Source: Niabella drilacis
Lineage (GTDB): Bacteria > Bacteroidota > Bacteroidia > Chitinophagales > Chitinophagaceae
Reading direction: 5' to 3'
DNA: 64,000 nucleotides
NCBI RefSeq assembly: GCF_900101395.1
Contig: NZ_FMZO01000002.1
Span: forward strand, 1-64,000
Shown here: in pieces, positions 1-64,000 of the stretch
How the letters are laid out: every line of letters begins with the position of its first letter
How positions within the stretch are numbered: the stretch's first letter is position 1
Notes under the pieces: generated by a model
The model's database searches: none
What the model was told of the DNA's origin: nothing
Seen by the model: the letters and a program-made list of their open reading frames with translations, nothing else
Made by a program: the position numbers and the translations under genes

Positions 1-36
1 TGAAACCCATTTTTACCATCACTAAAAGGATGCTTG

Positions 37-249
37 TTATTTATTGTTACGTATCCGAGCGTCGTGAGGTTTTTTTTTACGCTTATCGTTGCCCGGAGTG
101 CTAATGTTCTTTTCCAGGACCTCCCGACCCAAGTCCTGCCAAATTCTTACAAACTCGCTTTCATAATCATAAAAATCAGTAAGCAGGTTCAATCGCTGGA
201 GCTCATCATATCGTTTTTCTGCTGCATCAAGGTATTGTTGTTTGGTCAT
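37..249 (-). pseudogene. Short ORF at window edge, first half of a frameshifted gene
   Basis: A 70-codon reading frame starts with ATG at 249 and is rich in charged residues (it begins MTKQQYLDAAEKRYDEL). It ends just after a run of nine A on the coding strand (positions 78-70), where the frame reads KRKKK and then soon stops. Skipping one base in that run opens a second frame that stays open to the window edge and reads NLTTLGYVTINNKHPFSDGK. A two-frame gene joined at an A-run is typical of insertion-sequence transposases, but a one-base mutation in a single gene would look the same. I could not assign a family. The rest of the gene lies outside the window. Confidence 0.4.
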
Positions 250-366
250 GACTTATGGGTTTGTTTCTTAAATTTACCCATTATCCCAAAATAACTATGC
301 GAAAATTTGAAATGCACCCGATAGGTCCCTAACCGGATATCCTGTATTTTGCTTATTATTGTAAAA

Positions 367-1010
367 ATGATCAGCAATGAAATCCGCTACAAACTTCAAA
401 ATATCGTTAGAGGAACTGTCCTTGAGGAACAGGAAGATCATTGCACGGCAATCAGAAACTTCCTATGCTCAGGCTTTGAAGCAGGTCCAACAATTAAAAG
501 CAAATTCGAAAGTAGGGCAGTCCTTAAAAAAGAACGGCTAACGTATTAGAAACCTATGCGCAGCAACAGGGATATTGGTTGAATGTTCTGTCGCCAGGAA
601 GTAGGTATCTGGCTAAAGGAGGCGAGGCTACGGTGTATCTGGCCGCTGACTATCGGAATGTTATTAAGGTCAACGACGCGGTTTACTATGCTACCTGGTT
701 AGAATATTTCGACAGTGTTTTAATCCACAATCTTCTTTTTCCTGATACCGCTTATTCTTTATTGGGATTCATGAAAATCAACAATACGTTCTTTATCGCC
801 GTTCAGCAGCCGTTCATTCAGGGAGCGTCAGCTGATCTTTCAGATATCAATATGCTGCTTACCTATAATGGCTTTAGCAATATAAAAAGACAGGATTATT
901 TTAACGATGAGTTTGGTTTGTTGTTAGAAGATATGCATGACGAGAACGTAATAGCTAAAGAAAATTCATTGTTTTTTATTGATACCGTGTTTTATATATT
1001 GAAGCGGTAG
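367..1010 (+). pseudogene. Kinase-like protein (polyvalent-protein kinase type), frameshifted
   Basis: Two frames together encode about 215 residues. The first, from ATG 367 (MISNEIRYKLQNIVRG), stops at 549. The second continues the same protein from about 531 to 1010. The break falls at six A (526-531), and a -1 shift there joins the parts as LKK-RTANVLETYAQQQGYW. The second half has protein-kinase landmarks: a glycine-rich loop GGEATVYL, a lysine in VIKVND, a catalytic-loop-like DMHDENV and a metal-site-like FFIDTVF. It resembles kinase-like proteins carried on Bacteroidota mobile elements and in polyvalent proteins (recalled, not searched). It may be inactivated, read by slippage, or a homopolymer sequencing error. 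Its neighbour is the broken edge ORF, which suggests decayed mobile DNA. Confidence 0.6.
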
Positions 1011-1182
1011 TGGCATCTTTGGACACCCGTTTCAATATCGGCATAGTCCATCAAAATGTTTGTGAAAGAAGACCAACAATAGCTGAACGCGCCTTTCCTG
1101 GTATCCCTGGGCACTGGTCTTTCCTGAGCCTTTTTTATGCGGACCGGGGCCATCCTTAAAAAGGAACAGGATACAACCAGCG

Positions 1183-1806
1183 CTACTTCATTTTCTTTAA
1201 TACTTTTTCCACCCGTTTACGTTTGCTTTCTTTTTCAAAATCGTTAAGTCGCGCCGTAAGTGCTTGCGTAAAGGCCGCTTTGTTGCTTTCGTTAATAACG
1301 GGCAATGCGTTTTCCGCATACATGGGCAGCTGGTTGGCCGGGCAGTTGCGCAATTGCTCGTTCAGCAAAGCAAATGCATCGGCCGCGTGTGCTTTCACCC
1401 CACATAATTTGATAAGGATGGATACAAAATGGTCTCTTGTAATCACCGAGCCGCTATCCGCAGCAGCTGCCAGTACCGGAATGGACCGGAACGTTGCACC
1501 GGTATCTTCCATGGCTACCTGATCCAGCGCCGCCATGGCGCCCCATTGCAGGCGGTTGTTTTTGCTGCCCAGGAGACGGATAAAATCGTCGAAATACGGC
1601 AGGATCAAAGCGGGCTTCAGGCTGCCGGTCTCATACAGGGTCTTTATACAGTCGTGCTGGATATCTTTGTTTTTGTTCGACAGGTTTTCTACAAGCTCCC
1701 CGACGGCCTTTTTATTATTGGTTTTTGCGATCTGTGCAGCCAGTTCCTGGTTGGGAACTTCGTCCCTGCGACCCAGGGATGTGGAAAGTTGCGCGATAAT
1801 GCTCAT
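1183..1806 (-). CDS. HEAT-repeat-like protein
   Basis: This 207-residue soluble protein has no signal peptide. Leucine- and alanine-rich helical pairs recur about every 35-40 residues (for example AVGELVENLSNKNKDIQHDCIK and LQWGAMAALDQVA), as in HEAT/ARM solenoids, which usually act as protein-binding scaffolds. No catalytic motif is visible. The C-terminus is strongly basic (KESKRKRVEKVLKKMK), which could contact nucleic acid. It is divergent from the HAD phosphatase at 1966. The partner and role are unknown. Confidence 0.75.
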   Translation of the reverse strand: MSIIAQLSTSLGRRDEVPNQELAAQIAKTNNKKAVGELVENLSNKNKDIQHDCIKTLYETGSLKPALILPYFDDFIRLLGSKNNRLQWGAMAALDQVAMEDTGATFRSIPVLAAAADSGSVITRDHFVSILIKLCGVKAHAADAFALLNEQLRNCPANQLPMYAENALPVINESNKAAFTQALTARLNDFEKESKRKRVEKVLKKMK

Positions 1807-1965
1807 TGTGTTATATTCGGAGTTGTATTGGGTAATGATGATCAGCCGCTGTAATGTAACAAGAAGCGGTGACCTGGTAAAGAAATTTTTTAGGGCGGCA
1901 GGCGCACTGCTGTTGTTGATGGCATTTTTTGAGCCTGGGCATATTCATAAGGATTACAGATAAAG

Positions 1966-2667
1966 ATGCAGCATATGTTTAAAGTTGAAGGGGCGGAAGC
2001 CCGGCCGGACAGGGGTTTGCCAAGCCGGAAAAATATTTTCTTTGACCTGGATGGTACCTTAACCGATTCCGGGAGCGGGATCATCAATTCTGTACAGTAT
2101 GCGCTGGATAAAATGGCGCTGGAGGAGCCGCATCCGGAGGAGTTGTTCCGGTTCATTGGTCCGCCGCTGCATCATACCTTCAGTACCCGCTACGGGCTCA
2201 CCAATACGGATACCGATAAGGCAGTAGGCTTTTACCGGGAATACTTCAGTGAAAAGGGATGGGCCGAAAACCAGGTCTATCCGGGCATCAGCGCCATGCT
2301 GGGGCAGCTGGCGGAACGGTACCGGTTATTTGTAGTTACGTCAAAACCGGAAGTATTTGCCCGCAGGATCATTGCACATTTTGAGCTGGGGCCGTTTTTT
2401 GAGAACATTACCGGAAGCAGGCTGGATAATACGATGACGGACAAAACGGAATTGATCCGGCACACATTATCGACCTGTGAGCTGGATCCGGCAGCTACCA
2501 TCATGGTGGGCGATCGCAAATACGATATCATGGGTGCCAGGAATAACGGGGTAACGGCTGCCGGAGTGCTGTACGGGTATGGTACTGAAACGGAATTGCT
2601 GGAGCACGGGGCAGATCATTTGCTGAGGACGGTATCGGACCTCGGCGGGTTCCTGCTTAACGAATAA
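1966..2667 (+). CDS. HAD-superfamily phosphatase, phosphoglycolate phosphatase type
   Basis: The protein has 233 residues and all HAD motifs: FFDLDGTLTDS (nucleophile Asp near residue 27, acid/base Asp near 29), a Thr/Ser in VTSKP, and GDRKYDIMGA for magnesium binding. The helical cap between motifs I and II marks subfamily IA, which includes phosphoglycolate phosphatase and beta-phosphoglucomutase. The likely role is dephosphorylation of a small phosphorylated metabolite in the cytoplasm; the substrate cannot be read from sequence. About 25 residues precede the motif-I strand, so the ATG at 1975 is an alternative start. The gene stands alone, 62 bases before the secreted phosphoesterase. Confidence 0.85.
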   Translation: MQHMFKVEGAEARPDRGLPSRKNIFFDLDGTLTDSGSGIINSVQYALDKMALEEPHPEELFRFIGPPLHHTFSTRYGLTNTDTDKAVGFYREYFSEKGWAENQVYPGISAMLGQLAERYRLFVVTSKPEVFARRIIAHFELGPFFENITGSRLDNTMTDKTELIRHTLSTCELDPAATIMVGDRKYDIMGARNNGVTAAGVLYGYGTETELLEHGADHLLRTVSDLGGFLLNE

Positions 2668-2728
2668 TTGATATTGAATTTTTGGCGGATGGATTTGCCG
2701 GTAAACAGATCTTGCCTATCTTGCTTCA

Positions 2729-4579
2729 ATGAAACGAATTCTTTGTATGGGCCTTTGCTGCCTGTTGGTAAAACTGGCTGTAGCCCAATCCTCCTTTCAG
2801 TTTGCCCAGATCTCCGATCTGCACATCGGCTCCCACGATGCGGATGAAGATCTCCGGAGAACCGTAAATGACATCAACGCCAACCCCGATATCCGGTTTG
2901 TGATCGCTTCCGGCGATATCACCGAATTTGGTGCGGATGCGGAAATAAAACTTGCAAAGCAAATACTGGATTCGCTGAACAAGCCCTGGTACATCATCCC
3001 CGGCAACCATGACGACAACTGGTCTGAAAGCGGTACCAATACCTTTAACCGCATATTTGGCAATGAAGTATTTGCCTTTAGTTACGGAGGCATTCATTTC
3101 CTGGGAGCCAATTGCGGACCCAATATGAAAATGAGCCCCGGCCAGGTCCCTTATGGAAATATTGTATGGCTCGATTCGGTGCTGGCCACCATCCCCGCAA
3201 GGGAGCCGGTCATATTTGTAGATCATTATCCCCTCGACTCCTCATTGAACAACTGGTATGAGATCGCGGACCGTTTAAAGAAACGCAATATACAGCTGTA
3301 TATGTGCGGACACGGGCATCAGAACCACCGGTATGATTTTGAAGGCATCCCCGGTATAATGGGGCGATCGAACCTGAGGGCAAAAGACAGCATCGGCGGC
3401 TATAATATTATTACCATTGAGAACGGGCACGCCGTTTACCGGGAGCGCCAACCGGGATTGGAAACAAAAAAGGAGTGGGCCGTCGTAGCGCTCAAAGACC
3501 ATCACCTGGAGACAGACACCCGGAGCTGGTCCCGGCCCTCTTATGCCATTAATGAGCAGTACCCGCAGGTAAAAGAGATCTGGCGCTATCAGGATTCATC
3601 AGACATCGGCAACGGTTTTGTCCTGTATAAGAACCGGATCATTACACCGGACAGCCGTGGAAGGGTCCTCGCTATTGATCCGGGTGCAAACAGGGTTGTA
3701 TGGCGGTTTGTGACCGGGGGAAAGATCTACGCAGCGCCGGCTATTGAGAAAAACAGGGTGGTGATCCCCTCCACAGACGGTACGGTCTATTGTCTGAATG
3801 CCGATAGTGGAACCGTGCTTTGGTCAACAGCAACCGCCCGGTCGATCGTTGCTACGCCGGTTATAAAGAACAGTACCGTTTTCGTAGGATCGTCCGAAGG
3901 CAAATTCAGGGCACTCCGGCTATCCGATGGTAAAACCCTGTGGGAATATGACAGCGTAAAGAATTTTGTAAAAGCGGAGCCGCTTTATACACAAGGCAAA
4001 CTGATCTTTGGCAGCTGGGGCAACGAGTTGTATGCACTGAACGGTAAAACGGGGAAAGCGGAATGGGTTTTTCATGACGGCTATGGTAACCGGATGCTGT
4101 CACCGGCGTCCTGTTTGCCCGTAGAAGCGTTTGGACGCATCTTTATGGTAGCGCCGGACCGGTATATGACCGCGCTGGATGCTGCTACCGGAAAACTGGT
4201 TTGGAAACACCGCTGGAGCGAGCATTGGGTACGGGAATCGATGGGCCTTTCGGCCGATAAAAAACTGGTATTTGCCAAAACCATGCAGGGCCACCTGGTA
4301 GGTATCGATACCCGGTCCGACAGTGCGGTCGTGGCCTGGAAAACAGATAATGTGTTTAACTATGAGCTCAATCCTTCGGTGATCACCGAGCGGAAGGGGC
4401 GTGTATATGCGTTCAGTGATAAAGGCGTCATTGCCGCATTTGACCGGAAGACCGGGGCCACAGTATGGGTGCATAAAGTGGCCAATTGCCTGGTACACGA
4501 CCTGCAGTTCATCAACGACCGGAAAATAGCCCTGACCACGATGGATGGAAAAGTGGTGCTCCTTCAGATCCCTAAATAA
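2729..4579 (+). CDS. Secreted metallophosphoesterase fused to PQQ-type beta-propeller
   Basis: The 616-residue protein starts with a signal peptide (MKRILCMGLCCLLVKLAVAQ, cleavage near residue 20). Residues 25-245 form a calcineurin-like phosphoesterase with the metal ligands D30/H32, GD at 62-63, GNHD at 92-95, a later VDHYP and CGHGH. From about residue 265 to the end there are repeated PQQ-type blades (for example YCLNADSGTVLWS and YALNGKTGKAEWVF), as in BamB-like propellers. The protein should act in the periplasm or on the outer surface as a phosphohydrolase; the propeller probably gives substrate or partner binding. The stop overlaps the mnmD start (TAATG), so the two genes are co-transcribed although functionally unrelated. 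Confidence 0.85.
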   Translation: MKRILCMGLCCLLVKLAVAQSSFQFAQISDLHIGSHDADEDLRRTVNDINANPDIRFVIASGDITEFGADAEIKLAKQILDSLNKPWYIIPGNHDDNWSESGTNTFNRIFGNEVFAFSYGGIHFLGANCGPNMKMSPGQVPYGNIVWLDSVLATIPAREPVIFVDHYPLDSSLNNWYEIADRLKKRNIQLYMCGHGHQNHRYDFEGIPGIMGRSNLRAKDSIGGYNIITIENGHAVYRERQPGLETKKEWAVVALKDHHLETDTRSWSRPSYAINEQYPQVKEIWRYQDSSDIGNGFVLYKNRIITPDSRGRVLAIDPGANRVVWRFVTGGKIYAAPAIEKNRVVIPSTDGTVYCLNADSGTVLWSTATARSIVATPVIKNSTVFVGSSEGKFRALRLSDGKTLWEYDSVKNFVKAEPLYTQGKLIFGSWGNELYALNGKTGKAEWVFHDGYGNRMLSPASCLPVEAFGRIFMVAPDRYMTALDAATGKLVWKHRWSEHWVRESMGLSADKKLVFAKTMQGHLVGIDTRSDSAVVAWKTDNVFNYELNPSVITERKGRVYAFSDKGVIAAFDRKTGATVWVHKVANCLVHDLQFINDRKIALTTMDGKVVLLQIPK

Positions 4580-5271
4580 TGACTGCTGCAGATTACTATA
4601 TCATAGCGTCGGGTGATGGTTCCGCCAGTGTGGGGATCAGCGGAACCAACATCAGCTTCCATTCTACCCGGGGGGCATTTACAGAGTCGATGCAGGTATT
4701 CATCGAAAACGGGCTGAACTATTATCTGGAAGCGCACCGGCCTGCGGAACTCAGCATTCTTGAGATTGGTTTCGGCACCGGTTTAAATGCCCTGCTGACG
4801 GCGCAGGCAATCAATACTCAAAAGGGGCTGCTCCGTTATACCAGTGTAGACCGATATCCGCTGACGGAAGCCGTTTACAGCCGGTTGAACTATGGGGCCT
4901 TTACCCGGTCCCCGGACCTGTATCAACAGCTGATGACCGCTGCCTGGGGGCAGGAGGTACGGATCGGGGATAAGCTCCTGCTTAAAAAGATCGAAGCCGA
5001 CCTGCAGGAGTACCAGCCGGATCAGCAATACGATATCTGTTATTTTGATGCGTTTGCACCCGAAGACCAGCCGGAGCTCTGGACAATCGATATCTTTAAA
5101 AAAATAAGGAGCAGCATGAGTGAAGGCGGGGTGCTGGTAACTTACTGTTCCAAATCCGTAGTGCGCAGGACGCTGCAGGAGGCCGGGTTTGTGGTGCAGA
5201 AGTTAAAAGGCCCGCCGGGAAAGCGGGAGGTAGTACGCGCTGTTGCAACGTCAATGTCCCCGGGAAACTAA
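4579..5271 (+). CDS. mnmD: tRNA 5-methylaminomethyl-2-thiouridine methyltransferase (MnmD, single-domain)
   Basis: The 230-residue protein matches the methyltransferase half of MnmC. It has an AdoMet site EIGFGTGLNALL near residues 61-72, an acidic residue in TSVDRYPL, the signature DAFAPEDQPELWT, and a C-terminal GPPGKREVVRA. It should transfer a methyl group from AdoMet to the wobble uridine of tRNA (nm5s2U to mnm5s2U). The FAD-dependent oxidase domain present in E. coli MnmC is absent, so this is a stand-alone MnmD-type enzyme. The ATG overlaps the previous stop by one base. The 3' end overlaps the converging DUF4126 gene by 21 bases. Confidence 0.88.
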   Translation: MTAADYYIIASGDGSASVGISGTNISFHSTRGAFTESMQVFIENGLNYYLEAHRPAELSILEIGFGTGLNALLTAQAINTQKGLLRYTSVDRYPLTEAVYSRLNYGAFTRSPDLYQQLMTAAWGQEVRIGDKLLLKKIEADLQEYQPDQQYDICYFDAFAPEDQPELWTIDIFKKIRSSMSEGGVLVTYCSKSVVRRTLQEAGFVVQKLKGPPGKREVVRAVATSMSPGN

Positions 5272-5886
5272 AGGCTTCCCGCGTATTTTCCGGATCATTT
5301 TCCGGATGATCCAGATAAAAAACAGGATAAACAAAACCGCCATGATCACCGGTATCAGAAAGCTCAGCACCGATCCGCCAATCGCAGCGGCATTTTCACT
5401 GGTGGCCACTACATTATTTCCCATTCCCAGCGTTGTTTTGCTGCTCAATAATCGCAGCAACCCGGTTCCGGAGGCGATCAGTCCTGCACCGCCGCCCCCC
5501 GCTACAATACCGATGATCCATTTCATCCAGTCGTTTTCAATAGGGATCACCGAGGTGGCCAGCAGTGTGCCGGCAATGGCGGCCAATGGAGCTGCGATCG
5601 TATCGAGGATATTATCAACAAAAGGAATGTAGTAGCCGGCGATTTCAAAAACGGTGGCAAAGCCCAGGGCGATCAGCGCCGGCATGGAGGAAAGCCATAC
5701 AAAGCTATCAGAAAAATGAAACAGCTCAAACCGCCCGGCAAGGCCCGCTACCAGCATGGGAACAAAGACCCTGAAGCCGCAACATGCAGCCAGTGCGATA
5801 CCCAGCGCTGCCGCCGAAAAGGTTTGTGCATCCCAGTTCATATAGTAATTTACAAAATTCTGTGCATATGCTGCATTCTGGTGCAT
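5251..5886 (-). CDS. DUF4126 membrane protein
   Basis: The 211-residue integral membrane protein has about five hydrophobic segments. The small-residue pattern (AACCGFRVFVPMLVAGLAGR, IVAGGGGAGLIASGTGLLR) is typical of DUF4126, a family of unknown function common in Bacteroidota. A basic tail follows the last membrane segment (RKMIRKIRGKPLVSRGH). Met16 (5841) is an alternative start that would remove a polar leader. The gene converges on mnmD with a 21-base overlap, so the two mRNAs are antisense at their ends. Confidence 0.8.
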   Translation of the reverse strand: MHQNAAYAQNFVNYYMNWDAQTFSAAALGIALAACCGFRVFVPMLVAGLAGRFELFHFSDSFVWLSSMPALIALGFATVFEIAGYYIPFVDNILDTIAAPLAAIAGTLLATSVIPIENDWMKWIIGIVAGGGGAGLIASGTGLLRLLSSKTTLGMGNNVVATSENAAAIGGSVLSFLIPVIMAVLFILFFIWIIRKMIRKIRGKPLVSRGH

Positions 5887-6051
5887 AACAATTTTATTGC
5901 CAGGAGCAGTCCCTTGGTTCCGGAACGTACTGATTCCTGGCCTCCCGTGCCGATCGTTCGGCGCGGGAAAATGTTATGTATCCCGCAACCGGTGACCTCC
6001 TGATTTTTCCGGCTGCACAGTCCCTGTCGCCGGCCGCGGTGCCGGAGGGCA

Positions 6052-6738
6052 TCAATGGTCTGACGTGTAGCGGTCTGAAAGTTCTTTCATTTCCTTCCAG
6101 GTGTAACGGAAAACGCCTGTGCGGCCGGTGTGTACGGCTTCGATCATGGCGCTGGCTACCTCACCGGCATCAATGGCCCTGTATTTTAACCAGGAGCCGG
6201 ACAGCAGCGAGGAGGCCGGTTTCATGATCCGCTGGCCGATAGTTTCCATACGTCGATGCTCCTTTCTTTGGCCCAGTAACAGGCTGGGCTGCATAATGTG
6301 CAGGCTGGGCATACCGGTAGCGGCCAGGTCTTCTTCTGTCTTCCCCTTTAGTTGCAGGTAAAAATTGCTGCTGCTGCTGTTGGCACCGATGGCAGAAACC
6401 AGCACCATTTCCCGGCAACCCGCTTCCAGGGCCATCCTGCATACCCGCAGGGGGATGTCATGGTCGATCTGCCAGTAACGTTTCCGGTCGCCACCTACTT
6501 TTTTCAGCGTGGTTCCGATGGCGCAGAACACAACCGCTACATCCACAAGTGCCAGCAGTATGGATTCTGCATCGTTAAAGTCGACCAGCTTTTCCTCCTG
6601 TTTGGGATGCAGGGGCGTTGCCGGCCATCTTACCAGTGTTCTTATCGTGCCGTATTCCGGATCTTCCGACAAATGCCGGAGTAATTGTGAACCGATAAGG
6701 CCGCCGGAACCAATGATCGCTGCGGTTTTTTTTCCCAT
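6052..6738 (-). CDS. NAD(P)-binding Rossmann oxidoreductase (atypical SDR, HTATIP2-like)
   Basis: I start this 228-residue protein at ATG 6738 (MGKKTAAIIGSGGLIGSQLL), because the glycine-rich dinucleotide motif GSGGLIG then lies close to the N-terminus as the family requires; an upstream start at 6792 would overlap murB. Further landmarks are FCAIGTTLKKVGGD, LVSAIGANSSSSNFYLQLKG (a candidate YxxxK region with YLQLK) and LHIMQPSLLLG. It resembles NAD(P)H-binding proteins of the HTATIP2/YbjT group, cytoplasmic with unknown substrate. It is divergent from murB, with 36 bases between the start codons. Confidence 0.75.
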   Translation of the reverse strand: MGKKTAAIIGSGGLIGSQLLRHLSEDPEYGTIRTLVRWPATPLHPKQEEKLVDFNDAESILLALVDVAVVFCAIGTTLKKVGGDRKRYWQIDHDIPLRVCRMALEAGCREMVLVSAIGANSSSSNFYLQLKGKTEEDLAATGMPSLHIMQPSLLLGQRKEHRRMETIGQRIMKPASSLLSGSWLKYRAIDAGEVASAMIEAVHTGRTGVFRYTWKEMKELSDRYTSDH

Positions 6739-6751
6739 AGAAAGAATAATG

Positions 6752-6759
6752 TTACTTTG
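6752..6759 (+). promoter_or_regulatory. Predicted -7 element of murB
   Basis: TTACTTTG differs from the Bacteroidota -7 consensus TAnnTTTG at one position and lies 15 bases before the murB ATG, implying a very short 5' leader. No convincing -33 TTG was found. Confidence 0.45.
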
Positions 6760-6774
6760 CAATACTTTAAAGCT

Positions 6775-7791
6775 ATGGAAATTCTGGATCATATTTCTTT
6801 AAAACCCTGTAACAGTTTTGGTATTGATGCCCGGGCAAGGCATTTTGCCAAAATAACTTCAGTTGCGGAGCTGCAGGAGGCGCTGGAGTGGGCTCAGAAA
6901 GCCGCAATGCCTACCCTGGTCATCGGAGGCGGCAGTAATATTTTACTGAGGGAAGATTACAATGGACTGGTCATCAAAAATGAATTGCTGGGGTACGAGG
7001 TGCTGGGAACAGATGAAGATTTTGTTTATGTAAAAGTAAATGCAGGAGAAGTATGGCACCGGTTTGTATTGCATTGCCTGGAGCATGCATATGCCGGTGT
7101 GGAGAACCTGGCGCTGATCCCCGGCTGCGTCGGCGCATCGCCCATGCAGAATATCGGGGCCTATGGGGTAGAGATCCGGGATGTGTTTCATGAGCTGACT
7201 GCGCTGCACCGGTATGAAGGATACCAGAGAACATTTACAAATGAAGACTGTGCCTTTGGATACCGGGAAAGCGTATTCAAACATGTATACAAAGATCAGT
7301 TTGTGATTACGGATGTGACCTACCGCCTTCGTAAAAAACCGGTCTATCACATTGAGTACGGAGCCATACGGCAGGAGCTGGAGCGCCAGCATGTGTCCGA
7401 ACTATCTATACAGGCCATTGCCCGCGCCGTGATCCATATCCGGTCTTCAAAACTGCCGGACCCGGCTGAGATCGGTAATGCCGGTAGCTTTTTTAAAAAC
7501 CCTTCTGTTGATCCTGCAAAATATGAATCGCTGAAAAAAGAATTTCCGGAGCTGGTGGCGTATGAAAATGAGGACGGAACGGTGAAACTGGCTGCCGGCT
7601 GGCTTATCGAGCATGCAGGCCTAAAAGGTTATCGCAAGGGCGACGCCGGGGTGCATGAAAAACAAGCTCTTGTGTTGGTTAACTATGGAAATGCCACCGG
7701 AAGCGAGATCCTGCAGGTATGTGACCTGGTGATGGATACGGTGTTTAAAAAATATGGAGTGACGTTGCATCCGGAGGTGAATATATTGTAA
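6775..7791 (+). CDS. murB: UDP-N-acetylenolpyruvoylglucosamine reductase (MurB)
   Basis: The 338-residue protein carries type I MurB hallmarks: LKPCNSFGI at the N-terminus, FAD-binding VIGGGSNILLREDYNGLVI, IPGCVGASPMQNIGAYGVE, the active-site region NAGSFFKNP, and the C-terminal AAGWLIEHAGLKGYRKGDAG. It reduces the enolpyruvyl ether of UDP-GlcNAc-enolpyruvate with NADPH to give UDP-MurNAc, the second committed step of peptidoglycan synthesis in the cytoplasm. ATG 6775 is chosen because the protein then starts directly at the FAD domain. Unlike in many bacteria, it is not inside a dcw-type cell-wall cluster here. A 437-base intergenic region with a long inverted repeat follows. Confidence 0.95.
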   Translation: MEILDHISLKPCNSFGIDARARHFAKITSVAELQEALEWAQKAAMPTLVIGGGSNILLREDYNGLVIKNELLGYEVLGTDEDFVYVKVNAGEVWHRFVLHCLEHAYAGVENLALIPGCVGASPMQNIGAYGVEIRDVFHELTALHRYEGYQRTFTNEDCAFGYRESVFKHVYKDQFVITDVTYRLRKKPVYHIEYGAIRQELERQHVSELSIQAIARAVIHIRSSKLPDPAEIGNAGSFFKNPSVDPAKYESLKKEFPELVAYENEDGTVKLAAGWLIEHAGLKGYRKGDAGVHEKQALVLVNYGNATGSEILQVCDLVMDTVFKKYGVTLHPEVNIL

Positions 7792-7924
7792 ACGTTGCCA
7801 GCGGTCAACTACCAGGCGGCTGTGTTCAGCCTCCAGGTTTGAGACATGAGCGATCCGTTACCAGTGTCATGTCCTGAAGGCTTATGTCGGATGACTCATA
7901 TCTGACATCTGGTAGCCCAGCCCC

Positions 7925-8177
7925 GGGGCAAACGCATCTGAATGGAGTGAAAAGAGCGCACCAGGAGCATTTTCAGGCACTGTAAGTGCCTCGTGTTTAT
8001 AGCAAGGTATTAAAGAGGAAACCCTGGCTCCCGTAGGAGCCGCGTGTTTGTTGGGTCTGAAATTTTACGCGGCTCCTACGGGAGCCGGGTTGATCAAAAC
8101 AGCACAGAGCTATAAACACGCTGCCCCTCCGGAGCTGAACAATGCTGAAATTAGATGCGTCTGCCCCGCCCCGGGGG
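7925..8177. repeat. Long imperfect inverted repeat with a perfect 20-bp core
   Basis: The 437-base gap between murB and the barrel gene is dominated by this element. The inner arms 8026-8045 and 8067-8086 are perfect 20-base reverse complements separated by 21 bases. Each arm is itself a small hairpin (GGCTCC-CGTA-GGAGCC). Outside them, matching blocks continue: CGTGTTTATAGC near 7991 pairs with GCTATAAACACG near 8110, and CCCCGGGGCAAACGCATCT near 7929 pairs with AGATGCGTCTGCCCCG near 8153. The whole folds as a hairpin of roughly 250 bases. It could be a REP/BIME-type or MITE-like element; no ORF is inside. A second, weaker hairpin lies at about 7858-7916 (ACCAGTGTCA against TGACATCTGGT). Confidence 0.8.
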
Positions 8178-8204
8178 ATTTGATCAGGGTTCTGCCAAAA
8201 TGCT

Positions 8205-8212
8205 TACCTTTG
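8205..8212 (+). promoter_or_regulatory. Promoter -7 element of the barrel gene
   Basis: TACCTTTG matches TAnnTTTG exactly. A TTTG at 8179-8182, 22 bases upstream, may serve as the -33 element. The start codon follows 16 bases later. Confidence 0.6.
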
Positions 8213-8228
8213 CGCAAATTTTTAAAAA

Positions 8229-8909
8229 ATGAAAAGATCCTTATTGCTAACAATGGTCTGCCTGCTAACAGGAATGTCTTTATATGCGCAAAGAAGTTTT
8301 TATGGTCGCCCGGTACGTTTGGGATTTAAGGTGGACCCTGTATTTGTAAATACACTGCGTCCTCTTGAAAATGGCCTGGAGAAAGATGGCTCCAGTTTTG
8401 GTGTGAACTATGGCCTGATGGCCGATGTACAGTTCTCTGATACACGTGGTGCTTTTGCCACCGGACTGGAAGTGGCGCATGCTTCTTCTTCGATATTGAT
8501 CAAAGATGCTTCAAAAGGACTGTATTCAGGAAGCGACAACCAGGAGTATAAACTGAAACTGCAATATTTGCAGATTCCCCTCAGTGTAAAGCTAAAGACG
8601 AATGATCAGAATGGCTTCCGGTGGTGGGGTCAGTTTGGTACCTATATGGGGGCATTGATCGGTTCCCGCCTGGATTATACTTCCGGGGCAAAGTCTGAAG
8701 ATAATGTGAATATCATGAGCAAGACCAATAAAGTGAATATGGGATTGCTTTTGGGTGCGGGCGGCGAATATCGTCTTGCTGAAAAAACAGACCTTTATTT
8801 TGGATTGGGTTTTGAGAATGGGTTTACTGATATTACCAGGAACAAAGACTGGAAAGATGATAAAGTAGCGTTGAACCGCTGGGCGCTTCGCCTGGGCGTG
8901 TTCTTCTAA
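8229..8909 (+). CDS. Outer-membrane beta-barrel protein, PorT-like
   Basis: The 226-residue protein has a signal peptide (MKRSLLLTMVCLLTGMSLYAQ) and then alternating amphipathic strands that end in an aromatic residue (WALRLGVFF), as outer-membrane barrels do. The mix of RLGFKVDP, YLQIPLSVKLK, GLLLGAGGEYRL and LYFGLGFENGF is typical of the PorT/OmpW-like eight-strand barrels of Bacteroidota. Its exact function is unknown; PorT family members assist type IX secretion in some species, but this copy cannot be assigned that role. It is a single-gene unit with its own promoter and a strong terminator. Confidence 0.8.
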   Translation: MKRSLLLTMVCLLTGMSLYAQRSFYGRPVRLGFKVDPVFVNTLRPLENGLEKDGSSFGVNYGLMADVQFSDTRGAFATGLEVAHASSSILIKDASKGLYSGSDNQEYKLKLQYLQIPLSVKLKTNDQNGFRWWGQFGTYMGALIGSRLDYTSGAKSEDNVNIMSKTNKVNMGLLLGAGGEYRLAEKTDLYFGLGFENGFTDITRNKDWKDDKVALNRWALRLGVFF

Positions 8910-8937
8910 AAATAATTGTTATAGCAAACAGGAAAAA

Positions 8938-8964
8938 GGTCGTAACCCGGTTACGGCCTTTTTT
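8938..8964 (+). terminator. Rho-independent terminator
   Basis: A nine-pair stem (GGTCGTAAC / GTTACGGCC with one G-T pair, loop CCG) is followed by six T, 28 bases after the barrel gene stop. Confidence 0.85.
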
Positions 8965-9012
8965 ATTGCCTGGCGTTTTGGGTGGGTTAGCCGTATGCAT
9001 TCCTACGGGTGT

Positions 9013-9468
9013 TTAAAAAGGATCATTCCTTGGAAACACCCCTGTATCCGGGGTATTTGTTTTCGATGCATCGGGAAGGGCGGACCGGCTGTCTCTCGTG
9101 TTCTTTTGCACGGCAATGGCGGCAAAGATGCTGAGGGTAAAGGACATGGCATAAAACCCTTTTTCACTTTTGGTAAGGGTGGCATTCCATAAACCAACCG
9201 TCAGTAATACAATGGACAGGATGGTGGTAAACCAGGCGATGCCATAGTACAGATTGGTGACCGGGATGCCTTCCATCTGGTCGCGCACCGCTTTTTGTAC
9301 CGATATGGCAGAAAATAGGCCAAACATCAATACGGTAAAATAATAGCCTTTTTCGTTCAGTTCCATCTCTGCATTCCACAGACCGATGATATAAGCGGTG
9401 ATGCCGGTCAGCAGGGCAAACCAGGAGGCAGCAATAAAAGCATTGGATGGTTGTTGCATTGGTCTCAT
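9013..9468 (-). CDS. YiaA/YiaB-family inner-membrane protein
   Basis: The 151-residue protein has four membrane segments in two similar halves: [20 protein letters not shown] with [19 protein letters not shown], then [19 protein letters not shown] with [19 protein letters not shown]. The WNAE/WNAT and VQK-x2-RD repeats are the YiaAB signature. The function is unknown. The last 30 residues are polar and variable. It lies directly downstream of a Crp-type regulator gene in the same orientation, and the gap holds a perfect operator-like palindrome at a class II activator position, so it is probably the target of that regulator. Confidence 0.85.
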
Positions 9469-9488
9469 AACTTTTTATTTTATGCAGG

Positions 9489-9496
9489 CAAATCTA
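9489..9496 (-). promoter_or_regulatory. Promoter -7 element of the YiaA/B gene
   Basis: On the minus strand this reads TAGATTTG, an exact TAnnTTTG, 20 bases before the ATG. There is no -33 TTG at the usual distance, as expected for an activator-dependent promoter. Confidence 0.6.
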
Positions 9497-9515
9497 TCGG
9501 TGCTGCTGGTGTCTT

Positions 9516-9535
9516 TTTTTGACAATTGTCAAAAA
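9516..9535. promoter_or_regulatory. Perfect 20-bp palindrome, probable Crp/Fnr-family operator
   Basis: TTTTTGACAATTGTCAAAAA is a perfect palindrome of the form TTGAC-N4-GTCAA, similar to an FNR box with C/G instead of T/A at the inner position. Its centre (9525/9526) lies about 42 bases upstream of the start site predicted from the -7 element at 9489-9496. That is the classic class II activation position. The regulator is probably the adjacent gene at 9551-10114. Confidence 0.65.
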
Positions 9536-9550
9536 GCATCATCGGTGTTG

Positions 9551-10114
9551 TTAAAAGCGGCTGCGGATCCTGCTGAGCGTTTCCGGGCTGATGCCAAGAT
9601 AGGAGGAGATATGGCCCAGGGGCACCCGTTCAATAATGTGCGGGGATTCCCGGATCAGGTGCTCATAGCGTTCGGTAGCAGTACGCAATTGTGCATTTAC
9701 ATAGCGTTCTTCCAGGCGGATATAATACTTTTCATAAATGATCCGCACGAGCCGTTCAATTTCGTGATGTTTATCAAACAGGCGGGTTAGCTGCGCTTTT
9801 GATATGCTCCACAAAATACTGCCTTCCAGGAGCTGGATGTTTTCCACGCTTGGCTGCCGGGTGATAAAGCTGTGAAAAGAAGTAATAAAATGTTCCTCAA
9901 AACCAAACCAGTTGGTCTGTTCTTTTCCATCAACGGTAATATAGCCCCGCAATGCACCCTGTTGCAAAAAATACAAATGGTTGCATACCCGGCCTTCGGT
10001 AATCAGGAATTTTCCCTTTGCCAGAACCTGCTCCTCAAAATTTTCAGCAAGGGCTTCACGGGCCGCGCTGCTCAGCGGATAATGCTGTTCAATATGATCA
10101 AAAAGAAGGTCCAT
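9551..10114 (-). CDS. Crp/Fnr-family transcriptional regulator
   Basis: The 187-residue protein has an N-terminal cyclic-nucleotide-like sensor barrel (ITEGRVCNHLYFLQQGALRG, residues about 37-57), a dimer helix, and a C-terminal helix-turn-helix GHISSYLGISPETLSRIRSR. The recognition helix has E-T-L-S-R, the same base-contacting set as FNR (ExxSR). It lacks an N-terminal cysteine cluster, so it is not an iron-sulphur FNR. It is short at the C-terminus, like many Bacteroidota members. Gene order and the palindrome at 9516-9535 suggest that it controls the YiaA/B gene; the signal is unknown. Confidence 0.88.
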   Translation of the reverse strand: MDLLFDHIEQHYPLSSAAREALAENFEEQVLAKGKFLITEGRVCNHLYFLQQGALRGYITVDGKEQTNWFGFEEHFITSFHSFITRQPSVENIQLLEGSILWSISKAQLTRLFDKHHEIERLVRIIYEKYYIRLEERYVNAQLRTATERYEHLIRESPHIIERVPLGHISSYLGISPETLSRIRSRF

Positions 10115-10335
10115 TTAGCGCATGTAAATGTAGGAAAGAATGGCAATAGGTAATGAATTTGAAAATGTGGAAACAAATATTGCGCATCAAACCTGGATTC
10201 AACCCGGTCCGGATTCAGCGGTCAGCCATCTGCGCTTAGCAACGGAAGCCGTACATTGTTTTGTATACCTGCAGCATTCGGTCGTACCCTCTGTCTCCCG
10301 TCCCCCAACTGAGCGCGATAAGTTTTACGTAAAAC

Positions 10336-10755
10336 CTACTTATTCGGTGTAACCCATGCCTTCTTCCATTGTTCTAGCTCTTCCTTTGTGGCAGCCTCTA
10401 TTTTAGCTACTTCTACCGGGCTTTTATTTTCCATAAACACCCAGGTGCGCACGGGGGTATTGGTATTTACGGCCTGTTTTAATAATGTATAATACCCGTT
10501 GCTGCCCTTCACCCTTAGATCGAGATAGTACAGGGCTGCAGAAGGGTATAAGGCCATGAATACCGAATCGTTTTTCACGCGCAGCGATCCTGGCAGCAAT
10601 AGACCCTGGTATTGGGTAGGCGCATCACTTTTAGACACCGTTTCTTTTGTGGGGTGGTACTTCTTGTTACAGGCCTCAAAGCAAATAAGGGAAATGCTGA
10701 GGAGGGTAAAAACAAGCTGCAGTTTTGTTCTGTTAAGAATGGATCTGGTATGCAT
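10336..10755 (-). CDS. Small lipoprotein, unknown function
   Basis: The 139-residue protein has an N-terminal hydrophobic stretch ending in a lipobox-like CFEAC, so it is probably anchored to a membrane and faces the periplasm. The body is hydrophilic with alternating hydrophobics (YYLDLRVKGSNGYYTLLKQA), which suggests a small beta domain. No family was recognised. It lies 38 bases downstream of the lipoprotein at 10794 in the same orientation, so the two may be one transcript. Confidence 0.7.
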   Translation of the reverse strand: MHTRSILNRTKLQLVFTLLSISLICFEACNKKYHPTKETVSKSDAPTQYQGLLLPGSLRVKNDSVFMALYPSAALYYLDLRVKGSNGYYTLLKQAVNTNTPVRTWVFMENKSPVEVAKIEAATKEELEQWKKAWVTPNK

Positions 10756-10793
10756 TTTTAATGGGTTAATGGCAGGATAAAATAATCAAGACA

Positions 10794-11534
10794 TTACAGG
10801 AACCGGTGATACACCCAGTATTGATGGGTGGATACTTCTGTGATGCCTGCATCCGGAAAGCGTTGTTGCAGTTCCGCTGTCAGCGTGCTCCGGAGTTCGA
10901 TGAGATAAATGGAGCGTAACGGTATCACCTGGTAAGTTTCCTGGGCTCCGGCATAGCTGAGCGTAAGCCGGAGCCGGTCATAGGTCCAGGTACCCTCTTT
11001 ATTAATGGGGGATGTTGTTCCCGCGGCAAAGCGCACATTATTACCTGTAAAGGCGTATCTGAAGCTGCCGGTATTTCCGTTGTCTTCCAGTTTTTTCCAT
11101 AAGACATTGTACAAAGAGTCCGTAAGCTTCGGATCGCCTGTTTTTACCGTAACATAGCTTTTCATACTGCCGTCTGCTACTGAAACCCAGTTGCCGGGGA
11201 TATCACTTTGCAGATCCACGGGCCGCACCAGCAGCTTAAATTGTTTGTGTTGTTCATTGATGAGTGTAATGGTGGCTTTTCCCGGTTTGTGCGCACGCAC
11301 GGTAATGTTCTTATGATCTGTGGTCACCTCGGCAATATCCGGATGATCATTCGAAATGGTGAAGGAGTTTCCGGTCAGCTCCCATGTGGAGAGTGAAGTA
11401 GTGGAATCGGCCCCGGCCCATAGCTTTAATACCGGTGTTTCTTTAGGTAGGTTTTGTTCCTCCGTGTTTTTCTGACAGGCGGTAATAACACAGCAGAGAA
11501 GTATTGCCCTTGCGAATAGATACATTTTTTTCAT
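10794..11534 (-). CDS. Lipoprotein with Ig-like region, unknown function
   Basis: ATG 11534 is chosen because it starts a good SPII signal (MKKMYLFARAILLCCVITAC, lipid Cys20). The mature part (246 residues total) has an acidic linker, then a stretch like bacterial Ig-like domains (LTGNSFTISNDHPDIAEVTT, ITVRAHKPGKATITLIN), and a lipocalin-like second half (GTWTYDRLRLTLSYAGAQET). It is probably exposed at the cell envelope. No catalytic motif or specific family was recognised. Confidence 0.75.
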   Translation of the reverse strand: MKKMYLFARAILLCCVITACQKNTEEQNLPKETPVLKLWAGADSTTSLSTWELTGNSFTISNDHPDIAEVTTDHKNITVRAHKPGKATITLINEQHKQFKLLVRPVDLQSDIPGNWVSVADGSMKSYVTVKTGDPKLTDSLYNVLWKKLEDNGNTGSFRYAFTGNNVRFAAGTTSPINKEGTWTYDRLRLTLSYAGAQETYQVIPLRSIYLIELRSTLTAELQQRFPDAGITEVSTHQYWVYHRFL

Positions 11535-11727
11535 AATCCAGTAGTAAGCGCGCTTGTAGATATAACGTAAAACAAAAGCCAGATGCAACATTTTCTGAAA
11601 GAAATATCCACCCGAAAGTTGTAATCCTGCAAAAAAGCGGATTCTGTACGACAGTGGTTGGGCGGTTTATACCTTAGTGGCGGGGGAGTTGCAGAAAATG
11701 CGGGCACAGCAAATGGATGAGATTGGC

Positions 11728-11735
11728 TACATTTG
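11728..11735 (+). promoter_or_regulatory. Promoter -7 element of the HipA-like gene
   Basis: TACATTTG matches TAnnTTTG exactly, 20 bases before ATG 11756. Confidence 0.55.
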
Positions 11736-11755
11736 ATCCAAATTGAAATGCGTTT

Positions 11756-12541
11756 ATGCCCGATATCCGTTCAGTACAGGTAACCCGATATGTGACGCCG
11801 CTGCGGGAAGGCGGTTCACTGCCCGCGATTGCGGAGGCCGATGATGGTTTTTTATATGCGTTAAAGTTCCGGGGCGCCGGGCAGGGCGTAAAAGCGCTGG
11901 TAGCGGAGTTGATTGGAGGAGAAGTGGCAAGGGCGCTGCAACTGAAGGTACCGGAGTTGGTATTTGCGCACCTTGATGAAGCGTTTGGACGTACCGAGGG
12001 CGATGAGGAGATACAGGATCTTTTAAAAGCCAGCCAGGGATGGAACCTGGCCTTGCACTACCTGAGCAGTTCGGTTACTTTTGATCCGGCCGTTACAGAG
12101 GTAGACCCGTTCCTTGCATCAAAAATAGTATGGCTCGATGCTTTTTTGACCAATATGGACCGTACGGTCCGCAATACAAACATGCTGTTGTGGCATCGCG
12201 AGCTCTGGCTCATTGATCATGGAGCCTGCCTGTATTTTCATCACAACTGGGAAAGCTGGTCAACGCAAATGAAAAGCCCTTTTCCGCTGATAAAGGACCA
12301 CGTTCTGTTACAGAGCGCATCCATGCTCGAAGCTGCGGATACGTTCTGTAAAACGATGCTGACGGATCAGTTGCTGCACGGGATTGTGAACCTGATACCC
12401 ATGGAATGGCTGATGTACGAAGAGGCGCTCGGAGATCCGGAAGCTGCAAGGGAAGTATACCTGCAATTCCTGACCTGGCGGTTAAACAATTCCTCCACTT
12501 TTTTAAAAACAGCATTGGATGCAAGAGCTGCTGGTATATGA
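11756..12541 (+). CDS. HipA-like kinase (HipA_2 type)
   Basis: The 261-residue protein has a kinase-like fold: a LYALKFRGAG strand with a candidate ATP lysine (about residue 38), AELIGGEVARALQL, a catalytic-loop-like WLDAFLTNMDRTVRNTNMLL (D-x4-NTN), and a metal-site-like LWLIDHGACLYF. These fit the compact HipA-like family that lacks the N-terminal subdomain of the HipA toxin. It should phosphorylate a protein or small molecule in the cytoplasm. It overlaps the DUF3037 gene by 23 bases, a pairing I recall from many genomes. No HipB-type DNA-binding antitoxin is adjacent, so a classical HipBA toxin system is unlikely. Confidence 0.75.
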   Translation: MPDIRSVQVTRYVTPLREGGSLPAIAEADDGFLYALKFRGAGQGVKALVAELIGGEVARALQLKVPELVFAHLDEAFGRTEGDEEIQDLLKASQGWNLALHYLSSSVTFDPAVTEVDPFLASKIVWLDAFLTNMDRTVRNTNMLLWHRELWLIDHGACLYFHHNWESWSTQMKSPFPLIKDHVLLQSASMLEAADTFCKTMLTDQLLHGIVNLIPMEWLMYEEALGDPEAAREVYLQFLTWRLNNSSTFLKTALDARAAGI

Positions 12542-12905
12542 ATATGCGGTGATCCGCGTGGTGCCGCGGGTTGAGCGGGAAGAGTTTGTCAACGTGGGTG
12601 TGATCGTTTTTTGCAAGAAGACCCGCTTCCTGGAATCTTCGGTTATCCTGAGCCGCACGAAGCTGCATTGCCTGGACCCCGAAACGGATCCTGAAAGTAT
12701 TGAAGCAAATTTACAGGCGTTCCGGGGGATTGTGAGCGGCGACAGGAACTCTGGATCCGCAATTGCCCGGCTGGATGCGGCTTCGCGGTTCCGGTGGCTT
12801 ACGGCTACACGCAGTACCGTGATCCAATGCTCTAAAGTGCATCCCGGAATGTCGGTAACAATGGAGGGGATCGTGGATCAGTTGCTTGATAAACTTGTCC
12901 GGTAA
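12519..12905 (+). CDS. DUF3037 protein
   Basis: The 128-residue soluble protein starts with the family pattern YEYAVIRVVPRVEREEFVNVGVIVFC, followed by an alpha-helical half. DUF3037 has no known function. The start codon lies inside the HipA-like gene (23-base overlap), so translation is probably coupled and the two products may work together, for example as kinase and substrate or regulator (inference). Confidence 0.8.
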   Translation: MQELLVYEYAVIRVVPRVEREEFVNVGVIVFCKKTRFLESSVILSRTKLHCLDPETDPESIEANLQAFRGIVSGDRNSGSAIARLDAASRFRWLTATRSTVIQCSKVHPGMSVTMEGIVDQLLDKLVR

Positions 12906-13047
12906 GATCGCGTCAGATCCTTTTTAATAAACCGGATTACACAAGCAATATCCCTGAAGAAAGACGGCTGCAACACAGCTCCGGCATCATTTCCGGAACC
13001 GGGATATACCCTTACTCCGGTTGCTGTGCGGGTTAATAAAAACAAAA

Positions 13048-13857
13048 ATGATGAAAAGAAATAGTTTAATAGCGCTCTTATTACTGATCGCCTGTATACG
13101 GATTAATACGGCCGGTGCCCAAACCATAAAAGTACTTACCTATAATATTTATCATGGGGAAGAGCACTATGCCAATGGGAAAAGTAACCTGAAGAAGATC
13201 GCGGCAGTGATCAACCGGTACAAACCGGATTTTGTAGCTATGCAGGAGGTTGACAGTATGACCCGCAGGACGGCTTCTTTTAATGGCGGTGTTAAAAAGG
13301 ACCTGGTAGCGGAACTGGCAAAGATGACGGGAATGCATGGCTACTTTGCAAAAGCAATGGATTATAGCGAAGGTGGATACGGGGAGGGTTTATTGTCCCG
13401 CTATCCGGCCAAACCGGTAGTGCATCACCTGCCTACTCCGGCCGGGGGCGAAGGAAGGGCCCTGATCACGATTGAGCATCGGTTCCCTAATGGTAAGAAA
13501 ATGGTATTTGCCGGCACGCATCTTTGCCATGAATTTGACGAAAACCGGAATGCACAGGCACAGGCCGTTACTGATATCCTGTCTGGTATGAACCTGCCGG
13601 TGGCTGTTGGCGGTGATTTTAATATTACGCCGGAAACAAAAGCCTATGGCATTATTACCAAAAGAATGGATGACGCTGCTGTCCGGTTTGGTAACCCTCA
13701 ACTCACTTTTCCGTATACTCATCCGGAGATCCGGCTCGATTATATTTTCCTGAACCAGGGACGTACCTGGAATGTAAAAAAGGTGGAAGTGATCGGAAAT
13801 GAAGACGCTTCCGATCATAAACCGGTGCTGGTTACCCTGGAGCTGATAAAAAAATAA
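13048..13857 (+). CDS. Secreted endonuclease/exonuclease/phosphatase-family hydrolase
   Basis: I start this at ATG 13048, giving MMKRNSLIALLLLIACIRIN and a signal peptide ending at AGAQ. The mature domain (about 245 residues) has the EEP motifs LTYNIYHG, MQEVD (metal Glu), GDFNITPE (Asp/Asn), LDYIFLNQG and SDHKPVLV (catalytic His). Family members cleave phosphodiesters or phosphate esters in nucleic acids, sphingolipids or inositol phosphates. The secreted form suggests nutrient scavenging. It is the first of three secreted phosphoesterases within 7 kb. Confidence 0.88.
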   Translation: MMKRNSLIALLLLIACIRINTAGAQTIKVLTYNIYHGEEHYANGKSNLKKIAAVINRYKPDFVAMQEVDSMTRRTASFNGGVKKDLVAELAKMTGMHGYFAKAMDYSEGGYGEGLLSRYPAKPVVHHLPTPAGGEGRALITIEHRFPNGKKMVFAGTHLCHEFDENRNAQAQAVTDILSGMNLPVAVGGDFNITPETKAYGIITKRMDDAAVRFGNPQLTFPYTHPEIRLDYIFLNQGRTWNVKKVEVIGNEDASDHKPVLVTLELIKK

Positions 13858-13888
13858 CTGCAGGGCAACTGGGTTTCGCAGAAATGGA

Positions 13889-13896
13889 TATTTTTG
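13889..13896 (+). promoter_or_regulatory. Promoter -7 element of the metallophosphoesterase gene
   Basis: TATTTTTG matches TAnnTTTG exactly, 17 bases before ATG 13914. Confidence 0.5.
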
Positions 13897-13913
13897 GTGA
13901 ATAACAAACGCAT

Positions 13914-15101
13914 ATGAAAAGGAGACGATTGCAGAAACGGATCTGTTTAACGGGAATGTTTTTAGGACTACTGCTTTTTGCAGGAGCATTATGGGGAAAT
14001 GCCCAGGAGGCTATTAAGATTTCGCACGGGCCCTATTTACAGGCGATGACAGAGTCCGGCGTTGTTATTGTATGGACCACTAACAAGCCGGCTACTGCAT
14101 GGGTGGAGCTGGCCCCGGATGATGGCAGTCATTTTTATAAAGAGGAACGGCCAAAGTATTTTTCTGCATCTAATGGGTTGAAGAATGTGGGGACGGTTCA
14201 CCAGGTACAACTTAGGGGATTAAAGCCCGGTACCCGTTACCGCTACCGGGTATACAGCCAGGAAGTGCTGAAACATGAATGGGTGCATGTGCAATACGGG
14301 AACGTTGCGGCAACAGCCGTATATCAGAAAAAGCCGCTTACCTTTCAAACCAATGGAGTGCCCGGACCGTTTGAGTTTGCAGTGGTGAATGATATTCATG
14401 AGCGCAACCCGGTGCTAAAACAGCTGTTGGGACAGGTTGATTTTTCGACCGTTGGTTTTGTTGTTTTCAACGGGGATATGGTCAGCAGCTCTATGAGCGA
14501 GGAGCAGGTATTTAAGGGCTTTATGGATACGGCTACGCTTTTGTTTGCGAGCGAGGTCCCCATGTATTACGCGCGGGGGAATCATGAAACCCGCGGGCCC
14601 TTTGCAGCGGAGTTTCCCAAATATTTCCCGGGCCCCAACGGGCAACTCTATTATAGCTTTACCAAAGGCGATGCCTGTTTTATTGTGCTGGATGGTGGCG
14701 AAGATAAGCCGGACTCCGACATAGAGTATAGCGGCATTACAGATATGGATGCATACCGGAACGAGCAAACGGAGTGGTTGCGTAATATTGTAAAAACAGA
14801 GGCCTTCAGGAATGCAAAGTATAAAATTGCGATTTGTCATATACCTCCCGCGGATGGCTGGCACGGCAGCCTGGAGATCAAAAACAAATGGGTACCTATT
14901 CTCAATGAGGCCGGCATACAGGTAATGTTAAGTGCACATGAACACCGGCACCGGATCGAACAGGCATCCGCATCCATGAAATTTCCTGTTATTGTAAATT
15001 CCAATAATAATATCATCAAGGCGAAAATAACATCGGGGGAGGCCAGCTTCAGTGTTTATGACCTGGCCGGGAAACTGGTAGACAAGGTTACGGTTAAATA
15101 G
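13914..15101 (+). CDS. Secreted purple-acid-phosphatase-like metallophosphoesterase
   Basis: The 395-residue protein has a signal peptide (basic MKRRRLQKR, hydrophobic core, cleavage after NAQ). A fibronectin-like N-domain follows (VVIVWTTNKPATAWVELAP, LRGLKPGTRYRYRVYS), as in purple acid phosphatases. The catalytic domain has NDIHERN, FNGDMV, ARGNHETRG, ICHIPP and SAHEHRHR, which supply the two-metal site. It probably removes phosphate from extracellular substrates. The tail after residue 360 (VNSNNNIIKAKITSGEASFS) is a short beta domain. Confidence 0.85.
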   Translation: MKRRRLQKRICLTGMFLGLLLFAGALWGNAQEAIKISHGPYLQAMTESGVVIVWTTNKPATAWVELAPDDGSHFYKEERPKYFSASNGLKNVGTVHQVQLRGLKPGTRYRYRVYSQEVLKHEWVHVQYGNVAATAVYQKKPLTFQTNGVPGPFEFAVVNDIHERNPVLKQLLGQVDFSTVGFVVFNGDMVSSSMSEEQVFKGFMDTATLLFASEVPMYYARGNHETRGPFAAEFPKYFPGPNGQLYYSFTKGDACFIVLDGGEDKPDSDIEYSGITDMDAYRNEQTEWLRNIVKTEAFRNAKYKIAICHIPPADGWHGSLEIKNKWVPILNEAGIQVMLSAHEHRHRIEQASASMKFPVIVNSNNNIIKAKITSGEASFSVYDLAGKLVDKVTVK

Positions 15102-15194
15102 GCAGGAGCGCTCCCATGCGCAGGTGTTTTTTGGCGCCGGCGCAGCAGGGTTTGGAAATTTAAAAGGGTACTTTTGATATTTTAACGATAGCCT

Positions 15195-15434
15195 TTAAAC
15201 TTGCAAAACATCCATCAGGAGAATACCCTGTTTTGCTACTTCGGGGATGCTGAGAGCATTAACCGTAAGTCCCGTTGTTTTTGTAAATGGCGCCGGGCCG
15301 GTAGGTGCATCCACTCTTGTACCGGCCAATTTTATCTGAATTGGTACAAGGGGTACTCCGGCCAGGTATTTGTCCTTCGATAACCCAACCCCGATGGCGG
15401 CGGCAGCTGCCAGTCCTGAAAATTTTCTTACCAG
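15195..15434 (-). pseudogene. Stop-free fragment without a start codon, possible gene remnant
   Basis: In the 469-base gap after the phosphoesterase gene, a minus-strand frame stays open for 79 codons and ends at 15195 (it includes GLSKDKYLAGVPLVPIQIKL and ends ILLMDVLQV). It has no ATG; the only late start-like codon is a GTG. The composition looks protein-like but no family was recognised. It may be the decayed C-terminus of a lost gene, or chance. I saw nothing else in 15102-15511. Confidence 0.2.
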
Positions 15435-15511
15435 TCACAAATCCAGTTTGGTAATTGATGTTGCTTTTGGTAAAGATCTTTGGGCTGTTCCATATGCTCT
15501 ATTATGGCAAT

Positions 15512-15549
15512 AAAAAAGAGGCTGCCCTGGTAATGGCAACCTCTTTTTT
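15512..15549 (-). terminator. Terminator of htpG (works in both directions)
   Basis: A stem AAAAAAGAGG-TGCC / GGCA-CCTCTTTTTT with loop CTGGTAAT lies 22 bases after the htpG stop. It has T-runs on both strands. Confidence 0.8.
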
Positions 15550-15570
15550 GTAATATTCCTGCGCTTATTC

Positions 15571-17457
15571 TTAGATCATCTGCACGCTTCTTTCTACAAA
15601 GGAAGTAAGATCGGCTCCGGTAAGCATACCCTGTGCCAGCAGTGCCAGGTCAAAGGCCTGCCGCGCCAGTGCCTGCCGGGTATCTGCATTGGTCTCTGCC
15701 AGGATCCTGGTAGCCAGCGGATGGTTGGCATTAATGGCTACTTTGTATTTATCCGGCATGGCCCCGTAAAAACTCATACCACCACCCATGGCGGCCATAT
15801 CTTTCATGCGGCGCATGAACTCATCCATGGTAACGGTTACCGGCATGGCCTCCGCAGAAAGGGTTTCCACGCTTACATCCATCCCTGGTTTGGTAATGGC
15901 TTTTTCAAAAACCTCTTTAATCTCTTTGGTCTGCTCTTCGGATAAATTGCTGGAGATTGTTTCCCCTTTATCGATCAGCTTTTCCAGTACATCGGCATCC
16001 ACCCGCTTGATCTGTGTTTTTTCCAGGTCCCGCTCCAGGTGGCTGATAAAATGATTGTCGAGCGGGCTGTCCATCAGCAACACATCATACCCCTTCCGGT
16101 TGGCAGCCTGTATATAGCCATCCTGCTTTTCGGCATTAGGGGTGTACAGGTACACCAGGTTGCCGTCTTTATCTGTTTGCTCTGGTGCTACAAAGTCTTT
16201 GTATTCATTCAGCGTATAGTAGGCTTTCTTCGTGTTACCCAGCAATACAAAGTCTTTGGCGCGTTCCCAGAATTTGGGTTCGCTGATAGCGCCGTATTTT
16301 ACAAACACACCGATATCACTCCATTTTTCTTCATAGCCTTTACGGTCGTTCTTAAACAGCTCTGCCAGCTTATCCGCTACTTTCTTCGTGATATAGGTAT
16401 TGATCTTTTTTACATTGCCATCTGACTGCAGGAAGGAGCGGGATACGTTCAGCGGGATATCCGGAGAATCGATCACGCCGTGTAACAACATCAGGAACTC
16501 GGGAACGATATCTTTTACCTCATCGGTGATAAATACCTGGCGGCTGTACAGCTTGATCTTGTTGCGCTGTAATTCGATATCGTTCTTGATCTTGGGGAAA
16601 TACAGTACGCCGGTCAGGTGGAAGGGGTAATCCACGTTCAGGTGGATCCAGAACAGCGGGTCCTCGCTCATCGGGTACAGCTCCCGGTAAAAATTCAGGT
16701 AGTCTTCATCCTTCAGTTCACTGGGGGCTTTGGTCCAGATGGGCACGCCCGTATTGATGATATTGGGTACCTCAATGCTTTTGTATTTGGGTTTGCCTTC
16801 CTCGTCTTCGCCGTCGGGCTCGCTTTCTGTTTTAGTGCCAAACTGAACCGGAACCGGAAGAAATTTTGCATATTTGTTCAGGATGCCTTCAATACGGTGC
16901 GTTTCCAGGAAATCCTGGTTCTCCTCGTTCACATAAAGGATCACATCGGTACCCCTGGTGGTACGGGTGCCCTCACTGATCTCAAATTCGGTGCTGCCAT
17001 CACAGGTCCATTTGGCCGGCTCTGCACCCGGCTGAAAACTCAGGGTCTGGATCTCCACGCGGTCGGCCACCATAAATGCCGAATAGAAGCCCAACCCGAA
17101 ACGGCCGATGATTTCCGAAGCATCCTTTGCTTCTTTGAATTTTTCCATAAACTCCTCCGCACCGGAGAAAGCGATCTGGTTGATGTATTTTTTAATTTCT
17201 TCAGCGGTCATCCCGATCCCGTTATCGGAAATAGTGATGGTTTTCGCTTCTTTATCCAGTTTTATCTCCACCAGCGGTTCGCCGATCTCCCCATTAAACT
17301 GGCCCAGGGATGCCAGGCGTTTTGCCTTTTGAATGGCATCTACCGCGTTGGAAACCAACTCACGAAGAAAGATCTCGTGGTCAGAATAAAGGAATTTTTT
17401 AATAATTGGGAAAATATTCTCTGTATGAATGGAAATGGAGCCTTTTTCTTGTATCAT
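15571..17457 (-). CDS. htpG: Molecular chaperone HtpG (Hsp90)
   Basis: The 628-residue protein has the GHKL ATPase domain: FLRELVSNAVDAIQKAK (catalytic Glu, magnesium Asn), ISDNGIGMTAEE, IGRFGLGFYSAFMVAD and the lid. The middle domain follows (YPMSEDPLFWIHLNVDYPFH, LYSRQVFITDE, DIPLNVSRSFLQ), then the C-terminal dimerisation domain (MPDKYKVAINANHPLA). It folds and stabilises client proteins in the cytoplasm with ATP. An acidic insertion (SEPDGEDEEGKPKYK) sits between N and middle domains as in other Bacteroidota Hsp90s. A near-consensus -7 element (TGCATTTG, minus strand) lies upstream. It is a single-gene unit closed by the terminator at 15512. Confidence 0.96.
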   Translation of the reverse strand: MIQEKGSISIHTENIFPIIKKFLYSDHEIFLRELVSNAVDAIQKAKRLASLGQFNGEIGEPLVEIKLDKEAKTITISDNGIGMTAEEIKKYINQIAFSGAEEFMEKFKEAKDASEIIGRFGLGFYSAFMVADRVEIQTLSFQPGAEPAKWTCDGSTEFEISEGTRTTRGTDVILYVNEENQDFLETHRIEGILNKYAKFLPVPVQFGTKTESEPDGEDEEGKPKYKSIEVPNIINTGVPIWTKAPSELKDEDYLNFYRELYPMSEDPLFWIHLNVDYPFHLTGVLYFPKIKNDIELQRNKIKLYSRQVFITDEVKDIVPEFLMLLHGVIDSPDIPLNVSRSFLQSDGNVKKINTYITKKVADKLAELFKNDRKGYEEKWSDIGVFVKYGAISEPKFWERAKDFVLLGNTKKAYYTLNEYKDFVAPEQTDKDGNLVYLYTPNAEKQDGYIQAANRKGYDVLLMDSPLDNHFISHLERDLEKTQIKRVDADVLEKLIDKGETISSNLSEEQTKEIKEVFEKAITKPGMDVSVETLSAEAMPVTVTMDEFMRRMKDMAAMGGGMSFYGAMPDKYKVAINANHPLATRILAETNADTRQALARQAFDLALLAQGMLTGADLTSFVERSVQMI

Positions 17458-17731
17458 AGTTCGTAGAAATTTTTTCTTTATACATCAAATGCAATACCAT
17501 CGCCGGCGTGAAGGTCATTTTGTCAGGTTAGAGCAAGTTTCAGGTTTAATGTTCAATGTTTGAAGTTAAATTCGGTTTCATGCTTGATGTGGCATCTTCA
17601 TCGGAGAAAAGATCATCAAATATAACCAGATCTTCATTTTCACATTTCCACATCTTCAAATTTTCAAATCCCCCCATATTAATTTTCTCTTATTTATCAT
17701 CGTTCCCGGTGGTCGTTAAAAGCAAAAACGA

Positions 17732-17739
17732 TAAATTTG
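17732..17739 (+). promoter_or_regulatory. Promoter -7 element of the YncE/phosphatase gene
   Basis: TAAATTTG matches TAnnTTTG exactly and ends only 4 bases before ATG 17744, so the mRNA may be almost leaderless. Confidence 0.5.
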
Positions 17740-17743
17740 TAAC

Positions 17744-20185
17744 ATGAATCCGGTATCCCGCTTTTTTGCTGCAATTGCACTGGCTGTAATGATTGTCCCC
17801 GGTTTTTCGCAGCCCCGGGTTGAACGTGATAAAATCCTGCTTCCCAATGGCTGGTCATTGACGCCTGCCGGCACCCACCTGCCCCTGGGAGATCTTCCGC
17901 TGAACCTGGTAATCAGCAACAGCGGACATCTGGCTGCGGTTACCAATAACGGGCAAAGCACACAAACGCTTGACCTGGTCGACCTGGTGGCAAGGAAAAG
18001 AGCGGATAGCATCGTCATCGCCAAATCCTGGTACGGACTGGCTTTCAGTAGTAACGACCGGTACCTGTATGCATCCGGCGGGCATGATAATGTTGTAAAA
18101 AGATATGCAATACAAAACAACCACCTGGCTTTAAAAGATTCCTTTGTGTTGGGTGAAAAATGGCCGAACCGTATCGGTACCGCGGGGCTGGATGTGGATG
18201 ATAAAACCAGCAACCAGCTTTTTGTGGTTACCCGGGAAGACAGCAGCCTGTATATATTTGACCTGGCTACCCGAAAGATAAAAAGTAAAACGGGCCTGGG
18301 ATCAGAGGCATACACCTGCAAACTATCGCCCGACCGGAAAAAATTATATATCAGCGTTTGGGGAGGCGGAAAATTATTGGTATGGGATGTAGCAGCACAA
18401 AAGATCACGGCGAGCATCGCCACCGGCAATCATCCCAATGAAATTTGTATCAGCAAAAACGGAAAACTGCTGTATGTGGCCAATGCCAATGATAATTCGG
18501 TGTCAGTGATCCATACAGTTACCAACAGGGTGATCGAAACATTGAATGCGGCCCTGTATCCCAATGCGCCCAGCGGTTCCACCAGCAATGGGGTAGCCCT
18601 TTCAGCAGATGGGAAGACCCTTTACGTGGCCAATGCAGATAATAACTGCCTGGCGGTTTTCGATGTGTCGGTTCCTTCAAAATCGGTTTCCAAAGGATTT
18701 ATCCCGGTGGGCTGGTACCCGACAAACGTGAAAGTAGCGGGCAAACAGATCCTGGTTACCAACGGCAAAGGGATGTCTTCCATGGCCAATCCATACGGCC
18801 CTAACCCGGTGAATAAAAAAGAAGTGGTGTTGCGGCATGCCGGTGATAGCCGCCGCCCGGCACAGGTACAATATATAGCCGGGTTGTTTCGCGGTACGTT
18901 GAGTTTTATCAACACACCCGCACCGGCACAGCTGGCCGTATATTCACATGCGGTTTACCAGAACACACCTTATTCAAAAGACAGGGAGCTGACGGCCCAG
19001 GGCGAGGAGGGGAATCCCGTGCCCATGAAGGTTGGCGCTGCTTCTCCCATCAAACACGTGTTTTATGTGATCAAGGAAAACCGGACCTATGACCAGGTGC
19101 TGGGAGATGTTACCCGCGGCAACGGGGATAGCAGTCTCTGCCTGTTTGGTGAAACGATCACTCCCAACCAGCATAAGATCGTGAGCAATTTTGTATTGCT
19201 CGATAATTTTTATGTGGATGCGGAAGTGAGTGCCGACGGGCATAACTGGAGCATGGGAGCCTATGCAACTGATTATCTTGAAAAGACCTGGCCTTCCAGC
19301 TACGGCGGCCGCGGCGGTACCTATGGCGGGGAAGGGGAGCGTAAGATCGCCAACAACCGGGATGGATTTATTTGGGATCATGCAGCGCGCAACAGGGTGT
19401 CGTTCCGTACCTACGGGGAATTTGTAGATAATGGTAAGGCGAAGCTGGATGTGCTCAAAGGCCGTTTTGCCCCGGGCTATACTGGTTATGACCTGGGTGT
19501 GGCTGATACCACCCGCTTCCGGCAATGGAAACATGATTTTGATTCGCTGGTGGCGGCGAATGCGCTTCCGCAGTTAACAACGCTGCGCTTTGGCAATGAT
19601 CATACGGAGGGTATGCGTGCCGGACGCAAAACACCCTTCGCCCACGTAGCGGACAATGACCTGGCGGTGGGGATGTTTGTGGACTATATCAGCAAAAGCC
19701 CTATCTGGAAAGAATGCGCCATCTTTATCCTGGAAGACGATGCCCAAAACGGACCGGATCATGTGGATGCGCACCGGAGTACGGCCTATGTGATCAGCCC
19801 TTATGTAAAACGGCGGGCGGTAGATCATACTATGTATTCCACTTCCGGCATGCTGCATACCATCGAACTGATCCTGGGGATGCCGCCTATGACGCAATAC
19901 GATGCAGCTGCAACACCCCTGTGGCGTTGTTTTACCGCGACACCCGACTACACTGCATTTGATCATGTACCCGCAACCATCAACCTGCTGGAACGCAATC
20001 CTGCGCAGGGAAAACTGGCCGTCTGGAGCGAACAGTTTGACTGGTCGAAGGAAGATGCCGTTCCGGACCTGGTGTTCAATGATATCCTCTGGATGGGCAT
20101 CAGGGGAACCCCGGCCCCCTCGCCGGTGCGGGCGGCATTCCTGAAATTCCCGGAAAAGAAAAAGAAAGCGGATGATGATGATTGA
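17744..20185 (+). CDS. YncE-type beta-propeller fused to alkaline-phosphatase-superfamily phosphoesterase
   Basis: The 813-residue secreted protein (signal MNPVSRFFAAIALAVMIVPG) begins with a seven-bladed YVTN/YncE propeller over about residues 40-390 (repeats such as GKLLYVANANDNSVSVI and GKTLYVANADNNCLAVFD). From about residue 430 a phosphoesterase of the alkaline-phosphatase/phospholipase C superfamily follows: HVFYVIKENRTYDQVLGD, NFYVDAEVSADGHNWS, FGNDHTEGMR, FILEDDAQNGPDHVDAHR. It probably hydrolyses phosphate esters or phospholipids outside the inner membrane. The fusion is recurrent in Bacteroidota. The C-terminus is a charged KKKKADDDD tail. Confidence 0.85.
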   Translation: MNPVSRFFAAIALAVMIVPGFSQPRVERDKILLPNGWSLTPAGTHLPLGDLPLNLVISNSGHLAAVTNNGQSTQTLDLVDLVARKRADSIVIAKSWYGLAFSSNDRYLYASGGHDNVVKRYAIQNNHLALKDSFVLGEKWPNRIGTAGLDVDDKTSNQLFVVTREDSSLYIFDLATRKIKSKTGLGSEAYTCKLSPDRKKLYISVWGGGKLLVWDVAAQKITASIATGNHPNEICISKNGKLLYVANANDNSVSVIHTVTNRVIETLNAALYPNAPSGSTSNGVALSADGKTLYVANADNNCLAVFDVSVPSKSVSKGFIPVGWYPTNVKVAGKQILVTNGKGMSSMANPYGPNPVNKKEVVLRHAGDSRRPAQVQYIAGLFRGTLSFINTPAPAQLAVYSHAVYQNTPYSKDRELTAQGEEGNPVPMKVGAASPIKHVFYVIKENRTYDQVLGDVTRGNGDSSLCLFGETITPNQHKIVSNFVLLDNFYVDAEVSADGHNWSMGAYATDYLEKTWPSSYGGRGGTYGGEGERKIANNRDGFIWDHAARNRVSFRTYGEFVDNGKAKLDVLKGRFAPGYTGYDLGVADTTRFRQWKHDFDSLVAANALPQLTTLRFGNDHTEGMRAGRKTPFAHVADNDLAVGMFVDYISKSPIWKECAIFILEDDAQNGPDHVDAHRSTAYVISPYVKRRAVDHTMYSTSGMLHTIELILGMPPMTQYDAAATPLWRCFTATPDYTAFDHVPATINLLERNPAQGKLAVWSEQFDWSKEDAVPDLVFNDILWMGIRGTPAPSPVRAAFLKFPEKKKKADDDD

Positions 20186-20282
20186 TCATTTGCGAACCAG
20201 GCGGTTTGGTTTCCCGCAACGACGCTAAGGAGCAACGGGCGCAGCGAATCAGCTGTTTACCACCAGGGCCCAAAGACACAAG

Positions 20283-20305
20283 CTGCACTAGGGTGCAGTT
20301 TTTTT
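20283..20305 (+). terminator. Rho-independent terminator
   Basis: Perfect stem CTGCAC / GTGCAG with loop TAGG, followed by seven T, 97 bases after the YncE/phosphatase stop. Confidence 0.8.
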
Positions 20306-20471
20306 GTGTTTCTTGGTGGGTGGCTCCCGTTTCACGCAAGGGCTCAAGGCATCAGTCTGTCTTTGTACCGCTCTATGTCTCACAAGTCGCCCCAGTCCCC
20401 TGTTGCCTGCTGCCGGGGTATGCTGTTATTAGTGCCCCTTCTTATTACCTTCTGTCATCTTGTCCTTGCGA

Positions 20472-21806
20472 CTATATCAATTGCCCTTTGGCCTTCTTCA
20501 GAAACCGCAGCGTTAAAAACAATGCAGAAACGGTAAGACCTACGATCAATCCCAGCCAGATGCCCACACCACCCATATTAAAATGAAAGGCCAGCAGGCA
20601 TCCGATAGGAATGCCCAGTACCCAATAGGCGATGGCGATAAAGATGGTGGGAATATTTACGTCTTTGATACCCCGCAGCAAACCGGCACTGATGGCCTGG
20701 ATGGAATCGGAGATCTGGAAAACGGCCGCCAGCAACAGGAAGGTAGCGGCAAGCGACAGTACCTCCGTATTATTGTTAAACAGGTGGGGCAGCTGGTTGC
20801 GCAACAAAATAAACAGCAGGCAGCAGAAAGATCCATAGATCAGCGCCAGCACAATCGTGCTTTTGCCGATCACGGAAATCCGTTTCAGATCCCTTGCCCC
20901 AAAGGCGGTACTGACGCGGATAGAGCCGGCCTGCGAAAGGCCCATCGACACCATAAACGTAAACGAAGCGCAGCTCAATGCGATCTGGTGCGCCGCCTGT
21001 GTGGTGGCATGGATCGTGCCCATCAGGATGCCTGAAACGGCAAAGGCCCCGGCTTCCATCCCGATCTGGAGACTACTGGGGATCCCGATCTTTAACAGCT
21101 GCCTGAATGTGGGACCATGCAGTTTCCACTGGTTCCTTGCAACAGCGATATAGGGCCGGAACACCCGGTGGTTCAGGATCACCAGGGCCAGGGCAATAAA
21201 AATGGCCGTACGCGTAATAAGCGTGGCATAACCGGCACCGATCAGTCCAAACTCCCGAACGCCCCAATGCCCGTAAATGAACACCCAGTTCAGGAGCGCA
21301 TTTAACGGTATGGCCGTTATGGATAATACCATGGCTGTTTTGGTATACTGGAGCCCGTCTGCAAATTGCTTCAGGGTCATAAACAGGATCATGGGGATAA
21401 TGGAAAGGCCCATAACCCGCATCAGGGGCGCCGCATAGGCTACTACCTCCGGGTCCTGGTCCAGGTGATAAAGCACTTCGGTGCCTGCAACAATGGCCGC
21501 TGCAATTACAATAGCGGCAAGGGTGCAGAGAATAAACCCGTTATAAAGGTAATGCGAGATCAGCTGGCGATCGTATTTCCCATGCGCCAGTGACACCATC
21601 TGTGCCACAGAAATGGTGACGCCGATGCCCAATACAAAAGGAATATTGATCACGTTGAGTACCAGCGCAGCAGCAGCCAGCTCTTTATACCCCAGTGCGC
21701 CGATCATTGCGGTATCTACCAGGTGCAAAGAGATCTGCGCAATTTCACCCAGTATAATGGGAAATGCGAGCAGTAAGGTATTTCTGGCCTCTTTCTTGTA
21801 ATTCAT
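20472..21806 (-). CDS. MATE-family multidrug efflux transporter
   Basis: The 444-residue integral membrane protein has twelve predicted segments in two halves. Typical MATE features are the N-terminal LLLAFPIILGEIAQISLHLVD (helix 1 with substrate-path residues), MIGALGYKELAAAAL, and the second-half counterpart GIPSSLQIGMEAGAFAVSG with GTIHATTQAAHQIA. It should export cationic drugs or metabolites in exchange for Na+ or H+. The substrate is not predictable. It has an exact -7 element just upstream and no partner gene. Confidence 0.92.
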   Translation of the reverse strand: MNYKKEARNTLLLAFPIILGEIAQISLHLVDTAMIGALGYKELAAAALVLNVINIPFVLGIGVTISVAQMVSLAHGKYDRQLISHYLYNGFILCTLAAIVIAAAIVAGTEVLYHLDQDPEVVAYAAPLMRVMGLSIIPMILFMTLKQFADGLQYTKTAMVLSITAIPLNALLNWVFIYGHWGVREFGLIGAGYATLITRTAIFIALALVILNHRVFRPYIAVARNQWKLHGPTFRQLLKIGIPSSLQIGMEAGAFAVSGILMGTIHATTQAAHQIALSCASFTFMVSMGLSQAGSIRVSTAFGARDLKRISVIGKSTIVLALIYGSFCCLLFILLRNQLPHLFNNNTEVLSLAATFLLLAAVFQISDSIQAISAGLLRGIKDVNIPTIFIAIAYWVLGIPIGCLLAFHFNMGGVGIWLGLIVGLTVSALFLTLRFLKKAKGQLI

Positions 21807-21813
21807 AGACGGG

Positions 21814-21821
21814 CAAAATTA
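21814..21821 (-). promoter_or_regulatory. Promoter -7 element of the MATE gene
   Basis: On the minus strand this reads TAATTTTG (TAnnTTTG), 7 bases before the ATG, implying a leaderless or near-leaderless transcript. Confidence 0.5.
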
Positions 21822-21884
21822 GCATTCATAAATGACGGATAAAATTTAAACAGCATAATTTTTTATATTTTCGGAGAACAGGAA

Positions 21885-21974
21885 TTGAGATTTGAGAATC
21901 CAGGATCGGGAAACCGGAAATGAGCATCCGGCATTACAGATCTGGTCTCTTTTATCTCGGATCTCAAATCTCAA
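21885..21974. repeat. Hairpin made of the genome's degenerate 'GAGATTTGAGA' repeat words
   Basis: TTGAGATTTGAGA (21885-21897) and its exact reverse complement TCTCAAATCTCAA (21962-21974) form a 13-bp stem around 64 bases of similar low-complexity text. The right arm ends 12 bases before the DUF445 start codon, so it would lie in that mRNA's leader or promoter. The same words recur in other gaps of this window. Confidence 0.7.
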
Positions 21975-21986
21975 CGCTCCAATAAA

Positions 21987-23252
21987 ATGAAAATGAACAA
22001 TGAAATACGGTCGGCTGATGCACTAAAAGCCGCACAGCTCAGAAAACATAAGGCCCTGGCCACCGGCTTATTCTTATTGATGACGCTGGTATTCCTGGGC
22101 TGTGTATTCCTGTTAAAGACCCGGACGGACGTCTGGATCGGGTATGTGAAGGCATTTGCCGAGGCTGCCATGGTGGGCGCCCTGGCCGATTGGTTTGCCG
22201 TAACAGCCCTGTTTCACCATCCGATGGGAATACCCATTCCCCATACCAACCTGATCGAGAACAGCAAGAAAAGCATTGGTGATAACCTCGGGAATTTTGT
22301 AGTAACTAATTTTCTGAATGCGAAAACATTGCGGCCTTATATCGACCGGCTCGAATTGAGCACGCTTGCTGCCGCCTGGCTGATCAAGCCGCAAAATGTG
22401 CAGTTGCTGGTAACGGAGGCATCCAGGTTGCTGAAACGGATGATCGAAACTTCGGATGCCCCGGTGATCACAGGATTTATTGCCCGTAAGGCGGGAGCGC
22501 TGCTGGAAGGCGTACGGTTGAATGAAGTAGTGGCAAACGGACTGGGGCTGATCGTGCAGCGGGGCGATCATGAACGGGTATTGAATTTTGTGCTGGGGAA
22601 GGTACGCAACTACGTGATCGAAAATGAAGCACTGGTAAAACAGCGGGTAAAAGAACAAAGTCATTTCCTGATTCCCGGGTTTGTAAATAATTATATTGCA
22701 ACCAAACTCACCAGCGGTATCGCCACCTATCTGCAGGAGATCGAAAAGGACCCGCAGCACCGGATCCGGAAGGATTTTAACAAGCAGCTGCTGACGTTTA
22801 CCGAAACACTGAAAACAAGCCCGGAATGGCAGCGCGACCTGGAATCATTGAAGAATGACCTGCTTACACCTCAAAAGCTGGAACAATATGCGGGAGACAT
22901 CTGGAAGCGGTTGCAGGCACAGGTGCTCCAGGACCTTTCGGCAGGGGATTCTGCATTGCGCCGGTATTTTAAAAAATCGGTGGAAGAACTGGCGGTCAAC
23001 CTGCAGCAGGATGCGGAAATGCGTGCAAAGATCGACGGCTGGATCCGTTATAATGCCTATTATTATATCCTGCGCAATACGAAGCAGGCCGGTGCACTGA
23101 TCAGTAATACCGTGGGCAATTGGGAGGGAAAGGAACTGAGCAATAAGCTGGAACTGGAAGTGGGAAAGGACCTCCAGTTCATCCGCATCAATGGTACCCT
23201 GGTGGGTGGCATTGTGGGGTTATTGATCTATACCGTAAGCCGGCTCTTATAG
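21987..23252 (+). CDS. DUF445 membrane-associated protein
   Basis: The 421-residue protein has an N-terminal membrane segment (LATGLFLLMTLVFLGCVFLL), a second hydrophobic region (FAEAAMVGALADWFAVTALF), the family signature HHPMGIPIPHTNLIENSKKS, a long helical middle, and a C-terminal membrane segment (GTLVGGIVGLLIYTVSRLL). DUF445 (YjiN-like) proteins are of unknown function and may work at the envelope. The long helices suggest a coiled-coil or tetrahelical stalk in the periplasm. MKMNNE offers two starts six bases apart. Confidence 0.85.
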   Translation: MKMNNEIRSADALKAAQLRKHKALATGLFLLMTLVFLGCVFLLKTRTDVWIGYVKAFAEAAMVGALADWFAVTALFHHPMGIPIPHTNLIENSKKSIGDNLGNFVVTNFLNAKTLRPYIDRLELSTLAAAWLIKPQNVQLLVTEASRLLKRMIETSDAPVITGFIARKAGALLEGVRLNEVVANGLGLIVQRGDHERVLNFVLGKVRNYVIENEALVKQRVKEQSHFLIPGFVNNYIATKLTSGIATYLQEIEKDPQHRIRKDFNKQLLTFTETLKTSPEWQRDLESLKNDLLTPQKLEQYAGDIWKRLQAQVLQDLSAGDSALRRYFKKSVEELAVNLQQDAEMRAKIDGWIRYNAYYYILRNTKQAGALISNTVGNWEGKELSNKLELEVGKDLQFIRINGTLVGGIVGLLIYTVSRLL

Positions 23253-23453
23253 GCGACAGGTGATCGTGAACCGCTTCCGCTATTTTGCTTTTTGGGTGGA
23301 TCCGTTGTAACGGGAAGGAGCGCCTATATCGGGGTTCTTTTCTCCCAGGCGGTTTTCTTATCCTGATGCTAATAAGGATCTCTGCGGATTATTTTGCGGC
23401 GCCGTCAACGGCAGGGATAGTACAATGTCGAAACATCCCTTATACGTTGTCCG

Positions 23454-24824
23454 TTATGACTGCTTTCTGAGATGATAGGCCTTGGTTTTCGTAAAAGCCC
23501 GTAATCCCGAATGGGACAGCGTGGCGCCAAACCCTGAATGGTTACGGCCGCTCCAGGGCAATGCCGCACTTACACGGTCGCAGCAATTCCAGTACCCCGT
23601 TCCGGCATCCACCTGTTGCAGAATGGCGGCGGCCCTTTCGGGATCGCTGCTGTATACGGCTGCGGTAAGTCCATATTCCGTATCTTTCATTTGCGCAATA
23701 GCCGCGGCATCATCCTTTACCTTCATAATGCCGATCACCGGTCCGAAGGATTCCTCTTTCATCACGAGCATATCGGCGGTAACATTGGTGAGCACGGTGG
23801 GCTCAAAATAATAGCCTTTTCCTGCTGCTTTTTTCCCGCCGGTGATAATCGTGGCTCCTTTGCGTACTGCGTCTTCGATCTGCCCATTCAGTACGGCGAT
23901 CTGTTCCTTGCGGGTGAGCGGTCCAAAATATACGCCTTCTTCTGTAGGTGCACCGGTTTTCCAGGAAGTCAGTTCCTTTACAAAAGCGTCTACATAGGCG
24001 TCGTATTGGTGCTCATGTACATAGATCCGTTCTACAGAGCAACAGCTTTGTCCGTTATTATAAAATGCACCGTCCGCGGTAGCGGCTGCTACGGCTGCAA
24101 TATCCGCCACATCGGCTGCTACGTACAGCGGATCCTTGCCGCCCAGCTCGCACTGGCAGGGCACCATCTTTGCGGCTACCTTATTATAAATAAAATGCCC
24201 AGTCTTATAACTGCCGGTAAAATAATAACCGTCAAAGGGCATGTCCAGAATGGCAGCGCCTACAGTGCCGGTACCAATGGCTGTAAGAAACAGATCGGAG
24301 TCCAGCCCGGCTTCCTTCCATAGCCGTTCTATTTCCAGCCCTGTAAGGGATGCATATTCCGAGGGCTTATACAACACCGCATTGCCGGCCAGCAAAGCGG
24401 GTACAAATACATTCACTCCCACCAGGTAGGGATAGTTCCAGGCAGAGATATTGGCGATCACTCCCAGGGGTTCATATACGATCCGTTCCTCCATATCGGC
24501 GGTTTCGCTCATCACTTCATCGCCCAGGTATTTAGCCGCATTTGCAGTGAGCCAGCTGATACGGCCAATGGCGCCGCGGATCTCGTTGGCGGATTGGGAG
24601 AGGGGCTTTCCTACCTCACTGGTCAATACCTGCGAAAGGGTGGCGGTATGTGCTTCCAGCAATGCACTGAATTTTTTAACTACAGCGATCCGCTCTTCCA
24701 GCGGGCGCGCCTGCCAGGCGGGCTGGGCCGCTTTCAGCCGCTGCCATTTTTCCCGGAGGCTTTGTGCATTATCTTCTGTAAGGGTTGCGATCCGCTCTTC
24801 TGTGGCGGGATTGATAACTTCCAT
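23454..24824 (-). CDS. Aldehyde dehydrogenase, predicted gamma-glutamyl-aminoaldehyde oxidation
   Basis: The 456-residue NAD(P)-dependent aldehyde dehydrogenase has the general-base Glu226 in CELGGKDP and the catalytic Cys261 in NNGQSCCSVER. NISAWNYP and YFTGSYKTG line the cofactor site. ESFGPVIGIMKV and NHSGFGATLSHSGLRAFTKTK complete the family signature. It is the last gene of the gamma-glutamylation cluster, three bases after the C26 hydrolase stop. The context predicts oxidation of a gamma-glutamyl-aminoaldehyde (gamma-glutamyl-aminoacetaldehyde if ethanolamine is the substrate) to the acid. The reaction class is certain; the substrate is inferred. Confidence 0.92.
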   Translation of the reverse strand: MEVINPATEERIATLTEDNAQSLREKWQRLKAAQPAWQARPLEERIAVVKKFSALLEAHTATLSQVLTSEVGKPLSQSANEIRGAIGRISWLTANAAKYLGDEVMSETADMEERIVYEPLGVIANISAWNYPYLVGVNVFVPALLAGNAVLYKPSEYASLTGLEIERLWKEAGLDSDLFLTAIGTGTVGAAILDMPFDGYYFTGSYKTGHFIYNKVAAKMVPCQCELGGKDPLYVAADVADIAAVAAATADGAFYNNGQSCCSVERIYVHEHQYDAYVDAFVKELTSWKTGAPTEEGVYFGPLTRKEQIAVLNGQIEDAVRKGATIITGGKKAAGKGYYFEPTVLTNVTADMLVMKEESFGPVIGIMKVKDDAAAIAQMKDTEYGLTAAVYSSDPERAAAILQQVDAGTGYWNCCDRVSAALPWSGRNHSGFGATLSHSGLRAFTKTKAYHLRKQS

Positions 24825-24827
24825 GTA

Positions 24828-25523
24828 TTATTTACTTTGTATGGCTTCTAAAAATAGTTCCCTTATTCTTTGGGATGGCGGAGTTTGTTGCAGTCCGAAA
24901 TGATACATCCGTTCCGGGTGCCACTGCACGCATAAGAGGAAGGGATGGCTGCTTGGAGACAGGCGTTCCAGGGCTTCTGCTACACCATCCGGTGCCGTGG
25001 CGGTGATCTGTAAATCCCGGCCAAGGTTGCCGATGGCCTGGTGGTGTGCACTGTTTACGGCGCATAGCTCGCTACCAACGGCCTGGTACAGGATACTATC
25101 GTTTTTAATATGAATACCATGTACTTTATCCCGGCTATTGGCTACTTTATGGACCTCGTTCCGGGCTCCCAGGTCCTGTACGAGGGTGCCCCCATAAATG
25201 CAGTTGATCAGCTGCATGCCCCTGCAGATGCCCAGTACCGGGAGGCCCTGGTCCTGCGCCTGCCGGAAAACAGCGGTCTCAAAAGCATCCCGTTCTTCCT
25301 GGAAATGATCCGGGGCATTGAGGTACCCGTCCTTGCCGGAATAATATCCCGGTGCAATATCCACGCCACCGGATAGCACGATGCCGTCGCAGGCCGCCGC
25401 CGCATCCAGGTTGTTCAGTTCCGCAGAAAGGGTTATTACCTCAATGGCATCATCGCCTTTGAGCCAGCGGGCATAGTTGGCATGTTTGGATTCCGACCCG
25501 GTGTATGTTAATCCGATCTTCAT
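24828..25523 (-). CDS. Class C26 gamma-glutamyl hydrolase (PuuD-like glutamine amidotransferase fold)
   Basis: I start this at ATG 25523 (MKIGLTYTGSESKHANYARW), which fits the family; the open frame further upstream overlaps the dehydrogenase. The 231-residue protein has the class I amidotransferase triad: Cys100 in LGICRGMQL, His202 and Glu204 in VQWHPER. The oxyanion strand LSGGVDIAPGYY and NSAHHQAIGNLG match the gamma-glutamyl-GABA hydrolase (PuuD) group. It should cleave the gamma-glutamyl amide at the end of the pathway and release glutamate plus the amino acid. It is spaced 4 bases from the Fe-ADH and 3 from the aldehyde dehydrogenase. Confidence 0.9.
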   Translation of the reverse strand: MKIGLTYTGSESKHANYARWLKGDDAIEVITLSAELNNLDAAAACDGIVLSGGVDIAPGYYSGKDGYLNAPDHFQEERDAFETAVFRQAQDQGLPVLGICRGMQLINCIYGGTLVQDLGARNEVHKVANSRDKVHGIHIKNDSILYQAVGSELCAVNSAHHQAIGNLGRDLQITATAPDGVAEALERLSPSSHPFLLCVQWHPERMYHFGLQQTPPSQRIRELFLEAIQSK

Positions 25524-25527
25524 GTGT

Positions 25528-26676
25528 TTATAGTGCTTCGAGGTATAGTTGTTTAAAGTTTTCCCTCGAAACCGGTTTGGGGTTATTGGGATGGGCAAAG
25601 TCTGCCAGCGCAAGATCGGCCAGCGTTTCGATATGTGCTTCCCGAACGCCGATAGCCGATAATTTATGTGGGATATGAATGGCGGTATTGAGCTCAAACA
25701 GATAATCCACCACATCCTTACCCGCTGTTCCTGCCAGGTTTAAAGCTCCGGCTATCTTTTTAAATTTCTGTTCCTGTCCTTCAATATTGAAACGCATTCC
25801 GTAGGGCAGGTTTACTGCGTTGGCCAGCCCATGGTGCGTATCCAGCAGGGACGACAGCGGATGCGCCAGTGAGTGCACTACGCCCAATCCCTTCTGAAAG
25901 GCCACGGCGCCCATCAGGGAGGCGATCAGCATTTTACTCCTCGATTCAAGATCCGGTTGGTGCACAGCTGTTGCAATAGATTCACCGATCAGTGAAATGC
26001 CCTGCAGGGCAATGCCATCGCACATGGGATGCTCCATGTTTACCAGGTAGGCTTCCAGGTTATGGGTGAGTGCATCCATACCGGTGGCGGCGGTAATAGC
26101 CGGCGGAATATCCATTGTCAGCAAAGGGTCGGCAAAGACCACCCGGGCCAGCAGCTTGGGCGAGAAGAGGATCTTCTTCTGATGGGTTTCGTCATCGGCA
26201 ATAATGGCGCTGCGGCCCACCTCGCTGCCCGTACCCGCCGTAGTGGGAATGGTAATAAAATGTGGTACATCATTGGTTACATAGATATCACCGCCGATCA
26301 GGTCGTCGTACTTGAACAGGTCTTCGCGGTGATGGATACGCAGTACTATGGCGCGTGCTACATCCAGCGCAGCTCCGCCGCCGATGCCGATAATGGCATC
26401 GCGCTCTGTAGCGTCATATACTTCTGTTCCATTGTATACATCCGATTTTACCGGGTTTTTATGGATGTTGTGAAATACTTCCACCGAGATGCCGCCAGCC
26501 TGAAGGCTTTTCACGATCTTCTTAAAAAAATCCAGCTGTGCAATCACCGGGTCCGTTACGATCAGCGGCCGCGCCAGTGCCTGTTTTTTTAAATAATCGC
26601 CCAGCTCGTTGCTGGCTCCTGCACCAAAGCGGATGGTGGTGGGGAAATTGTATTGATAAATTTTGTCAAATGCCAT
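25528..26676 (-). CDS. Iron-containing alcohol dehydrogenase
   Basis: The 382-residue group III (Fe) alcohol dehydrogenase has a dinucleotide motif GIGGGAALDVARA (residues 97-109), the TTAGTGSE motif (145-152), and four metal ligands Asp201, His205 (GMDALTHNLEAY), His268 and His282. Their spacing equals that of E. coli FucO shifted by five residues. It oxidises an alcohol to an aldehyde with NAD(P). In this cluster it would act on the gamma-glutamylated amino alcohol. It is the first gene after a 253-base gap downstream of the ligase gene, so it may have its own promoter. That gap holds no recognised gene. Confidence 0.93.
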   Translation of the reverse strand: MAFDKIYQYNFPTTIRFGAGASNELGDYLKKQALARPLIVTDPVIAQLDFFKKIVKSLQAGGISVEVFHNIHKNPVKSDVYNGTEVYDATERDAIIGIGGGAALDVARAIVLRIHHREDLFKYDDLIGGDIYVTNDVPHFITIPTTAGTGSEVGRSAIIADDETHQKKILFSPKLLARVVFADPLLTMDIPPAITAATGMDALTHNLEAYLVNMEHPMCDGIALQGISLIGESIATAVHQPDLESRSKMLIASLMGAVAFQKGLGVVHSLAHPLSSLLDTHHGLANAVNLPYGMRFNIEGQEQKFKKIAGALNLAGTAGKDVVDYLFELNTAIHIPHKLSAIGVREAHIETLADLALADFAHPNNPKPVSRENFKQLYLEAL

Positions 26677-26929
26677 TTGGTAAAATTAATTATAAATTAG
26701 TTGTATGATGCGTTAAAAACGATTGTTGATTCATCCGATTATGTATGGGAGATTAATGACGCCTTCGTTATACGGAGGTTTCGTTTGCATAGCAGCATCA
26801 GGCAGACCGTGATAAACAGGCTTATGGCCATCCCCCGATTGGGTGGTGGCTGTTTCAAAAACAGCTTTATAATGCCTTGTCGTTGTGAATTTGTATCGGC
26901 ATCTATTGATTGCTCAATCCCAATATCTT

Positions 26930-28285
26930 TTATATTATCTCAAAATAACGCTTCATTTCCCAGTCGGTCACGGTCTTTAAATGTTGTTTCCATTCCCATT
27001 CGCGGGTGGCCACAAAATGCCCGGTAAATGCTTCGCCGAAGAGTTCCCGGGCTACGGCAGAAGTTTTCATTGCCGCGGTAGCCTGTTCCAGGGTGCGGGG
27101 CAGTACGCCATGCGACTCATCGGTATAACCATTGCCGGTTACGGCATCCTGCAGTTCCAGTTTATGCCGGATGCCATAGAGGCCGGATGCGAGTGCGCCG
27201 GCCATGGCCAGGTAAGGGTTGGCGTCGGCACCGATCACTCTTGTTTCCAGCCGGCAGGCCGTTTCGCTTTGCTGCAATACGCGCAGGGCCACCGTACGGT
27301 TGTCGATCCCCCAGGTAAGGGTCGTGGGCGCCCAGGCACCTTCTACCAGCCGCTTATAGCTGTTGATGGTAGGAGCAAACAGGGGTAAGATCTGTGGCAG
27401 GCAATATAATTGTCCCGCTATATAATGCCGCAGGATGGCGCTCATCTGTTGTTGGTCCCTGCCATTGTAAAATACATTTTTTTTGCCGGCTTTATCCCAC
27501 AGGCTTTGATGCACATGCCCGCCGCAACCCGGAAGCGCTTCATTAATCTTTGCCATAAACGTGGCCATAATGCCGTGCTGATAGGCGATCTCTTTTACCG
27601 CAGTTTTAAAAAGCACCGCACGGTCTGCCGCGGTAAGGATATCGGAATATTCGATGGCAGCTTCGTAAGTGCCCGGCCCGGTTTCGGTATGGATGCCCTC
27701 CAGCGGAATATCAAAATCGCGTAGCTGATCAAACAGCGCGGTAAAAAAACGGTTGTTCAGCGAGCTTCTCAAAATGGAGTAGCCAAACATACCCGGTGTA
27801 AGGGGCGTAAGCTGCTGAAAGCCTTTTTCCGCGGCGGTTTGCGGCGTTTCGGCAAAATTAAACCATTCAAATTCCTGTGCGGCGTAGGGTTTAAATCCCT
27901 GTTGCAAGGCATCATTCAGTACTTTTTTTAAAAGCTGGCGCGGACAAACAGCAGCGGGAGCGCCCTTGCTGTCGGTGATCTCGCCCAGGAAAAAAGGCAG
28001 CCCGTTCTCCCAGGGGATCCTGCGGAAGGTATGGAGGTCGATCCGTGCAGGTGCATCCGGATAGCCCGTGTGCCAGCCGGTATAGCCACAGTTGTTATAG
28101 GATACGTCGCCGGAATCCCAGCCGAAGATCACATCACAAAAAGAGGTTTCTTTTCCTGCAATGCCCAGGAATTTTTTTGCAGAAATATATTTTCCGCGGA
28201 GGATGCCGTCAATATCCACGTAGGCGATCTTTACCTTCCCAGATTCGTGGTTTTTAACATATTGTAAAATGTCTTTTGTAGTCAT
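26930..28285 (-). CDS. Glutamine-synthetase-family ligase (gamma-glutamyl-amine synthetase type)
   Basis: The 451-residue protein has the glutamine synthetase fold: metal-binding Glu residues in AAQEFEWFNF and HTETGPGTYEAAIEYSD, His in GCGGHVHQSLW, the glutamate flap region NSYKRLVEGAWAPTTLTWG, and ADANPYLAMAGALASG. Its length and the WGIDNRTVALRV motif place it with GlnA3/GlnA4/PuuA/IpuC ligases that couple glutamate to an amine using ATP, not with housekeeping GlnA. It overlaps the permease gene by 4 bases (ATGA). Beside an ethanolamine-permease homologue, gamma-glutamylethanolamide synthetase is the most likely activity (inference). Confidence 0.88.
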   Translation of the reverse strand: MTTKDILQYVKNHESGKVKIAYVDIDGILRGKYISAKKFLGIAGKETSFCDVIFGWDSGDVSYNNCGYTGWHTGYPDAPARIDLHTFRRIPWENGLPFFLGEITDSKGAPAAVCPRQLLKKVLNDALQQGFKPYAAQEFEWFNFAETPQTAAEKGFQQLTPLTPGMFGYSILRSSLNNRFFTALFDQLRDFDIPLEGIHTETGPGTYEAAIEYSDILTAADRAVLFKTAVKEIAYQHGIMATFMAKINEALPGCGGHVHQSLWDKAGKKNVFYNGRDQQQMSAILRHYIAGQLYCLPQILPLFAPTINSYKRLVEGAWAPTTLTWGIDNRTVALRVLQQSETACRLETRVIGADANPYLAMAGALASGLYGIRHKLELQDAVTGNGYTDESHGVLPRTLEQATAAMKTSAVARELFGEAFTGHFVATREWEWKQHLKTVTDWEMKRYFEII

Positions 28286-29595
28286 AGCGATTTCTTGTAA
28301 AAAAGGCTGAATAAAATGTAGCTGATGAGCAGCAGGCCAAGGTAAACCAGGGCCAGCCTGAAGTTGTAAATGATCACGGCAATAAAAGAGATGCAGGCCA
28401 GGATCAATGCCACCAATGGAAACAACGGATAAAAAGGCACTTTGAAGGGCCGCTCCAGCGAAGGCTCTTTCCGGCGGAGCCGGATCACGGCGATCATGGA
28501 AATAATATAGAGTGTGAGCGCTCCAAATACGGAAAGGATAATGATCTCACCGGTCTTTCCGGTCAGCAAAGCAATGATGCCTACCACCATGTTTGCAATA
28601 AGCGCATTAGACGGGGTCTGAAACCGGCGGTTTACTTTTCCCAGCCATTGTGGCGCAAAGCGGGCTCTTCCAAATTCGAAGGAAGACCGGCCGGCCGCCA
28701 GGATGATACCATGAAAGGAGGCTACCAGTCCGAAGAGTCCCACGGTGATCAGCATATGGTACAGGAAAGCATTATTGGTCACAATATGCGATAAGGCCAG
28801 CGGCAGCGGAGAATCCGAGGTAGCGCCATCCTTTGTGTATACCACGGCCTCCCAGCCTGCAACGCCTACCGAGCTGATAAAGGTGAGCGCGCAAAGCACC
28901 ACCAGTGTAAAAATGGCCGAACCGAATCCTTTTAAAATGGTGCGCTGCGGATTCCTGGTCTCTTCCGCTACGTTGGCAATACCTTCAATGCCCAGGAAGA
29001 ACCAGATGGCAAAGGGGATGCTGGGGAAGATGCCGGCCCATCCCGCGGGCAATGCATTCTTTTTAAGATGGGCTGCATCAAAATGAGGCAGGGTTATACC
29101 GGCAAACAACAGCAGCTCGCCCACGGCCATAATCGTGATGATGAGCTCAAAAGCCGCAGCGGCCTTTACGCCGGAAATATTGAGCGCGGTAAAAATAATG
29201 TACACCGCAATGGCAATGCCCAGTACGGGTAGCTGGGGAAAGAATAAATTAAAATAGGCGCCAATGGCAAACGCGATCGCCGGCGGGGCAAAAATGAATT
29301 CAATGCTTTGCGCCATGCCTGCCAGAAAAGCCAGGTCTTTTCCAAGGGTACGGTTGGCATAATCAAAGGCCCCTCCGGCCTTGGGAATGGCGCAGGCAAG
29401 CTCTGTATAGCTAAAGGTAAAGGCCACATACATCAGGGCAATGAACAGGGTGGCAATACCCATACCCAGGGTGCCTCCTTTTTCAAGGCCCAGGTTCCAG
29501 CCGAAATACATTCCCGAAATAACATAGCCTACCCCAAGGCCCCACAACATGGTGGCATTAAGCGTTCTTTTTAACTGCTGTGCAGGATTCGTCAT
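28282..29595 (-). CDS. APC-superfamily permease, ethanolamine-permease type
   Basis: The 437-residue membrane protein has about twelve hydrophobic segments. The N-terminus WGLGVGYVISGMYFGWNLGL and the stretch MYVAFTFSYTELACAIPKAG match the ethanolamine permease branch of the APC superfamily as I remember it. WFFLGIEGIANVAEETRNPQ is the usual loop after helix 6. It should import ethanolamine or a close amino alcohol with protons. It is the first gene of the cluster and overlaps the ligase gene by 4 bases, so uptake and gamma-glutamylation are coupled in expression. No clear TAnnTTTG lies upstream, which may mean regulated transcription. Confidence 0.85.
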   Translation of the reverse strand: MTNPAQQLKRTLNATMLWGLGVGYVISGMYFGWNLGLEKGGTLGMGIATLFIALMYVAFTFSYTELACAIPKAGGAFDYANRTLGKDLAFLAGMAQSIEFIFAPPAIAFAIGAYFNLFFPQLPVLGIAIAVYIIFTALNISGVKAAAAFELIITIMAVGELLLFAGITLPHFDAAHLKKNALPAGWAGIFPSIPFAIWFFLGIEGIANVAEETRNPQRTILKGFGSAIFTLVVLCALTFISSVGVAGWEAVVYTKDGATSDSPLPLALSHIVTNNAFLYHMLITVGLFGLVASFHGIILAAGRSSFEFGRARFAPQWLGKVNRRFQTPSNALIANMVVGIIALLTGKTGEIIILSVFGALTLYIISMIAVIRLRRKEPSLERPFKVPFYPLFPLVALILACISFIAVIIYNFRLALVYLGLLLISYILFSLFYKKSL

Positions 29596-29999
29596 ATGCT
29601 TTTGCTAAATAATTGGTTTCAATGAATCGTTATCTTATAAAGATATTGAAGCTGTTGAAACTTTTCAAAAAAACCATGGACCTCTGACTTTCCTGCTCCC
29701 AGGGAGCCTCCGGGCCCCGGGACTGATTTCAGGCAGATCCCATCCATTGCCGGTTCCCGCTGATTTTTTGCAAAGATCTGCGCCTGGAGGGGGCATCCGG
29801 ACAGAGGCGGGGATCCGCTGGTTGAAACGACTTGCCGGTAAAATAAACGATCCTGTTGCTGCAGCGGATTTTTTTGCTCCGCAGGAAAGCCTGTGAGCGG
29901 CCCCCGGAGCAAGCCGGCAAAAGAATTTGCAGATGCTGTCAATTTGGTATACCTTGGCCCGCTTTTGTTTTTCTAAGCGGGTAATAAAAAATAATAGAA
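29596..29999. other. Intergenic region with a hairpin before prmA
   Basis: This 404-base gap separates the permease gene from prmA. No convincing ORF is present. CCCGCTT (29958-29964) and AAGCGGG (29975-29981) form a 7-bp hairpin 18 bases before the prmA start. Just upstream, TTTG (29926-29929) and TACCTTGG (29950-29957) resemble a -33/-7 promoter at 20-base spacing, so the hairpin would be at the extreme 5' end of the prmA mRNA. Confidence 0.4.
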
Positions 30000-30821
30000 A
30001 TGAGCGCCGGCACAACATATACGGAAGTGGTATTTTTGAATACGACTACAGACCTGTCAGCATTACTGATTGCGGCACTTGCTGACAAAGCAGATGGCTT
30101 TGAGGAAGCGGATACCCAATTGAAAGCGTTCTTTAGCCAGGGGCAGATCACAACAGCCGAACTGGATGCGGTTTCCGGTCCGCTGCATATTCATTACGAG
30201 GTTAGCGAGCTGGAATCGCAGAACTGGAACGCCTTGTGGGAGTCCAATTTTGATCCGGTAGTGGTGGATGGCTTTGTGGCGGTGCGGGCGTCCTTTCACC
30301 CGTCTTTTGAAAACGTGGAGCAGGAGATCGTGATCAATCCCAAGATGAGTTTTGGTACCGGGCATCATGCCACTACCTGGATGATGATGCAGCAGATGCG
30401 GGAGGTGGCCTTTTCAGATAAACAGGTTTTTGACTTCGGCACAGGTACCGGCATCCTGTCGATCCTGGCAGAAAAATTGGGAGCCCGGCAGGTACTGGCT
30501 ACCGATATTGATGAGTGGAGTATTCTGAATACGATTGAGAATATCGGGGTGAATCATTGTTCCCGTATTACGGTACAACAGTCGGATAGTGCAGTGCAGG
30601 GAGGTGTTTATGATGTGATCCTTGCCAATATCAACAAGAACGTATTGATGGAAACCATCCCTTCCTTAAAGGAACAGCTGGCTCCCGGCGGGGTGCTTTT
30701 GTTGAGCGGCCTGCTGGCGGCAGATGAGCCCGAAATTGTGAGCCGGGCAGTGGATTCCGGCCTTCGGTTAGATAATAAAGTATTCAGGAACAATTGGTTG
30801 TGTATGAAGTTGGTCCTTTAA
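30000..30821 (+). CDS. prmA: Ribosomal protein L11 methyltransferase (PrmA)
   Basis: The 273-residue protein has the PrmA layout: an N-terminal substrate-recognition domain (TTYTEVVFLNTTTDLSALL), a linker with LESQNWNALWESNFDPVVV, the family motif MSFGTGHHATTWMMM, the AdoMet site VFDFGTGTGILSILAEKLG, and DVILANINKNVL. It trimethylates ribosomal protein L11 using AdoMet. The gene stands alone upstream of plsY in the same orientation, with an 82-base gap. Confidence 0.93.
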   Translation: MSAGTTYTEVVFLNTTTDLSALLIAALADKADGFEEADTQLKAFFSQGQITTAELDAVSGPLHIHYEVSELESQNWNALWESNFDPVVVDGFVAVRASFHPSFENVEQEIVINPKMSFGTGHHATTWMMMQQMREVAFSDKQVFDFGTGTGILSILAEKLGARQVLATDIDEWSILNTIENIGVNHCSRITVQQSDSAVQGGVYDVILANINKNVLMETIPSLKEQLAPGGVLLLSGLLAADEPEIVSRAVDSGLRLDNKVFRNNWLCMKLVL

Positions 30822-30873
30822 AATTTTGTGTACCTGTTAAAGAATTATTAAGCGCCGGTTGGCTTATTATCGC

Positions 30874-30881
30874 TATTTTTG
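30874..30881 (+). promoter_or_regulatory. Promoter -7 element of plsY
   Basis: TATTTTTG (TAnnTTTG) lies 22 bases before ATG 30904. plsY therefore probably has its own promoter besides any read-through from prmA. Confidence 0.5.
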
Positions 30882-30903
30882 TATTTCACTTAGTCCAATA
30901 TAC

Positions 30904-31551
30904 ATGAATTATGTACTACTCTTTTTGGCGGCGTATTGCTTAGGAAGTATTCCTACGGCTGTTTGGGTTAGTAAAGGTTTCTTTGGTATTGACATACGGG
31001 ATTATGGCAGTGGCAATGCCGGTGCCACCAACACCTTCAGGGTCTTAGGGCCCAGGTGGGGATCTTTTGTAATGATCTGCGACTCGCTGAAGGGGTTTCT
31101 TGCCGTAAAACTGGCATTGTTCCTCCCTCAGTTTGCGGATAATGATATCGCTTTTTTAAATATCCAGCTGATCTTCGGGATTGCTGCTGTACTGGGACAT
31201 ATTTTCCCGGTTTGGGCTAACTTCAGGGGAGGAAAGGGGGTTGCTACATTGTTTGGCCTGGTAATCGGTATCAGCCCGTGGACAGCCCTGGCCTGCTCGG
31301 GTATTTTCCTGTTGGTGTTGTACCTGACCCGGTTCGTATCGCTGAGCTCTATACTGGCCAGTCTTGCTTTCCCGGTTTTTATATTGGTTATTTTTAACGT
31401 TGACAATCACTTTTACAGGGTGTTTGCAGTTGCAGTGGCGCTGCTGGTGATCCTGACCCATCAGAAAAATATCGGCCGTATCCTTAAAGGTGCCGAAAAT
31501 AAGGTGCCGATCTTTAAGAACAGGGACCGTCGTAAGCAACGGAACCGGTAG
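30904..31551 (+). CDS. plsY: Glycerol-3-phosphate acyltransferase PlsY
   Basis: The 215-residue membrane protein begins at ATG 30904 directly with its first helix (MNYVLLFLAAYCLGSIPTAV). The three conserved PlsY motifs are visible: GSIPTAVWVSKGFFGIDIR with DYGSGNAGATNTFRVLG, then HIFPVWANFRGGKGVAT. It transfers an acyl group from acyl-phosphate to glycerol-3-phosphate, the first step of phospholipid synthesis at the inner membrane. The partner PlsX is not in the window. The basic tail (KNRDRRKQRNR) is cytoplasmic. Confidence 0.94.
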   Translation: MNYVLLFLAAYCLGSIPTAVWVSKGFFGIDIRDYGSGNAGATNTFRVLGPRWGSFVMICDSLKGFLAVKLALFLPQFADNDIAFLNIQLIFGIAAVLGHIFPVWANFRGGKGVATLFGLVIGISPWTALACSGIFLLVLYLTRFVSLSSILASLAFPVFILVIFNVDNHFYRVFAVAVALLVILTHQKNIGRILKGAENKVPIFKNRDRRKQRNR

Positions 31552-31556
31552 CGGGC

Positions 31557-31737
31557 AACGGTCAGCAATAAGCAGTCAGCAGCCATCGGGCGGGAAGCCG
31601 GAGAACGGGTTGATCGCTTAAATCCTTAAGGAGGATCATCAAACTTCAGAAACTAAAAATCGAAAACCAAATTTCAGGACACTGACAGCTAATAGCCAAC
31701 AACTAATGACTGATCGCTGATAACTAATGGCTGGTTG
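31557..31737. repeat. Degenerate intergenic repeat text
   Basis: The plsY-M48 gap consists largely of short near-repeats such as GTCAGCAATAAGCAGTCAGC and CTAATGACTGATCGCTGATAA, the same word family as in other gaps of this window. There is no ORF. The next gene follows after a TACTTTG motif near 31745. Confidence 0.55.
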
Positions 31738-31789
31738 CTTTCCTACTTTGGTACAAAGATTGTTTATTTAGCAAATTAAAACCTTTACT

Positions 31790-32602
31790 ATGATCAGGAA
31801 CTTATTCATCTTTCTCGTTGCCGTGGCAACCGGGGCGGGATGCTCCACCAATGCCATTACCGGCCGTAGCCAGATGAAATTATTACCGGAATCAGAGCTG
31901 CAGCAAATGGCGGTGTCTGAATACCAGACCTTTCTTTCTTCCAATAAAGTAGTGACCACTTCTAATAATCGCGATGCGGAAATGGTAAACAGGGTGGGGC
32001 AGCGCATCATCAACGCGGTGAATGCGTTCTATAAACAAAATAATTTGACCGCGGATCTGAATGGCTACAAGTGGGAAACCAAACTGGTACAGAGTAATGA
32101 AGCCAATGCCTGGTGTATGCCGGGAGGAAAAATTGTGGTATATACCGGCCTTTTGCCAATTACCCAAAATGAAGCAGCGCTGGCCAATGTAATGGGGCAT
32201 GAAGTAAGCCATGCCTTGTTTGGGCATACCAATGAGCGGATGAGCCAGACCGTTGCAGCGCAGTATGGAACCAATATCCTGGATGCGTTTATGGCCAATA
32301 AAACCTCCAGTGGTATGCGCCAGTTATTTGGTACAGCGGTGGGCCTGGGCTCTCAGGTAGGGATACTGGCCTTTTCGCGGAAGCAGGAACTGGAAGCTGA
32401 TCATTATGGAATGATCTGGGCTGCCATGGCCGGCTATAACCCGCAGGAGGCCATCGGGCTTTGGCAGCGGATGCAGGCCCAGGCGCAGGGGAACCGGCCG
32501 CCGGAATTCCTGAGCACACACCCCGGCCCCGAAAGAAGAATTGAGCAGTTGCAGAAATTCATGCCGGAGGCCATGAAATACTATAAACCAATAGGAAAAT
32601 AA
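31790..32602 (+). CDS. M48-family metallopeptidase lipoprotein
   Basis: The 270-residue protein has an SPII signal (MIRNLFIFLVAVATGAGC, lipid Cys18). The peptidase domain has the zinc motif HEVSHALFGH (His137, Glu138, His141), a third ligand in KQELEADHYG, the upstream NEANAWCMPGGKIVVYTGLL, and the closing FLSTHPGPERRIEQL. This is the Oma1/BepA-LoiP type, which works on outer-membrane protein quality control in the periplasm. There is no TPR domain, so it resembles LoiP more than BepA. It is a single-gene unit. Confidence 0.92.
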   Translation: MIRNLFIFLVAVATGAGCSTNAITGRSQMKLLPESELQQMAVSEYQTFLSSNKVVTTSNNRDAEMVNRVGQRIINAVNAFYKQNNLTADLNGYKWETKLVQSNEANAWCMPGGKIVVYTGLLPITQNEAALANVMGHEVSHALFGHTNERMSQTVAAQYGTNILDAFMANKTSSGMRQLFGTAVGLGSQVGILAFSRKQELEADHYGMIWAAMAGYNPQEAIGLWQRMQAQAQGNRPPEFLSTHPGPERRIEQLQKFMPEAMKYYKPIGK

Positions 32603-32691
32603 TTTATTTATATTTATAATGCATAATATCCTTACTCATAGCTGAGTAGGGGTATTGTGTTGAAAAGCTTGTCCGGGACGCTGATTTTTCG

Positions 32692-32699
32692 TACTTTTG
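32692..32699 (+). promoter_or_regulatory. Promoter of the gene at 32775
   Basis: TACTTTTG (TAnnTTTG) with a TTG at 32669-32671, spaced 20 bases, is the best complete -33/-7 pair in the window. It implies a leader of about 70 bases. Confidence 0.65.
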
Positions 32700-32774
32700 C
32701 ACTTTAATTGATGGATCTTGTTTGCTAATTGAGTATTTAAGTCAGATTTTTTTAATAAACCCCTTCAAGTTCTT

Positions 32775-33218
32775 ATGACTCAAACAGTGTTCGAAAAATT
32801 ACAGTACGCAGAAGAAAAAAATCTCTTAATTCAAGGACTCCCCTCATCCATCGAAAAACAATTCAGTAAGTTATCATTTGCCAAGAACATGACCCCTCTG
32901 TTGAAATCAAGGAAGCTTGATTTTGCATTGGTATTTGCAGTGAATGAAAACCAGCTGAATGGTATTTTGAATGAGGTAATGCCTTCCCTGAAAGAGAACA
33001 CGAAATTTTGGGTGGCTCATCCAAAGTCGACTTCGAAGATCGTTACTGATCTGAACAGGGAGCGTAGCTGGTGCCGACTTACCGATGATGGTTATACCGG
33101 TATGGATAGTGTAGAGCTGGATCATGTGTGGACGGCTACCCGGTTTGAAAAATGTTGTGAAACAGAACGCGGACCCGCGTCTGTAAAAGGAAAAAGAAGG
33201 GAGGCATCACTGGTGTAA
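32775..33218 (+). CDS. Conserved-looking small protein, unknown function
   Basis: The 147-residue soluble protein has an alpha/beta body (LDFALVFAVNENQLNGILNE, TKFWVAHPKSTSKIVTDLNR) and a basic tail (KGKRREASLV). The pattern of a short strand followed by WVAHPK resembles DUF3052-like proteins, but I would not insist. It has no signal peptide. A clear promoter and a very strong terminator show that it is a real, well-expressed single-gene unit. Confidence 0.8.
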   Translation: MTQTVFEKLQYAEEKNLLIQGLPSSIEKQFSKLSFAKNMTPLLKSRKLDFALVFAVNENQLNGILNEVMPSLKENTKFWVAHPKSTSKIVTDLNRERSWCRLTDDGYTGMDSVELDHVWTATRFEKCCETERGPASVKGKRREASLV

Positions 33219-33253
33219 GTTTCAGCGCTGCCAGCCGGCAGCATTCAGAAAGG

Positions 33254-33289
33254 AAAGCCCCGTTCTGCATACGCAGAACGGGGCTTTTT
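33254..33289 (+). terminator. Strong rho-independent terminator
   Basis: Fifteen-pair perfect stem AAAGCCCCGTTCTGC / GCAGAACGGGGCTTT with loop ATAC and a T-run, 36 bases after the stop of the gene at 32775. Confidence 0.92.
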
Positions 33290-33501
33290 GTTGCCCGGGA
33301 GTATCTGATCTTTTGCAGTGCCCGTCCTGACCGGGATCAGGCTCCTGAATGCGGGGGAACCCTATCTTGCAGCCGGATATGGGCTAGCTACAGGTTGTGC
33401 ATTTATCCGGGGGCACCTGTTTACCAACAACTTTACAGTGCGATAACAATACTAAAGGGCTACCTATGCCGGGGCGGCAATTCTTTGCTGCCCCTTGTTG
33501 T

Positions 33502-34005
33502 TTATTTGTACGCCGGTGCAGCCAGTACAAGGGTCCAGTATGCCCCGGAGCGGGCGGCGCCGATTTCAGTAACATTCCGGCTCATTATGTTGCGGCAATG
33601 CTGGGGGCTCTGCAGCCAGCTTTGAATAACCTCGGTGGTGCTTCGCTGCCCCATGGCTATATTTTCTGCTACATAACTCCACCGGTAACCCGAAGCGGCA
33701 ACTCTCTTTTCCGGCATCATCCCGTTGCGGCCGCTATGGCTTAACCGGCCGCGGCGCAGCATATAGTTGCTATGCGCTGCTGCTGTATTTTCCAGCTGGC
33801 CATTCCAGCTTACAGCTTTTACTGGGGGATATTTCCGCCCTCCGCAATTGCATCCCCTGGCGCGGATGGCATTGATCTGCTGCAAAAAGCTCCGGCTGCC
33901 AAAGCCCGTTTCATCATCGGCGGACCGGGGCTGTTTTGAGGAAGAGCAGGCCGTAACACCCAACAGCACAAACAGGAATAAAAAAAAGGATAGGGCACGG
34001 ACCAT
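33502..34005 (-). CDS. CAP-domain (SCP-like) lipoprotein
   Basis: ATG 34005 is chosen because it opens an SPII signal (MVRALSFFLFLFVLLGVTAC). The 167-residue protein then has a CAP domain: INAIRARGCNCGG, NTAAAHSNYMLRRGRLSHSG (CAP1-like with the conserved His), YVAENIAMGQRS and VIQSWLQSPQHCRNIMS, closing with YWTLVLAAP. Bacterial CAP proteins sit at the cell surface; functions are mostly unknown. Extra cysteines (CNC) may form a disulphide. A hairpin GGGGCGGCAA / TTGCTGCCCC at 33473-33496 follows the stop and may end the transcript. Confidence 0.88.
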   Translation of the reverse strand: MVRALSFFLFLFVLLGVTACSSSKQPRSADDETGFGSRSFLQQINAIRARGCNCGGRKYPPVKAVSWNGQLENTAAAHSNYMLRRGRLSHSGRNGMMPEKRVAASGYRWSYVAENIAMGQRSTTEVIQSWLQSPQHCRNIMSRNVTEIGAARSGAYWTLVLAAPAYK

Positions 34006-34205
34006 GATGATACGGATAGGGTTTGGTATACATTGGGCAAACTTTATGCCACAGAATGCAGTCACCAGCTATCGATGGAGATTGAGTTACCCGGTTCCGG
34101 GAGCTGCTCCAATCATTATCCGGACCCGCGGGAAGCCGTGAACGTGAAAGGCGCTGCCCTGAACCGGCAACCGGTTTCATCAGGTATTATAAACAGGGCC
34201 GCCTG

Positions 34206-36083
34206 CTACTGATTGCTGCTGTTTTGCCGGTGCTGGTTTCTGTAAATGAGCCGGTTCCCTTTTATAAGTAATTTTAAGGTTTGTCGTTTTAATGAAATGT
34301 GCACCTGTTTGTCCTCGCTGGCATTGTGAACGTGTTTATAGGCGGTCATAATGTTTTTATAGTTGATCGTTCCTACTACTACCTGGTTGGTATCAACCAC
34401 CGGAAGCAGGTCCATATCGTACTGGAGCATGATCCCAACGGCTGTTTTCAGCGGGTCGTTAACACGTACCCATGCCGATTTCCGTTTGATGAGGGAGCCG
34501 ATCTGTTTTTCGGGGGCATGATGCTCGCTCCGGAGACTGGAGGAGCTGATAACGCCCTTCAGCGTATTATCAGTGCCTGTTACGATAAAGTAGTTGGCAT
34601 GATCATCCTCGTGCTGATCCAGCCAGCTTTTAACATCGGCGATGGGGTTCTCATCGCTGATCAGGAGCGCATCATGGCTCATTACATCCTTTATATGGTA
34701 TTGTTCCAGTACATCAGGAGTGTACGTAACCGGTGTTTTTACTCCCCGGCGTGCGATCTTTTCTGTCATTATGGTATGCTCCATGAGGTAAAGCGAAATA
34801 AAATAGGCAATGGAACAGGCTGCCAGTAATGCCAGCAGTGCATTTACCTGCCCGGTGGTTTCCAGTGCAAAAAGGATGGATGTGAGCAATGCGCGGGAAG
34901 CCCCGGCAAACATGGCCGACATGCCGATCAATGCCGCCAGGGAAACCGAAATGTCCAGCTGGGGAAAGAGCTGTTGCAGGGCGATACCGGCAAGGGCTCC
35001 TGCTGCGCCACCGATCGTGAGCAGGGGGGCCAGCGTTCCGCCCGAGGTTCCGCTGGAGAGCGCAATGGCCCAGGACAGGAACTTAAATATAAAAAGCAAC
35101 CCGATCACTTTTAACGTCAGGCTTCCGGAAAGCACATTGGTAATGTTATCGTAACCCACACCCAGCGTATCCGGGTGAAAATAGCCGATGATGCCCACGG
35201 CCAGTCCGCCGATAGCGGGCCACCACATCCAATGAACGGGCAGGCGCTCAAAAGCTTCTTCCAACCAGTAAACGATCTTGGTAACAGCTACCGAAAGCAG
35301 TCCGATCAGGACGCCCTCGATGCTGTAAAGGAACAGCGCCGTGTTGGAGGGCGTACTGATAAGGTGATCGATGGCAAAGACCGGCCCGCCGCCAAACAGG
35401 AAGTGATGACCGGCTGCTCCTGTTATACAGGCAAGGGCTACCGGAAAAATGGCGGCCGCTGAGAATTCGAACAGCAGGAGTTCAATGGCCAGGAAGATGG
35501 CTGCGATGGGGCTCCCGAATATGGCGGACATACCTGCCGTTGCTCCGGCGGCAAGCAGCACCTTACGTTCCTGGTGAGAGATCTTCAGCAACTGTCCGAG
35601 GGTAGATCCTAAAGCGCCACCCGTGGCAATGATGGGGCCTTCTGCTCCAAAGGGACCTCCTGTGCCTATGGCGATAGCTGAAGACAGGGGCTTTAAATAA
35701 GTAATGGTGGGCTTTATTTTGCTGTTATTGGTAAGGATCTGTTCCATGGCCTCCGGGATGCCATGTCCCCTGATAGCCCGGGATCCGTAGAGGGCCATTA
35801 ATCCCACGATGATGCCCCCGATAACAGGTACGATCACCACAAAAATGCCCAGATGATGCCCCTGGGGCGTGGAGTGGGCCAGGGAAAAGCTGCCATAAAA
35901 AGACAGGTTGGTAACCAGGTTGATCAGCCATATCAATAGCTTGGCTACCAGGCTGATCACCATGCCGATAGCTACGGCAAGCAGGGAAATAAATACCAGG
36001 CGGTTCTTTCTTGTTGAAGGCCGGTGCTCCATATGCTCAGAGGCCAGCGTAGATTGCAACGAAGTTGAAATAGGAATACTCAT
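34206..36083 (-). CDS. ClC-type chloride channel/antiporter with CBS domains
   Basis: The 625-residue protein carries the ClC core (about residues 25-440) with GHGIPEAMEQI (chloride-binding GxGIP), GPFGAEGPIIATGGALGS (gating Glu) and SSGTSGGTLAPLLTIGGAAG. It is followed by a cytoplasmic pair of CBS domains (about 460-590; IKDVMSHDALLISDENPIAD, GVISSSSLR, LLPVVDTNQVVVGTINYKN) that probably bind an adenine nucleotide. It moves chloride across the inner membrane. Its promoter overlaps an FNR-like box shared in sequence with the gene at 37617, so it may respond to the same regulator. Confidence 0.92.
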   Translation of the reverse strand: MSIPISTSLQSTLASEHMEHRPSTRKNRLVFISLLAVAIGMVISLVAKLLIWLINLVTNLSFYGSFSLAHSTPQGHHLGIFVVIVPVIGGIIVGLMALYGSRAIRGHGIPEAMEQILTNNSKIKPTITYLKPLSSAIAIGTGGPFGAEGPIIATGGALGSTLGQLLKISHQERKVLLAAGATAGMSAIFGSPIAAIFLAIELLLFEFSAAAIFPVALACITGAAGHHFLFGGGPVFAIDHLISTPSNTALFLYSIEGVLIGLLSVAVTKIVYWLEEAFERLPVHWMWWPAIGGLAVGIIGYFHPDTLGVGYDNITNVLSGSLTLKVIGLLFIFKFLSWAIALSSGTSGGTLAPLLTIGGAAGALAGIALQQLFPQLDISVSLAALIGMSAMFAGASRALLTSILFALETTGQVNALLALLAACSIAYFISLYLMEHTIMTEKIARRGVKTPVTYTPDVLEQYHIKDVMSHDALLISDENPIADVKSWLDQHEDDHANYFIVTGTDNTLKGVISSSSLRSEHHAPEKQIGSLIKRKSAWVRVNDPLKTAVGIMLQYDMDLLPVVDTNQVVVGTINYKNIMTAYKHVHNASEDKQVHISLKRQTLKLLIKGNRLIYRNQHRQNSSNQ

Positions 36084-36108
36084 ATTGTGTGGATATCAAA
36101 AGAAGCTG

Positions 36109-36130
36109 CAAAAGTATGATTTATATCATA
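36109..36130 (-). promoter_or_regulatory. ClC promoter -7 element overlapped by an FNR-like box
   Basis: On the minus strand a TATGAT-N4-ATCATA palindrome (36115-36130) runs directly into TACTTTTG (36109-36116, exact TAnnTTTG). TGAT-N4-ATCA is the FNR/CRP-type half-site pattern. A protein bound here would cover the -7 region, which suggests repression. The same arrangement is found at 37593-37612. Confidence 0.6.
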
Positions 36131-36266
36131 ATTTTAAGCAAAAAGAGAGCGGTTTTCTGACGGCGCAGGAGGGAATGGGGCCGTGACCGGCCGTTGAACC
36201 GGACGCCGCCGTTTCCCGTTTAAAGGAGTGGGATGGTGGCGGGTCGGATTTCTTGCCGGTATTTTT

Positions 36267-36274
36267 TATTTTTG
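36267..36274 (+). promoter_or_regulatory. Promoter -7 element of the Crp/Fnr gene
   Basis: TATTTTTG (TAnnTTTG) ends 7 bases before ATG 36282, giving a very short leader. Confidence 0.5.
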
Positions 36275-36281
36275 GATCACA

Positions 36282-36959
36282 ATGAAACAAAAACAGGCAG
36301 ATCAGGCTGGGGAAAATATCCTTTACCGCTACTGCATTCCCGAATGGCGTACAGTGGTTGATACGGGCAGGGAGCTGCGGTCCGTTAAAAAAGGACAGCC
36401 CGTTTTTTCGGAGAAGGATATCGTGCAGGGGGTGTTTTTTATCGATACCGGGAAGGTGAAGATCCACCAGCGCTGGGGCGATGAAAAAGAGCTGATCATC
36501 CGGTTTGCCAAAAATGGGGATATGCTTGGGTACCGGGGGCTGGGAAAGGAAAAAGTATACCCGGTATCCGCCACGGCACTGGAAGACACAACGCTCGTGT
36601 ATCTTGATATCCGGTTGTTTGAAGCAACTTTGCAGGTAAATCCCCGGCTCACCTATGCCCTCATGGATTTTTATGCAAACGAACTGGAGGCTACAGAACG
36701 GCGGGTACGCAATATGGCGCATATGGAGGTGAAAGGAAGGGTTGCGGAAGCTATAACAATGCTGAAAAGAGATTTTGGCGTTAACGAACAGGGGTTTATT
36801 GATATTAAACTTACCCGGCAGGACATGGCCTCTTATGTGGGAACCACTTATGAAACGATCTCCCGTATGATCAGTGAGCTGGAGGCGGAAAAACTGATCA
36901 GGACCAGCGGAAAGAATATTGCTGTTCTGAATGAAAAGCAATTGGAACAGCTGTTGTAA
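36282..36959 (+). CDS. Crp/Fnr-family transcriptional regulator (FNR-like DNA specificity)
   Basis: ATG 36282 is chosen because of the -7 element just upstream. The 225-residue protein has the sensor barrel (GQPVFSEKDIVQGVFFIDTG), a long dimer helix, and a Crp-type winged helix with recognition helix SYVGTTYETISRMISELEAE. E-T-I-S-R matches FNR contacts for TTGAT half-sites. Only one cysteine (about residue 18) is present, so it cannot hold an FNR iron-sulphur cluster; haem/NO or another signal is possible. The FNR-like boxes beside it, at 36115 and 37593, make the ClC gene and the gene at 37617 likely targets. Confidence 0.9.
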   Translation: MKQKQADQAGENILYRYCIPEWRTVVDTGRELRSVKKGQPVFSEKDIVQGVFFIDTGKVKIHQRWGDEKELIIRFAKNGDMLGYRGLGKEKVYPVSATALEDTTLVYLDIRLFEATLQVNPRLTYALMDFYANELEATERRVRNMAHMEVKGRVAEAITMLKRDFGVNEQGFIDIKLTRQDMASYVGTTYETISRMISELEAEKLIRTSGKNIAVLNEKQLEQLL

Positions 36960-37592
36960 CGCTCCTTAAAACAGGCGCAGACCTTGGTTCGATGCCGGAC
37001 GCTCCCACGATGTCCCGGGAATGGATTCAATGCTGTTCCCTTTGTGGGGGTGGTAAAATGCTCGCAGATTTTGCAGATGTTCACAGAAGGTTTCGGATAT
37101 CTGGGAGGTCCTTGAGCGGCTTTGTATGTACTAGTGTGATGTTGAATCTGTTTTGCCGCCACAGAATCACTGAGTTCTTTTCTATGCTTCTGCGTTTCTG
37201 TGGCAACTATAGTACGCCTTTTTATGCTTAACATAACACTATATAAGAAAGTAACATTGGTGCCGGTATTTGGTTTTTAGATCCTGGATGCCCGATACCC
37301 AATACCCAATACTCGATTCTGGACCCTGGATTCTCAAATCTCTATTCTATATCTCACTGTATGTTGCAGGTGTCTGGACGGTCTGTAAGCGGATTACCTG
37401 GCTTTGAAGGCGCGGCGGAAATCTATGTAACCAGGAGTGGCGCAACTATCCTGCCGCAGCGCGGCGGTCATATTATATACCAAAGATCCAAAATCTAAAT
37501 ACCAGAACCGGAAATATGGCGTATAGCAGTCTGTCTTCCGTTTTCGAATCTCAGATCTCAATTCCGAAAATCCTCTGTTTTTTCAAAAAGTG
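36960..37592. repeat. Gene-free stretch filled with degenerate repeat text
   Basis: No convincing gene lies in the gap before 37617. Around 37060-37215 the text contains GCAGATTTTGCAGATG, TTTGCCGCCACAGAATCACT and GCTTCTGCGTTTCTGTGGCA, near-inverted variants of one another. Around 37278-37358 it has GATCCTGGATGCCCGATACC, CCAATACCCAATACTCG and GGATTCTCAAATCTC. Similar stretches recur at 17.6, 21.9, 31.7, 39.5, 41.3, 42.2, 44.4, 59.5 and 63.7 kb. Confidence 0.6.
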
Positions 37593-37612
37593 TGATTTAT
37601 ATCATACTTTTG
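37593..37612 (+). promoter_or_regulatory. FNR-like box abutting a -7 element
   Basis: TGATTTATATCA (37593-37604) directly precedes TACTTTTG (37605-37612, exact TAnnTTTG), as at the ClC promoter. ATG follows 4 bases later, so the transcript is probably leaderless. The box centre would be near -18, a repressor-like position. Confidence 0.6.
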
Positions 37613-37616
37613 TAGA

Positions 37617-38042
37617 ATGGAAACAAAAGATTACAACAGTCATATTTACAAACCGCTGATGGCTGGTTTATTTGCGGGCTACATTGCAACTGTTTTGAAC
37701 CTGGTCTACGATGTATTTTTCCGGGAGGAAACGGCTTTCCCGCTGCATGAGCTGATCAATGTATCAACTATTATTTTTGCTACTCTTTTCGCATTACCCC
37801 TGGCAGGTGTTGTGTTTGCGGCCATCGACCGGCTTTTTCCGAAGGGCGACCGGATCTATATTGTATTATCGGCCCTGTTTACAGCGCTTTGTATTTATGG
37901 TACCCTGCAGGTTCACCGCTCTGCTGATCCGGTAGTAACCACTCAGTTTCAGCATCTCCTGCTGGGCATGGTGATCATCTCCGGGGTATTTGCCACTATT
38001 GCGGTTCCCTGGCTGGTAAAGCACCAGGATATTTATATGTAG
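37617..38042 (+). CDS. Small four-helix membrane protein, unknown function
   Basis: The 141-residue protein has four hydrophobic segments (LMAGLFAGYIATVLNLVYDVF, VSTIIFATLFALPLAGVVFA, IYIVLSALFTALCIYG, LLLGMVIISGVFATIAVPWL) and no recognised family. Its promoter has the same FNR-like box plus -7 layout as the ClC gene, and the regulator gene lies about 660 bases upstream. It may therefore be part of an oxygen, NO or redox response (inference). Confidence 0.75.
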   Translation: METKDYNSHIYKPLMAGLFAGYIATVLNLVYDVFFREETAFPLHELINVSTIIFATLFALPLAGVVFAAIDRLFPKGDRIYIVLSALFTALCIYGTLQVHRSADPVVTTQFQHLLLGMVIISGVFATIAVPWLVKHQDIYM

Positions 38043-38103
38043 GGGGGCAGCCAGGCATCCGCCTTCAGATATCAATCTTCAGAAGCTATCAGAAGTTTGA
38101 GTT

Positions 38104-38126
38104 CCGAAGCTTCGTATAAGCTTCGG
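38104..38126. terminator. Perfect hairpin between converging genes
   Basis: CCGAAGCTT / AAGCTTCGG, a 9-bp perfect stem with loop CGTAT, lies between the ends of the membrane protein gene (38042) and the radical SAM gene (38172). There is no T-run, so terminator function is uncertain. Confidence 0.45.
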
Positions 38127-38171
38127 ATTAAGGCTGTAATCTCAAAGGGCTATCCTGGCTCTCCGTCACGG

Positions 38172-39473
38172 TTAAAAGTGTGCAAAATCCACCTCGTATT
38201 TGCCTTTGATCCGCTCCATAGGAGGGTTATAGTATCCGTATTTCAGATGGGGAAACTCTTCCCTGATCAGGTCCATCAGCTGTTTTACGCCCATGAACTC
38301 GCCGGTTTCAGTAACCCCGATCTTTCCGAGATACCAGTCGGGGTCAATATTAAAGTTGCGCCACTGGATCATCTTCAGCCCGGTTTCCCGGATCAGCTTC
38401 CGCAATGCCTCGTATTCGGCAATACTGTCCGTCATGCCCGGGAAAACAAAATAGTTGATGGAGGGCCAGCCTCCAAAGCTGTTGACTACTTTCAGACTTT
38501 CAACAATGTCTTCAAACTGGTAATTATTAGGCCGGTAATAAGGCATATAGACCTCGCTGCGGGCGCTGTTGGTGCTGACACGGATGGAGTTCAGGCCGGC
38601 TTCACAAAGACGCTTTACCGCATCGGGCTTTGATCCGTTGGTGTTGATGTTGATGCTGCCTTTTGAAGTATGCTTGCGTATTTCGATGATCGCTTTCTCC
38701 AGCGTTTCCCACATCAGGAGGGGTTCGCCCTCACAACCCTGCCCGAAACTGATCAGCGGATAAGGGGCCGTTTCGAGATGGGGAACGGTGAACTCTACAA
38801 TTTCTTCCACGGTAGGCTTAAACTGCAGCCGGTCCTGGGTAGAAACGATGGTTTCCTCATCCGGCTGCAGGGAAATACATCCCACGCAATTGGCATTGCA
38901 TGCCGGTGAGGCAGGCACCGGGCACTCCCAGCGGCCGATAAAATAATTTCTTGCAGCCGGGCAATGGTAGGTAAGTGCACAGTTATTGGCAAGATGGTTT
39001 ACCAGGCGGTTGTGTGGGTAGGCCTTTGTAAGATGCTCTACACCCAGCTTTACCTTATCTGCATCAAAACCGGCACATTCCTGGCGTATGTCCTGTTCAA
39101 TACGTACCGCAGGAACGTAAAACTGATCATTTTGCCAGGCCACAGCGGTATAACAGAAGAGGGGCAGGGTAGGTGCACCGGGTTTGGTTTCATAGGCCGC
39201 AATATAAAAACCCGTGTGGGCCGGAGGTATAAAAGCGGCTACAGCCCAGCCTTTTTCACAAAGCCGCAGCTCGCCGGTAATGACATCAATACCGATCCCT
39301 ATCCGCTCGGGCAACTCGTAAAGCGAGCCACCGTCGGGCAGCTCGATCCAGTCCTCAACAGGCACTGGCAGGGCGTCCCATCCGCTGCGGCCTACTGCAT
39401 ACAGACTGGTATCCTCAAAAATATTCCCGTTGCCATCGGAGTACAAAAGATAGGGGGATGCTGTTAATGTCAT
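38172..39473 (-). CDS. Radical SAM protein with a cysteine-rich region before the cluster motif
   Basis: The 433-residue protein has the radical SAM motif CNANCVGC (C192-x3-C196-x2-C199), FGQGCEGEPLL as the glycine-rich AdoMet strand, and SININTNGSKPDAVKRL. Four more cysteines lie shortly before the motif (C134, C165, C171, C184) and could bind an auxiliary cluster. An N-terminal domain of about 180 residues has no recognised fold. The product could modify a peptide or small molecule; no precursor peptide is evident. It is the third gene of a unit with an arginase-family enzyme and a membrane protein (gap of 79 bases). Confidence 0.85.
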   Translation of the reverse strand: MTLTASPYLLYSDGNGNIFEDTSLYAVGRSGWDALPVPVEDWIELPDGGSLYELPERIGIGIDVITGELRLCEKGWAVAAFIPPAHTGFYIAAYETKPGAPTLPLFCYTAVAWQNDQFYVPAVRIEQDIRQECAGFDADKVKLGVEHLTKAYPHNRLVNHLANNCALTYHCPAARNYFIGRWECPVPASPACNANCVGCISLQPDEETIVSTQDRLQFKPTVEEIVEFTVPHLETAPYPLISFGQGCEGEPLLMWETLEKAIIEIRKHTSKGSININTNGSKPDAVKRLCEAGLNSIRVSTNSARSEVYMPYYRPNNYQFEDIVESLKVVNSFGGWPSINYFVFPGMTDSIAEYEALRKLIRETGLKMIQWRNFNIDPDWYLGKIGVTETGEFMGVKQLMDLIREEFPHLKYGYYNPPMERIKGKYEVDFAHF

Positions 39474-39552
39474 TACTGATTACTTAAATACTAAACGTTA
39501 AATTTCAAGATCCGGGATCCAATACAGGATGCCAGCCGGTAACTGATAACTG

Positions 39553-40182
39553 TCAGCTTTTGGCGATTTGTTCCCTGCAAAATTCGTTAAATGCTGCTTC
39601 AGAAACAATTTCATCTGCATCTTTTACGAAATGCTGGTAAATTTTATTGTTCTTTAGGTCAATGGTCAGGATATCATCTTTTAATACCAGGTTGCTGACT
39701 TCATTCCACGATATTTTTTTTACGGGGAAAGACGGATAGCGGATCTCCACCGGGGAAACCTGGATCACTAATTGCCGCCTGGACACCAGGTACAGGAACC
39801 AAAGCACCACATTAATGGCAAAGCCCCACCCAAGTGCGTACTGATACCAGCGGAACCCAAGTATGAGGATGATGATACCCAGGGATTGCAGCGTGTTTTT
39901 CTTTTTTAAAAGATAAACATCCCAGAGGATGAAGAGTACAAAAAGAAGGGTGCACACCAGGATGCTGATCTTGAGGTTGGGGCTGTTACGCTGGTAATCC
40001 AGCAACAGTTGCCCAAGCAGGTTCAGGAAAATAATGCCATAGGCAAACACCTGGTAAATGAGTGTGCGTGCATTGGGGATTACAAACCGGTAACCCTGAT
40101 CCGCTTCCGGGGATGCAGCAACCGGGGCACTATTTTGTTTCGGATACGCCAATGATGAATGATTATTGATTGCTTCCCGCAA
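39553..40182 (-). CDS. Membrane protein with C-terminal PH/YcxB-like domain
   Basis: The 209-residue protein has four hydrophobic segments (for example LIYQVFAYGIIFLNLLGQLL, ISILVCTLLFVLFILWDVYL) and then a soluble C-terminal part (VEIRYPSFPVKKISWNEVSN, LVLKDDILTIDLKNNKIYQH) that resembles small PH-like domains of the YcxB kind. No enzyme motif is seen. Its start overlaps the arginase-family gene by 20 bases, so translation is likely coupled. Confidence 0.75.
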   Translation of the reverse strand: MREAINNHSSLAYPKQNSAPVAASPEADQGYRFVIPNARTLIYQVFAYGIIFLNLLGQLLLDYQRNSPNLKISILVCTLLFVLFILWDVYLLKKKNTLQSLGIIILILGFRWYQYALGWGFAINVVLWFLYLVSRRQLVIQVSPVEIRYPSFPVKKISWNEVSNLVLKDDILTIDLKNNKIYQHFVKDADEIVSEAAFNEFCREQIAKS

Positions 40183-41206
40183 GAATGTTGCATAGCTTGT
40201 AAAGCGCCCTTGCGCCTACGTTGGCATTCCAGTCGGTTTCGCCGGTACCTACTTCTACCAGGTCAAACCCGATCAGCTGGCGGCCGCTTTCCACTATTTT
40301 TTTGAACAGGAAGAACATCCGGTCCAGCTCAAACCCGCCCGGTACAGGCGTGCCGGTATCGGGGCAGAGTTTGGGATCCAGCCCGTCGATATCGAAACTG
40401 ATATGGACTTTCTGGGGAAGTTTGCTGATGATCTCATCGGCAATATTCTTAAAGGTATCGCCTTCAAACTGGCGCTCTTTGATCTCCTGGTCAAAATAGG
40501 TAACAACCCGGTAATTACTGTTTTTGATGAACTCCCATTCGTCTTGTCCCAGGTCCCGTACACCAACCTGTATAATATTTTTAAGCTCGGGGATCTCGTT
40601 TAGTGCATTGTACATAATGCTGGCATGGGAATACACAAATCCCTCGTAGGCCTTACGCAGGTCGCAGTGCGCATCCACCTGCAGGATCCCGAATTCGCCG
40701 TGTTTTTCGGCAAGGGCTTTAAACAGCCCCAATGGAGTGCTGTGGTCCCCGCCGAGCAATCCAACCAGCTTATTGTCGTCCAGCAGCGCTTTGGCCTGCT
40801 CGTACACCCAGTTGTTCAGGTACGTGCCGCCTTCATTCACTTCTTTGATCGTGCGGCACATGAACTGGTTTTTACCCAGCTCCTCGCCCTTGGATATATA
40901 ATCGATGTATAGTTCTGCCTCTTTGCGCAGGAAATCGCTTTTCAGCAACACGCTCCGGTCCGTTGGCTTCAGGTAATACCCCCGTTTCCAGGCGTCCGGA
41001 AAATCAGGGTCATAAAGATCTACCTGCATACTGGCTTTCAGGATGCTTTCCGGGGCCCTTGCGGTTCCGGCGCCATAGCTTACCGTTACTTCCCAGGGAA
41101 CATTGATGATGATCAGGTCAGCATTTTCTTCAGTACTGGGCAACCCAAAGATGTTGTTATTAGGGTTGGCTACACAGTTCTGATCAAAATTTGTTAGGTC
41201 CAACAT
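40163..41206 (-). CDS. Arginase/agmatinase/formimidoylglutamase-family ureohydrolase
   Basis: The 347-residue protein has the binuclear manganese motifs GGDHSTPLG, QVDAHCDLR and SFDIDGLDP, plus the family IGFDLVEVGTGE near the end. It should hydrolyse a guanidino or formimino group; the substrate (agmatine, arginine, formiminoglutamate or another) cannot be fixed. About 30 extra N-terminal residues precede the first strand. Unusually for this genome, a true Shine-Dalgarno AAGGAGA sits just before the ATG (41212-41218). It is the first gene of a three-gene unit. Confidence 0.88.
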   Translation of the reverse strand: MLDLTNFDQNCVANPNNNIFGLPSTEENADLIIINVPWEVTVSYGAGTARAPESILKASMQVDLYDPDFPDAWKRGYYLKPTDRSVLLKSDFLRKEAELYIDYISKGEELGKNQFMCRTIKEVNEGGTYLNNWVYEQAKALLDDNKLVGLLGGDHSTPLGLFKALAEKHGEFGILQVDAHCDLRKAYEGFVYSHASIMYNALNEIPELKNIIQVGVRDLGQDEWEFIKNSNYRVVTYFDQEIKERQFEGDTFKNIADEIISKLPQKVHISFDIDGLDPKLCPDTGTPVPGGFELDRMFFLFKKIVESGRQLIGFDLVEVGTGETDWNANVGARALYKLCNILAGSNQ

Positions 41207-41231
41207 TATTGTCTCCTTTTTTTGGAAGGCG

Positions 41232-41239
41232 CAAAGTTA
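41232..41239 (-). promoter_or_regulatory. Promoter -7 element of the arginase operon
   Basis: On the minus strand this reads TAACTTTG (TAnnTTTG), 25 bases before the ATG, with the Shine-Dalgarno AAGGAGA between them. Confidence 0.55.
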
Positions 41240-41380
41240 TATGGTTTTTATCGCAACAGGCAACAATTAACGTTTGTTTTGTGTCGGGAATTGAGTATTG
41301 AGATTCGGGAAATGAGACTTTTCATACATACGTCATTTTTTAACACTCCTATCTGAAATCTCCTATCTCGTTTCTGACAA

Positions 41381-42034
41381 TTACTTCAGCTTGTCTTTGA
41401 ACACTTTACGGAATTTGTCCACTTTAGGGCGGATCACCATCGTGCAGTAGGGATTTTTGTCTTCATTATTGTTAAAATAAGACTGGTGATAATCTTCGGC
41501 AGGATAAAATACGGAGAACGGCTTTATTTCCGTAACGATCGGGTTGTCAAATGCCCCGCTTTTATCCAGTTCCTGCTTGTAATACGCTGCTTTTTCTTTC
41601 TGGGCCTCATTATGATAATAGACCCCGCTGCGGTACTGGGTGCCCACATCGCCCCCCTGCCGGTTGAGGGTGGTGGGATCATGTGTTTTCCAGAAAATTT
41701 CCAGCAGCTCATCAAAAGAAATGACGGAGGGATCATAAACGATCTGTAATGCTTCCGCATGACCGGTGTTGCCGGTGCATACTTCCTTATAGGTAGGATT
41801 CTTTGTATGCCCGTCTGTATAGCCGCTGGTAACGGAGGAAACGCCTTTTACGTCCTGGAAAATAGCTTCAGTACACCAGAAACACCCGTTGGCAAAGGTA
41901 GCTGTATCTGTTTGTTGACTCATTGTAGAAGATTTTGCTGCCGGCCCTGCAAAAACCACGGGCTCCTTTTTTTTCTGCGCACAGGCTGTTGCCGCCAGTG
42001 CGGTCAATAATAATATAGGTATAACTGTTTTCAA
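41381..42034 (-). CDS. msrA: Peptide-methionine (S)-S-oxide reductase MsrA, lipoprotein form
   Basis: The 217-residue protein starts with an SPII signal (MKTVIPILLLTALAATAC, lipid Cys18), so it repairs oxidised methionines in the cell envelope. The MsrA motif GCFWCTE has catalytic Cys51 and a second Cys54. GYTDGHTKNPTYKEVCTGNTG, GHAEALQIVYDP and HDPTTLNRQGGDVGTQYRS are typical. There is no MsrB domain or neighbour. A TTACAAA-N5-TTTGTAA palindrome lies 28 bases upstream of the start. Confidence 0.94.
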   Translation of the reverse strand: MKTVIPILLLTALAATACAQKKKEPVVFAGPAAKSSTMSQQTDTATFANGCFWCTEAIFQDVKGVSSVTSGYTDGHTKNPTYKEVCTGNTGHAEALQIVYDPSVISFDELLEIFWKTHDPTTLNRQGGDVGTQYRSGVYYHNEAQKEKAAYYKQELDKSGAFDNPIVTEIKPFSVFYPAEDYHQSYFNNNEDKNPYCTMVIRPKVDKFRKVFKDKLK

Positions 42035-42061
42035 TTCAACGGATCTGTTACAGACTGTAAA

Positions 42062-42080
42062 TTACAAATTCGGTTTGTAA
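42062..42080. promoter_or_regulatory. Palindrome upstream of msrA, candidate operator
   Basis: TTACAAA (42062-42068) and TTTGTAA (42074-42080) form a perfect 7-bp inverted repeat with spacer TTCGG. Next to it a near-consensus -7 (TATCTTTA on the minus strand) can be read. The binding protein is unknown. Confidence 0.4.
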
Positions 42081-42262
42081 AGATACAATTTAATAACACG
42101 GAAAGGGGCGGGAAGGTTTAAGCTTTCAGCCATTAGCCATCCGTTCGGCGCAGCCAGCCTGCTGCAACCGGCTTTTGATGCCCGGGTTCCGGGATTTGAT
42201 CCTTGATTTTGGTTCCCGGAGCCTTTGGAATTTAGTATTTAGCAATTAGCAATTCCTCTTCT

Positions 42263-42270
42263 TATCTTTG
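42263..42270 (+). promoter_or_regulatory. Promoter -7 element of the MutS2-like gene
   Basis: TATCTTTG (TAnnTTTG) lies 25 bases before ATG 42295, downstream of a run of the degenerate repeat words (TTAGTATTTAGCAATTAGCA). Confidence 0.5.
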
Positions 42271-42294
42271 CAGGCTTGAAATTTAGGTGCATTT

Positions 42295-44403
42295 ATGAAA
42301 TTATACCCGGAATCGGCATATATACAACTGGAGTTTGACAAGATCAAGAACCTGCTGGTAAAGTACTGTGAAACAGACTATGCGCAGCGCAAAGCGGAGG
42401 AGTTGCGCATCCACACCCATAAACGGTTTATTGATGAAGAACTGAAACAATCGCACGAGTTTAAGCAATTGTTGCAGAACGCTGTTTATTTTCCTAACGA
42501 CTATATCCTGAATCTTGCGAAGGAATTAAAATTATTGTCTATCCCAGGTGCGCTGCTTACCGGGGAGCAGCTGCTGCAGATCCGCAAACTGGCCGAAAGC
42601 ATTGAAAAGATCTTCCGTTGGTTTGACGCGGAGCGGAAGCTGGCTTATGAAAGCCTGTACAACGTGGTAAAACATACTTATTATGAAAAGGCCATCATCG
42701 GCCTGATTGATGAAGTGGTGGATGAGATCGGGCAGGTAAAGGACAGCGCATCTCCTGCACTGAAGGATATCCGGCTGAGCCTGTACCGTAAGCGTACCGA
42801 ACTGCGGCGCATCTTTGATAAGATTGTTGCAAAGCTCAATAAACAGGGCTACCTGGCGGAGATTGAGGAAAGCTTTATGAACGGCCGCCGGGTGATAGCG
42901 GTATTTGCGGAACAGAAGCGCGCTGTAAGGGGCATCCTGCATGGCGAAAGTGACAGCCGGAAAACGGCATTTATTGAGCCGGAAGAAACGATGCACCTCA
43001 ACAATGAAGTGGCCGACCTGGAACATGAAGAAAGAAAGGAAGTGGACCGTATCCTGCGGCAGCTTACTGCAACCTTATCCGGCTATGCAGCCCTGCTCAA
43101 TACCTGGCATACGGTGATCGGCGAATATGATTTTATACGCGCCAAAGCGAAATTTGCCGGGGATATCAACGGTGAATTCCCGGTGGTTGCGGATAAGGCC
43201 CAGGTGCATCTGGTGAATGCCTATCATCCGCTGCTGTACCTGTATAACAAGCGTTCCGGCAAGCCAACCTACCCCGTATCCATTACACTGGATGAAAGCC
43301 GGCGGATACTGGTGGTAAGCGGACCCAACGCGGGGGGAAAGACCGTTACCATGAAAACCGTGGGGCTCCTGCAAATGATGGTGCAAAGCGGACTGCTGGT
43401 GCCGGTACACCCCAATAGTGAGTTTGGCGTATTTAAACAGCTGATGATCCACATAGGCGATACCCAAAGCCTGGAGTTTGAACTTAGTACCTACAGCAGC
43501 CACCTGATCCATATGAAATATTTAATGGAACAGGCCAATGGAAAAACGCTGTTCTTTATTGATGAGCTGGGCAGTGGCAGCGATCCGAACCTGGGTGGCG
43601 CTTTTGCAGAAGTGATCCTGCTGGAATTGCTGAAAAAACATTCCTATGGCATCGTAACCACCCACTATCTGAACCTGAAAGTAATGGCGGGTAAAACGCA
43701 TGGTATTGTGAACGGCGCCATGGCCTTTGATGAAAAGAACCTGCTGCCGCTGTTCCAGCTGGTGGTGGGGCGTCCCGGGAGTTCCTATACCTTTTCTATC
43801 GCAGAAAGGATCGGGCTGGACAAAAGGCTGATCAACCAGGCGCGCCAGATGGTGGATGATGACCAGTACCGGCTGGATAAACTGCTGAATAAAACAGAAC
43901 AGAACCTGCGCGATCTTACAAAGAAGGATCAGGAACTGGAACGGCTGATCAAAGAGAACGAACGGCTGAAAAAGGAAATGGAGCGGGTGATGGATAAGGA
44001 AAAGCACCGGCAGCAGATGAATGTACTCCGCGAACAGAATAAAATATCCGAAGACCGGATCAGCTATCTTAAGGATATGGAGCGCAAACTCAAGCAGATC
44101 ACCATCGAATGGAAAAAAGAAGAAGACAAACAGAAGCTCATTAAGCAGATCAACAATCTCCTGTTCAACAAGAATGAGAAGAAAGCTGTGGGAAAGATCC
44201 AGAAAAAGATCGAATCAAAGTACCAGGAAGTGGGCGGGGATATAAAAGTGGGTGATAAGGTAAAAATGAAGCGGAATCACCAGGTGGGTGAGGTGCTGGA
44301 GATCAAGAGTAAGCGTGCCGTGGTGAAGATCGGCCTGCTGCCTATGCAGGTAGAGCTGGCAGACCTGGTAGTAGTGAAGGAAAAGGAAGCCGTGAAGCTA
44401 TAG
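42295..44403 (+). CDS. MutS2-like ATPase lacking the Smr nuclease domain
   Basis: The 702-residue protein follows MutS2 order: N-terminal core and clamp helices (1-310), ATPase with Walker A GPNAGGKTVTMKT (343-355), Walker B LFFIDELGSGSDPNLGGAF, a long charged coiled coil (about 520-630, KKDQELERLIKENERLKKEM), and a KOW-like end (VGDKVKMKRNHQVGEVLEIK). The Smr endonuclease domain that usually follows is missing, and the stop comes directly after the KOW-like part. It may rescue collided ribosomes or act on recombination intermediates without its own nuclease. Whether this is the usual form in close relatives I cannot tell. Confidence 0.85.
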   Translation: MKLYPESAYIQLEFDKIKNLLVKYCETDYAQRKAEELRIHTHKRFIDEELKQSHEFKQLLQNAVYFPNDYILNLAKELKLLSIPGALLTGEQLLQIRKLAESIEKIFRWFDAERKLAYESLYNVVKHTYYEKAIIGLIDEVVDEIGQVKDSASPALKDIRLSLYRKRTELRRIFDKIVAKLNKQGYLAEIEESFMNGRRVIAVFAEQKRAVRGILHGESDSRKTAFIEPEETMHLNNEVADLEHEERKEVDRILRQLTATLSGYAALLNTWHTVIGEYDFIRAKAKFAGDINGEFPVVADKAQVHLVNAYHPLLYLYNKRSGKPTYPVSITLDESRRILVVSGPNAGGKTVTMKTVGLLQMMVQSGLLVPVHPNSEFGVFKQLMIHIGDTQSLEFELSTYSSHLIHMKYLMEQANGKTLFFIDELGSGSDPNLGGAFAEVILLELLKKHSYGIVTTHYLNLKVMAGKTHGIVNGAMAFDEKNLLPLFQLVVGRPGSSYTFSIAERIGLDKRLINQARQMVDDDQYRLDKLLNKTEQNLRDLTKKDQELERLIKENERLKKEMERVMDKEKHRQQMNVLREQNKISEDRISYLKDMERKLKQITIEWKKEEDKQKLIKQINNLLFNKNEKKAVGKIQKKIESKYQEVGGDIKVGDKVKMKRNHQVGEVLEIKSKRAVVKIGLLPMQVELADLVVVKEKEAVKL

Positions 44404-44509
44404 GGAACGGCGCTCCGGAGAGGGCGCCGGCTTTAGCTTTCAGTGGTTGGCTTTTAGCTTCGGCTGATAGCCAATGGCCGACTGCACACGATGTTTTAAA
44501 CAATCATTA

Positions 44510-45085
44510 ATGTCTGATCTTCTTATAAACCGCTTAAATGCTGTGCATCCATTGTCTGATGAATTAACGGTTCATCTGAGGGATAACCTGGTAACCCGGG
44601 AACTATTAAAAAAGGACTATCTGCTAAAACGGGGGCAGGTCTGTGAATATATTTACTTTGTTGAACGCGGATTGCTCCGTTGCTTTTACGAAAAGAACGA
44701 TGAACAAATCACCTCCTGGTTTATGAAGGAGGAGGATGTTATTATAGCTGTGAACAGCTTTTTTAACCAAAGCCCCAGTGAAGAAAATATTGTTGCACTG
44801 GAGCATACGCTTCTCCACGGGATTCATTTTGAGCAATTGCAGGAGATCTATAGCCGGTTTATAGAATTTAATATTGTGGGCAGGATATTGACTACCCGGT
44901 ATTATATTTTAAGCGAGGAACGCTTGTACTTTATGAGAAGGGAAAGGGCAAGGGACCGGTACCTGTACCTGCTGGGAACGCAGCCGGATCTCTTGCAAAG
45001 GGTGCCATTAAAATATATCGCATCTTATCTCGGGATTAATTTGGAAACCCTGAGCCGCATCCGGTCGGATATCAAAAACAGCTGA
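44510..45085 (+). CDS. Crp/Fnr-family transcriptional regulator
   Basis: I start at ATG 44510 (MSDLLINRLNAVHPLSDEL). The 191-residue protein has the sensor barrel (LLKRGQVCEYIYFVERGLLR), a dimer helix, and a C-terminal helix-turn-helix PLKYIASYLGINLETLSRIR. E-T-L-S-R is the FNR-like contact set. It has the same truncated C-terminus as the regulator at 9551. The next gene, 114 bases downstream, has a perfect ATTTGAT-N4-ATCAAAT box at the class II position, so this protein probably activates it. Confidence 0.88.
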   Translation: MSDLLINRLNAVHPLSDELTVHLRDNLVTRELLKKDYLLKRGQVCEYIYFVERGLLRCFYEKNDEQITSWFMKEEDVIIAVNSFFNQSPSEENIVALEHTLLHGIHFEQLQEIYSRFIEFNIVGRILTTRYYILSEERLYFMRRERARDRYLYLLGTQPDLLQRVPLKYIASYLGINLETLSRIRSDIKNS

Positions 45086-45126
45086 GCGCTTCCTGTTGAT
45101 GACTCGCCTTACAAATGAAGCAGAAA

Positions 45127-45144
45127 ATTTGATATTTATCAAAT
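45127..45144. promoter_or_regulatory. Perfect FNR-type box at the class II position
   Basis: ATTTGAT-ATTT-ATCAAAT is an 18-base site with perfectly palindromic arms containing the FNR consensus TTGAT-N4-ATCAA. Its centre is about 42 bases upstream of the start site implied by the -7 element at 45166-45173. Confidence 0.7.
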
Positions 45145-45165
45145 ATTTATAATAGCAGCCCTTCC

Positions 45166-45173
45166 TATTTTTG
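45166..45173 (+). promoter_or_regulatory. Promoter -7 element of the gene at 45200
   Basis: TATTTTTG (TAnnTTTG), 26 bases before ATG 45200, with the FNR-type box upstream in the place of a -33 element. Confidence 0.6.
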
Positions 45174-45199
45174 ACTGCATTCTCATTAACAACCCTGCT

Positions 45200-45568
45200 A
45201 TGGTAAAGGAGTTATTCATTTATTTTATCGTAAACCTGCTTGTTGCCGCCTGCTATGCTTATCTGAGTCATAAGATCGGTGGGCCGGCTTATGACCCCAT
45301 CGGTACGGGGTTGCGGTTCTGGTTTTTTGCATTGATTCATTTTTTTGCAATATTCGTTATCGCATTCACAGGCGTTGTGAAAGGGAAGAGGAGCCGGTTC
45401 CTGGTGAGCAATCTCTTTTTCTTCGTACTGATAGTGGCTATACTGGTACATTATGAAGGACCATTGAACGATTTTTTTTTAGATGATCCGGGGACTGGTT
45501 ATGCAGGATCTATGCTATATGATTGCGCTGTTTACGGCGCCGGCGTGCTGGAAGGGGCTGTTGTTTAA
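45200..45568 (+). CDS. Small membrane protein under an FNR-type box
   Basis: The 122-residue protein has three hydrophobic segments (LFIYFIVNLLVAACYAYL, FWFFALIHFFAIFVIAFTGV, FLVSNLFFFVLIVAILV) and a C-terminal tail with acidic residues (DFFLDDPGTG). No family was recognised. It follows the Crp/Fnr gene and carries a perfect FNR-type box at the activating position. Its arrangement parallels that of the YiaA/B gene at 9013. Confidence 0.72.
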   Translation: MVKELFIYFIVNLLVAACYAYLSHKIGGPAYDPIGTGLRFWFFALIHFFAIFVIAFTGVVKGKRSRFLVSNLFFFVLIVAILVHYEGPLNDFFLDDPGTGYAGSMLYDCAVYGAGVLEGAVV

Positions 45569-45672
45569 TAAGGACGGCCGGATATGCAATAGTTTTAATA
45601 AACAGTGGGATGCAGATCGCACTTTTAGAGGGATCTTGTTAAACCCCTGATGTTGTATGCCCGGTCGTAAAA

Positions 45673-45969
45673 ATGAATAAACGCAAGATACTTCCCTGTA
45701 TCCTGACCCATTTATGGATCAGCAGTGGGTACAGCGTCGTGATCTACTGGAAGTTTATGCATCAGCATGCTTCAGCAAATATCGTTGTAATTGGCTACCA
45801 GCAGGTAGCTGCGTTTCTCATTCATTTGATCGGGATTCTGATACTGGTATCCGTACAAAAAGAAGAGGAAATATTGAGGCGCTTGAGCCTTAACCTGGTT
45901 GGATTGCTAATTGCCTGTTTTTTTCAGTTCTTTATTGTGGGGTATTTTATAGACCCGCTCATTGATTAA
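45673..45969 (+). CDS. Small three-helix membrane protein, unknown function
   Basis: The 98-residue protein has three hydrophobic stretches (ILTHLWISSGYSVVIYWKF, VAAFLIHLIGILILVSV, LVGLLIACFFQFFIVGYFI). The start at ATG 45673 is the only reasonable one. No family was recognised. It lies 104 bases after the FNR-type-box gene in the same orientation and could share its mRNA. Confidence 0.6.
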   Translation: MNKRKILPCILTHLWISSGYSVVIYWKFMHQHASANIVVIGYQQVAAFLIHLIGILILVSVQKEEEILRRLSLNLVGLLIACFFQFFIVGYFIDPLID

Positions 45970-45980
45970 ATGCAGCTGAA

Positions 45981-46214
45981 CTAAAGCATCCAGCGGTATG
46001 TATCCCCTAACAGGAGAGCGGCATAGGATAACCCGGCGGAAAATGTGGGTACAACCTGCCAGGTTTGGGATTGACTTTTCTTTATGGTACCGGCTTTTTT
46101 CAATTGACCCGTGATCTGCTTCGCCTCCGGGGGAGCGAACAATAGTTCCGGGTATTCACCGGCAGCAGGATCATGGTGCTTCCCGGGGGCTTTGAGCCGG
46201 GCACTTTTTTTCAT
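45981..46214 (-). CDS. Doubtful small ORF after the MgtC gene
   Basis: A 77-codon frame starts 18 bases after the MgtC gene stop in the same direction. It is basic at the N-terminus (MKKSARLKAPGKHHD) and has no recognised family or clear domain. Its only support is position. It could be the translated leader of decayed sequence. Confidence 0.3.
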   Translation of the reverse strand: MKKSARLKAPGKHHDPAAGEYPELLFAPPEAKQITGQLKKAGTIKKSQSQTWQVVPTFSAGLSYAALLLGDTYRWML

Positions 46215-46231
46215 GCCGTTTTTTATAAAGA

Positions 46232-46891
46232 TTAAAACTGGTAGGAAAGAATCCCAGGATCCTGTACCAGCCGGGAAACCAGCAGGTCATGATTTTTAAG
46301 GGTGCCCGTTACCTGCCAGGTGCGTGAAAAACCTTCCGGGCTTTTTTGCTCATTTATCAGCAGGGATTTTAAATGGTATTCATGAAACAGGGTCATGCAG
46401 CGCTCGAACTCGGTGATGGTTGCCGTTGTGATCTTATATTCCCGGATCTTGTGGTGACTATCGATCAACTTTTGAAGTGGCATCAGGGATTTCAGGATAA
46501 TGATGACTACCCCAGTACCCAGCAGGGCAAGATAGATATGGCCGGCGCCGGCGCTCATACCCAGAGAAGCTGTGGCCCAGATGGTAGTGGCTGTGGTAAT
46601 TCCCTCTATTTTAGTACTGTCTTTGAATATAACACCTGCGCCCAGGAAGCCGATGCCGGTAATGATATTGGCCGCAAGCCGGTCAGGATTGCTGACCCCG
46701 ATCCGGATCGATAAGATCGTAAAAATGCAGGAACCGAAGGATACAAGGATAAAGGTTCTTAACCCTGCGGATTTATTTTTGTATTCCCGTTCTGCCCCGA
46801 TGATCGTTCCGATCAATATGGAAACGCAGATCATCACAAGCTGGGTGGCGATGGTTTGCAGATCAAACCCGCTTATTACATTCTCAATCAT
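46232..46891 (-). CDS. MgtC/SapB-family membrane protein
   Basis: The 219-residue protein has five hydrophobic segments with the family motifs IGTIIGAEREYKNKSAGLRT, ITGIGFLGAGVIFKDS and ITTATTIWATASLGMSAG. A C-terminal ACT-like cytoplasmic domain follows (YKITTATITEFERCMTLFHE). MgtC-type proteins help growth in low magnesium and modulate ATP synthase in some pathogens; most homologues are uncharacterised. A TGAAATTA / TAATTTCA inverted repeat at 46896-46920 lies just before the start and might be an operator. Confidence 0.9.
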   Translation of the reverse strand: MIENVISGFDLQTIATQLVMICVSILIGTIIGAEREYKNKSAGLRTFILVSFGSCIFTILSIRIGVSNPDRLAANIITGIGFLGAGVIFKDSTKIEGITTATTIWATASLGMSAGAGHIYLALLGTGVVIIILKSLMPLQKLIDSHHKIREYKITTATITEFERCMTLFHEYHLKSLLINEQKSPEGFSRTWQVTGTLKNHDLLVSRLVQDPGILSYQF

Positions 46892-47132
46892 ATATTGAAA
46901 TTACAAATTTTATAATTTCAGGGAGCAGCAAAATGACCGTTCTTCCTTTAGCGCTCGCCGGTGCTACGGGCCTTTTGGATGATTATTGGCAATTTATTTC
47001 AACAGCTATGCATATTGCCGTTCAATAGACCCGGGAACAGGTTCAGGGAAACATTGCGTTTATGGGGATCCGGCCATTTGGAATGCACCCGCTCCCGAAC
47101 ATTCTGTATCCCGGGGTAACCGGAGCGAAAAT

Positions 47133-47816
47133 TTATTTATTTAATTGCTCAATACAAATCGTTAACAGTGTGGTGACAATTTCAGCGAACTCCGGTTGAA
47201 CGTTGAGTTTCCATGTATAAGGCAAAGGCGGCGTTTCGCTGGCAGTTTCATTCCAGAGGTCTTCGCCCGCACACGCAACTTTCAATAAATGCCCCCTGAG
47301 CTCAACCGATTTTACCTGCTCATACCGGCGCTGTGCAATCAAAGGCTCCTTTATTTGTACATAAACTCCGTATTTATTCCTGCTGATGATGAGCCATTTT
47401 TTATTTTCAATGTTGGTGTCATCGTAAGAAATATCTTCAATTTGAAATTTGAAAAATTGCTTATCTGTTTCGATCTTAATTGAATCGGAAAAAGCTGTTT
47501 TTATTTTGGGCGCTCCTGCATTATACGCCTCAATAAATTGTGCAACTGCCAAACCTGCTTTATGTTTGGTTAGGTCTATCTGGTATCTGGAAAGAGATGT
47601 ATTGACGGCAACATCCAAGATCAGTGTTTTTTGATCTACGATCTGAAAGTTGGAAAAAGGAACCAGCGTTGCATCGGTAAGGGGTGTGGTGTTTAATTGA
47701 AATGAATCTCCCAGGGTGCGAAAATTCTCTCCAACGATCATATCGATCCTTGTCCAGGCAGTGTCTGGATCAAGTGTGAATTGGATAAAGCTGGCTTTTG
47801 ATTGAATGATATTCAT
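47133..47816 (-). CDS. Unknown protein at the end of the T6SS cargo island
   Basis: The 227-residue protein has no signal peptide and reads as a soluble beta-rich fold (FIQFTLDPDTAWTRIDMIVG, KWLIISRNKYGVYVQIKEPL, LPYTWKLNVQPEFAEIVTTL). No family was recognised. Its place after two small genes downstream of an RHS toxin, in the same orientation, makes it a candidate extra immunity protein or orphan cargo. A 271-base gap with a gene fragment separates it from the previous gene. Confidence 0.65.
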   Translation of the reverse strand: MNIIQSKASFIQFTLDPDTAWTRIDMIVGENFRTLGDSFQLNTTPLTDATLVPFSNFQIVDQKTLILDVAVNTSLSRYQIDLTKHKAGLAVAQFIEAYNAGAPKIKTAFSDSIKIETDKQFFKFQIEDISYDDTNIENKKWLIISRNKYGVYVQIKEPLIAQRRYEQVKSVELRGHLLKVACAGEDLWNETASETPPLPYTWKLNVQPEFAEIVTTLLTICIEQLNK

Positions 47817-47870
47817 GATTTATTGTTGATGTTGTTCTCGTGCATCAGAAAACTCATTGGATCGTGCACC

Positions 47871-48044
47871 CTATTTCCTCGTTCCTGCATATTTATCCAC
47901 TATGGCTTTTATAGCTGCCTTTGCAGCGACAAAACCTGCCCTTTGAGTGGTAATGGGGTTCCTCTTTTCCGGAGATTGTTCCACTATTTGCTTCGCCGCG
48001 AACGGGTGGGTCAAAGATGGGCTTTGTATTCCGCTACGGCACCA
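47871..48044 (-). pseudogene. Gene fragment between immunity candidates
   Basis: A stop-free frame of 57 codons ends at 47871 and has protein-like composition (AAKQIVEQSPEKRNP and AGFVAAKAAIKAIVDKYAGT). The only start-like codon is an internal TTG. A second short frame just upstream reads GFHWGVSHNGAVAEYKAHL. Together they look like a frame-disrupted remnant, as often left when toxin tips or immunity genes are exchanged. Confidence 0.3.
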
Positions 48045-48087
48045 TTATGCGAAACTCCCCAATGAAAGCCGTTGCCTTAGTAGAACC

Positions 48088-48510
48088 CTATACCAGAAAG
48101 GTAATGGGTTTGTTACCTGCAGGATCGTTAAGATCCCGGATCATATTAAAAAGCAACACCGTATTATTGACTTTGTCCGTGGTTAATAATAAATTGAAAT
48201 AGTGAAAGACCTGGATTCCATAGCTGAGTCCGGGCGTGCAAACAGCATAGGCAAATTGGTTGTTATTTTTTATTTTGAACCAATCCCATCCGAAAGCGCT
48301 CCGGATTAATGTTCCATATGCTGCTCCTGTTTTAAAGCAGCGATCATTGAGTTCATCAGCAGATAGCGCAGCATGCTTCAACAGGTCTACGCTCCTATAA
48401 ACAGCGGATAATATAGCTTCCTTGCCGGCTGCGCTGTTTTCCTCTAAAAAGGCTTTGTTCAGCGCTGTGATTTCGGCTTGTTCTTCCGATGATATGATTT
48501 CAATATCCAT
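48088..48510 (-). CDS. Small unknown protein, candidate second immunity gene
   Basis: ATG 48510 is chosen (MDIEIISSEEQAEITALNKA), since the longer frame overlaps the preceding gene. The 140-residue protein has a helical first half and an alpha/beta end (GTLIRSAFGWDWFKI, YAVCTPGLSYGIQVFHYF). The arrangement resembles DUF3806-like proteins, which are common among polymorphic-toxin immunity genes, but this is a weak recall. It starts 30 bases after the stop of the Imm11-like gene. Confidence 0.65.
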   Translation of the reverse strand: MDIEIISSEEQAEITALNKAFLEENSAAGKEAILSAVYRSVDLLKHAALSADELNDRCFKTGAAYGTLIRSAFGWDWFKIKNNNQFAYAVCTPGLSYGIQVFHYFNLLLTTDKVNNTVLLFNMIRDLNDPAGNKPITFLV

Positions 48511-48539
48511 TGCCGGGTGTGAATTTGTATTTAGCAGAT

Positions 48540-49205
48540 TTAAGCAAATCGGTTGTTGTAAGGGCGCATATCCATAAGGTTGATACATTCAATGGTGTTG
48601 AAACTTTCGCGTATTTTTGCACAGCACTGTTCGTTACAAACCAGGTCGTTGACGGCGAGGTCTTTCAGTTTGAAAATGTCAAACCGGATATTTTCTTGCT
48701 TTAACGAGAGTTGTTCATAGCTTTTAATGTTCCCAAAATAATCGCCAGACTTTCTTACCGCTTCAACAGTAAGCCCCCTTATTTTTATCATATCTTCGTT
48801 TAAAATAAATGAGGAATGCGCGTAGTCAATAATGTCCTGGACGGCACTGCGCATGTCAATGAAAAAAAAGCGTTCCCCTTTGGCAATGTCTTCTCCCTTT
48901 GTGTTTATTACAGCAAGTTTGACGGACTTATAGTGGGGGCAATTGGCACTGTCCAATAGGGATTTGAATTTTTCGCTAATGATGTAGCCATCCCAAAAGC
49001 TGGAATAATCAATGTTAAAGGTTGTCTCTCCCTTCAGGATATAAAACAGTTCAGAAGGATAAATGCGGTCGGGGTCCCTGGGTTTTGTCCAGGAATATTT
49101 CATCGGTGGAAAGGGGGTGTTTGCGTCATACTGTTCGGCCAGAACTCCATTTGAGGCTGATGATGTGGGCAGGTTGTAATTGTTGGTTACAATATAATAA
49201 CTCAT
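48540..49205 (-). CDS. Immunity protein candidate, Imm11/Imm43-like
   Basis: The 221-residue soluble protein lies 12 bases after the stop of the RHS toxin, the normal place for the cognate immunity gene. FNIDYSSFWDGYIISEKFKS in the first half and the closing NIRFDIFKLKDLAVNDLVCN recall the Imm11 (DUF1629) type, which I remember as a partner of AHH/HNH nuclease toxins. It should bind and block the C-terminal nuclease of the upstream protein. The family call is moderate, the role is strongly suggested by position. Confidence 0.7.
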   Translation of the reverse strand: MSYYIVTNNYNLPTSSASNGVLAEQYDANTPFPPMKYSWTKPRDPDRIYPSELFYILKGETTFNIDYSSFWDGYIISEKFKSLLDSANCPHYKSVKLAVINTKGEDIAKGERFFFIDMRSAVQDIIDYAHSSFILNEDMIKIRGLTVEAVRKSGDYFGNIKSYEQLSLKQENIRFDIFKLKDLAVNDLVCNEQCCAKIRESFNTIECINLMDMRPYNNRFA

Positions 49206-49217
49206 TTTTTGTTTTGT

Positions 49218-52200
49218 TTAGTGAAGTTTCTTTTTGCCATCTATTATTTTATGTTGGGCATTGCCTTCCCAAAGCTTGTTTTTAAATTCATTCTGCAATT
49301 TCCAAATCTGTTTTTTTGCTGCGGATGCATCAATGATTCCGGCATCATATGCTCCTCTTATATTCGTCACCCGATCGGCAATTTCATCATTATATTTTGG
49401 ATGCGAGCCTCTGTGAACAATTTGCGGTCCTTCAGGATTCACCATCGCAGCTTTGTCCGGAAGCAAAATGCCGTTTGTGGCCTGGTCCATTTTTCCTTTA
49501 AAACCGATATCGTCAAAGAAATCCTGATTAGCTTTCCAAACCTGCTCAGGAATAATATGGTGGGCCTGCATTTGGTCCCCGACGACCCCACCCAGGTTTT
49601 TATTCAACGTAGTGCTGTTCAGTCCAAGAGAGTCGTATTGTGATGTTACATTTTTTACGTATCCAAATATTCTCAATCCACCCCACAACCCGATAGGGTC
49701 CTGGCTGATGTACCCGCCGCTTTCATGATCATAATACCGGAACCGGTTATAGGCCAGTCCTGTTTCTTCATCCATATACTGCCCCTGGTAAAGCTGGGGC
49801 ACCAGGCCTTTTTCACCGCTTTCTTTTCTTACTGCGCCATAAATATCCAGTTCCCGCTCCCAAACTTTTTCGCCGGCGCTGTTGTATGCATGGGTGGGAG
49901 TGCCCAGGTAGTCGGTTACAATACTGTATTGTTCATGATCAATGAGCTTGCTGCAAGGTACAAAACTATTTTCTTCAAATATCCAGGTAACTAAATTTTC
50001 AACAGGCTCTTTTTCTTCTTTGATGCCATCACTATCTATGGTTTTCTTTGGCGGGAACCGGCCGGTGTATTGCCACTCGTGCAGGGGTACATTACCATCC
50101 CATATCCACCGGGTAACCATGCCGCTGTTCTCCTCGAAAAAGCGGGCGTTCTTATCCAGCAAAATTTTGGCAGTTCTCCGGCCCAGGGGATCATAATAAA
50201 ATTCAATTTCCCTGCCGCCGGGGTTCACTACTTTCTGCAACATGCCGTTGCCGGCCCATTCATAATCCCAGCCGGTAGCGCTGCGCTGTAAAATAATACC
50301 TTTTGCTTTAGCGGCTTCCGCTTTATTTACTGCGCTTGTGTTTTCGTTGTGCTTAAATTCTTTAAATGCCAGGTTGCCTTCGCCGTCATAATAGTAGCAA
50401 TACTTTTCGTCTTCCTGTAAACGCCCTCCTTTGCTGTATTTTCGGTCGCTCTTATCCCTGGTTTTAAACAGGTTGCCGATTTTGTCCGGTATGCGGTAAA
50501 CGGTTTCAGCGGCGCCGCCCTTCTGTTCGTAGCTGGCACTGATCAGATTGTCAAAGGCATCATAATCAAAAAGGGTATTGATTCTGCTAAGTTCATTTAC
50601 CAGGCGGTTGAGCTTGTTGCCCATGCCCCAGTCGTACCGGGTGCGGCTTTGTTCCACGTTGTGCGCGCCGATGCTCCGGCGGGTGATCCGGCCCAGCCGG
50701 TCGCGCTCGGTCTTTATTTCCACATTTCCGCTGAGCTGGCGGTGCAGCTCCAGGCCCGTATCATCACGCAGAAACAGGGCTTGCCAGGTACCGGGCCCGG
50801 CCGGTTCATTTTGGGCTCCGGAAGGATTGTCGTCGTTTTGTCCACTCTCCAGTTGCTTAAAGAAGTCGATCACTTTTGTTTCCCAGGCAGCGGGCAGGGA
50901 TGTGGGCTTTACCGCTCCGGACAGGCGCCGGCCGCTGAGCCCGCTTAACCGTCCCCATTCATCATACTGCATTTGAATGTCGGCACCCAGGCTGCTGGCG
51001 GTTTGTACGCAATTGCCCTCTGCATCATACACCTTATTTACCGCGTAGCCATCCTGTAGCTCCTTTATCACACGGCCGGTACCATCGCGCTGCAACACAA
51101 TGTGGCTGGTTTCGTTTATAGCCTCAATGAGCAGGTTATCGGCATCGTACTTATAAGCGGCCATGCTGCCATCGCTGTGCTCTTCTTTTATAATATTGCC
51201 AACACCATCGTAGGTGTAGCCGGTCCACTTCTCATCCGGGCGCAGTACTTTTGTTACCCGGCTGTTTCCATCACGCTGGTAGCGGTGGTTGAGGCCGTCA
51301 AAACCCCATTCGCTCACCACATCGCCCAGCGCATCCAGTCCAAATTTGTACATCTCACCGCCCTCGTTCACAATGCTGCGTAACTGCAGTTCGGTATCGT
51401 AATTGAACCGCACGGTACGTTTGTTCTGTTTGCGCATGCGCAGTACTCCCAGCGGCCCGTATTCAAATTGCACAAGGCGGATAAGATCTTTTGCTTCGGT
51501 GAGGTTGCCCGCAGTATCATACCGGAAATGGTGCGCATTGCCATCAGGCCCTTTCAGCTCTGTAAGCTGCCCTGCATCATTATAACTGTAATACGTAGTA
51601 TTGCCGCGCAGGTCCCTGTAGTAGATGGTGTTGCCCAACGCATCATATTCCCAAACCTCCTTTAGCCCGTTAGGGTAAAGGAGGCCGGTGAGATTATGAT
51701 GTGCATCATACGCCAGCTTCATAACTCTTTGCTTATGATCGGTGATGCGCACCAGGTGCGTTCCTTCATATTCATAGTCCACACGGTTACCGTTGACCCC
51801 GGTGCCGGATACTACCCGGTTTTGGGCATCGTATTCCCGGCTGAAGCTCCTGTTGGCGGGGCTGCCGGCATAAACGAGGTTCTGCCGGTCGTCATACATA
51901 TACGTAGTGGATTCGTCATTCTCATTGGTCAGCCGGGTTAGTTTTCCATACGGATTATACTGGTAGCGGGTGCTTCCGCCTTCGGGGTTTACCACTATTT
52001 CCAGGTCCTGCAGCGCATTGTAAGACTGGTAGGTTATACCGCCATTGGCATCGATGATTTTATAAATGAGCTTTTTACTGTCGTAATAGTATTCCGTGGT
52101 ATGTCCCAGGCTGTTGCGTGCGGTGGTAACGCCGCTTCCATCCGGTTCCTGCTGGTAAGTAGCCCAGTATTCCAGCAGGCCTCCGTCGCCCCAGGTATGG

Positions 52201-53732
52201 ATACAGCGGGCATCATCGCCCCGCCCTTCATACTCCCAGTAAAAACAATGATTGCTTTGATTGGTAAGTTTTTTGAGGAGGCGCCCTTCATATTCAAAAC
52301 TTTTTACAGCACCGGTTATCTCTTCCGTGCCTGTCATATTTCCGGCCGCATCGTACCGGTATTGTATAAAATTAAGTTCTTTGCCCCCGGCGACCATGTA
52401 CACCCGCAACACCCGGCCCCCTGCGTCGTTGGCTACACGGATCTGCCTTCCACAACTATCAGTAATTTCCTTCAGGCCACCCCGGGTGTCATAATGAAAA
52501 CGGATCATAAAGCCCTGAGGGTTGATAATGGAGGACAACATCGAAAAACCCTGCCGGTTCGCGGGGCTGTTAAAGCGGTACACCAGCTTGTTTTCATCGG
52601 TTACAAAATAACCTTCCCCGTCCTTTTCAAAAAACAGGTGCTCGATCCGGTGATAGAAAAGTTCACCCGTATGGAGATAGGGCATCGCGGCCTCGCGCCC
52701 ATCCCGCAGGCGAAGGGTAAACCCGTTGCCCACATCCCGGAGGCCCATATTGTAGCTGTGGTGCCAGTTGAAGCCCAGGGAAGTTTCTTCCTCGGCATCG
52801 CTGTAATAGGTCCTTTCCCAAACCAGTGGCAGCGGGCCGGGGAGCTCAAAGTCTGCATTGGTGTGAATGACCCTGCCGGTTGCGGCATCTACCGGCTCGC
52901 CAAAGTTTTTACATTTTATGGGTTGCAGCGCTTTTGCAAGCTTGGGGTTGGTCTCTGCTATTTCATCGATCTTTTTCTGGAATTTAGCCCCCAGGTCGTC
53001 CAGCTTTTTAAATTTTACTTTTTTCAGTAATCCTTTTAAACCCAGTTTGATCATCAGCTGAAACAGGTCGATGGTAGGAGGGCCGCCTACCAGCACCGGT
53101 TTGCCGCTGCTGATGATGGCTAACAAAAGGGAGGTTGGCAGCATCAGGTCCAGCACGGGGCGGGGTGTTTTGTTGATCCGGGGCAGGCTGGGGAAGCCTA
53201 CCAGGTTACAGGAAAGGGCGGGGTGGAACTGCGTGGAGAAAGGGCCGCCATCCGCCAGCACCGTACTGCTGCCCATCCACATTTCGGAGGAGGACGTAGG
53301 TACAGCCATGGGAAGCAGGTGCAGGAACATTGCGGGGAGGTGCATGACGGGGGTGCCTGCATTATTGATCCACTGCCCGTGCACTTTTACCGAAGGCTTA
53401 AGGGCATTGACGATTGCAGTGGCCACGCTGAGCACGGTTACGGGTGCGTCTTCGCCTTCCGGGGGCTCAGGTGGGACAGGCAGCGCCGAGGCGATGGCAT
53501 TCATGATGGCTCCGAGGATATCAAAGATCAATCCGACGTGCGGTACGGGAAAGACCGGGCAGGGCGGCGCAATGGTTTGTTCAAAGTCGATGCCGATGGC
53601 CAGGTCAAAGTATTTTCCAACAGGCATTCCCGGCATGGAGGGCAGAATACCGGCCAGGCCGGCCTGCAGATGGTCCAGCCCGTTTTTTGCTTCTCCGAAT
53701 AATTCTCCAAAACTTTTATTAGAAACAGCCAT
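49218..53732 (-). CDS. PAAR-like/RHS polymorphic toxin with AHH nuclease tip
   Basis: The 1504-residue protein starts without a signal peptide. Residues 1-260 are a proline-rich PAAR-like head (MPGMPVGKYFDLAIGIDF, hydrophobic GLIFDILGAIMNAIASAL, SLPRINKTPRPVLD). From about residue 285 (FGEPVDAATGRVIHTNADF) to about 1370 there are RHS/YD repeats (YDARGGLKEITDSCGR, YDAEGNCVQTASS), closed by the core end DPIGLWGGLRIFGYVKN. The last 134 residues are the variable toxin: QAHHIIPEQVW (A1390-H1391-H1392), LLPDKAAM and VHRGSHPKY (H1440, H1444), as in AHH nucleases. It should be loaded on VgrG, fired by a type VI apparatus and cut DNA or RNA in a target cell. Confidence 0.9.
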   Translation of the reverse strand: MAVSNKSFGELFGEAKNGLDHLQAGLAGILPSMPGMPVGKYFDLAIGIDFEQTIAPPCPVFPVPHVGLIFDILGAIMNAIASALPVPPEPPEGEDAPVTVLSVATAIVNALKPSVKVHGQWINNAGTPVMHLPAMFLHLLPMAVPTSSSEMWMGSSTVLADGGPFSTQFHPALSCNLVGFPSLPRINKTPRPVLDLMLPTSLLLAIISSGKPVLVGGPPTIDLFQLMIKLGLKGLLKKVKFKKLDDLGAKFQKKIDEIAETNPKLAKALQPIKCKNFGEPVDAATGRVIHTNADFELPGPLPLVWERTYYSDAEEETSLGFNWHHSYNMGLRDVGNGFTLRLRDGREAAMPYLHTGELFYHRIEHLFFEKDGEGYFVTDENKLVYRFNSPANRQGFSMLSSIINPQGFMIRFHYDTRGGLKEITDSCGRQIRVANDAGGRVLRVYMVAGGKELNFIQYRYDAAGNMTGTEEITGAVKSFEYEGRLLKKLTNQSNHCFYWEYEGRGDDARCIHTWGDGGLLEYWATYQQEPDGSGVTTARNSLGHTTEYYYDSKKLIYKIIDANGGITYQSYNALQDLEIVVNPEGGSTRYQYNPYGKLTRLTNENDESTTYMYDDRQNLVYAGSPANRSFSREYDAQNRVVSGTGVNGNRVDYEYEGTHLVRITDHKQRVMKLAYDAHHNLTGLLYPNGLKEVWEYDALGNTIYYRDLRGNTTYYSYNDAGQLTELKGPDGNAHHFRYDTAGNLTEAKDLIRLVQFEYGPLGVLRMRKQNKRTVRFNYDTELQLRSIVNEGGEMYKFGLDALGDVVSEWGFDGLNHRYQRDGNSRVTKVLRPDEKWTGYTYDGVGNIIKEEHSDGSMAAYKYDADNLLIEAINETSHIVLQRDGTGRVIKELQDGYAVNKVYDAEGNCVQTASSLGADIQMQYDEWGRLSGLSGRRLSGAVKPTSLPAAWETKVIDFFKQLESGQNDDNPSGAQNEPAGPGTWQALFLRDDTGLELHRQLSGNVEIKTERDRLGRITRRSIGAHNVEQSRTRYDWGMGNKLNRLVNELSRINTLFDYDAFDNLISASYEQKGGAAETVYRIPDKIGNLFKTRDKSDRKYSKGGRLQEDEKYCYYYDGEGNLAFKEFKHNENTSAVNKAEAAKAKGIILQRSATGWDYEWAGNGMLQKVVNPGGREIEFYYDPLGRRTAKILLDKNARFFEENSGMVTRWIWDGNVPLHEWQYTGRFPPKKTIDSDGIKEEKEPVENLVTWIFEENSFVPCSKLIDHEQYSIVTDYLGTPTHAYNSAGEKVWERELDIYGAVRKESGEKGLVPQLYQGQYMDEETGLAYNRFRYYDHESGGYISQDPIGLWGGLRIFGYVKNVTSQYDSLGLNSTTLNKNLGGVVGDQMQAHHIIPEQVWKANQDFFDDIGFKGKMDQATNGILLPDKAAMVNPEGPQIVHRGSHPKYNDEIADRVTNIRGAYDAGIIDASAAKKQIWKLQNEFKNKLWEGNAQHKIIDGKKKLH

Positions 53733-53756
53733 TTGTTAAGGGTTTAGCTTCATCCA

Positions 53757-55130
53757 TTAAAAAGATACAGGGGGCATAAAACGGCTCCTCGGTTTTGTAG
53801 TGCTTTTTTCAAGTTCTGAACTGCTGATCAGCTCTTTCCAGTCTTCACCAACCCAATCCTGCAGCTGGTCTTCAAGGATCTTTAACTCGTCTTGTGGCTT
53901 GATTTTTTCACCGATGAAGTGCGCAAGATAGGCCGCATGCAAAAAGGTTGACTGGCGCATCATCTCCCGGCTTAAATAGCTGCCCGCCACAAGGGCCAGC
54001 AGTGATTGCTCGAAAGCGGGTTGCATTCTTCCCCTTAGATAGTAGAGATGGCCGCTGATGCGATGCCCTTCCATGGTAAAGAAGATATCCCCGTGGGAAA
54101 GGGCCTTTTCAGCCAAAGCATCATATACGGCAATTGCTTTTTCCCATTTCCGTTTAGCAGACAGCAACGCGCCTTTTAACATCATGCAGGCTTTCCAGCA
54201 ATGGAATCCCGCTGCATCACCGTCATTCATCAGAGCTTCAGCCTTTATAATCGCTTCCTCTGCATATTGTTCGCTGGGTTCATGGTCTTTGATGTTGTAG
54301 TGCGCCTGGGAAGCTACCAGCAGGGATGAAACGAGGGTGGAGGGGTTTTGGGTTTCTTTTGCCAGGCCAATCATTTTGCGGGATTCCCGGAGGGTAAGGT
54401 CTTTGTTGTTCTTTAAAATGCTGTCCATTACCACCCGGATCTGTTTGGTAAGCCGGCTTTCGGGGCTTACGGCATCCGTTCTTCCGCCCCCCTTATCCAT
54501 TTCATTGTTAATGGCCGCCAGCATATTCAGTTGCGGGGTTAACTCCACTACTTTTTCATAATTGCTTACAAAGATCTTCCTGTTTGCTGCGTAATCAATA
54601 GTGATGAGCCGGATCTGTGAAGGCAGCTCTTTCTTCAGGGTCCTGTTTAACCAATCGCCAAGTAAGAACCGGTTGGCTTTTGCCGGCGGAAAATACAGGC
54701 AGAAATGGGTTGCTTCATAACCCTCCAGGTTGTGCTTCAGCCGCAGCATTTCGCGGATCAATCCTGTAAAGCCGGAGTTTACATGGAATTGCGGTTCAAA
54801 ATCGGGGCTTAATATCCCGTCGTTCTTAAGGGCGCCTATTACATCCTGTTTGGAGGGCTGGGGTGTTTTTTCAAACCAGGAGCGGTACTCCTGCCACAGT
54901 TCTTCTTCAAATAATACCGGGTTCCCTTTATAGGTTGTTTCAAAGCGAAAAAAAATATCGTCAAAAACACCGATGGCCAGGCTTTCTGTTTCGATGAATT
55001 TATCGATGATGTCGATATCCTGGTATCCGGCAACCCATACTGCCAGCGACCAGTGTTTCAGTTTTTCTATGCGCGCCCATTCTTCTCTTACCTTATAAAA
55101 TTCATGGGCTATAGAGGGGGTATTGTTCAT
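53757..55130 (-). CDS. Unknown protein between vgrG and the RHS toxin, candidate loading adaptor
   Basis: The 457-residue soluble protein has an alpha/beta N-terminal part (about 1-210; EATHFCLYFPPAKANRFLLG, IRLITIDYAANRKIFV) and a helical TPR-like second half (KAEALMNDGDAAGFHCWKAC, AIAVYDALAEKALSHGD, GHRISGHLYYLRGRMQPAFE). No family was recognised. It lies 14 bases after vgrG and 24 before the RHS gene. Proteobacterial islands keep chaperone/adaptor genes (DUF4123, Eag/DUF1795, DUF2169) at this place, and this protein resembles none of them, so it may be a Bacteroidota-specific equivalent. Confidence 0.75.
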   Translation of the reverse strand: MNNTPSIAHEFYKVREEWARIEKLKHWSLAVWVAGYQDIDIIDKFIETESLAIGVFDDIFFRFETTYKGNPVLFEEELWQEYRSWFEKTPQPSKQDVIGALKNDGILSPDFEPQFHVNSGFTGLIREMLRLKHNLEGYEATHFCLYFPPAKANRFLLGDWLNRTLKKELPSQIRLITIDYAANRKIFVSNYEKVVELTPQLNMLAAINNEMDKGGGRTDAVSPESRLTKQIRVVMDSILKNNKDLTLRESRKMIGLAKETQNPSTLVSSLLVASQAHYNIKDHEPSEQYAEEAIIKAEALMNDGDAAGFHCWKACMMLKGALLSAKRKWEKAIAVYDALAEKALSHGDIFFTMEGHRISGHLYYLRGRMQPAFEQSLLALVAGSYLSREMMRQSTFLHAAYLAHFIGEKIKPQDELKILEDQLQDWVGEDWKELISSSELEKSTTKPRSRFMPPVSF

Positions 55131-55144
55131 GCTGTTACAACTAT

Positions 55145-56986
55145 TTAGGAGTTCATCTTAATCAGCGCCCCGCTTACGCTTACGTCGCCCGCGCTTCCCA
55201 TATTGATTTTACCACCGTTGATGATGGTTTCGGCGGCGCCGCCCGCCTTCAGTTTCTGACCCGCGATGGTTACTTCTGTAAGTCCGCTTACGTTGACGGT
55301 TTGCATGGAAGAAAGCCCGGCTTCTTTCATACCGCCTGCCGCAAATTTTTCCTGCGCGCCGATGGTGATGTTTTTTTGAGCCCCGGTCATAACATCATTG
55401 GTGGCAAATGTATTGATGTCTTTTCCCCTTATTGTTACGGTACCGTCTTTTTTGAGCTCAATGCTGGCGGCGCCGCAACTTAGCTTTATACTTTCCTGGC
55501 TGCTGGTAATGATATTGCCGGCGCCATCCATCATGGTGCTGTTGCCCCCCTGGTCAGATACAAGCGCGCTGCCGTCTTTGTCATTGAAGACCATTTTGCT
55601 GCCGCTGCGGCTCTGGAAAGTTTTTACATCATTACCGGCATTGCCAAAACTGTTTTTGGCCTGCCCGTGGTAAACTGCGCCGATCACGTAGGGTTTGGTG
55701 GCGCTGTCTCCTTCAAAGCCAACGATCACTTCCTCGCCAACCTCGGGGATCAGGAACATCCCTTTGCCACCACCGGCATGGGGCGTGGTAACGCGGATCC
55801 ACGGGCTTTTCTCCGCGCCATTCATCCAGTGGAATTTTACACGGATACGACCGAGACCGTTAAAATCATTGTTGTCTGTAACGATAGCGCTCTGTGTTTC
55901 GCAATTGGGTTCGGGGGGGCTTGCAACGGGGGGCACTTTAATGCTTGCGGGTACTGCTTCGAACTGGTTTTCATAATTGCCCCGGGCATCTACCTGGTGA
56001 TGCACCGCAATAACGAGGTAATCGCCATAACCTTCTGTTTGGCTGCTGAATACGTTGTTGCCCTTTACCTCTACTTTGCCGCCGAGGGCTACCCCCGGAT
56101 GACCACTTTGCCCGTTAAAGCGCACCATACGGCTGCTTTCCATAGCACTCCGCATATTCAGTACATCGTCCTGCTGTTTTTTGTTGGTCAGGAACTGGTT
56201 GTTCCAGAGCTTGGGCTGGGTACTGTATATAGCCTGGCCGGCTTTATACACCTGGGTTCCCCAGGGATTCAGCCCGGCCTTTTGTTCAATATCCACCGGC
56301 TCGCTGGTATAGGTCTGGCTGTTCATATAGTCCCAGGCCATCATCTGCATCTGTGTGGGCCTGGCCTGGAGGGCCACGTTAAAGCTGCTCAGGTGACTTC
56401 CATAAACGAGGCTGGCTTTTGTATTGTCTGCGGGCTGACCAACCTGGAGGCTCCTGCCATCCCAGAACAGCCATTCCCCATAGGTGCCGGTCAGCCGCTG
56501 CAGGAACTGCCAGGCCGTTTCCTTATACTGGACCGTGTAGGCCAGTGTTTCTCCATATAGCGGGTGTATCCTGGGCTCCAGCAGGTTCTGGGGAAAGAAT
56601 TTCAACACGTCCTGGGCAATGTTTTTGATGGCTTTTTTTTCCCAGCTCTTACAGTGCGGGCCACCGTCCAGGATAATGGTCGGACTGTAACCGGTAATCA
56701 CCACATCGCCATGATGCCCGGCAAAGCGTGCCGTTTCCACTCCGGTCACAATGCCGTTAAACATAAGGTCGCTTTTGGTGCCAACGCCGGTAATGCGTGC
56801 GCCAAAAGTAGCGCCGATCATATCCTTGGATGCAGAAAAGATCCCGGCCTTACCATCAATGGTTTGGGCGGGGCAAACAAGGGTAAAATGGTGGTGTTCG
56901 AAGATCGCCTGGTTTAAAGAAAAAGTGGTGAATTGGGCAATCGGCTTCCCGTTAATACTGAAAACGGGCTGGGTGAGCTGGGCCAT
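55145..56986 (-). CDS. vgrG: Type VI secretion spike protein VgrG
   Basis: The 613-residue protein has the gp27-like base (about 1-370; YTVQYKETAWQFLQRLTGTY, GEWLFWDG), a gp5 OB-fold (GLGRIRVKFHWMNGAEKSPW, IRVTTPHAGGGKGMFLIPEV, GEEVIVGFEGDSATKPYVIG) and a beta-helix tail of repeating short strands (IKLSCGAASIELKKDGTVTI, INGGKINMGSAGDVSVSGAL). It forms the trimeric tip of a contractile injection system. No sheath, tube or baseplate gene is in the window, so this is a cargo island away from the main cluster. It is the first gene of a unit reaching at least 48088. Confidence 0.92.
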   Translation of the reverse strand: MAQLTQPVFSINGKPIAQFTTFSLNQAIFEHHHFTLVCPAQTIDGKAGIFSASKDMIGATFGARITGVGTKSDLMFNGIVTGVETARFAGHHGDVVITGYSPTIILDGGPHCKSWEKKAIKNIAQDVLKFFPQNLLEPRIHPLYGETLAYTVQYKETAWQFLQRLTGTYGEWLFWDGRSLQVGQPADNTKASLVYGSHLSSFNVALQARPTQMQMMAWDYMNSQTYTSEPVDIEQKAGLNPWGTQVYKAGQAIYSTQPKLWNNQFLTNKKQQDDVLNMRSAMESSRMVRFNGQSGHPGVALGGKVEVKGNNVFSSQTEGYGDYLVIAVHHQVDARGNYENQFEAVPASIKVPPVASPPEPNCETQSAIVTDNNDFNGLGRIRVKFHWMNGAEKSPWIRVTTPHAGGGKGMFLIPEVGEEVIVGFEGDSATKPYVIGAVYHGQAKNSFGNAGNDVKTFQSRSGSKMVFNDKDGSALVSDQGGNSTMMDGAGNIITSSQESIKLSCGAASIELKKDGTVTIRGKDINTFATNDVMTGAQKNITIGAQEKFAAGGMKEAGLSSMQTVNVSGLTEVTIAGQKLKAGGAAETIINGGKINMGSAGDVSVSGALIKMNS

Positions 56987-57195
56987 AAATAAGTTTTTTG
57001 TCGGTTATGGAATCAATACACTAAATCTGTTTAAAAGAACTGAGGGCTTTACCGGTTTGTTTAGAGTGCCACCCGGCGAGGGGCTTCATATCAGATAAAA
57101 ATGGTATTTCTTAGCTGACAGGAGGGGCTTGTTTGTGGTCACAAAGTTTATACCAATATGGTTCCACGGGCTCAGAGTTTCGGGAGGTTTAAAAA

Positions 57196-57217
57196 TAACT
57201 TAACCCGAATTAAGTTA
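57196..57217. promoter_or_regulatory. Perfect 8-bp inverted repeat, candidate operator
   Basis: TAACTTAA (57196-57203) and TTAAGTTA (57210-57217) with spacer CCCGAA lie between vgrG and the M13 gene. The position suits a regulator of either gene. Confidence 0.4.
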
Positions 57218-57281
57218 ATGTTGGACCATTAAACCTTACGACCGTTCATGTAAATGTTTTACCTGCAACAGGGGGGATGAT

Positions 57282-57289
57282 TACCTTTG
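57282..57289 (+). promoter_or_regulatory. Promoter -7 element of the M13 peptidase gene
   Basis: TACCTTTG (TAnnTTTG) lies 19 bases before ATG 57309. Confidence 0.55.
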
Positions 57290-57308
57290 ACGGACAATTA
57301 AAATAAAA

Positions 57309-59357
57309 ATGCAATACAAAACAGTCGTTGCCGCTGTGCTGGCAACAGGAGTGATCGGGTGTGGCGTTGCCCCCGGTAAGCCAGGGGAACAGGCAGCCGA
57401 GCGGACCTCTTACCTGGACCGCGCTAATATGGATACCACCGTAAAACCCGGGGATGATTTTTTCCTGTACGTTAATGGTACCTGGGTAAAGAATACACCC
57501 ATCCCGGGCGATAAGACCCGATGGGGAAGTTTTGACGAGCTGCGGGATAAAACCAACAAATCGGTGCACACGCTGCTGGAAGAAGTGGCAAAGGAGCAGG
57601 CTGCTGCTGGAACACCGCAGTTTAATGTAGGCGCTTTTTATAAAAGTGGTATGGATACCGCCGCTATTGACAAGGCTGGTGCTACGGTGCTGCAAAAACA
57701 ACTGGATGCCATTAAGGCCATTGCTACCCCCGGGCAGTTGCTGGATGTGATCATAGAGAACGGTAAAACGGGACTGGCAACAGTATTGCCCAGTTATATC
57801 GGGCCGGATGATAAGAATGTAACTCAAAATATCCTGCAGTTTACACAGGGGGGGCTGGGCTTACCCTCGAAGGATTATTATACAGACAAAGATGCGGGAG
57901 CCGAAAAGAACAGGGAGGCCTATAAGGCGTATATAAAAAGGATCCTGAGCCTGGGCGGAACGGACACCGCAACGGCAGGCAGGGACGCGCTGGCGATCTT
58001 TGCCCTTGAGGAAAAGCTGGCAGCCGCTTCATTATATCCCAAGGAAATGCGGGACCCGCAAAAAATGTACAACAAATTCAGCCTTGAGGATTTTTCAAAG
58101 CAAACGCCGGGTATTTCCTGGAAAGATGTGTTTGCAAAAATGGGCGTTAACGGGCAGGACACCTTGCTGGTAACAGTGCCGCAGTATTATAAAACGCTTT
58201 CCGGTTTGCTTACATCGGTACCGGCAGATACCTGGAAGGCGTACCTGACCTACAAGCTGCTTTCCGATATGGCGCCGTACCTGGGAAAGGATTTTGATGC
58301 GGCGCATTTTGACTTTTACGATAAGACCCTGAGTGGACAAAAGGAGCAGAAGCCGCGCTGGGAGCGGGTTATGCAGATCATTAATAACGCAGTAGGGGAG
58401 CAGCTGGGTAAGCTGTATGTAGACCGGTATTTTAAGCCCGAAGCGAAACAAAAGATGATGGAACTGGTGCAGAACCTCCAGGATGCCTTCAATAACCGCA
58501 TCAGGAACCTGGACTGGATGAGCGATGCCACCAAGCAAAAAGCGGAGGCAAAACTGGCGTCCTTTATGAAAAAGATCGGTTACCCGGATAAATGGAGAGA
58601 TTATTCCGGCCTGGAAATTACACCGGATAATTACGCGCAGAATGTACTGAACGCTGCGGCTTTTGAATATAAACGGGAGCTGGCAAAGCTGGGGAAACCC
58701 GTGGACCGGTCAGAATGGGGAATGACCCCCAATACGGTCAATGCATATTACAACCCGGCATTTAACGAGATCGTTTTTCCTGCTGCGATTCTGCAATTTC
58801 CCTTCTTTGATTTCGGGGCGGATGACGCCGTGAATTACGGGGGGATCGGTGCCGTAATCGGGCATGAAATGACCCATGGCTTTGACGACCAGGGTGCGCA
58901 ATATGCGGCCGACGGTAATCTGAAAAACTGGTGGACACCGGAGGATGAGAAGAAGTTCAAGGTTAAAACGAAAATGGTGGAAGACCAGTTTAATAAATAC
59001 ACCGTGCTGGATTCAGTGCACGTAAACGGCTCACTGACCCTGGGCGAGAACATTGCGGACCTGGGCGGTATCACCATTGCCTATGATGCATTTAAAAAAA
59101 CGAAACAGGGACAGGGCAATGAACTGATTGACGGGTTTACTCCCGATCAGCGTTTTTTCCTGAGCTGGGCCCAGATATGGAGGGGCAAGGCAACACCGGA
59201 GCGGGCAAAGCAACTGATCAAGATAGACCCCCATTCACCTGCTGAATGGAGAGCGAACGGCCCGTTAACGAATTTTGAACCCTGGTATAAAGCCTTTAAT
59301 GTGAAGGAGGGCGATAAAATGTATAAGCCGGAAAGCGAACGCGCAAAGATTTGGTGA
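57309..59357 (+). CDS. M13-family (neprilysin-like) metallopeptidase lipoprotein
   Basis: The 682-residue protein has an SPII signal (MQYKTVVAAVLATGVIGC, lipid Cys18). The large N-terminal domain starts with the family pattern DTTVKPGDDFFLYVNGTWVK. The C-terminal catalytic domain has NAYYNPAFNEIVFPAAILQ, the zinc motif GHEMTHGFDDQG (His519, Glu520, His523) and the third ligand in GENIADLGG. The end is KPESERAKIW; the terminal tryptophan motif is typical for M13. It degrades peptides in the periplasm or at the surface. It forms a single-gene unit with promoter and terminator. Confidence 0.95.
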   Translation: MQYKTVVAAVLATGVIGCGVAPGKPGEQAAERTSYLDRANMDTTVKPGDDFFLYVNGTWVKNTPIPGDKTRWGSFDELRDKTNKSVHTLLEEVAKEQAAAGTPQFNVGAFYKSGMDTAAIDKAGATVLQKQLDAIKAIATPGQLLDVIIENGKTGLATVLPSYIGPDDKNVTQNILQFTQGGLGLPSKDYYTDKDAGAEKNREAYKAYIKRILSLGGTDTATAGRDALAIFALEEKLAAASLYPKEMRDPQKMYNKFSLEDFSKQTPGISWKDVFAKMGVNGQDTLLVTVPQYYKTLSGLLTSVPADTWKAYLTYKLLSDMAPYLGKDFDAAHFDFYDKTLSGQKEQKPRWERVMQIINNAVGEQLGKLYVDRYFKPEAKQKMMELVQNLQDAFNNRIRNLDWMSDATKQKAEAKLASFMKKIGYPDKWRDYSGLEITPDNYAQNVLNAAAFEYKRELAKLGKPVDRSEWGMTPNTVNAYYNPAFNEIVFPAAILQFPFFDFGADDAVNYGGIGAVIGHEMTHGFDDQGAQYAADGNLKNWWTPEDEKKFKVKTKMVEDQFNKYTVLDSVHVNGSLTLGENIADLGGITIAYDAFKKTKQGQGNELIDGFTPDQRFFLSWAQIWRGKATPERAKQLIKIDPHSPAEWRANGPLTNFEPWYKAFNVKEGDKMYKPESERAKIW

Positions 59358-59384
59358 TTTGTTTTTGTTTATTTTGTTACAGCA

Positions 59385-59416
59385 AGCCGTCCTGATCCGA
59401 TCAGGATGGCTTTTTT
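59385..59416 (+). terminator. Rho-independent terminator
   Basis: Stem AGCCGTCCTGATC / GATCAGGATGGCT (one mismatch) followed by a T-run, 27 bases after the M13 peptidase stop. Confidence 0.88.
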
Positions 59417-59532
59417 AGGGTTTCAGCGATCGGCTATCAGCCTTCAGTGGTTTATGTAAAAAATGGGAAGCTGGTTTTTTATACTTGATGAGAAGTCTTA
59501 GGTTTCAATCCTGAAATCTCAGGTCTGGCAGC

Positions 59533-60117
59533 TCAGCGATTGTCGTGTATACACCGGAACGTAAGATTGATACGGGCTGTATGCGTTTTCTTAGTGGGCG
59601 GAAGACGATGCAGCCAGTGGGTTTGTGTAGTACCTTTCATTACCAGCAGACTTCCATGTTCAAGAAAACAGTCTACCCGCTCACCGCTGTTTTTATGTTT
59701 GAATGCGAATTTTCTTTCGGCGCCAAGGCTCAATGAAGCAATGGCGCCATTTTTTTTAAGCTCACGCTCTTCATCGCAATGCCAGGCCATACCCTCTGCA
59801 CCGGTATGATAAAGATTAAGCAGGCAGGAATTATAGTCCTCACCTGTTTTTTGTTCGCATATTTTTTTTAACTGTAATAGCTCCTTTGTCCAGGGGAGCG
59901 CCGTTTTTGTGGTTTTGGAATACGTGTACTCAAAATTATGATCGCCATACCAGGCAACCTTTCTTTTCGTAATGATCCTTTTACCAAAGATAATGGCTTC
60001 GTCATTCCGCCACTCGATGGAGGTTAGCAACGTTTCAAAACAGAAGTCTGCGGTGTCCTGTCCCAGGACCCTGCCATAATAATGAACGATGCCGTCGTAC
60101 GGCAACAGGTTATACAT
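59533..60117 (-). CDS. AlkB-like 2-oxoglutarate/Fe(II) dioxygenase
   Basis: The 194-residue protein has the AlkB fold: KRIITKRKVAWYGDHNFEYT, NSCLLNLYHTGAEGMAWHCD with the iron ligands His and Asp (WHCDEE), SLSLGAERKFAFKHK, a third His in THWLHRLP, and the 2-oxoglutarate Arg pair in RINLTFR. It is of the ALKBH2/3-like bacterial type and should remove methyl groups from damaged DNA or RNA bases. It stands alone. The sequence between it and the M13 terminator is degenerate repeat text. Confidence 0.92.
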   Translation of the reverse strand: MYNLLPYDGIVHYYGRVLGQDTADFCFETLLTSIEWRNDEAIIFGKRIITKRKVAWYGDHNFEYTYSKTTKTALPWTKELLQLKKICEQKTGEDYNSCLLNLYHTGAEGMAWHCDEERELKKNGAIASLSLGAERKFAFKHKNSGERVDCFLEHGSLLVMKGTTQTHWLHRLPPTKKTHTARINLTFRCIHDNR

Positions 60118-60208
60118 AAAGGAAAGGGTATTTAAGTGTAAAAATCATACTCATTACTTTCGCACGCTGGCATCCGGTATTCAGCATCTGACCGCAGCCG
60201 CTTTTGCA

Positions 60209-60430
60209 ATGGCACAAAGGTCCGGTTGTTCTTTAAAATTGCTGTGGATGTATTTGATGCTTGTGACTATCTTATTGAAGCTTATTTTTTCCTGTACCTT
60301 CATCCCGCGAATTTATAACACAAAATTGAGGGTTGAGGATGTAAAAGGGAACCCGATTCTTGCGCTATTGACAGGGTACCGCTGCCTGGCGGTTCAGGGG
60401 TTGCATCCTGCGCTATTTCACGCAGTGTGA
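60209..60430 (+). CDS. Doubtful small ORF with one membrane segment
   Basis: A 73-codon frame starts at ATG 60209, has a hydrophobic stretch (LLWMYLMLVTILLKLIFSC) and then RVEDVKGNPILALLTGYR. That piece recalls the start of carboxypeptidase-regulatory-like domains of TonB-dependent receptors, so it may be a receptor remnant. Support is weak. Confidence 0.25.
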   Translation: MAQRSGCSLKLLWMYLMLVTILLKLIFSCTFIPRIYNTKLRVEDVKGNPILALLTGYRCLAVQGLHPALFHAV

Positions 60431-61082
60431 GCAACCAGCAGGATTGCTTTTATCCCGGATATAAATGACCCGGGAACGTCCCCGGCTAACGGTGAAAGGC
60501 CCGCTGTTTTTTTGGCGCTGTTTTTAATGGAAAGGAGCACTGTTGGTATCGCCGTTTTTCCACAAATTCCGTGTTCTCAACCGTGTTTTCGATAAATGTT
60601 ACGGTTGCGTACTAAAGCCGGTTCCTTGCACCTTTTTCAATGACAGACCTGATAACTGAAATGGCTTTGTCTAACGATCGCCGCAGGATTGCGGTGTCGG
60701 TGATCTTCTGTGAATAGACCATGGCTGAAAAGAATAAAAGTATAATGATCCTGTTATTTTCATGTTGTGAATGATTCGCAGGTAAGAAACAACGGGAACT
60801 ATTGACCCATGTCTGCCGGTAAGGTACCGTTTTTGATCAGGGGAAATAGTGGGGCGCACCATGTTTTCAACAAGTTGACCGGCGCTGCGTTTTCAGGATG
60901 GCCCCGGATGATGTCCTTATAGCTGCTGGTGTCTGAACGCTTATTGTTAATCCGGGTATGGCCGCCGGTAAAAGTATCCGGTTCGCATCTTTAAATGCTG
61001 TTGATAGACGCTTTCGTCAACTGGCGGTAAAGCCCGGGATTCTTAATGTTTCCTGCGTTGCTCCTGATTGGGGCAAAGCCAT

Positions 61083-61108
61083 AAAAAAGAGTGTTCTGTT
61101 GAACACTC
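61083..61108 (-). terminator. Rho-independent terminator on the minus strand
   Basis: Perfect stem GAGTGTTC / GAACACTC with a 4-base loop; on the minus strand it is followed by six T. It lies 330 bases beyond the stop of the ABC ATPase gene and is the first good terminator for that operon, or it belonged to a lost gene. Confidence 0.7.
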
Positions 61109-61438
61109 CCGGCTGTCTTTGATAGATCCACAATTTTTTATGTTGGAATAATGGTATATTCAATCCTTTTTAAAGCAGCCAGTTGTGTCTTTGTTTGCAG
61201 TGCAAAACTGCTGTTTTTCTTTTACAAAACGCTTAACTCAGGTTAATTAATGCCCGCCTTCCGGTTTTTAATTGCCGGGGGGTAAAATGGATCGGTTATA
61301 TACTGCTTGGTTTTCAGATCACCGGACCCGACGCTGAGGTTGGGTACGCCGGCTTATAGTAGCTATGCGGGTATACGCGCAGTGAAGAACGCTGTTCCGG
61401 CAGCAGGAAGGCTGTTGCATAGGGAGAATAGGTCCTGC

Positions 61439-62119
61439 TTATTTTAGTTCCATTTGTTCAATTTTATTTCCAATGGACACCTGCTTCATTTCCCGCTCCA
61501 GCAGGTCAAAATCGGCCCGGGCCACGGCTTTGCTAAAGACCCCGTTCTGCAGCAGATGGATCTCGTCGCAGGTCTCATGAAGTGTTGAAAAAATATGGGA
61601 GGAGATGAGGATGGTTTTGCCGAGTTCCCTGAGTTTATGAATGATGGCGGTGATCAGCAGGTTGCTTTGTATATCCACCCCGTTAAACGGCTCGTCTAAG
61701 ATAAAATAGTCGTTCTCCTGCATCAGGATCGCCATCAGGGCCAGCTTCTTTTTCATCCCGGTAGAATAGGTAGCCGCATATTGTTTTAACGGAAGCTCAA
61801 AGATGTTCTTTTGTGCTGCGCGCTCTGCTGGTTTGTGCCGTGCGTGGCAAAGCAACCGGAGGTATTCCTCCCCGGTGATCTTTGAAAAGAAGTAGGGTTC
61901 CGTTTGCAGGAAGCCCAGGTGGTTCTTCAAAGGAGCACGATCTGCAGTAATGCGGCCCTGGTGGTCTTCAATGCCGGCTATGCAGTTGAACAGGGTGGTT
62001 TTACCTGCACCATTTTCGCCCACGATGCCATATACCCTTCCTTTCTGAAAGCAGATGGAAATGTTGTTTAACACCTGGTGGCTGCCAAAACTTTTGGAAA
62101 GGGAATCAATGCTGATCAT
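61439..62119 (-). CDS. ABC transporter ATP-binding protein
   Basis: The 226-residue protein has Walker A GENGAGKTTLF, a Q-loop in LGFLQTEPYF, the signature YSTGMKKKLALM, Walker B YFILDEPFNGVD and the switch His in SSHIF. It is the single-domain type used by ABC-2 exporters. It overlaps the membrane protein gene by 4 bases, so the two form one transporter. Substrate unknown. Confidence 0.93.
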   Translation of the reverse strand: MISIDSLSKSFGSHQVLNNISICFQKGRVYGIVGENGAGKTTLFNCIAGIEDHQGRITADRAPLKNHLGFLQTEPYFFSKITGEEYLRLLCHARHKPAERAAQKNIFELPLKQYAATYSTGMKKKLALMAILMQENDYFILDEPFNGVDIQSNLLITAIIHKLRELGKTILISSHIFSTLHETCDEIHLLQNGVFSKAVARADFDLLEREMKQVSIGNKIEQMELK

Positions 62120-63033
62120 GTAAGATAAGTTGCTAACCGGTTAACGGATCTTGAATAAAAAAAAGGGATCAGACCCAGGAGCAGTGGTGGAAAAAAAATG
62201 CTGCCCAGGAAGATGAGCGTCTGTATCACCGGGATCTCTCCGGGATAAGCCGTGTATTTGACCAGGATGACCTGGATAATATACAGGTATCCCAATAACT
62301 GGATACCTGCAATCAGCCACCATTTGCCAGGGTAAGCGATCAATAGCGCCGCCAGGGGAATGAACGTTAAAAAGGTTGTGTGCAGCAGGGCTGTTTTGAT
62401 CTTCTCTTTCAGGAAACCGGCGGGGGTAAAGGCAAAGCTCCACAGGTAAAACAAGGGCTCGGGCCTGGTATAAAAGGAAAGGATCAGCAGGAAATTGACG
62501 CCGCAGGCAAACAGGCATAGATGAAAGTTGTCAACAAAGATACCGATGCCGGCAAGCAGGTAAGCTGCCAGGAAAAAGAGCAGGGATTGCCGGAACCCGG
62601 TAACGAACTCGAAAGGTTTTTTGCCAAAAGGGGTGGGGATGGCGCTGCGGATAACCGCTGAATAATGGAAAAAGCTAAGTACCAGGGAGGCCGGTAACAA
62701 CAACAGCGCTGCAAGAAAATATTGCCGGTATAACAGGAACAATACGAAGGGGGCAACGACGATCAGGTTTTCGGTCATTCGAATACTGCGCAGGGTGTAT
62801 GCGGGAAAAATAACCTTCAGGAAATCGGCTCTTTTCCTGTTGCTGAGCTGTAACAGCCAGGATGCGGCCAGCAGCAGGTACAGGTACAACGCAAAGCTTG
62901 TTTTTGAAAACAGCAGCCAGGAAAAAAGAAAGAACCCTGTGGCCCCTAAAAGCCATCCCCACAGGGGCGACAGGCCAAAGTCCTGTATATGCCGGTTAAG
63001 CAACCGGAATTGTAACCGAAAATAAAAGCTCAT
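62116..63033 (-). CDS. ABC exporter membrane subunit
   Basis: The 305-residue protein has eight or so hydrophobic segments (WGWLLGATGFFLFSWLLFSK, LYLYLLLAASWLLQL, LLFFLAAYLLAGIGIFVD, IQTLIFLGSIFFPPLLLGLI). It lacks a clear ABC-2 signature but its 4-base overlap with the ATPase gene identifies it as the partner permease. It begins exactly after the DinB-family stop (zero spacing). Several such permeases with no known substrate occur in Bacteroidota. Confidence 0.8.
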   Translation of the reverse strand: MSFYFRLQFRLLNRHIQDFGLSPLWGWLLGATGFFLFSWLLFSKTSFALYLYLLLAASWLLQLSNRKRADFLKVIFPAYTLRSIRMTENLIVVAPFVLFLLYRQYFLAALLLLPASLVLSFFHYSAVIRSAIPTPFGKKPFEFVTGFRQSLLFFLAAYLLAGIGIFVDNFHLCLFACGVNFLLILSFYTRPEPLFYLWSFAFTPAGFLKEKIKTALLHTTFLTFIPLAALLIAYPGKWWLIAGIQLLGYLYIIQVILVKYTAYPGEIPVIQTLIFLGSIFFPPLLLGLIPFFYSRSVNRLATYLT

Positions 63034-63564
63034 TTATTGCGCATTCAGCAATGGGAAATACCGGTCTTCAATGATCCTGAAATGATGTGCCTGGTGTCCC
63101 ACGATCGTAAAACCCATTGCCAGTACAGACATTTCCGATTTATAGGTATGCCCGGTAGCCAGCAGCTGTTCATCGCTCAGGTTTTTGTAGAACGCAAGCG
63201 TACTTTGACGCAGCGCCACCAGCTCATCCAGCAGGGACTCAAGCGTGCGCTCACCGGCCGCTGAATTTTCGGCAAACAGGTTCTCATCAAAGGATTGTAC
63301 CGGAGTACTGTCCTTCCTGGCAAAACGCAATGCGCGGTAAATAAACACCCGTTCTGTATCGGCGATATGTAAAAGAATCTGCTTGATCGTCCACTTGCCC
63401 GGTGCATATACATCATCGCCCAGGCTGCTGATCTTTTCTTTGTCCAGTTGGTAAATATCCAGGATACTTTTTTGAATGGCAGGCACAAGCTCCAGGTCGT
63501 CCGGCACCTGGCTAATATAGCGGTCAAAGTATTCCGGCATCGGGTCAATGGCTGATTTATTCAT
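63034..63564 (-). CDS. DinB-family metal-dependent protein
   Basis: The 176-residue four-helix protein has the DinB/YfiT metal ligands: His in WTIKQILLHIADTER and two in FTIVGHQAHHFRIIEDRY. This family includes thiol S-transferases (bacillithiol type) and many enzymes of unknown activity. It is the first gene of the unit with the ABC exporter; the stop and the next ATG are adjacent. The link to export is unclear but could be detoxification (inference). Confidence 0.88.
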   Translation of the reverse strand: MNKSAIDPMPEYFDRYISQVPDDLELVPAIQKSILDIYQLDKEKISSLGDDVYAPGKWTIKQILLHIADTERVFIYRALRFARKDSTPVQSFDENLFAENSAAGERTLESLLDELVALRQSTLAFYKNLSDEQLLATGHTYKSEMSVLAMGFTIVGHQAHHFRIIEDRYFPLLNAQ

Positions 63565-63639
63565 CTTATCAGGATTTAAAATGAGTGGGGGTACAAATAT
63601 AACTTAAAGAAGGGTTCTGTACATCATTAAAGTCATTGG

Positions 63640-63830
63640 GTTACGAAGGCAGAAAGACCAAGACACACGAAGGGCAACGCGTTTTGCCACAGATACACCG
63701 ATTGTTGATGCTTCTCTGGCAAAGATCCTTACTGTTTGAGCAGTTCTCTGACTTTAATTCAGCAATAACCTAAGACCTTCCTTGTTTCAGTGCTTCAGTG
63801 GCAAACATAGGAGGCACTAATACGCCAGAC
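63640..63830. repeat. Degenerate 'TTTGCCACAGA / CAGTGGCAAA' intergenic text
   Basis: The 347-base gap (63565-63911) holds GTTTTGCCACAGATACACCG and GTGCTTCAGTGGCAAACATA, near-inverted forms of one another, and no gene. The same words occur at 37060-37215. Confidence 0.5.
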
Positions 63831-63899
63831 ATAACAAAGGTGATAGTGCCCCTGGCCTGGCTGCTGGCCCGGCCTTCTGTTACTGCGCTGGCAACGCTC

Positions 63900-63927
63900 A
63901 CCTGTTAGGTCTTAAGACCTAACAGGT
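63900..63927. repeat. Perfect 28-bp palindrome across a stop codon
   Basis: The arm ACCTGTTAGGTCTT (63900-63913) is followed at once by its reverse complement (63914-63927). The palindrome contains the stop codon of the gene at 63912 and could act as a terminator-like or REP-like element. Confidence 0.8.
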
Positions 63928-64000
63928 ATTGACCGCCCCGCAGCGATGCGCAGGGCCCGCTCCAGGTCCTGGATCAGGTCCTCCGGATCCTCCAGCCCTA
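63912..64000 (-). CDS. C-terminal end of a trans-sulfuration enzyme (partial)
   Basis: The last 28 codons of a minus-strand gene enter from the window edge. They read GLEDPEDLIQDLERALRIAA and end at TAA inside the palindrome. This is the characteristic C-terminus of PLP-dependent Cys/Met metabolism enzymes (cystathionine gamma-synthase/lyase, homoserine sulfhydrylase group), where it usually follows SVG. Which member it is cannot be told from this piece. Confidence 0.75.
   Translation of the reverse strand, partial: GLEDPEDLIQDLERALRIAAGRSIPVRS

Follow-up and report, generated by a model that had tools for sequence, protein, structure and literature searches.

Organization of the operon

In the Niabella drilacis window (the whole 64,000-nt stretch of DNA that was analysed), five open reading frames (ORFs) occupy the minus strand between positions 23454 and 29595, running from a permease to an aldehyde dehydrogenase (ALDH), all at their predicted positions. 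ORF positions and family scans bear out the gene number, single direction and spacings given in an earlier note on this DNA (Table 1). The genes match, in order, TIGR00908, Gln-synt_C, iron-containing alcohol dehydrogenase (Fe-ADH), Peptidase_C26 and Aldedh; the first two genes overlap by 4 bases, and the gaps that follow measure 253, 4 and 3 bases. The called start of the C26 hydrolase is an ATG at 25523, in a frame already open from 25715, and the family scan of this gene used 24828-25529, two codons more than the gene as called.

Table 1. Features of the predicted ethanolamine operon in the N. drilacis window
Feature	Position	Strand	Family match or remark
APC-family permease, predicted ethanolamine importer, 437 aa	28282..29595	-	TIGR00908, 454 bits
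Glutamine-synthetase-like gamma-glutamyl-amine ligase, predicted gamma-glutamylethanolamide synthetase, 451 aa	26930..28285	-	PF00120, 333 bits
253-base gap between ligase and Fe-ADH	26677..26929	-	Sense strand without long ORF; sequences compared by eye
Iron-containing alcohol dehydrogenase, predicted gamma-glutamylethanolamide dehydrogenase, 382 aa	25528..26676	-	PF00465/PF25137
Peptidase_C26 / class-I GATase-type hydrolase, predicted gamma-glutamylglycine hydrolase, 231 aa	24828..25523	-	PF07722, 159 bits
Aldehyde dehydrogenase, predicted gamma-glutamyl-aminoacetaldehyde dehydrogenase, 456 aa	23454..24824	-	PF00171, 419 bits

The five genes are presumably co-transcribed. By eye, the 253-base gap is dissimilar to that of the close relative L001 save for about 35 bases ahead of the Fe-ADH start, and neither this gap nor the region upstream of the permease contains a match to a strict Bacteroidota -33/-7 pattern. 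A search for tRNAs found none within the window.

The order permease, ligase, Fe-ADH, C26 hydrolase, ALDH (PERM-GS-FeADH-C26-ALDH) was found in 48 of 80 related loci and in 39 of the 56 with enough flanking sequence on both sides, so the five-gene arrangement is not a product of chance. The earlier note called the pathway complete, which describes this locus, where all five genes are present; the word fits the relatives less well, as a C26 gene was not found in 8 of the 47 full-flank loci carrying both dehydrogenases.

Conserved residues and the nature of the ligase

Residues D201, H205, H268 and H282 of the Fe-ADH are conserved in all 67 aligned rows, E226 and C261/C262 of the ALDH in 59 of 59, and C100, H202 and E204 of the C26 hydrolase in 52 of 52; going by these families, the first set would be metal ligands and the other two catalytic residues. 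For these three enzymes the claim that all catalytic residues are present stands. The ligase is identical to Escherichia coli GlnA at 12 of 16 checked positions and differs at D50 (Asn64, where the alignment is unsure), Y179 (Phe167), N264 (Pro252) and E327 (Trp318), so that the claim is true of it only as a ligase for a larger amine.

Tryptophan at E327 and phenylalanine at Y179 each occur in 27 of 27 Bacteroidota ligase rows. The metal and ATP residues are kept, and the uncertainly aligned D50 column holds Asp in 22 of the 27 and Asn in the window ligase. The ammonia-site glutamate (E327) is missing here as in other gamma-glutamylamide ligases, and both E327 and Y179 are likewise missing in GlnA4 (PMC6529630). 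Such replacements suit a ligase acting on an amine larger than ammonia. An ordinary glutamine synthetase was ruled out by the replacement of E327; the only other PF00120 match in the genome lies on contig C29. Scores of the ligase with the GlnA, GSIII and PuuA models fall short of the curated thresholds, and no NCBIfam model reaches its cut-off. An AlphaFold model (mean pLDDT 79.8) confirmed the glutamine synthetase fold and yielded PDB titles, nothing further.

A separate ligase lineage

Because the branch to the PuuA outgroup is long, PuuA was dropped from a first ligase tree of 58 rows, and the tree was recomputed after taking out 22 rows in all and adding 2. In the resulting 38-row tree, a 100/100 split places the window ligase opposite Csal_0679 and all proxies of the EtoX and GlnA4 types, the Streptomyces GlnA4 type being represented by proxies (among them the Embleya ligase) in place of SCO1613 itself. 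The window ligase thus falls outside the clade of characterised ethanolamine ligases, which is a matter of lineage and not of function, and this separate lineage looks to be the new element of the system. An AU test (p = 0.00026) was set aside because its constraint, which moved only the window and L001 ligases into the known clade, also split the Bacteroidota clade.

The window's side of the tree includes ligases in other settings, namely beside aminotransferase and DMFase genes, in a rhizobitoxine-like cluster and beside uncharacterised proteins. Two proteins annotated as ipuC (by annotation only) form a clade separate from the window ligase, which in one alignment is 40.0 and 41.5% identical to them and 34.6% identical to Csal_0679. 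The existence of a separate Bacteroidota ligase lineage was a point that the earlier note had missed.

Dehydrogenases and hydrolase

The Fe-ADH forms one clade (100/100) with the Fe-ADHs of EtoX-type operons, in a small tree with only four outside Fe-ADHs, all on long branches; its best NCBIfam match is 4-hydroxybutyrate dehydrogenase, below cut-off. In phmmer comparisons the window ALDH matches 14 of 18 ALDHs from ligase loci fetched outside L001-L080 at 266-302 bits, compared with 193 bits for PuuC and 147 bits for AldB. By sequence, Lin1909 and PuuD are among the nearest solved relatives of the C26 hydrolase.

Since the ligase, ALDH and C26 families are common to Puu, and plasmid ipu clusters share the logic of ligase, dehydrogenase and amidotransferase, a Puu- or Ipu-like route for polyamines or alkylamines might be considered, with the Fe-ADH replacing the oxidase or monooxygenase step. 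We regard this as highly improbable, because no oxidase or P450 is encoded among the five genes, an Fe-ADH requires an alcohol, the window ligase reaches 216 bits with the PuuA model, whose cut-off is 650, and E. coli PuuP scores only 55 bits against the window permease, whereas full-length ligase-linked copies reach at least 513 (two fragments at contig ends score 75 and 451).

A permease family with different partners

The window permease exceeds the cut-off of the 'ethanolamine permease' model TIGR00908 (381.75 bits), which was passed by none of 14 control genomes. Across 147 Chitinophagaceae genomes we found 46 TIGR00908 places, of which 18 lie within 3.5 kb of eutB, 25 within that distance of a ligase, 3 near neither and none near both; 43 of the 46 thus have one partner or the other alongside, and all 45 permease-bearing genomes also have eutB or the ligase. 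Conversely, a permease match lies within 2 kb of eutB in 18 of the 20 Chitinophagaceae eutB loci read (from 20 of the 23 EutB genomes), and all eight eutB-adjacent permeases scanned with TIGR00908 score above its cut-off, while 14 of 39 ligase places have no TIGR00908 permease alongside. In the class-wide sample of 345 genomes, 29 of 48 permease places adjoin a ligase (24) or eutB (5) and 19 adjoin neither, 12 of these in genomes with a ligase elsewhere; copies may have been missed because at most four candidates were scored per genome.

Relatives of the window permease also accompany ligases of the known clade. Three close relatives (at L135-L137) are each paired with such a ligase; the L135 and L136 loci in addition encode an ALDH, a GATase hydrolase and a short-chain dehydrogenase (SDR), the two SDRs being 77% identical. 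An Embleya (Streptomycetaceae) cluster combines a known-clade ligase, ALDH, SDR and C26 hydrolase with a TIGR00908 permease at 488 bits.

In a permease tree rooted on PuuP, whose branch is very long, the EutB-linked permeases cluster by themselves (84/100) on a long branch, and among Chitinophagaceae they score 480-522 bits with TIGR00908, compared with 241-462 for ligase-linked copies. Group and score range suggest that specificity may differ. The same chemistry might accordingly serve another amino alcohol, such as 3-aminopropanol, alaninol/isopropanolamine, serinol or 4-aminobutanol, with beta-alanine, alanine, serine or GABA as the product. The position of the ligase outside the known clade and its greater identity to annotated ipuC proteins than to Csal_0679 are in keeping with this alternative, as is the 4-hydroxybutyrate dehydrogenase match of the Fe-ADH, but the permease score, its close relatives in known-clade ligase modules and the related permeases close to eutBC argue against it, and we consider it unlikely.

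Distribution relative to eut genes

Searches of the 6.1-Mb genome for EutB, EutC and microcompartment (BMC) shell proteins gave no match, with the E. coli control positive in each. The absence of eutBC and microcompartment genes reported for the window therefore extends to the whole genome, and the eutBC set elsewhere that the earlier note had named as evidence against its reading was looked for without a match to EutB or EutC.

A simple anticorrelation of ligase and EutB in the 147 Chitinophagaceae was rejected (4 genomes with both, 19 with EutB only, 34 with ligase only, 90 with neither; P = 0.44). The ligase beside a permease (24 carriers) and eutB (23 carriers) never occur together in these genomes (hypergeometric P = 0.011, post hoc and ignoring kinship among genomes), and in the class sample the operon form (24 carriers) and eutB (11 carriers) are together in 0 of 345, which is uninformative (P = 0.45).

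Related ligases also occur without the permease and beside uncharacterised proteins, including in EutB-containing genomes. Together with the relatives in which no C26 gene was found, this could indicate a ligase for nitrogen storage, amine detoxification or synthesis of gamma-glutamyl compounds, in an operon that does not use ethanolamine as a carbon or nitrogen source. We hold this to be the least probable reading, given that the operon includes an importer and that both dehydrogenases and the hydrolase keep their place in the conserved five-gene order.

Predicted pathway

The operon probably encodes B12-independent ethanolamine catabolism via gamma-glutamylation. The permease would import ethanolamine and the ligase would couple it to glutamate at the expense of ATP; the Fe-ADH and then the ALDH would oxidise the glutamate-tethered alcohol to the acid, and the C26 hydrolase would cleave gamma-glutamylglycine to glycine and glutamate, the latter being recycled. 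The tether would hold the reactive aldehyde and dispense with ethanolamine ammonia-lyase, B12 and a microcompartment. Substrate and individual steps are predicted from sequence comparison. That some amino alcohol is gamma-glutamylated we consider very probable, and that ethanolamine is the main substrate likely, because the permease tops the TIGR00908 cut-off, its relatives so often lie near eutBC, and close relatives sometimes accompany a known-clade ligase.

The interpretation in the earlier note is supported in part: comparative support for its pathway logic and likeliest substrate comes from the permease family, the eutBC-linked permeases, the exchange with known-clade modules and the shared Fe-ADH lineage. 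We lean, by a little, towards a further proposal: that the gamma-glutamyl-ethanolamide ligases of Bacteroidota may form a second lineage, recruited independently of GlnA4/Csal_0679 and joined to an Fe-ADH lineage of proteobacterial type, with the permease family held fixed and fitted with eutBC, a window-type ligase module or a GlnA4-type SDR module.

Phosphatidylethanolamine gives rise to ethanolamine, which commonly serves as a source of nitrogen and carbon. Confirmation of the prediction would assign a B12-free route to a sizeable part of Bacteroidota (the operon form is carried by 24 of the 147 Chitinophagaceae and by 24 of the 345 class-sample genomes), correct a likely misannotation as 'glutamine synthetase', and offer a natural comparison of two ligase lineages for one substrate.

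Comparison with known systems

Gamma-glutamylation of ethanolamine is already known from Chromohalobacter, Phaeobacter and Streptomyces. The short eut operon (permease plus eutBC) of other Chitinophagaceae shares with the window a related TIGR00908 permease and presumably the substrate, but relies on B12-dependent ammonia-lyase chemistry that has no match in the Niabella genome. The Puu and Ipu pathways share the glutamate tether, ligase, ALDH and amidotransferase-type hydrolase, but include an amine oxidase or P450 step missing from the window operon: Puu pairs a PuuA-type ligase with the PuuB oxidase, and Ipu uses a monooxygenase, whereas the window ligase falls below the PuuA cut-off and its five genes include no oxidase, P450 or ferredoxin.

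The Streptomyces GlnA4 ethanolamine cluster comprises SCO1610-SCO1615 (PMC6529630). It resembles the window operon in gamma-glutamylation, ALDH, a glutamine-amidotransferase-type hydrolase and a permease (TIGR00908 in the similar Embleya cluster), and differs in having an SDR instead of the Fe-ADH, its own regulator and, judging by the Embleya proxy, a ligase of the known clade.

EtoX-type systems (Chromohalobacter salexigens, Agrobacterium, Phaeobacter sp. MED193) likewise combine ligase, ALDH, alcohol dehydrogenase, hydrolase and a dedicated importer without B12. Unlike the window operon, they have a TRAP importer (EtoVWX) in place of the TIGR00908 permease, a hydrolase of the N-formylglutamate-amidohydrolase type (PF05013 in Paracoccus) in place of C26, an RpiR-type regulator and a ligase of the other clade. 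According to PMC10132767, the Phaeobacter sp. MED193 order is regulator, hydrolase, three TRAP genes, ligase, ALDH and alcohol dehydrogenase. Paracoccus denitrificans plasmid 1 and Marinovum pMaD4 have this order with an iron-containing / class IV alcohol dehydrogenase as the final gene, an Fe-ADH as in the window, so the earlier suggestion that an operon uniting Fe-ADH, ALDH and hydrolase may be undescribed is not supported in that form. Ligase, ALDH and Fe-ADH also occur together in Sinorhizobium meliloti, Ruegeria conchae, Legionella lytica and a Photobacterium, and with Fe-ADH in all these ligase modules, the idea that it marks a new pathway was ruled out. The S. meliloti importer is likewise an APC permease, but among NCBIfam models it matches TIGR00907 best, at a score below cut-off, where the window permease matches TIGR00908.

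Organization and conservation of the operon

What looks new in this region is a conserved Bacteroidota operon of predicted function whose ligase belongs to a separate lineage. Its five genes encode, in order, a permease, a glutamine synthetase (GS)-like ligase, an iron-containing alcohol dehydrogenase (Fe-ADH), a C26 hydrolase and an aldehyde dehydrogenase (ALDH), spaced from the permease onward by a 4-base overlap followed by intervals of 253, 4 and 3 bases. The open reading frames match exactly the place, gene set and spacings claimed in the earlier note. The flanking genes (DUF445 and MatE at one end, a divergent prmA at the other) look unrelated to the operon.

A ligase scan limited to one genome per species returned at least 597 candidate stretches; 579 of them code for a relative, and from these the top 80 were retained. 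The nearest named relative among the matches listed is Niabella pedocola (locus L001), with a ligase 93% identical, which makes a Niabella-like member of the Chitinophagaceae the probable source of the window. Among the best 80 of the 579, the order permease, ligase, Fe-ADH, C26 hydrolase, ALDH occurs in 48, and 77 are labelled Bacteroidota (Chitinophaga, Pedobacter, Flavobacterium, Aquirufa, Emticicia, Olivibacter and many MAGs), the others being two of 'uncultured bacterium' and one of Beijerinckiaceae. Flanks suffice on both sides in 56 of the 80; 39 of these 56 have all five genes, and in a further eight both dehydrogenases are present but no C26 match. The remaining loci are truncated or rearranged, with a few ligases solitary or adjoining different genes. 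In three Emticicia-type loci (L052, L054, L066), the ligase lies between an ATP-grasp-like protein (a weak Pfam match, below cut-off, in the one scanned) and a GntP-family permease or its homologue (again one scanned). A long ORF was sought in the 253-base gap between ligase and Fe-ADH and none was found; compared by eye, this gap differs from that of L001 save directly before the Fe-ADH start.

Relation to published pathways

The gamma-glutamylation pathway and its Fe-ADH are already known. Streptomyces GlnA4 gamma-glutamylates ethanolamine, with the product obtained in vitro (PMC6529630), the proteins of a Phaeobacter operon increase on phosphorylethanolamine (PMC10132767), and the route is covered by a review (PMC9397018). 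The Phaeobacter order is given as RpiR, hydrolase, EtoV, EtoW, EtoX, ligase, ALDH and alcohol dehydrogenase (PMC10132767). Paracoccus denitrificans PD1222 and Marinovum share this order (the Marinovum regulator is not classed), and their final gene is annotated as iron-containing or class IV alcohol dehydrogenase; since these order-matched operons end in an Fe-ADH, the Phaeobacter enzyme is probably one also. Given these two operons, the suggestion that an operon combining Fe-ADH, ALDH and hydrolase may be undescribed is not supported as stated. The earlier interpretation is correct in outline, but neither pathway nor Fe-ADH is novel. No report of the route in Bacteroidota was found among the listings of an open-licence collection, which misses most subscription journals.

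The window Fe-ADH clusters with those of EtoX-type operons, Legionella and Photobacterium with 100/100 support (an outside sample of four proteins), while E. coli EutG, FucO and YiaY and the second Fe-ADH of this genome stand apart. Among 18 ALDHs from fetched ligase loci outside the best 80, 14 score 266-302 bits against the window ALDH (phmmer); PuuC and AldB reach 193 and 147 bits. The remaining four comprise an Arthrobacter protein from a module with an SDR (198 bits) and three ALDHs encoded next to ipuC (193, 189 and 104 bits, the last a cut-off frame). The C26 hydrolase is weakly related to PuuD. Depending on the module, the alcohol step falls to an Fe-ADH, an SDR or a nearby GMC oxidoreductase.

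A separate ligase lineage

The window ligase matches the GS catalytic domain (333 bits) and reaches no NCBIfam cut-off. Of 16 E. coli GlnA positions checked, 12 are identical, including metal, ATP and arginine positions; N264 is replaced by Pro252, and E327 and Y179 by W318 and F167; the Trp and the Phe are each present in all 27 Bacteroidota rows. The D50 column (Asp in 22 of the 27 rows, Asn in the window) was left out of the argument because the alignment there is poor. The loss at E327 and Y179 is of the same kind as in Streptomyces GlnA4, where E327 is reported to correspond to F331 and Y179 to be replaced, read as room for a larger amine (PMC6529630). The predicted fold is that of GS, with 11zs and 5dm3 as the top two solved matches. 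The latter is Csal_0679 of Chromohalobacter salexigens, which we infer to be the pathway ligase there because its number adjoins Csal_0678, named as the homologue of the ethanolamine-binding protein EtoX in PMC10132767; the reference given there for the C. salexigens and Agrobacterium pathway is Vetting et al.

In a 38-row tree (an earlier 58-row version gave the same picture), a branch with 100/100 support separates two sides. One holds Csal_0679, 11zs, the ligases of P. denitrificans, Marinovum, Ruegeria, Sinorhizobium and Paraburkholderia (EtoX-type and similar), the SDR-type ligases of Embleya, Nonomuraea, Arthrobacter and Meiothermus, and three Bacteroidota ligases (L135-L137). The Embleya ligase stands in for Streptomyces SCO1613 because the gene set of its cluster (ligase, ALDH, SDR, permease, C26) resembles that of the Streptomyces cluster described in PMC6529630. 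The window ligase lies on the other side with other Bacteroidota, Photobacterium, Legionella, Burkholderia, Paracoccus versutus, Rhodobacteraceae and rhizobia, and two annotated ipuC proteins form their own clade there with an Agrobacterium ligase. Identity to the window ligase is 47.0% for Photobacterium, 46.8% for Burkholderia, 46.1% for Legionella, 40.0 and 41.5% for annotated ipuC, 34.8% for L135 and 34.6% for Csal_0679.

Permease, substrate and eutB

Comparison suggests ethanolamine as the likeliest substrate. The window permease scores 454 bits against the ethanolamine permease model TIGR00908 (cut-off 381.75) and is the sole copy of this type found in the genome at E <= 1e-60, beside three further PF13520 permeases. 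Across 147 Chitinophagaceae genomes, 46 TIGR00908 permease places occur in 45 genomes, all 45 carrying eutB or the ligase; within 3.5 kb lie eutB at 18 places, the ligase at 25, neither at three and both at none. A permease match lies within 2 kb of eutB in 18 of 20 eutB loci read, and all eight eutB-neighbouring permeases scanned exceed the cut-off. The eutB-linked copies cluster together in the permease tree (84/100), a split that could alternatively mark shifted specificity; the permeases of L135-L137, which adjoin a known-clade ligase, fall outside this group among the relatives of the window permease. The Embleya permease also passes the cut-off (488 bits), and one permease of the corresponding cluster in S. 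pristinaespiralis is reported to have nearly doubled the biomass of S. coelicolor on ethanolamine (PMC6529630).

Other results run counter to a simple account. A class-wide sample of 345 genomes, five of which are permease carriers from the window's family, yielded 48 permease places: 24 beside the ligase, five beside eutB and 19 beside neither. For 12 of these 19 the genome carries the ligase at another site; the other seven lie in genomes scored as having neither ligase nor eutB. All seven loci were read: L135-L137 adjoin the known-clade ligase, and at L138-L141 (two on short contigs) only the permease matched in a search with the five window proteins and E. coli EutB, EutC and EutH. L138-L141 are TIGR00908 permeases of other Bacteroidota with no eutB or ligase recognised nearby.

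Ligase and EutB presence show no anticorrelation in the 147 Chitinophagaceae (P = 0.44; both 4, EutB only 19, ligase only 34, neither 90). Where both occur (four genomes), the ligase does not adjoin the permease; across the family this pairing is absent at 14 of 39 ligase places. The operon form (ligase beside permease) never coincides with EutB (0/147, P = 0.011, post hoc), and the class-wide value (P = 0.45) is uninformative. Six Bacteroidota genomes (G050, G229, G248, G385, G387, G474) encode a EutB-like protein of greater length, whose open frames span 772-796 aa and score 428-449 bits; at the one such locus read, L128, no EutC or permease match lies nearby.

Other ligase-containing clusters

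In one sub-clade of the window ligase's family (L149, L152, L153, L154), the ligase has no adjoining permease and is paired with an ORF (Table); these ORFs share 51-74% mutual identity, and the pairs are possibly a further gamma-glutamyl or peptide-forming system. Two plasmid clusters that include a GS-like ligase, L084 and L097, also encode an aminotransferase, a PLP transferase, a fatty acid desaturase, a C26 hydrolase and a LysE exporter. Their ligases belong to different clades, and the clusters look like rhizobitoxine genes combined with a gamma-glutamyl module.

Table. Positions of the operon and of other ligase-associated features
Locus	Positions	Strand	Feature
Window	23454-29595	-	Five-gene operon, from permease (29595) to ALDH (23454)
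L149	3462-4676	-	ORF adjoining ligase (348-405 aa in the four loci), no Pfam match
L152	6338-7381		As L149
L153	3963-5033	-	As L149
L154	6575-7648		As L149
L084	9-10741		Cluster with GS-like ligase, Rhizobium plasmid
L097	880-8359		Cluster with GS-like ligase, Paraburkholderia plasmid
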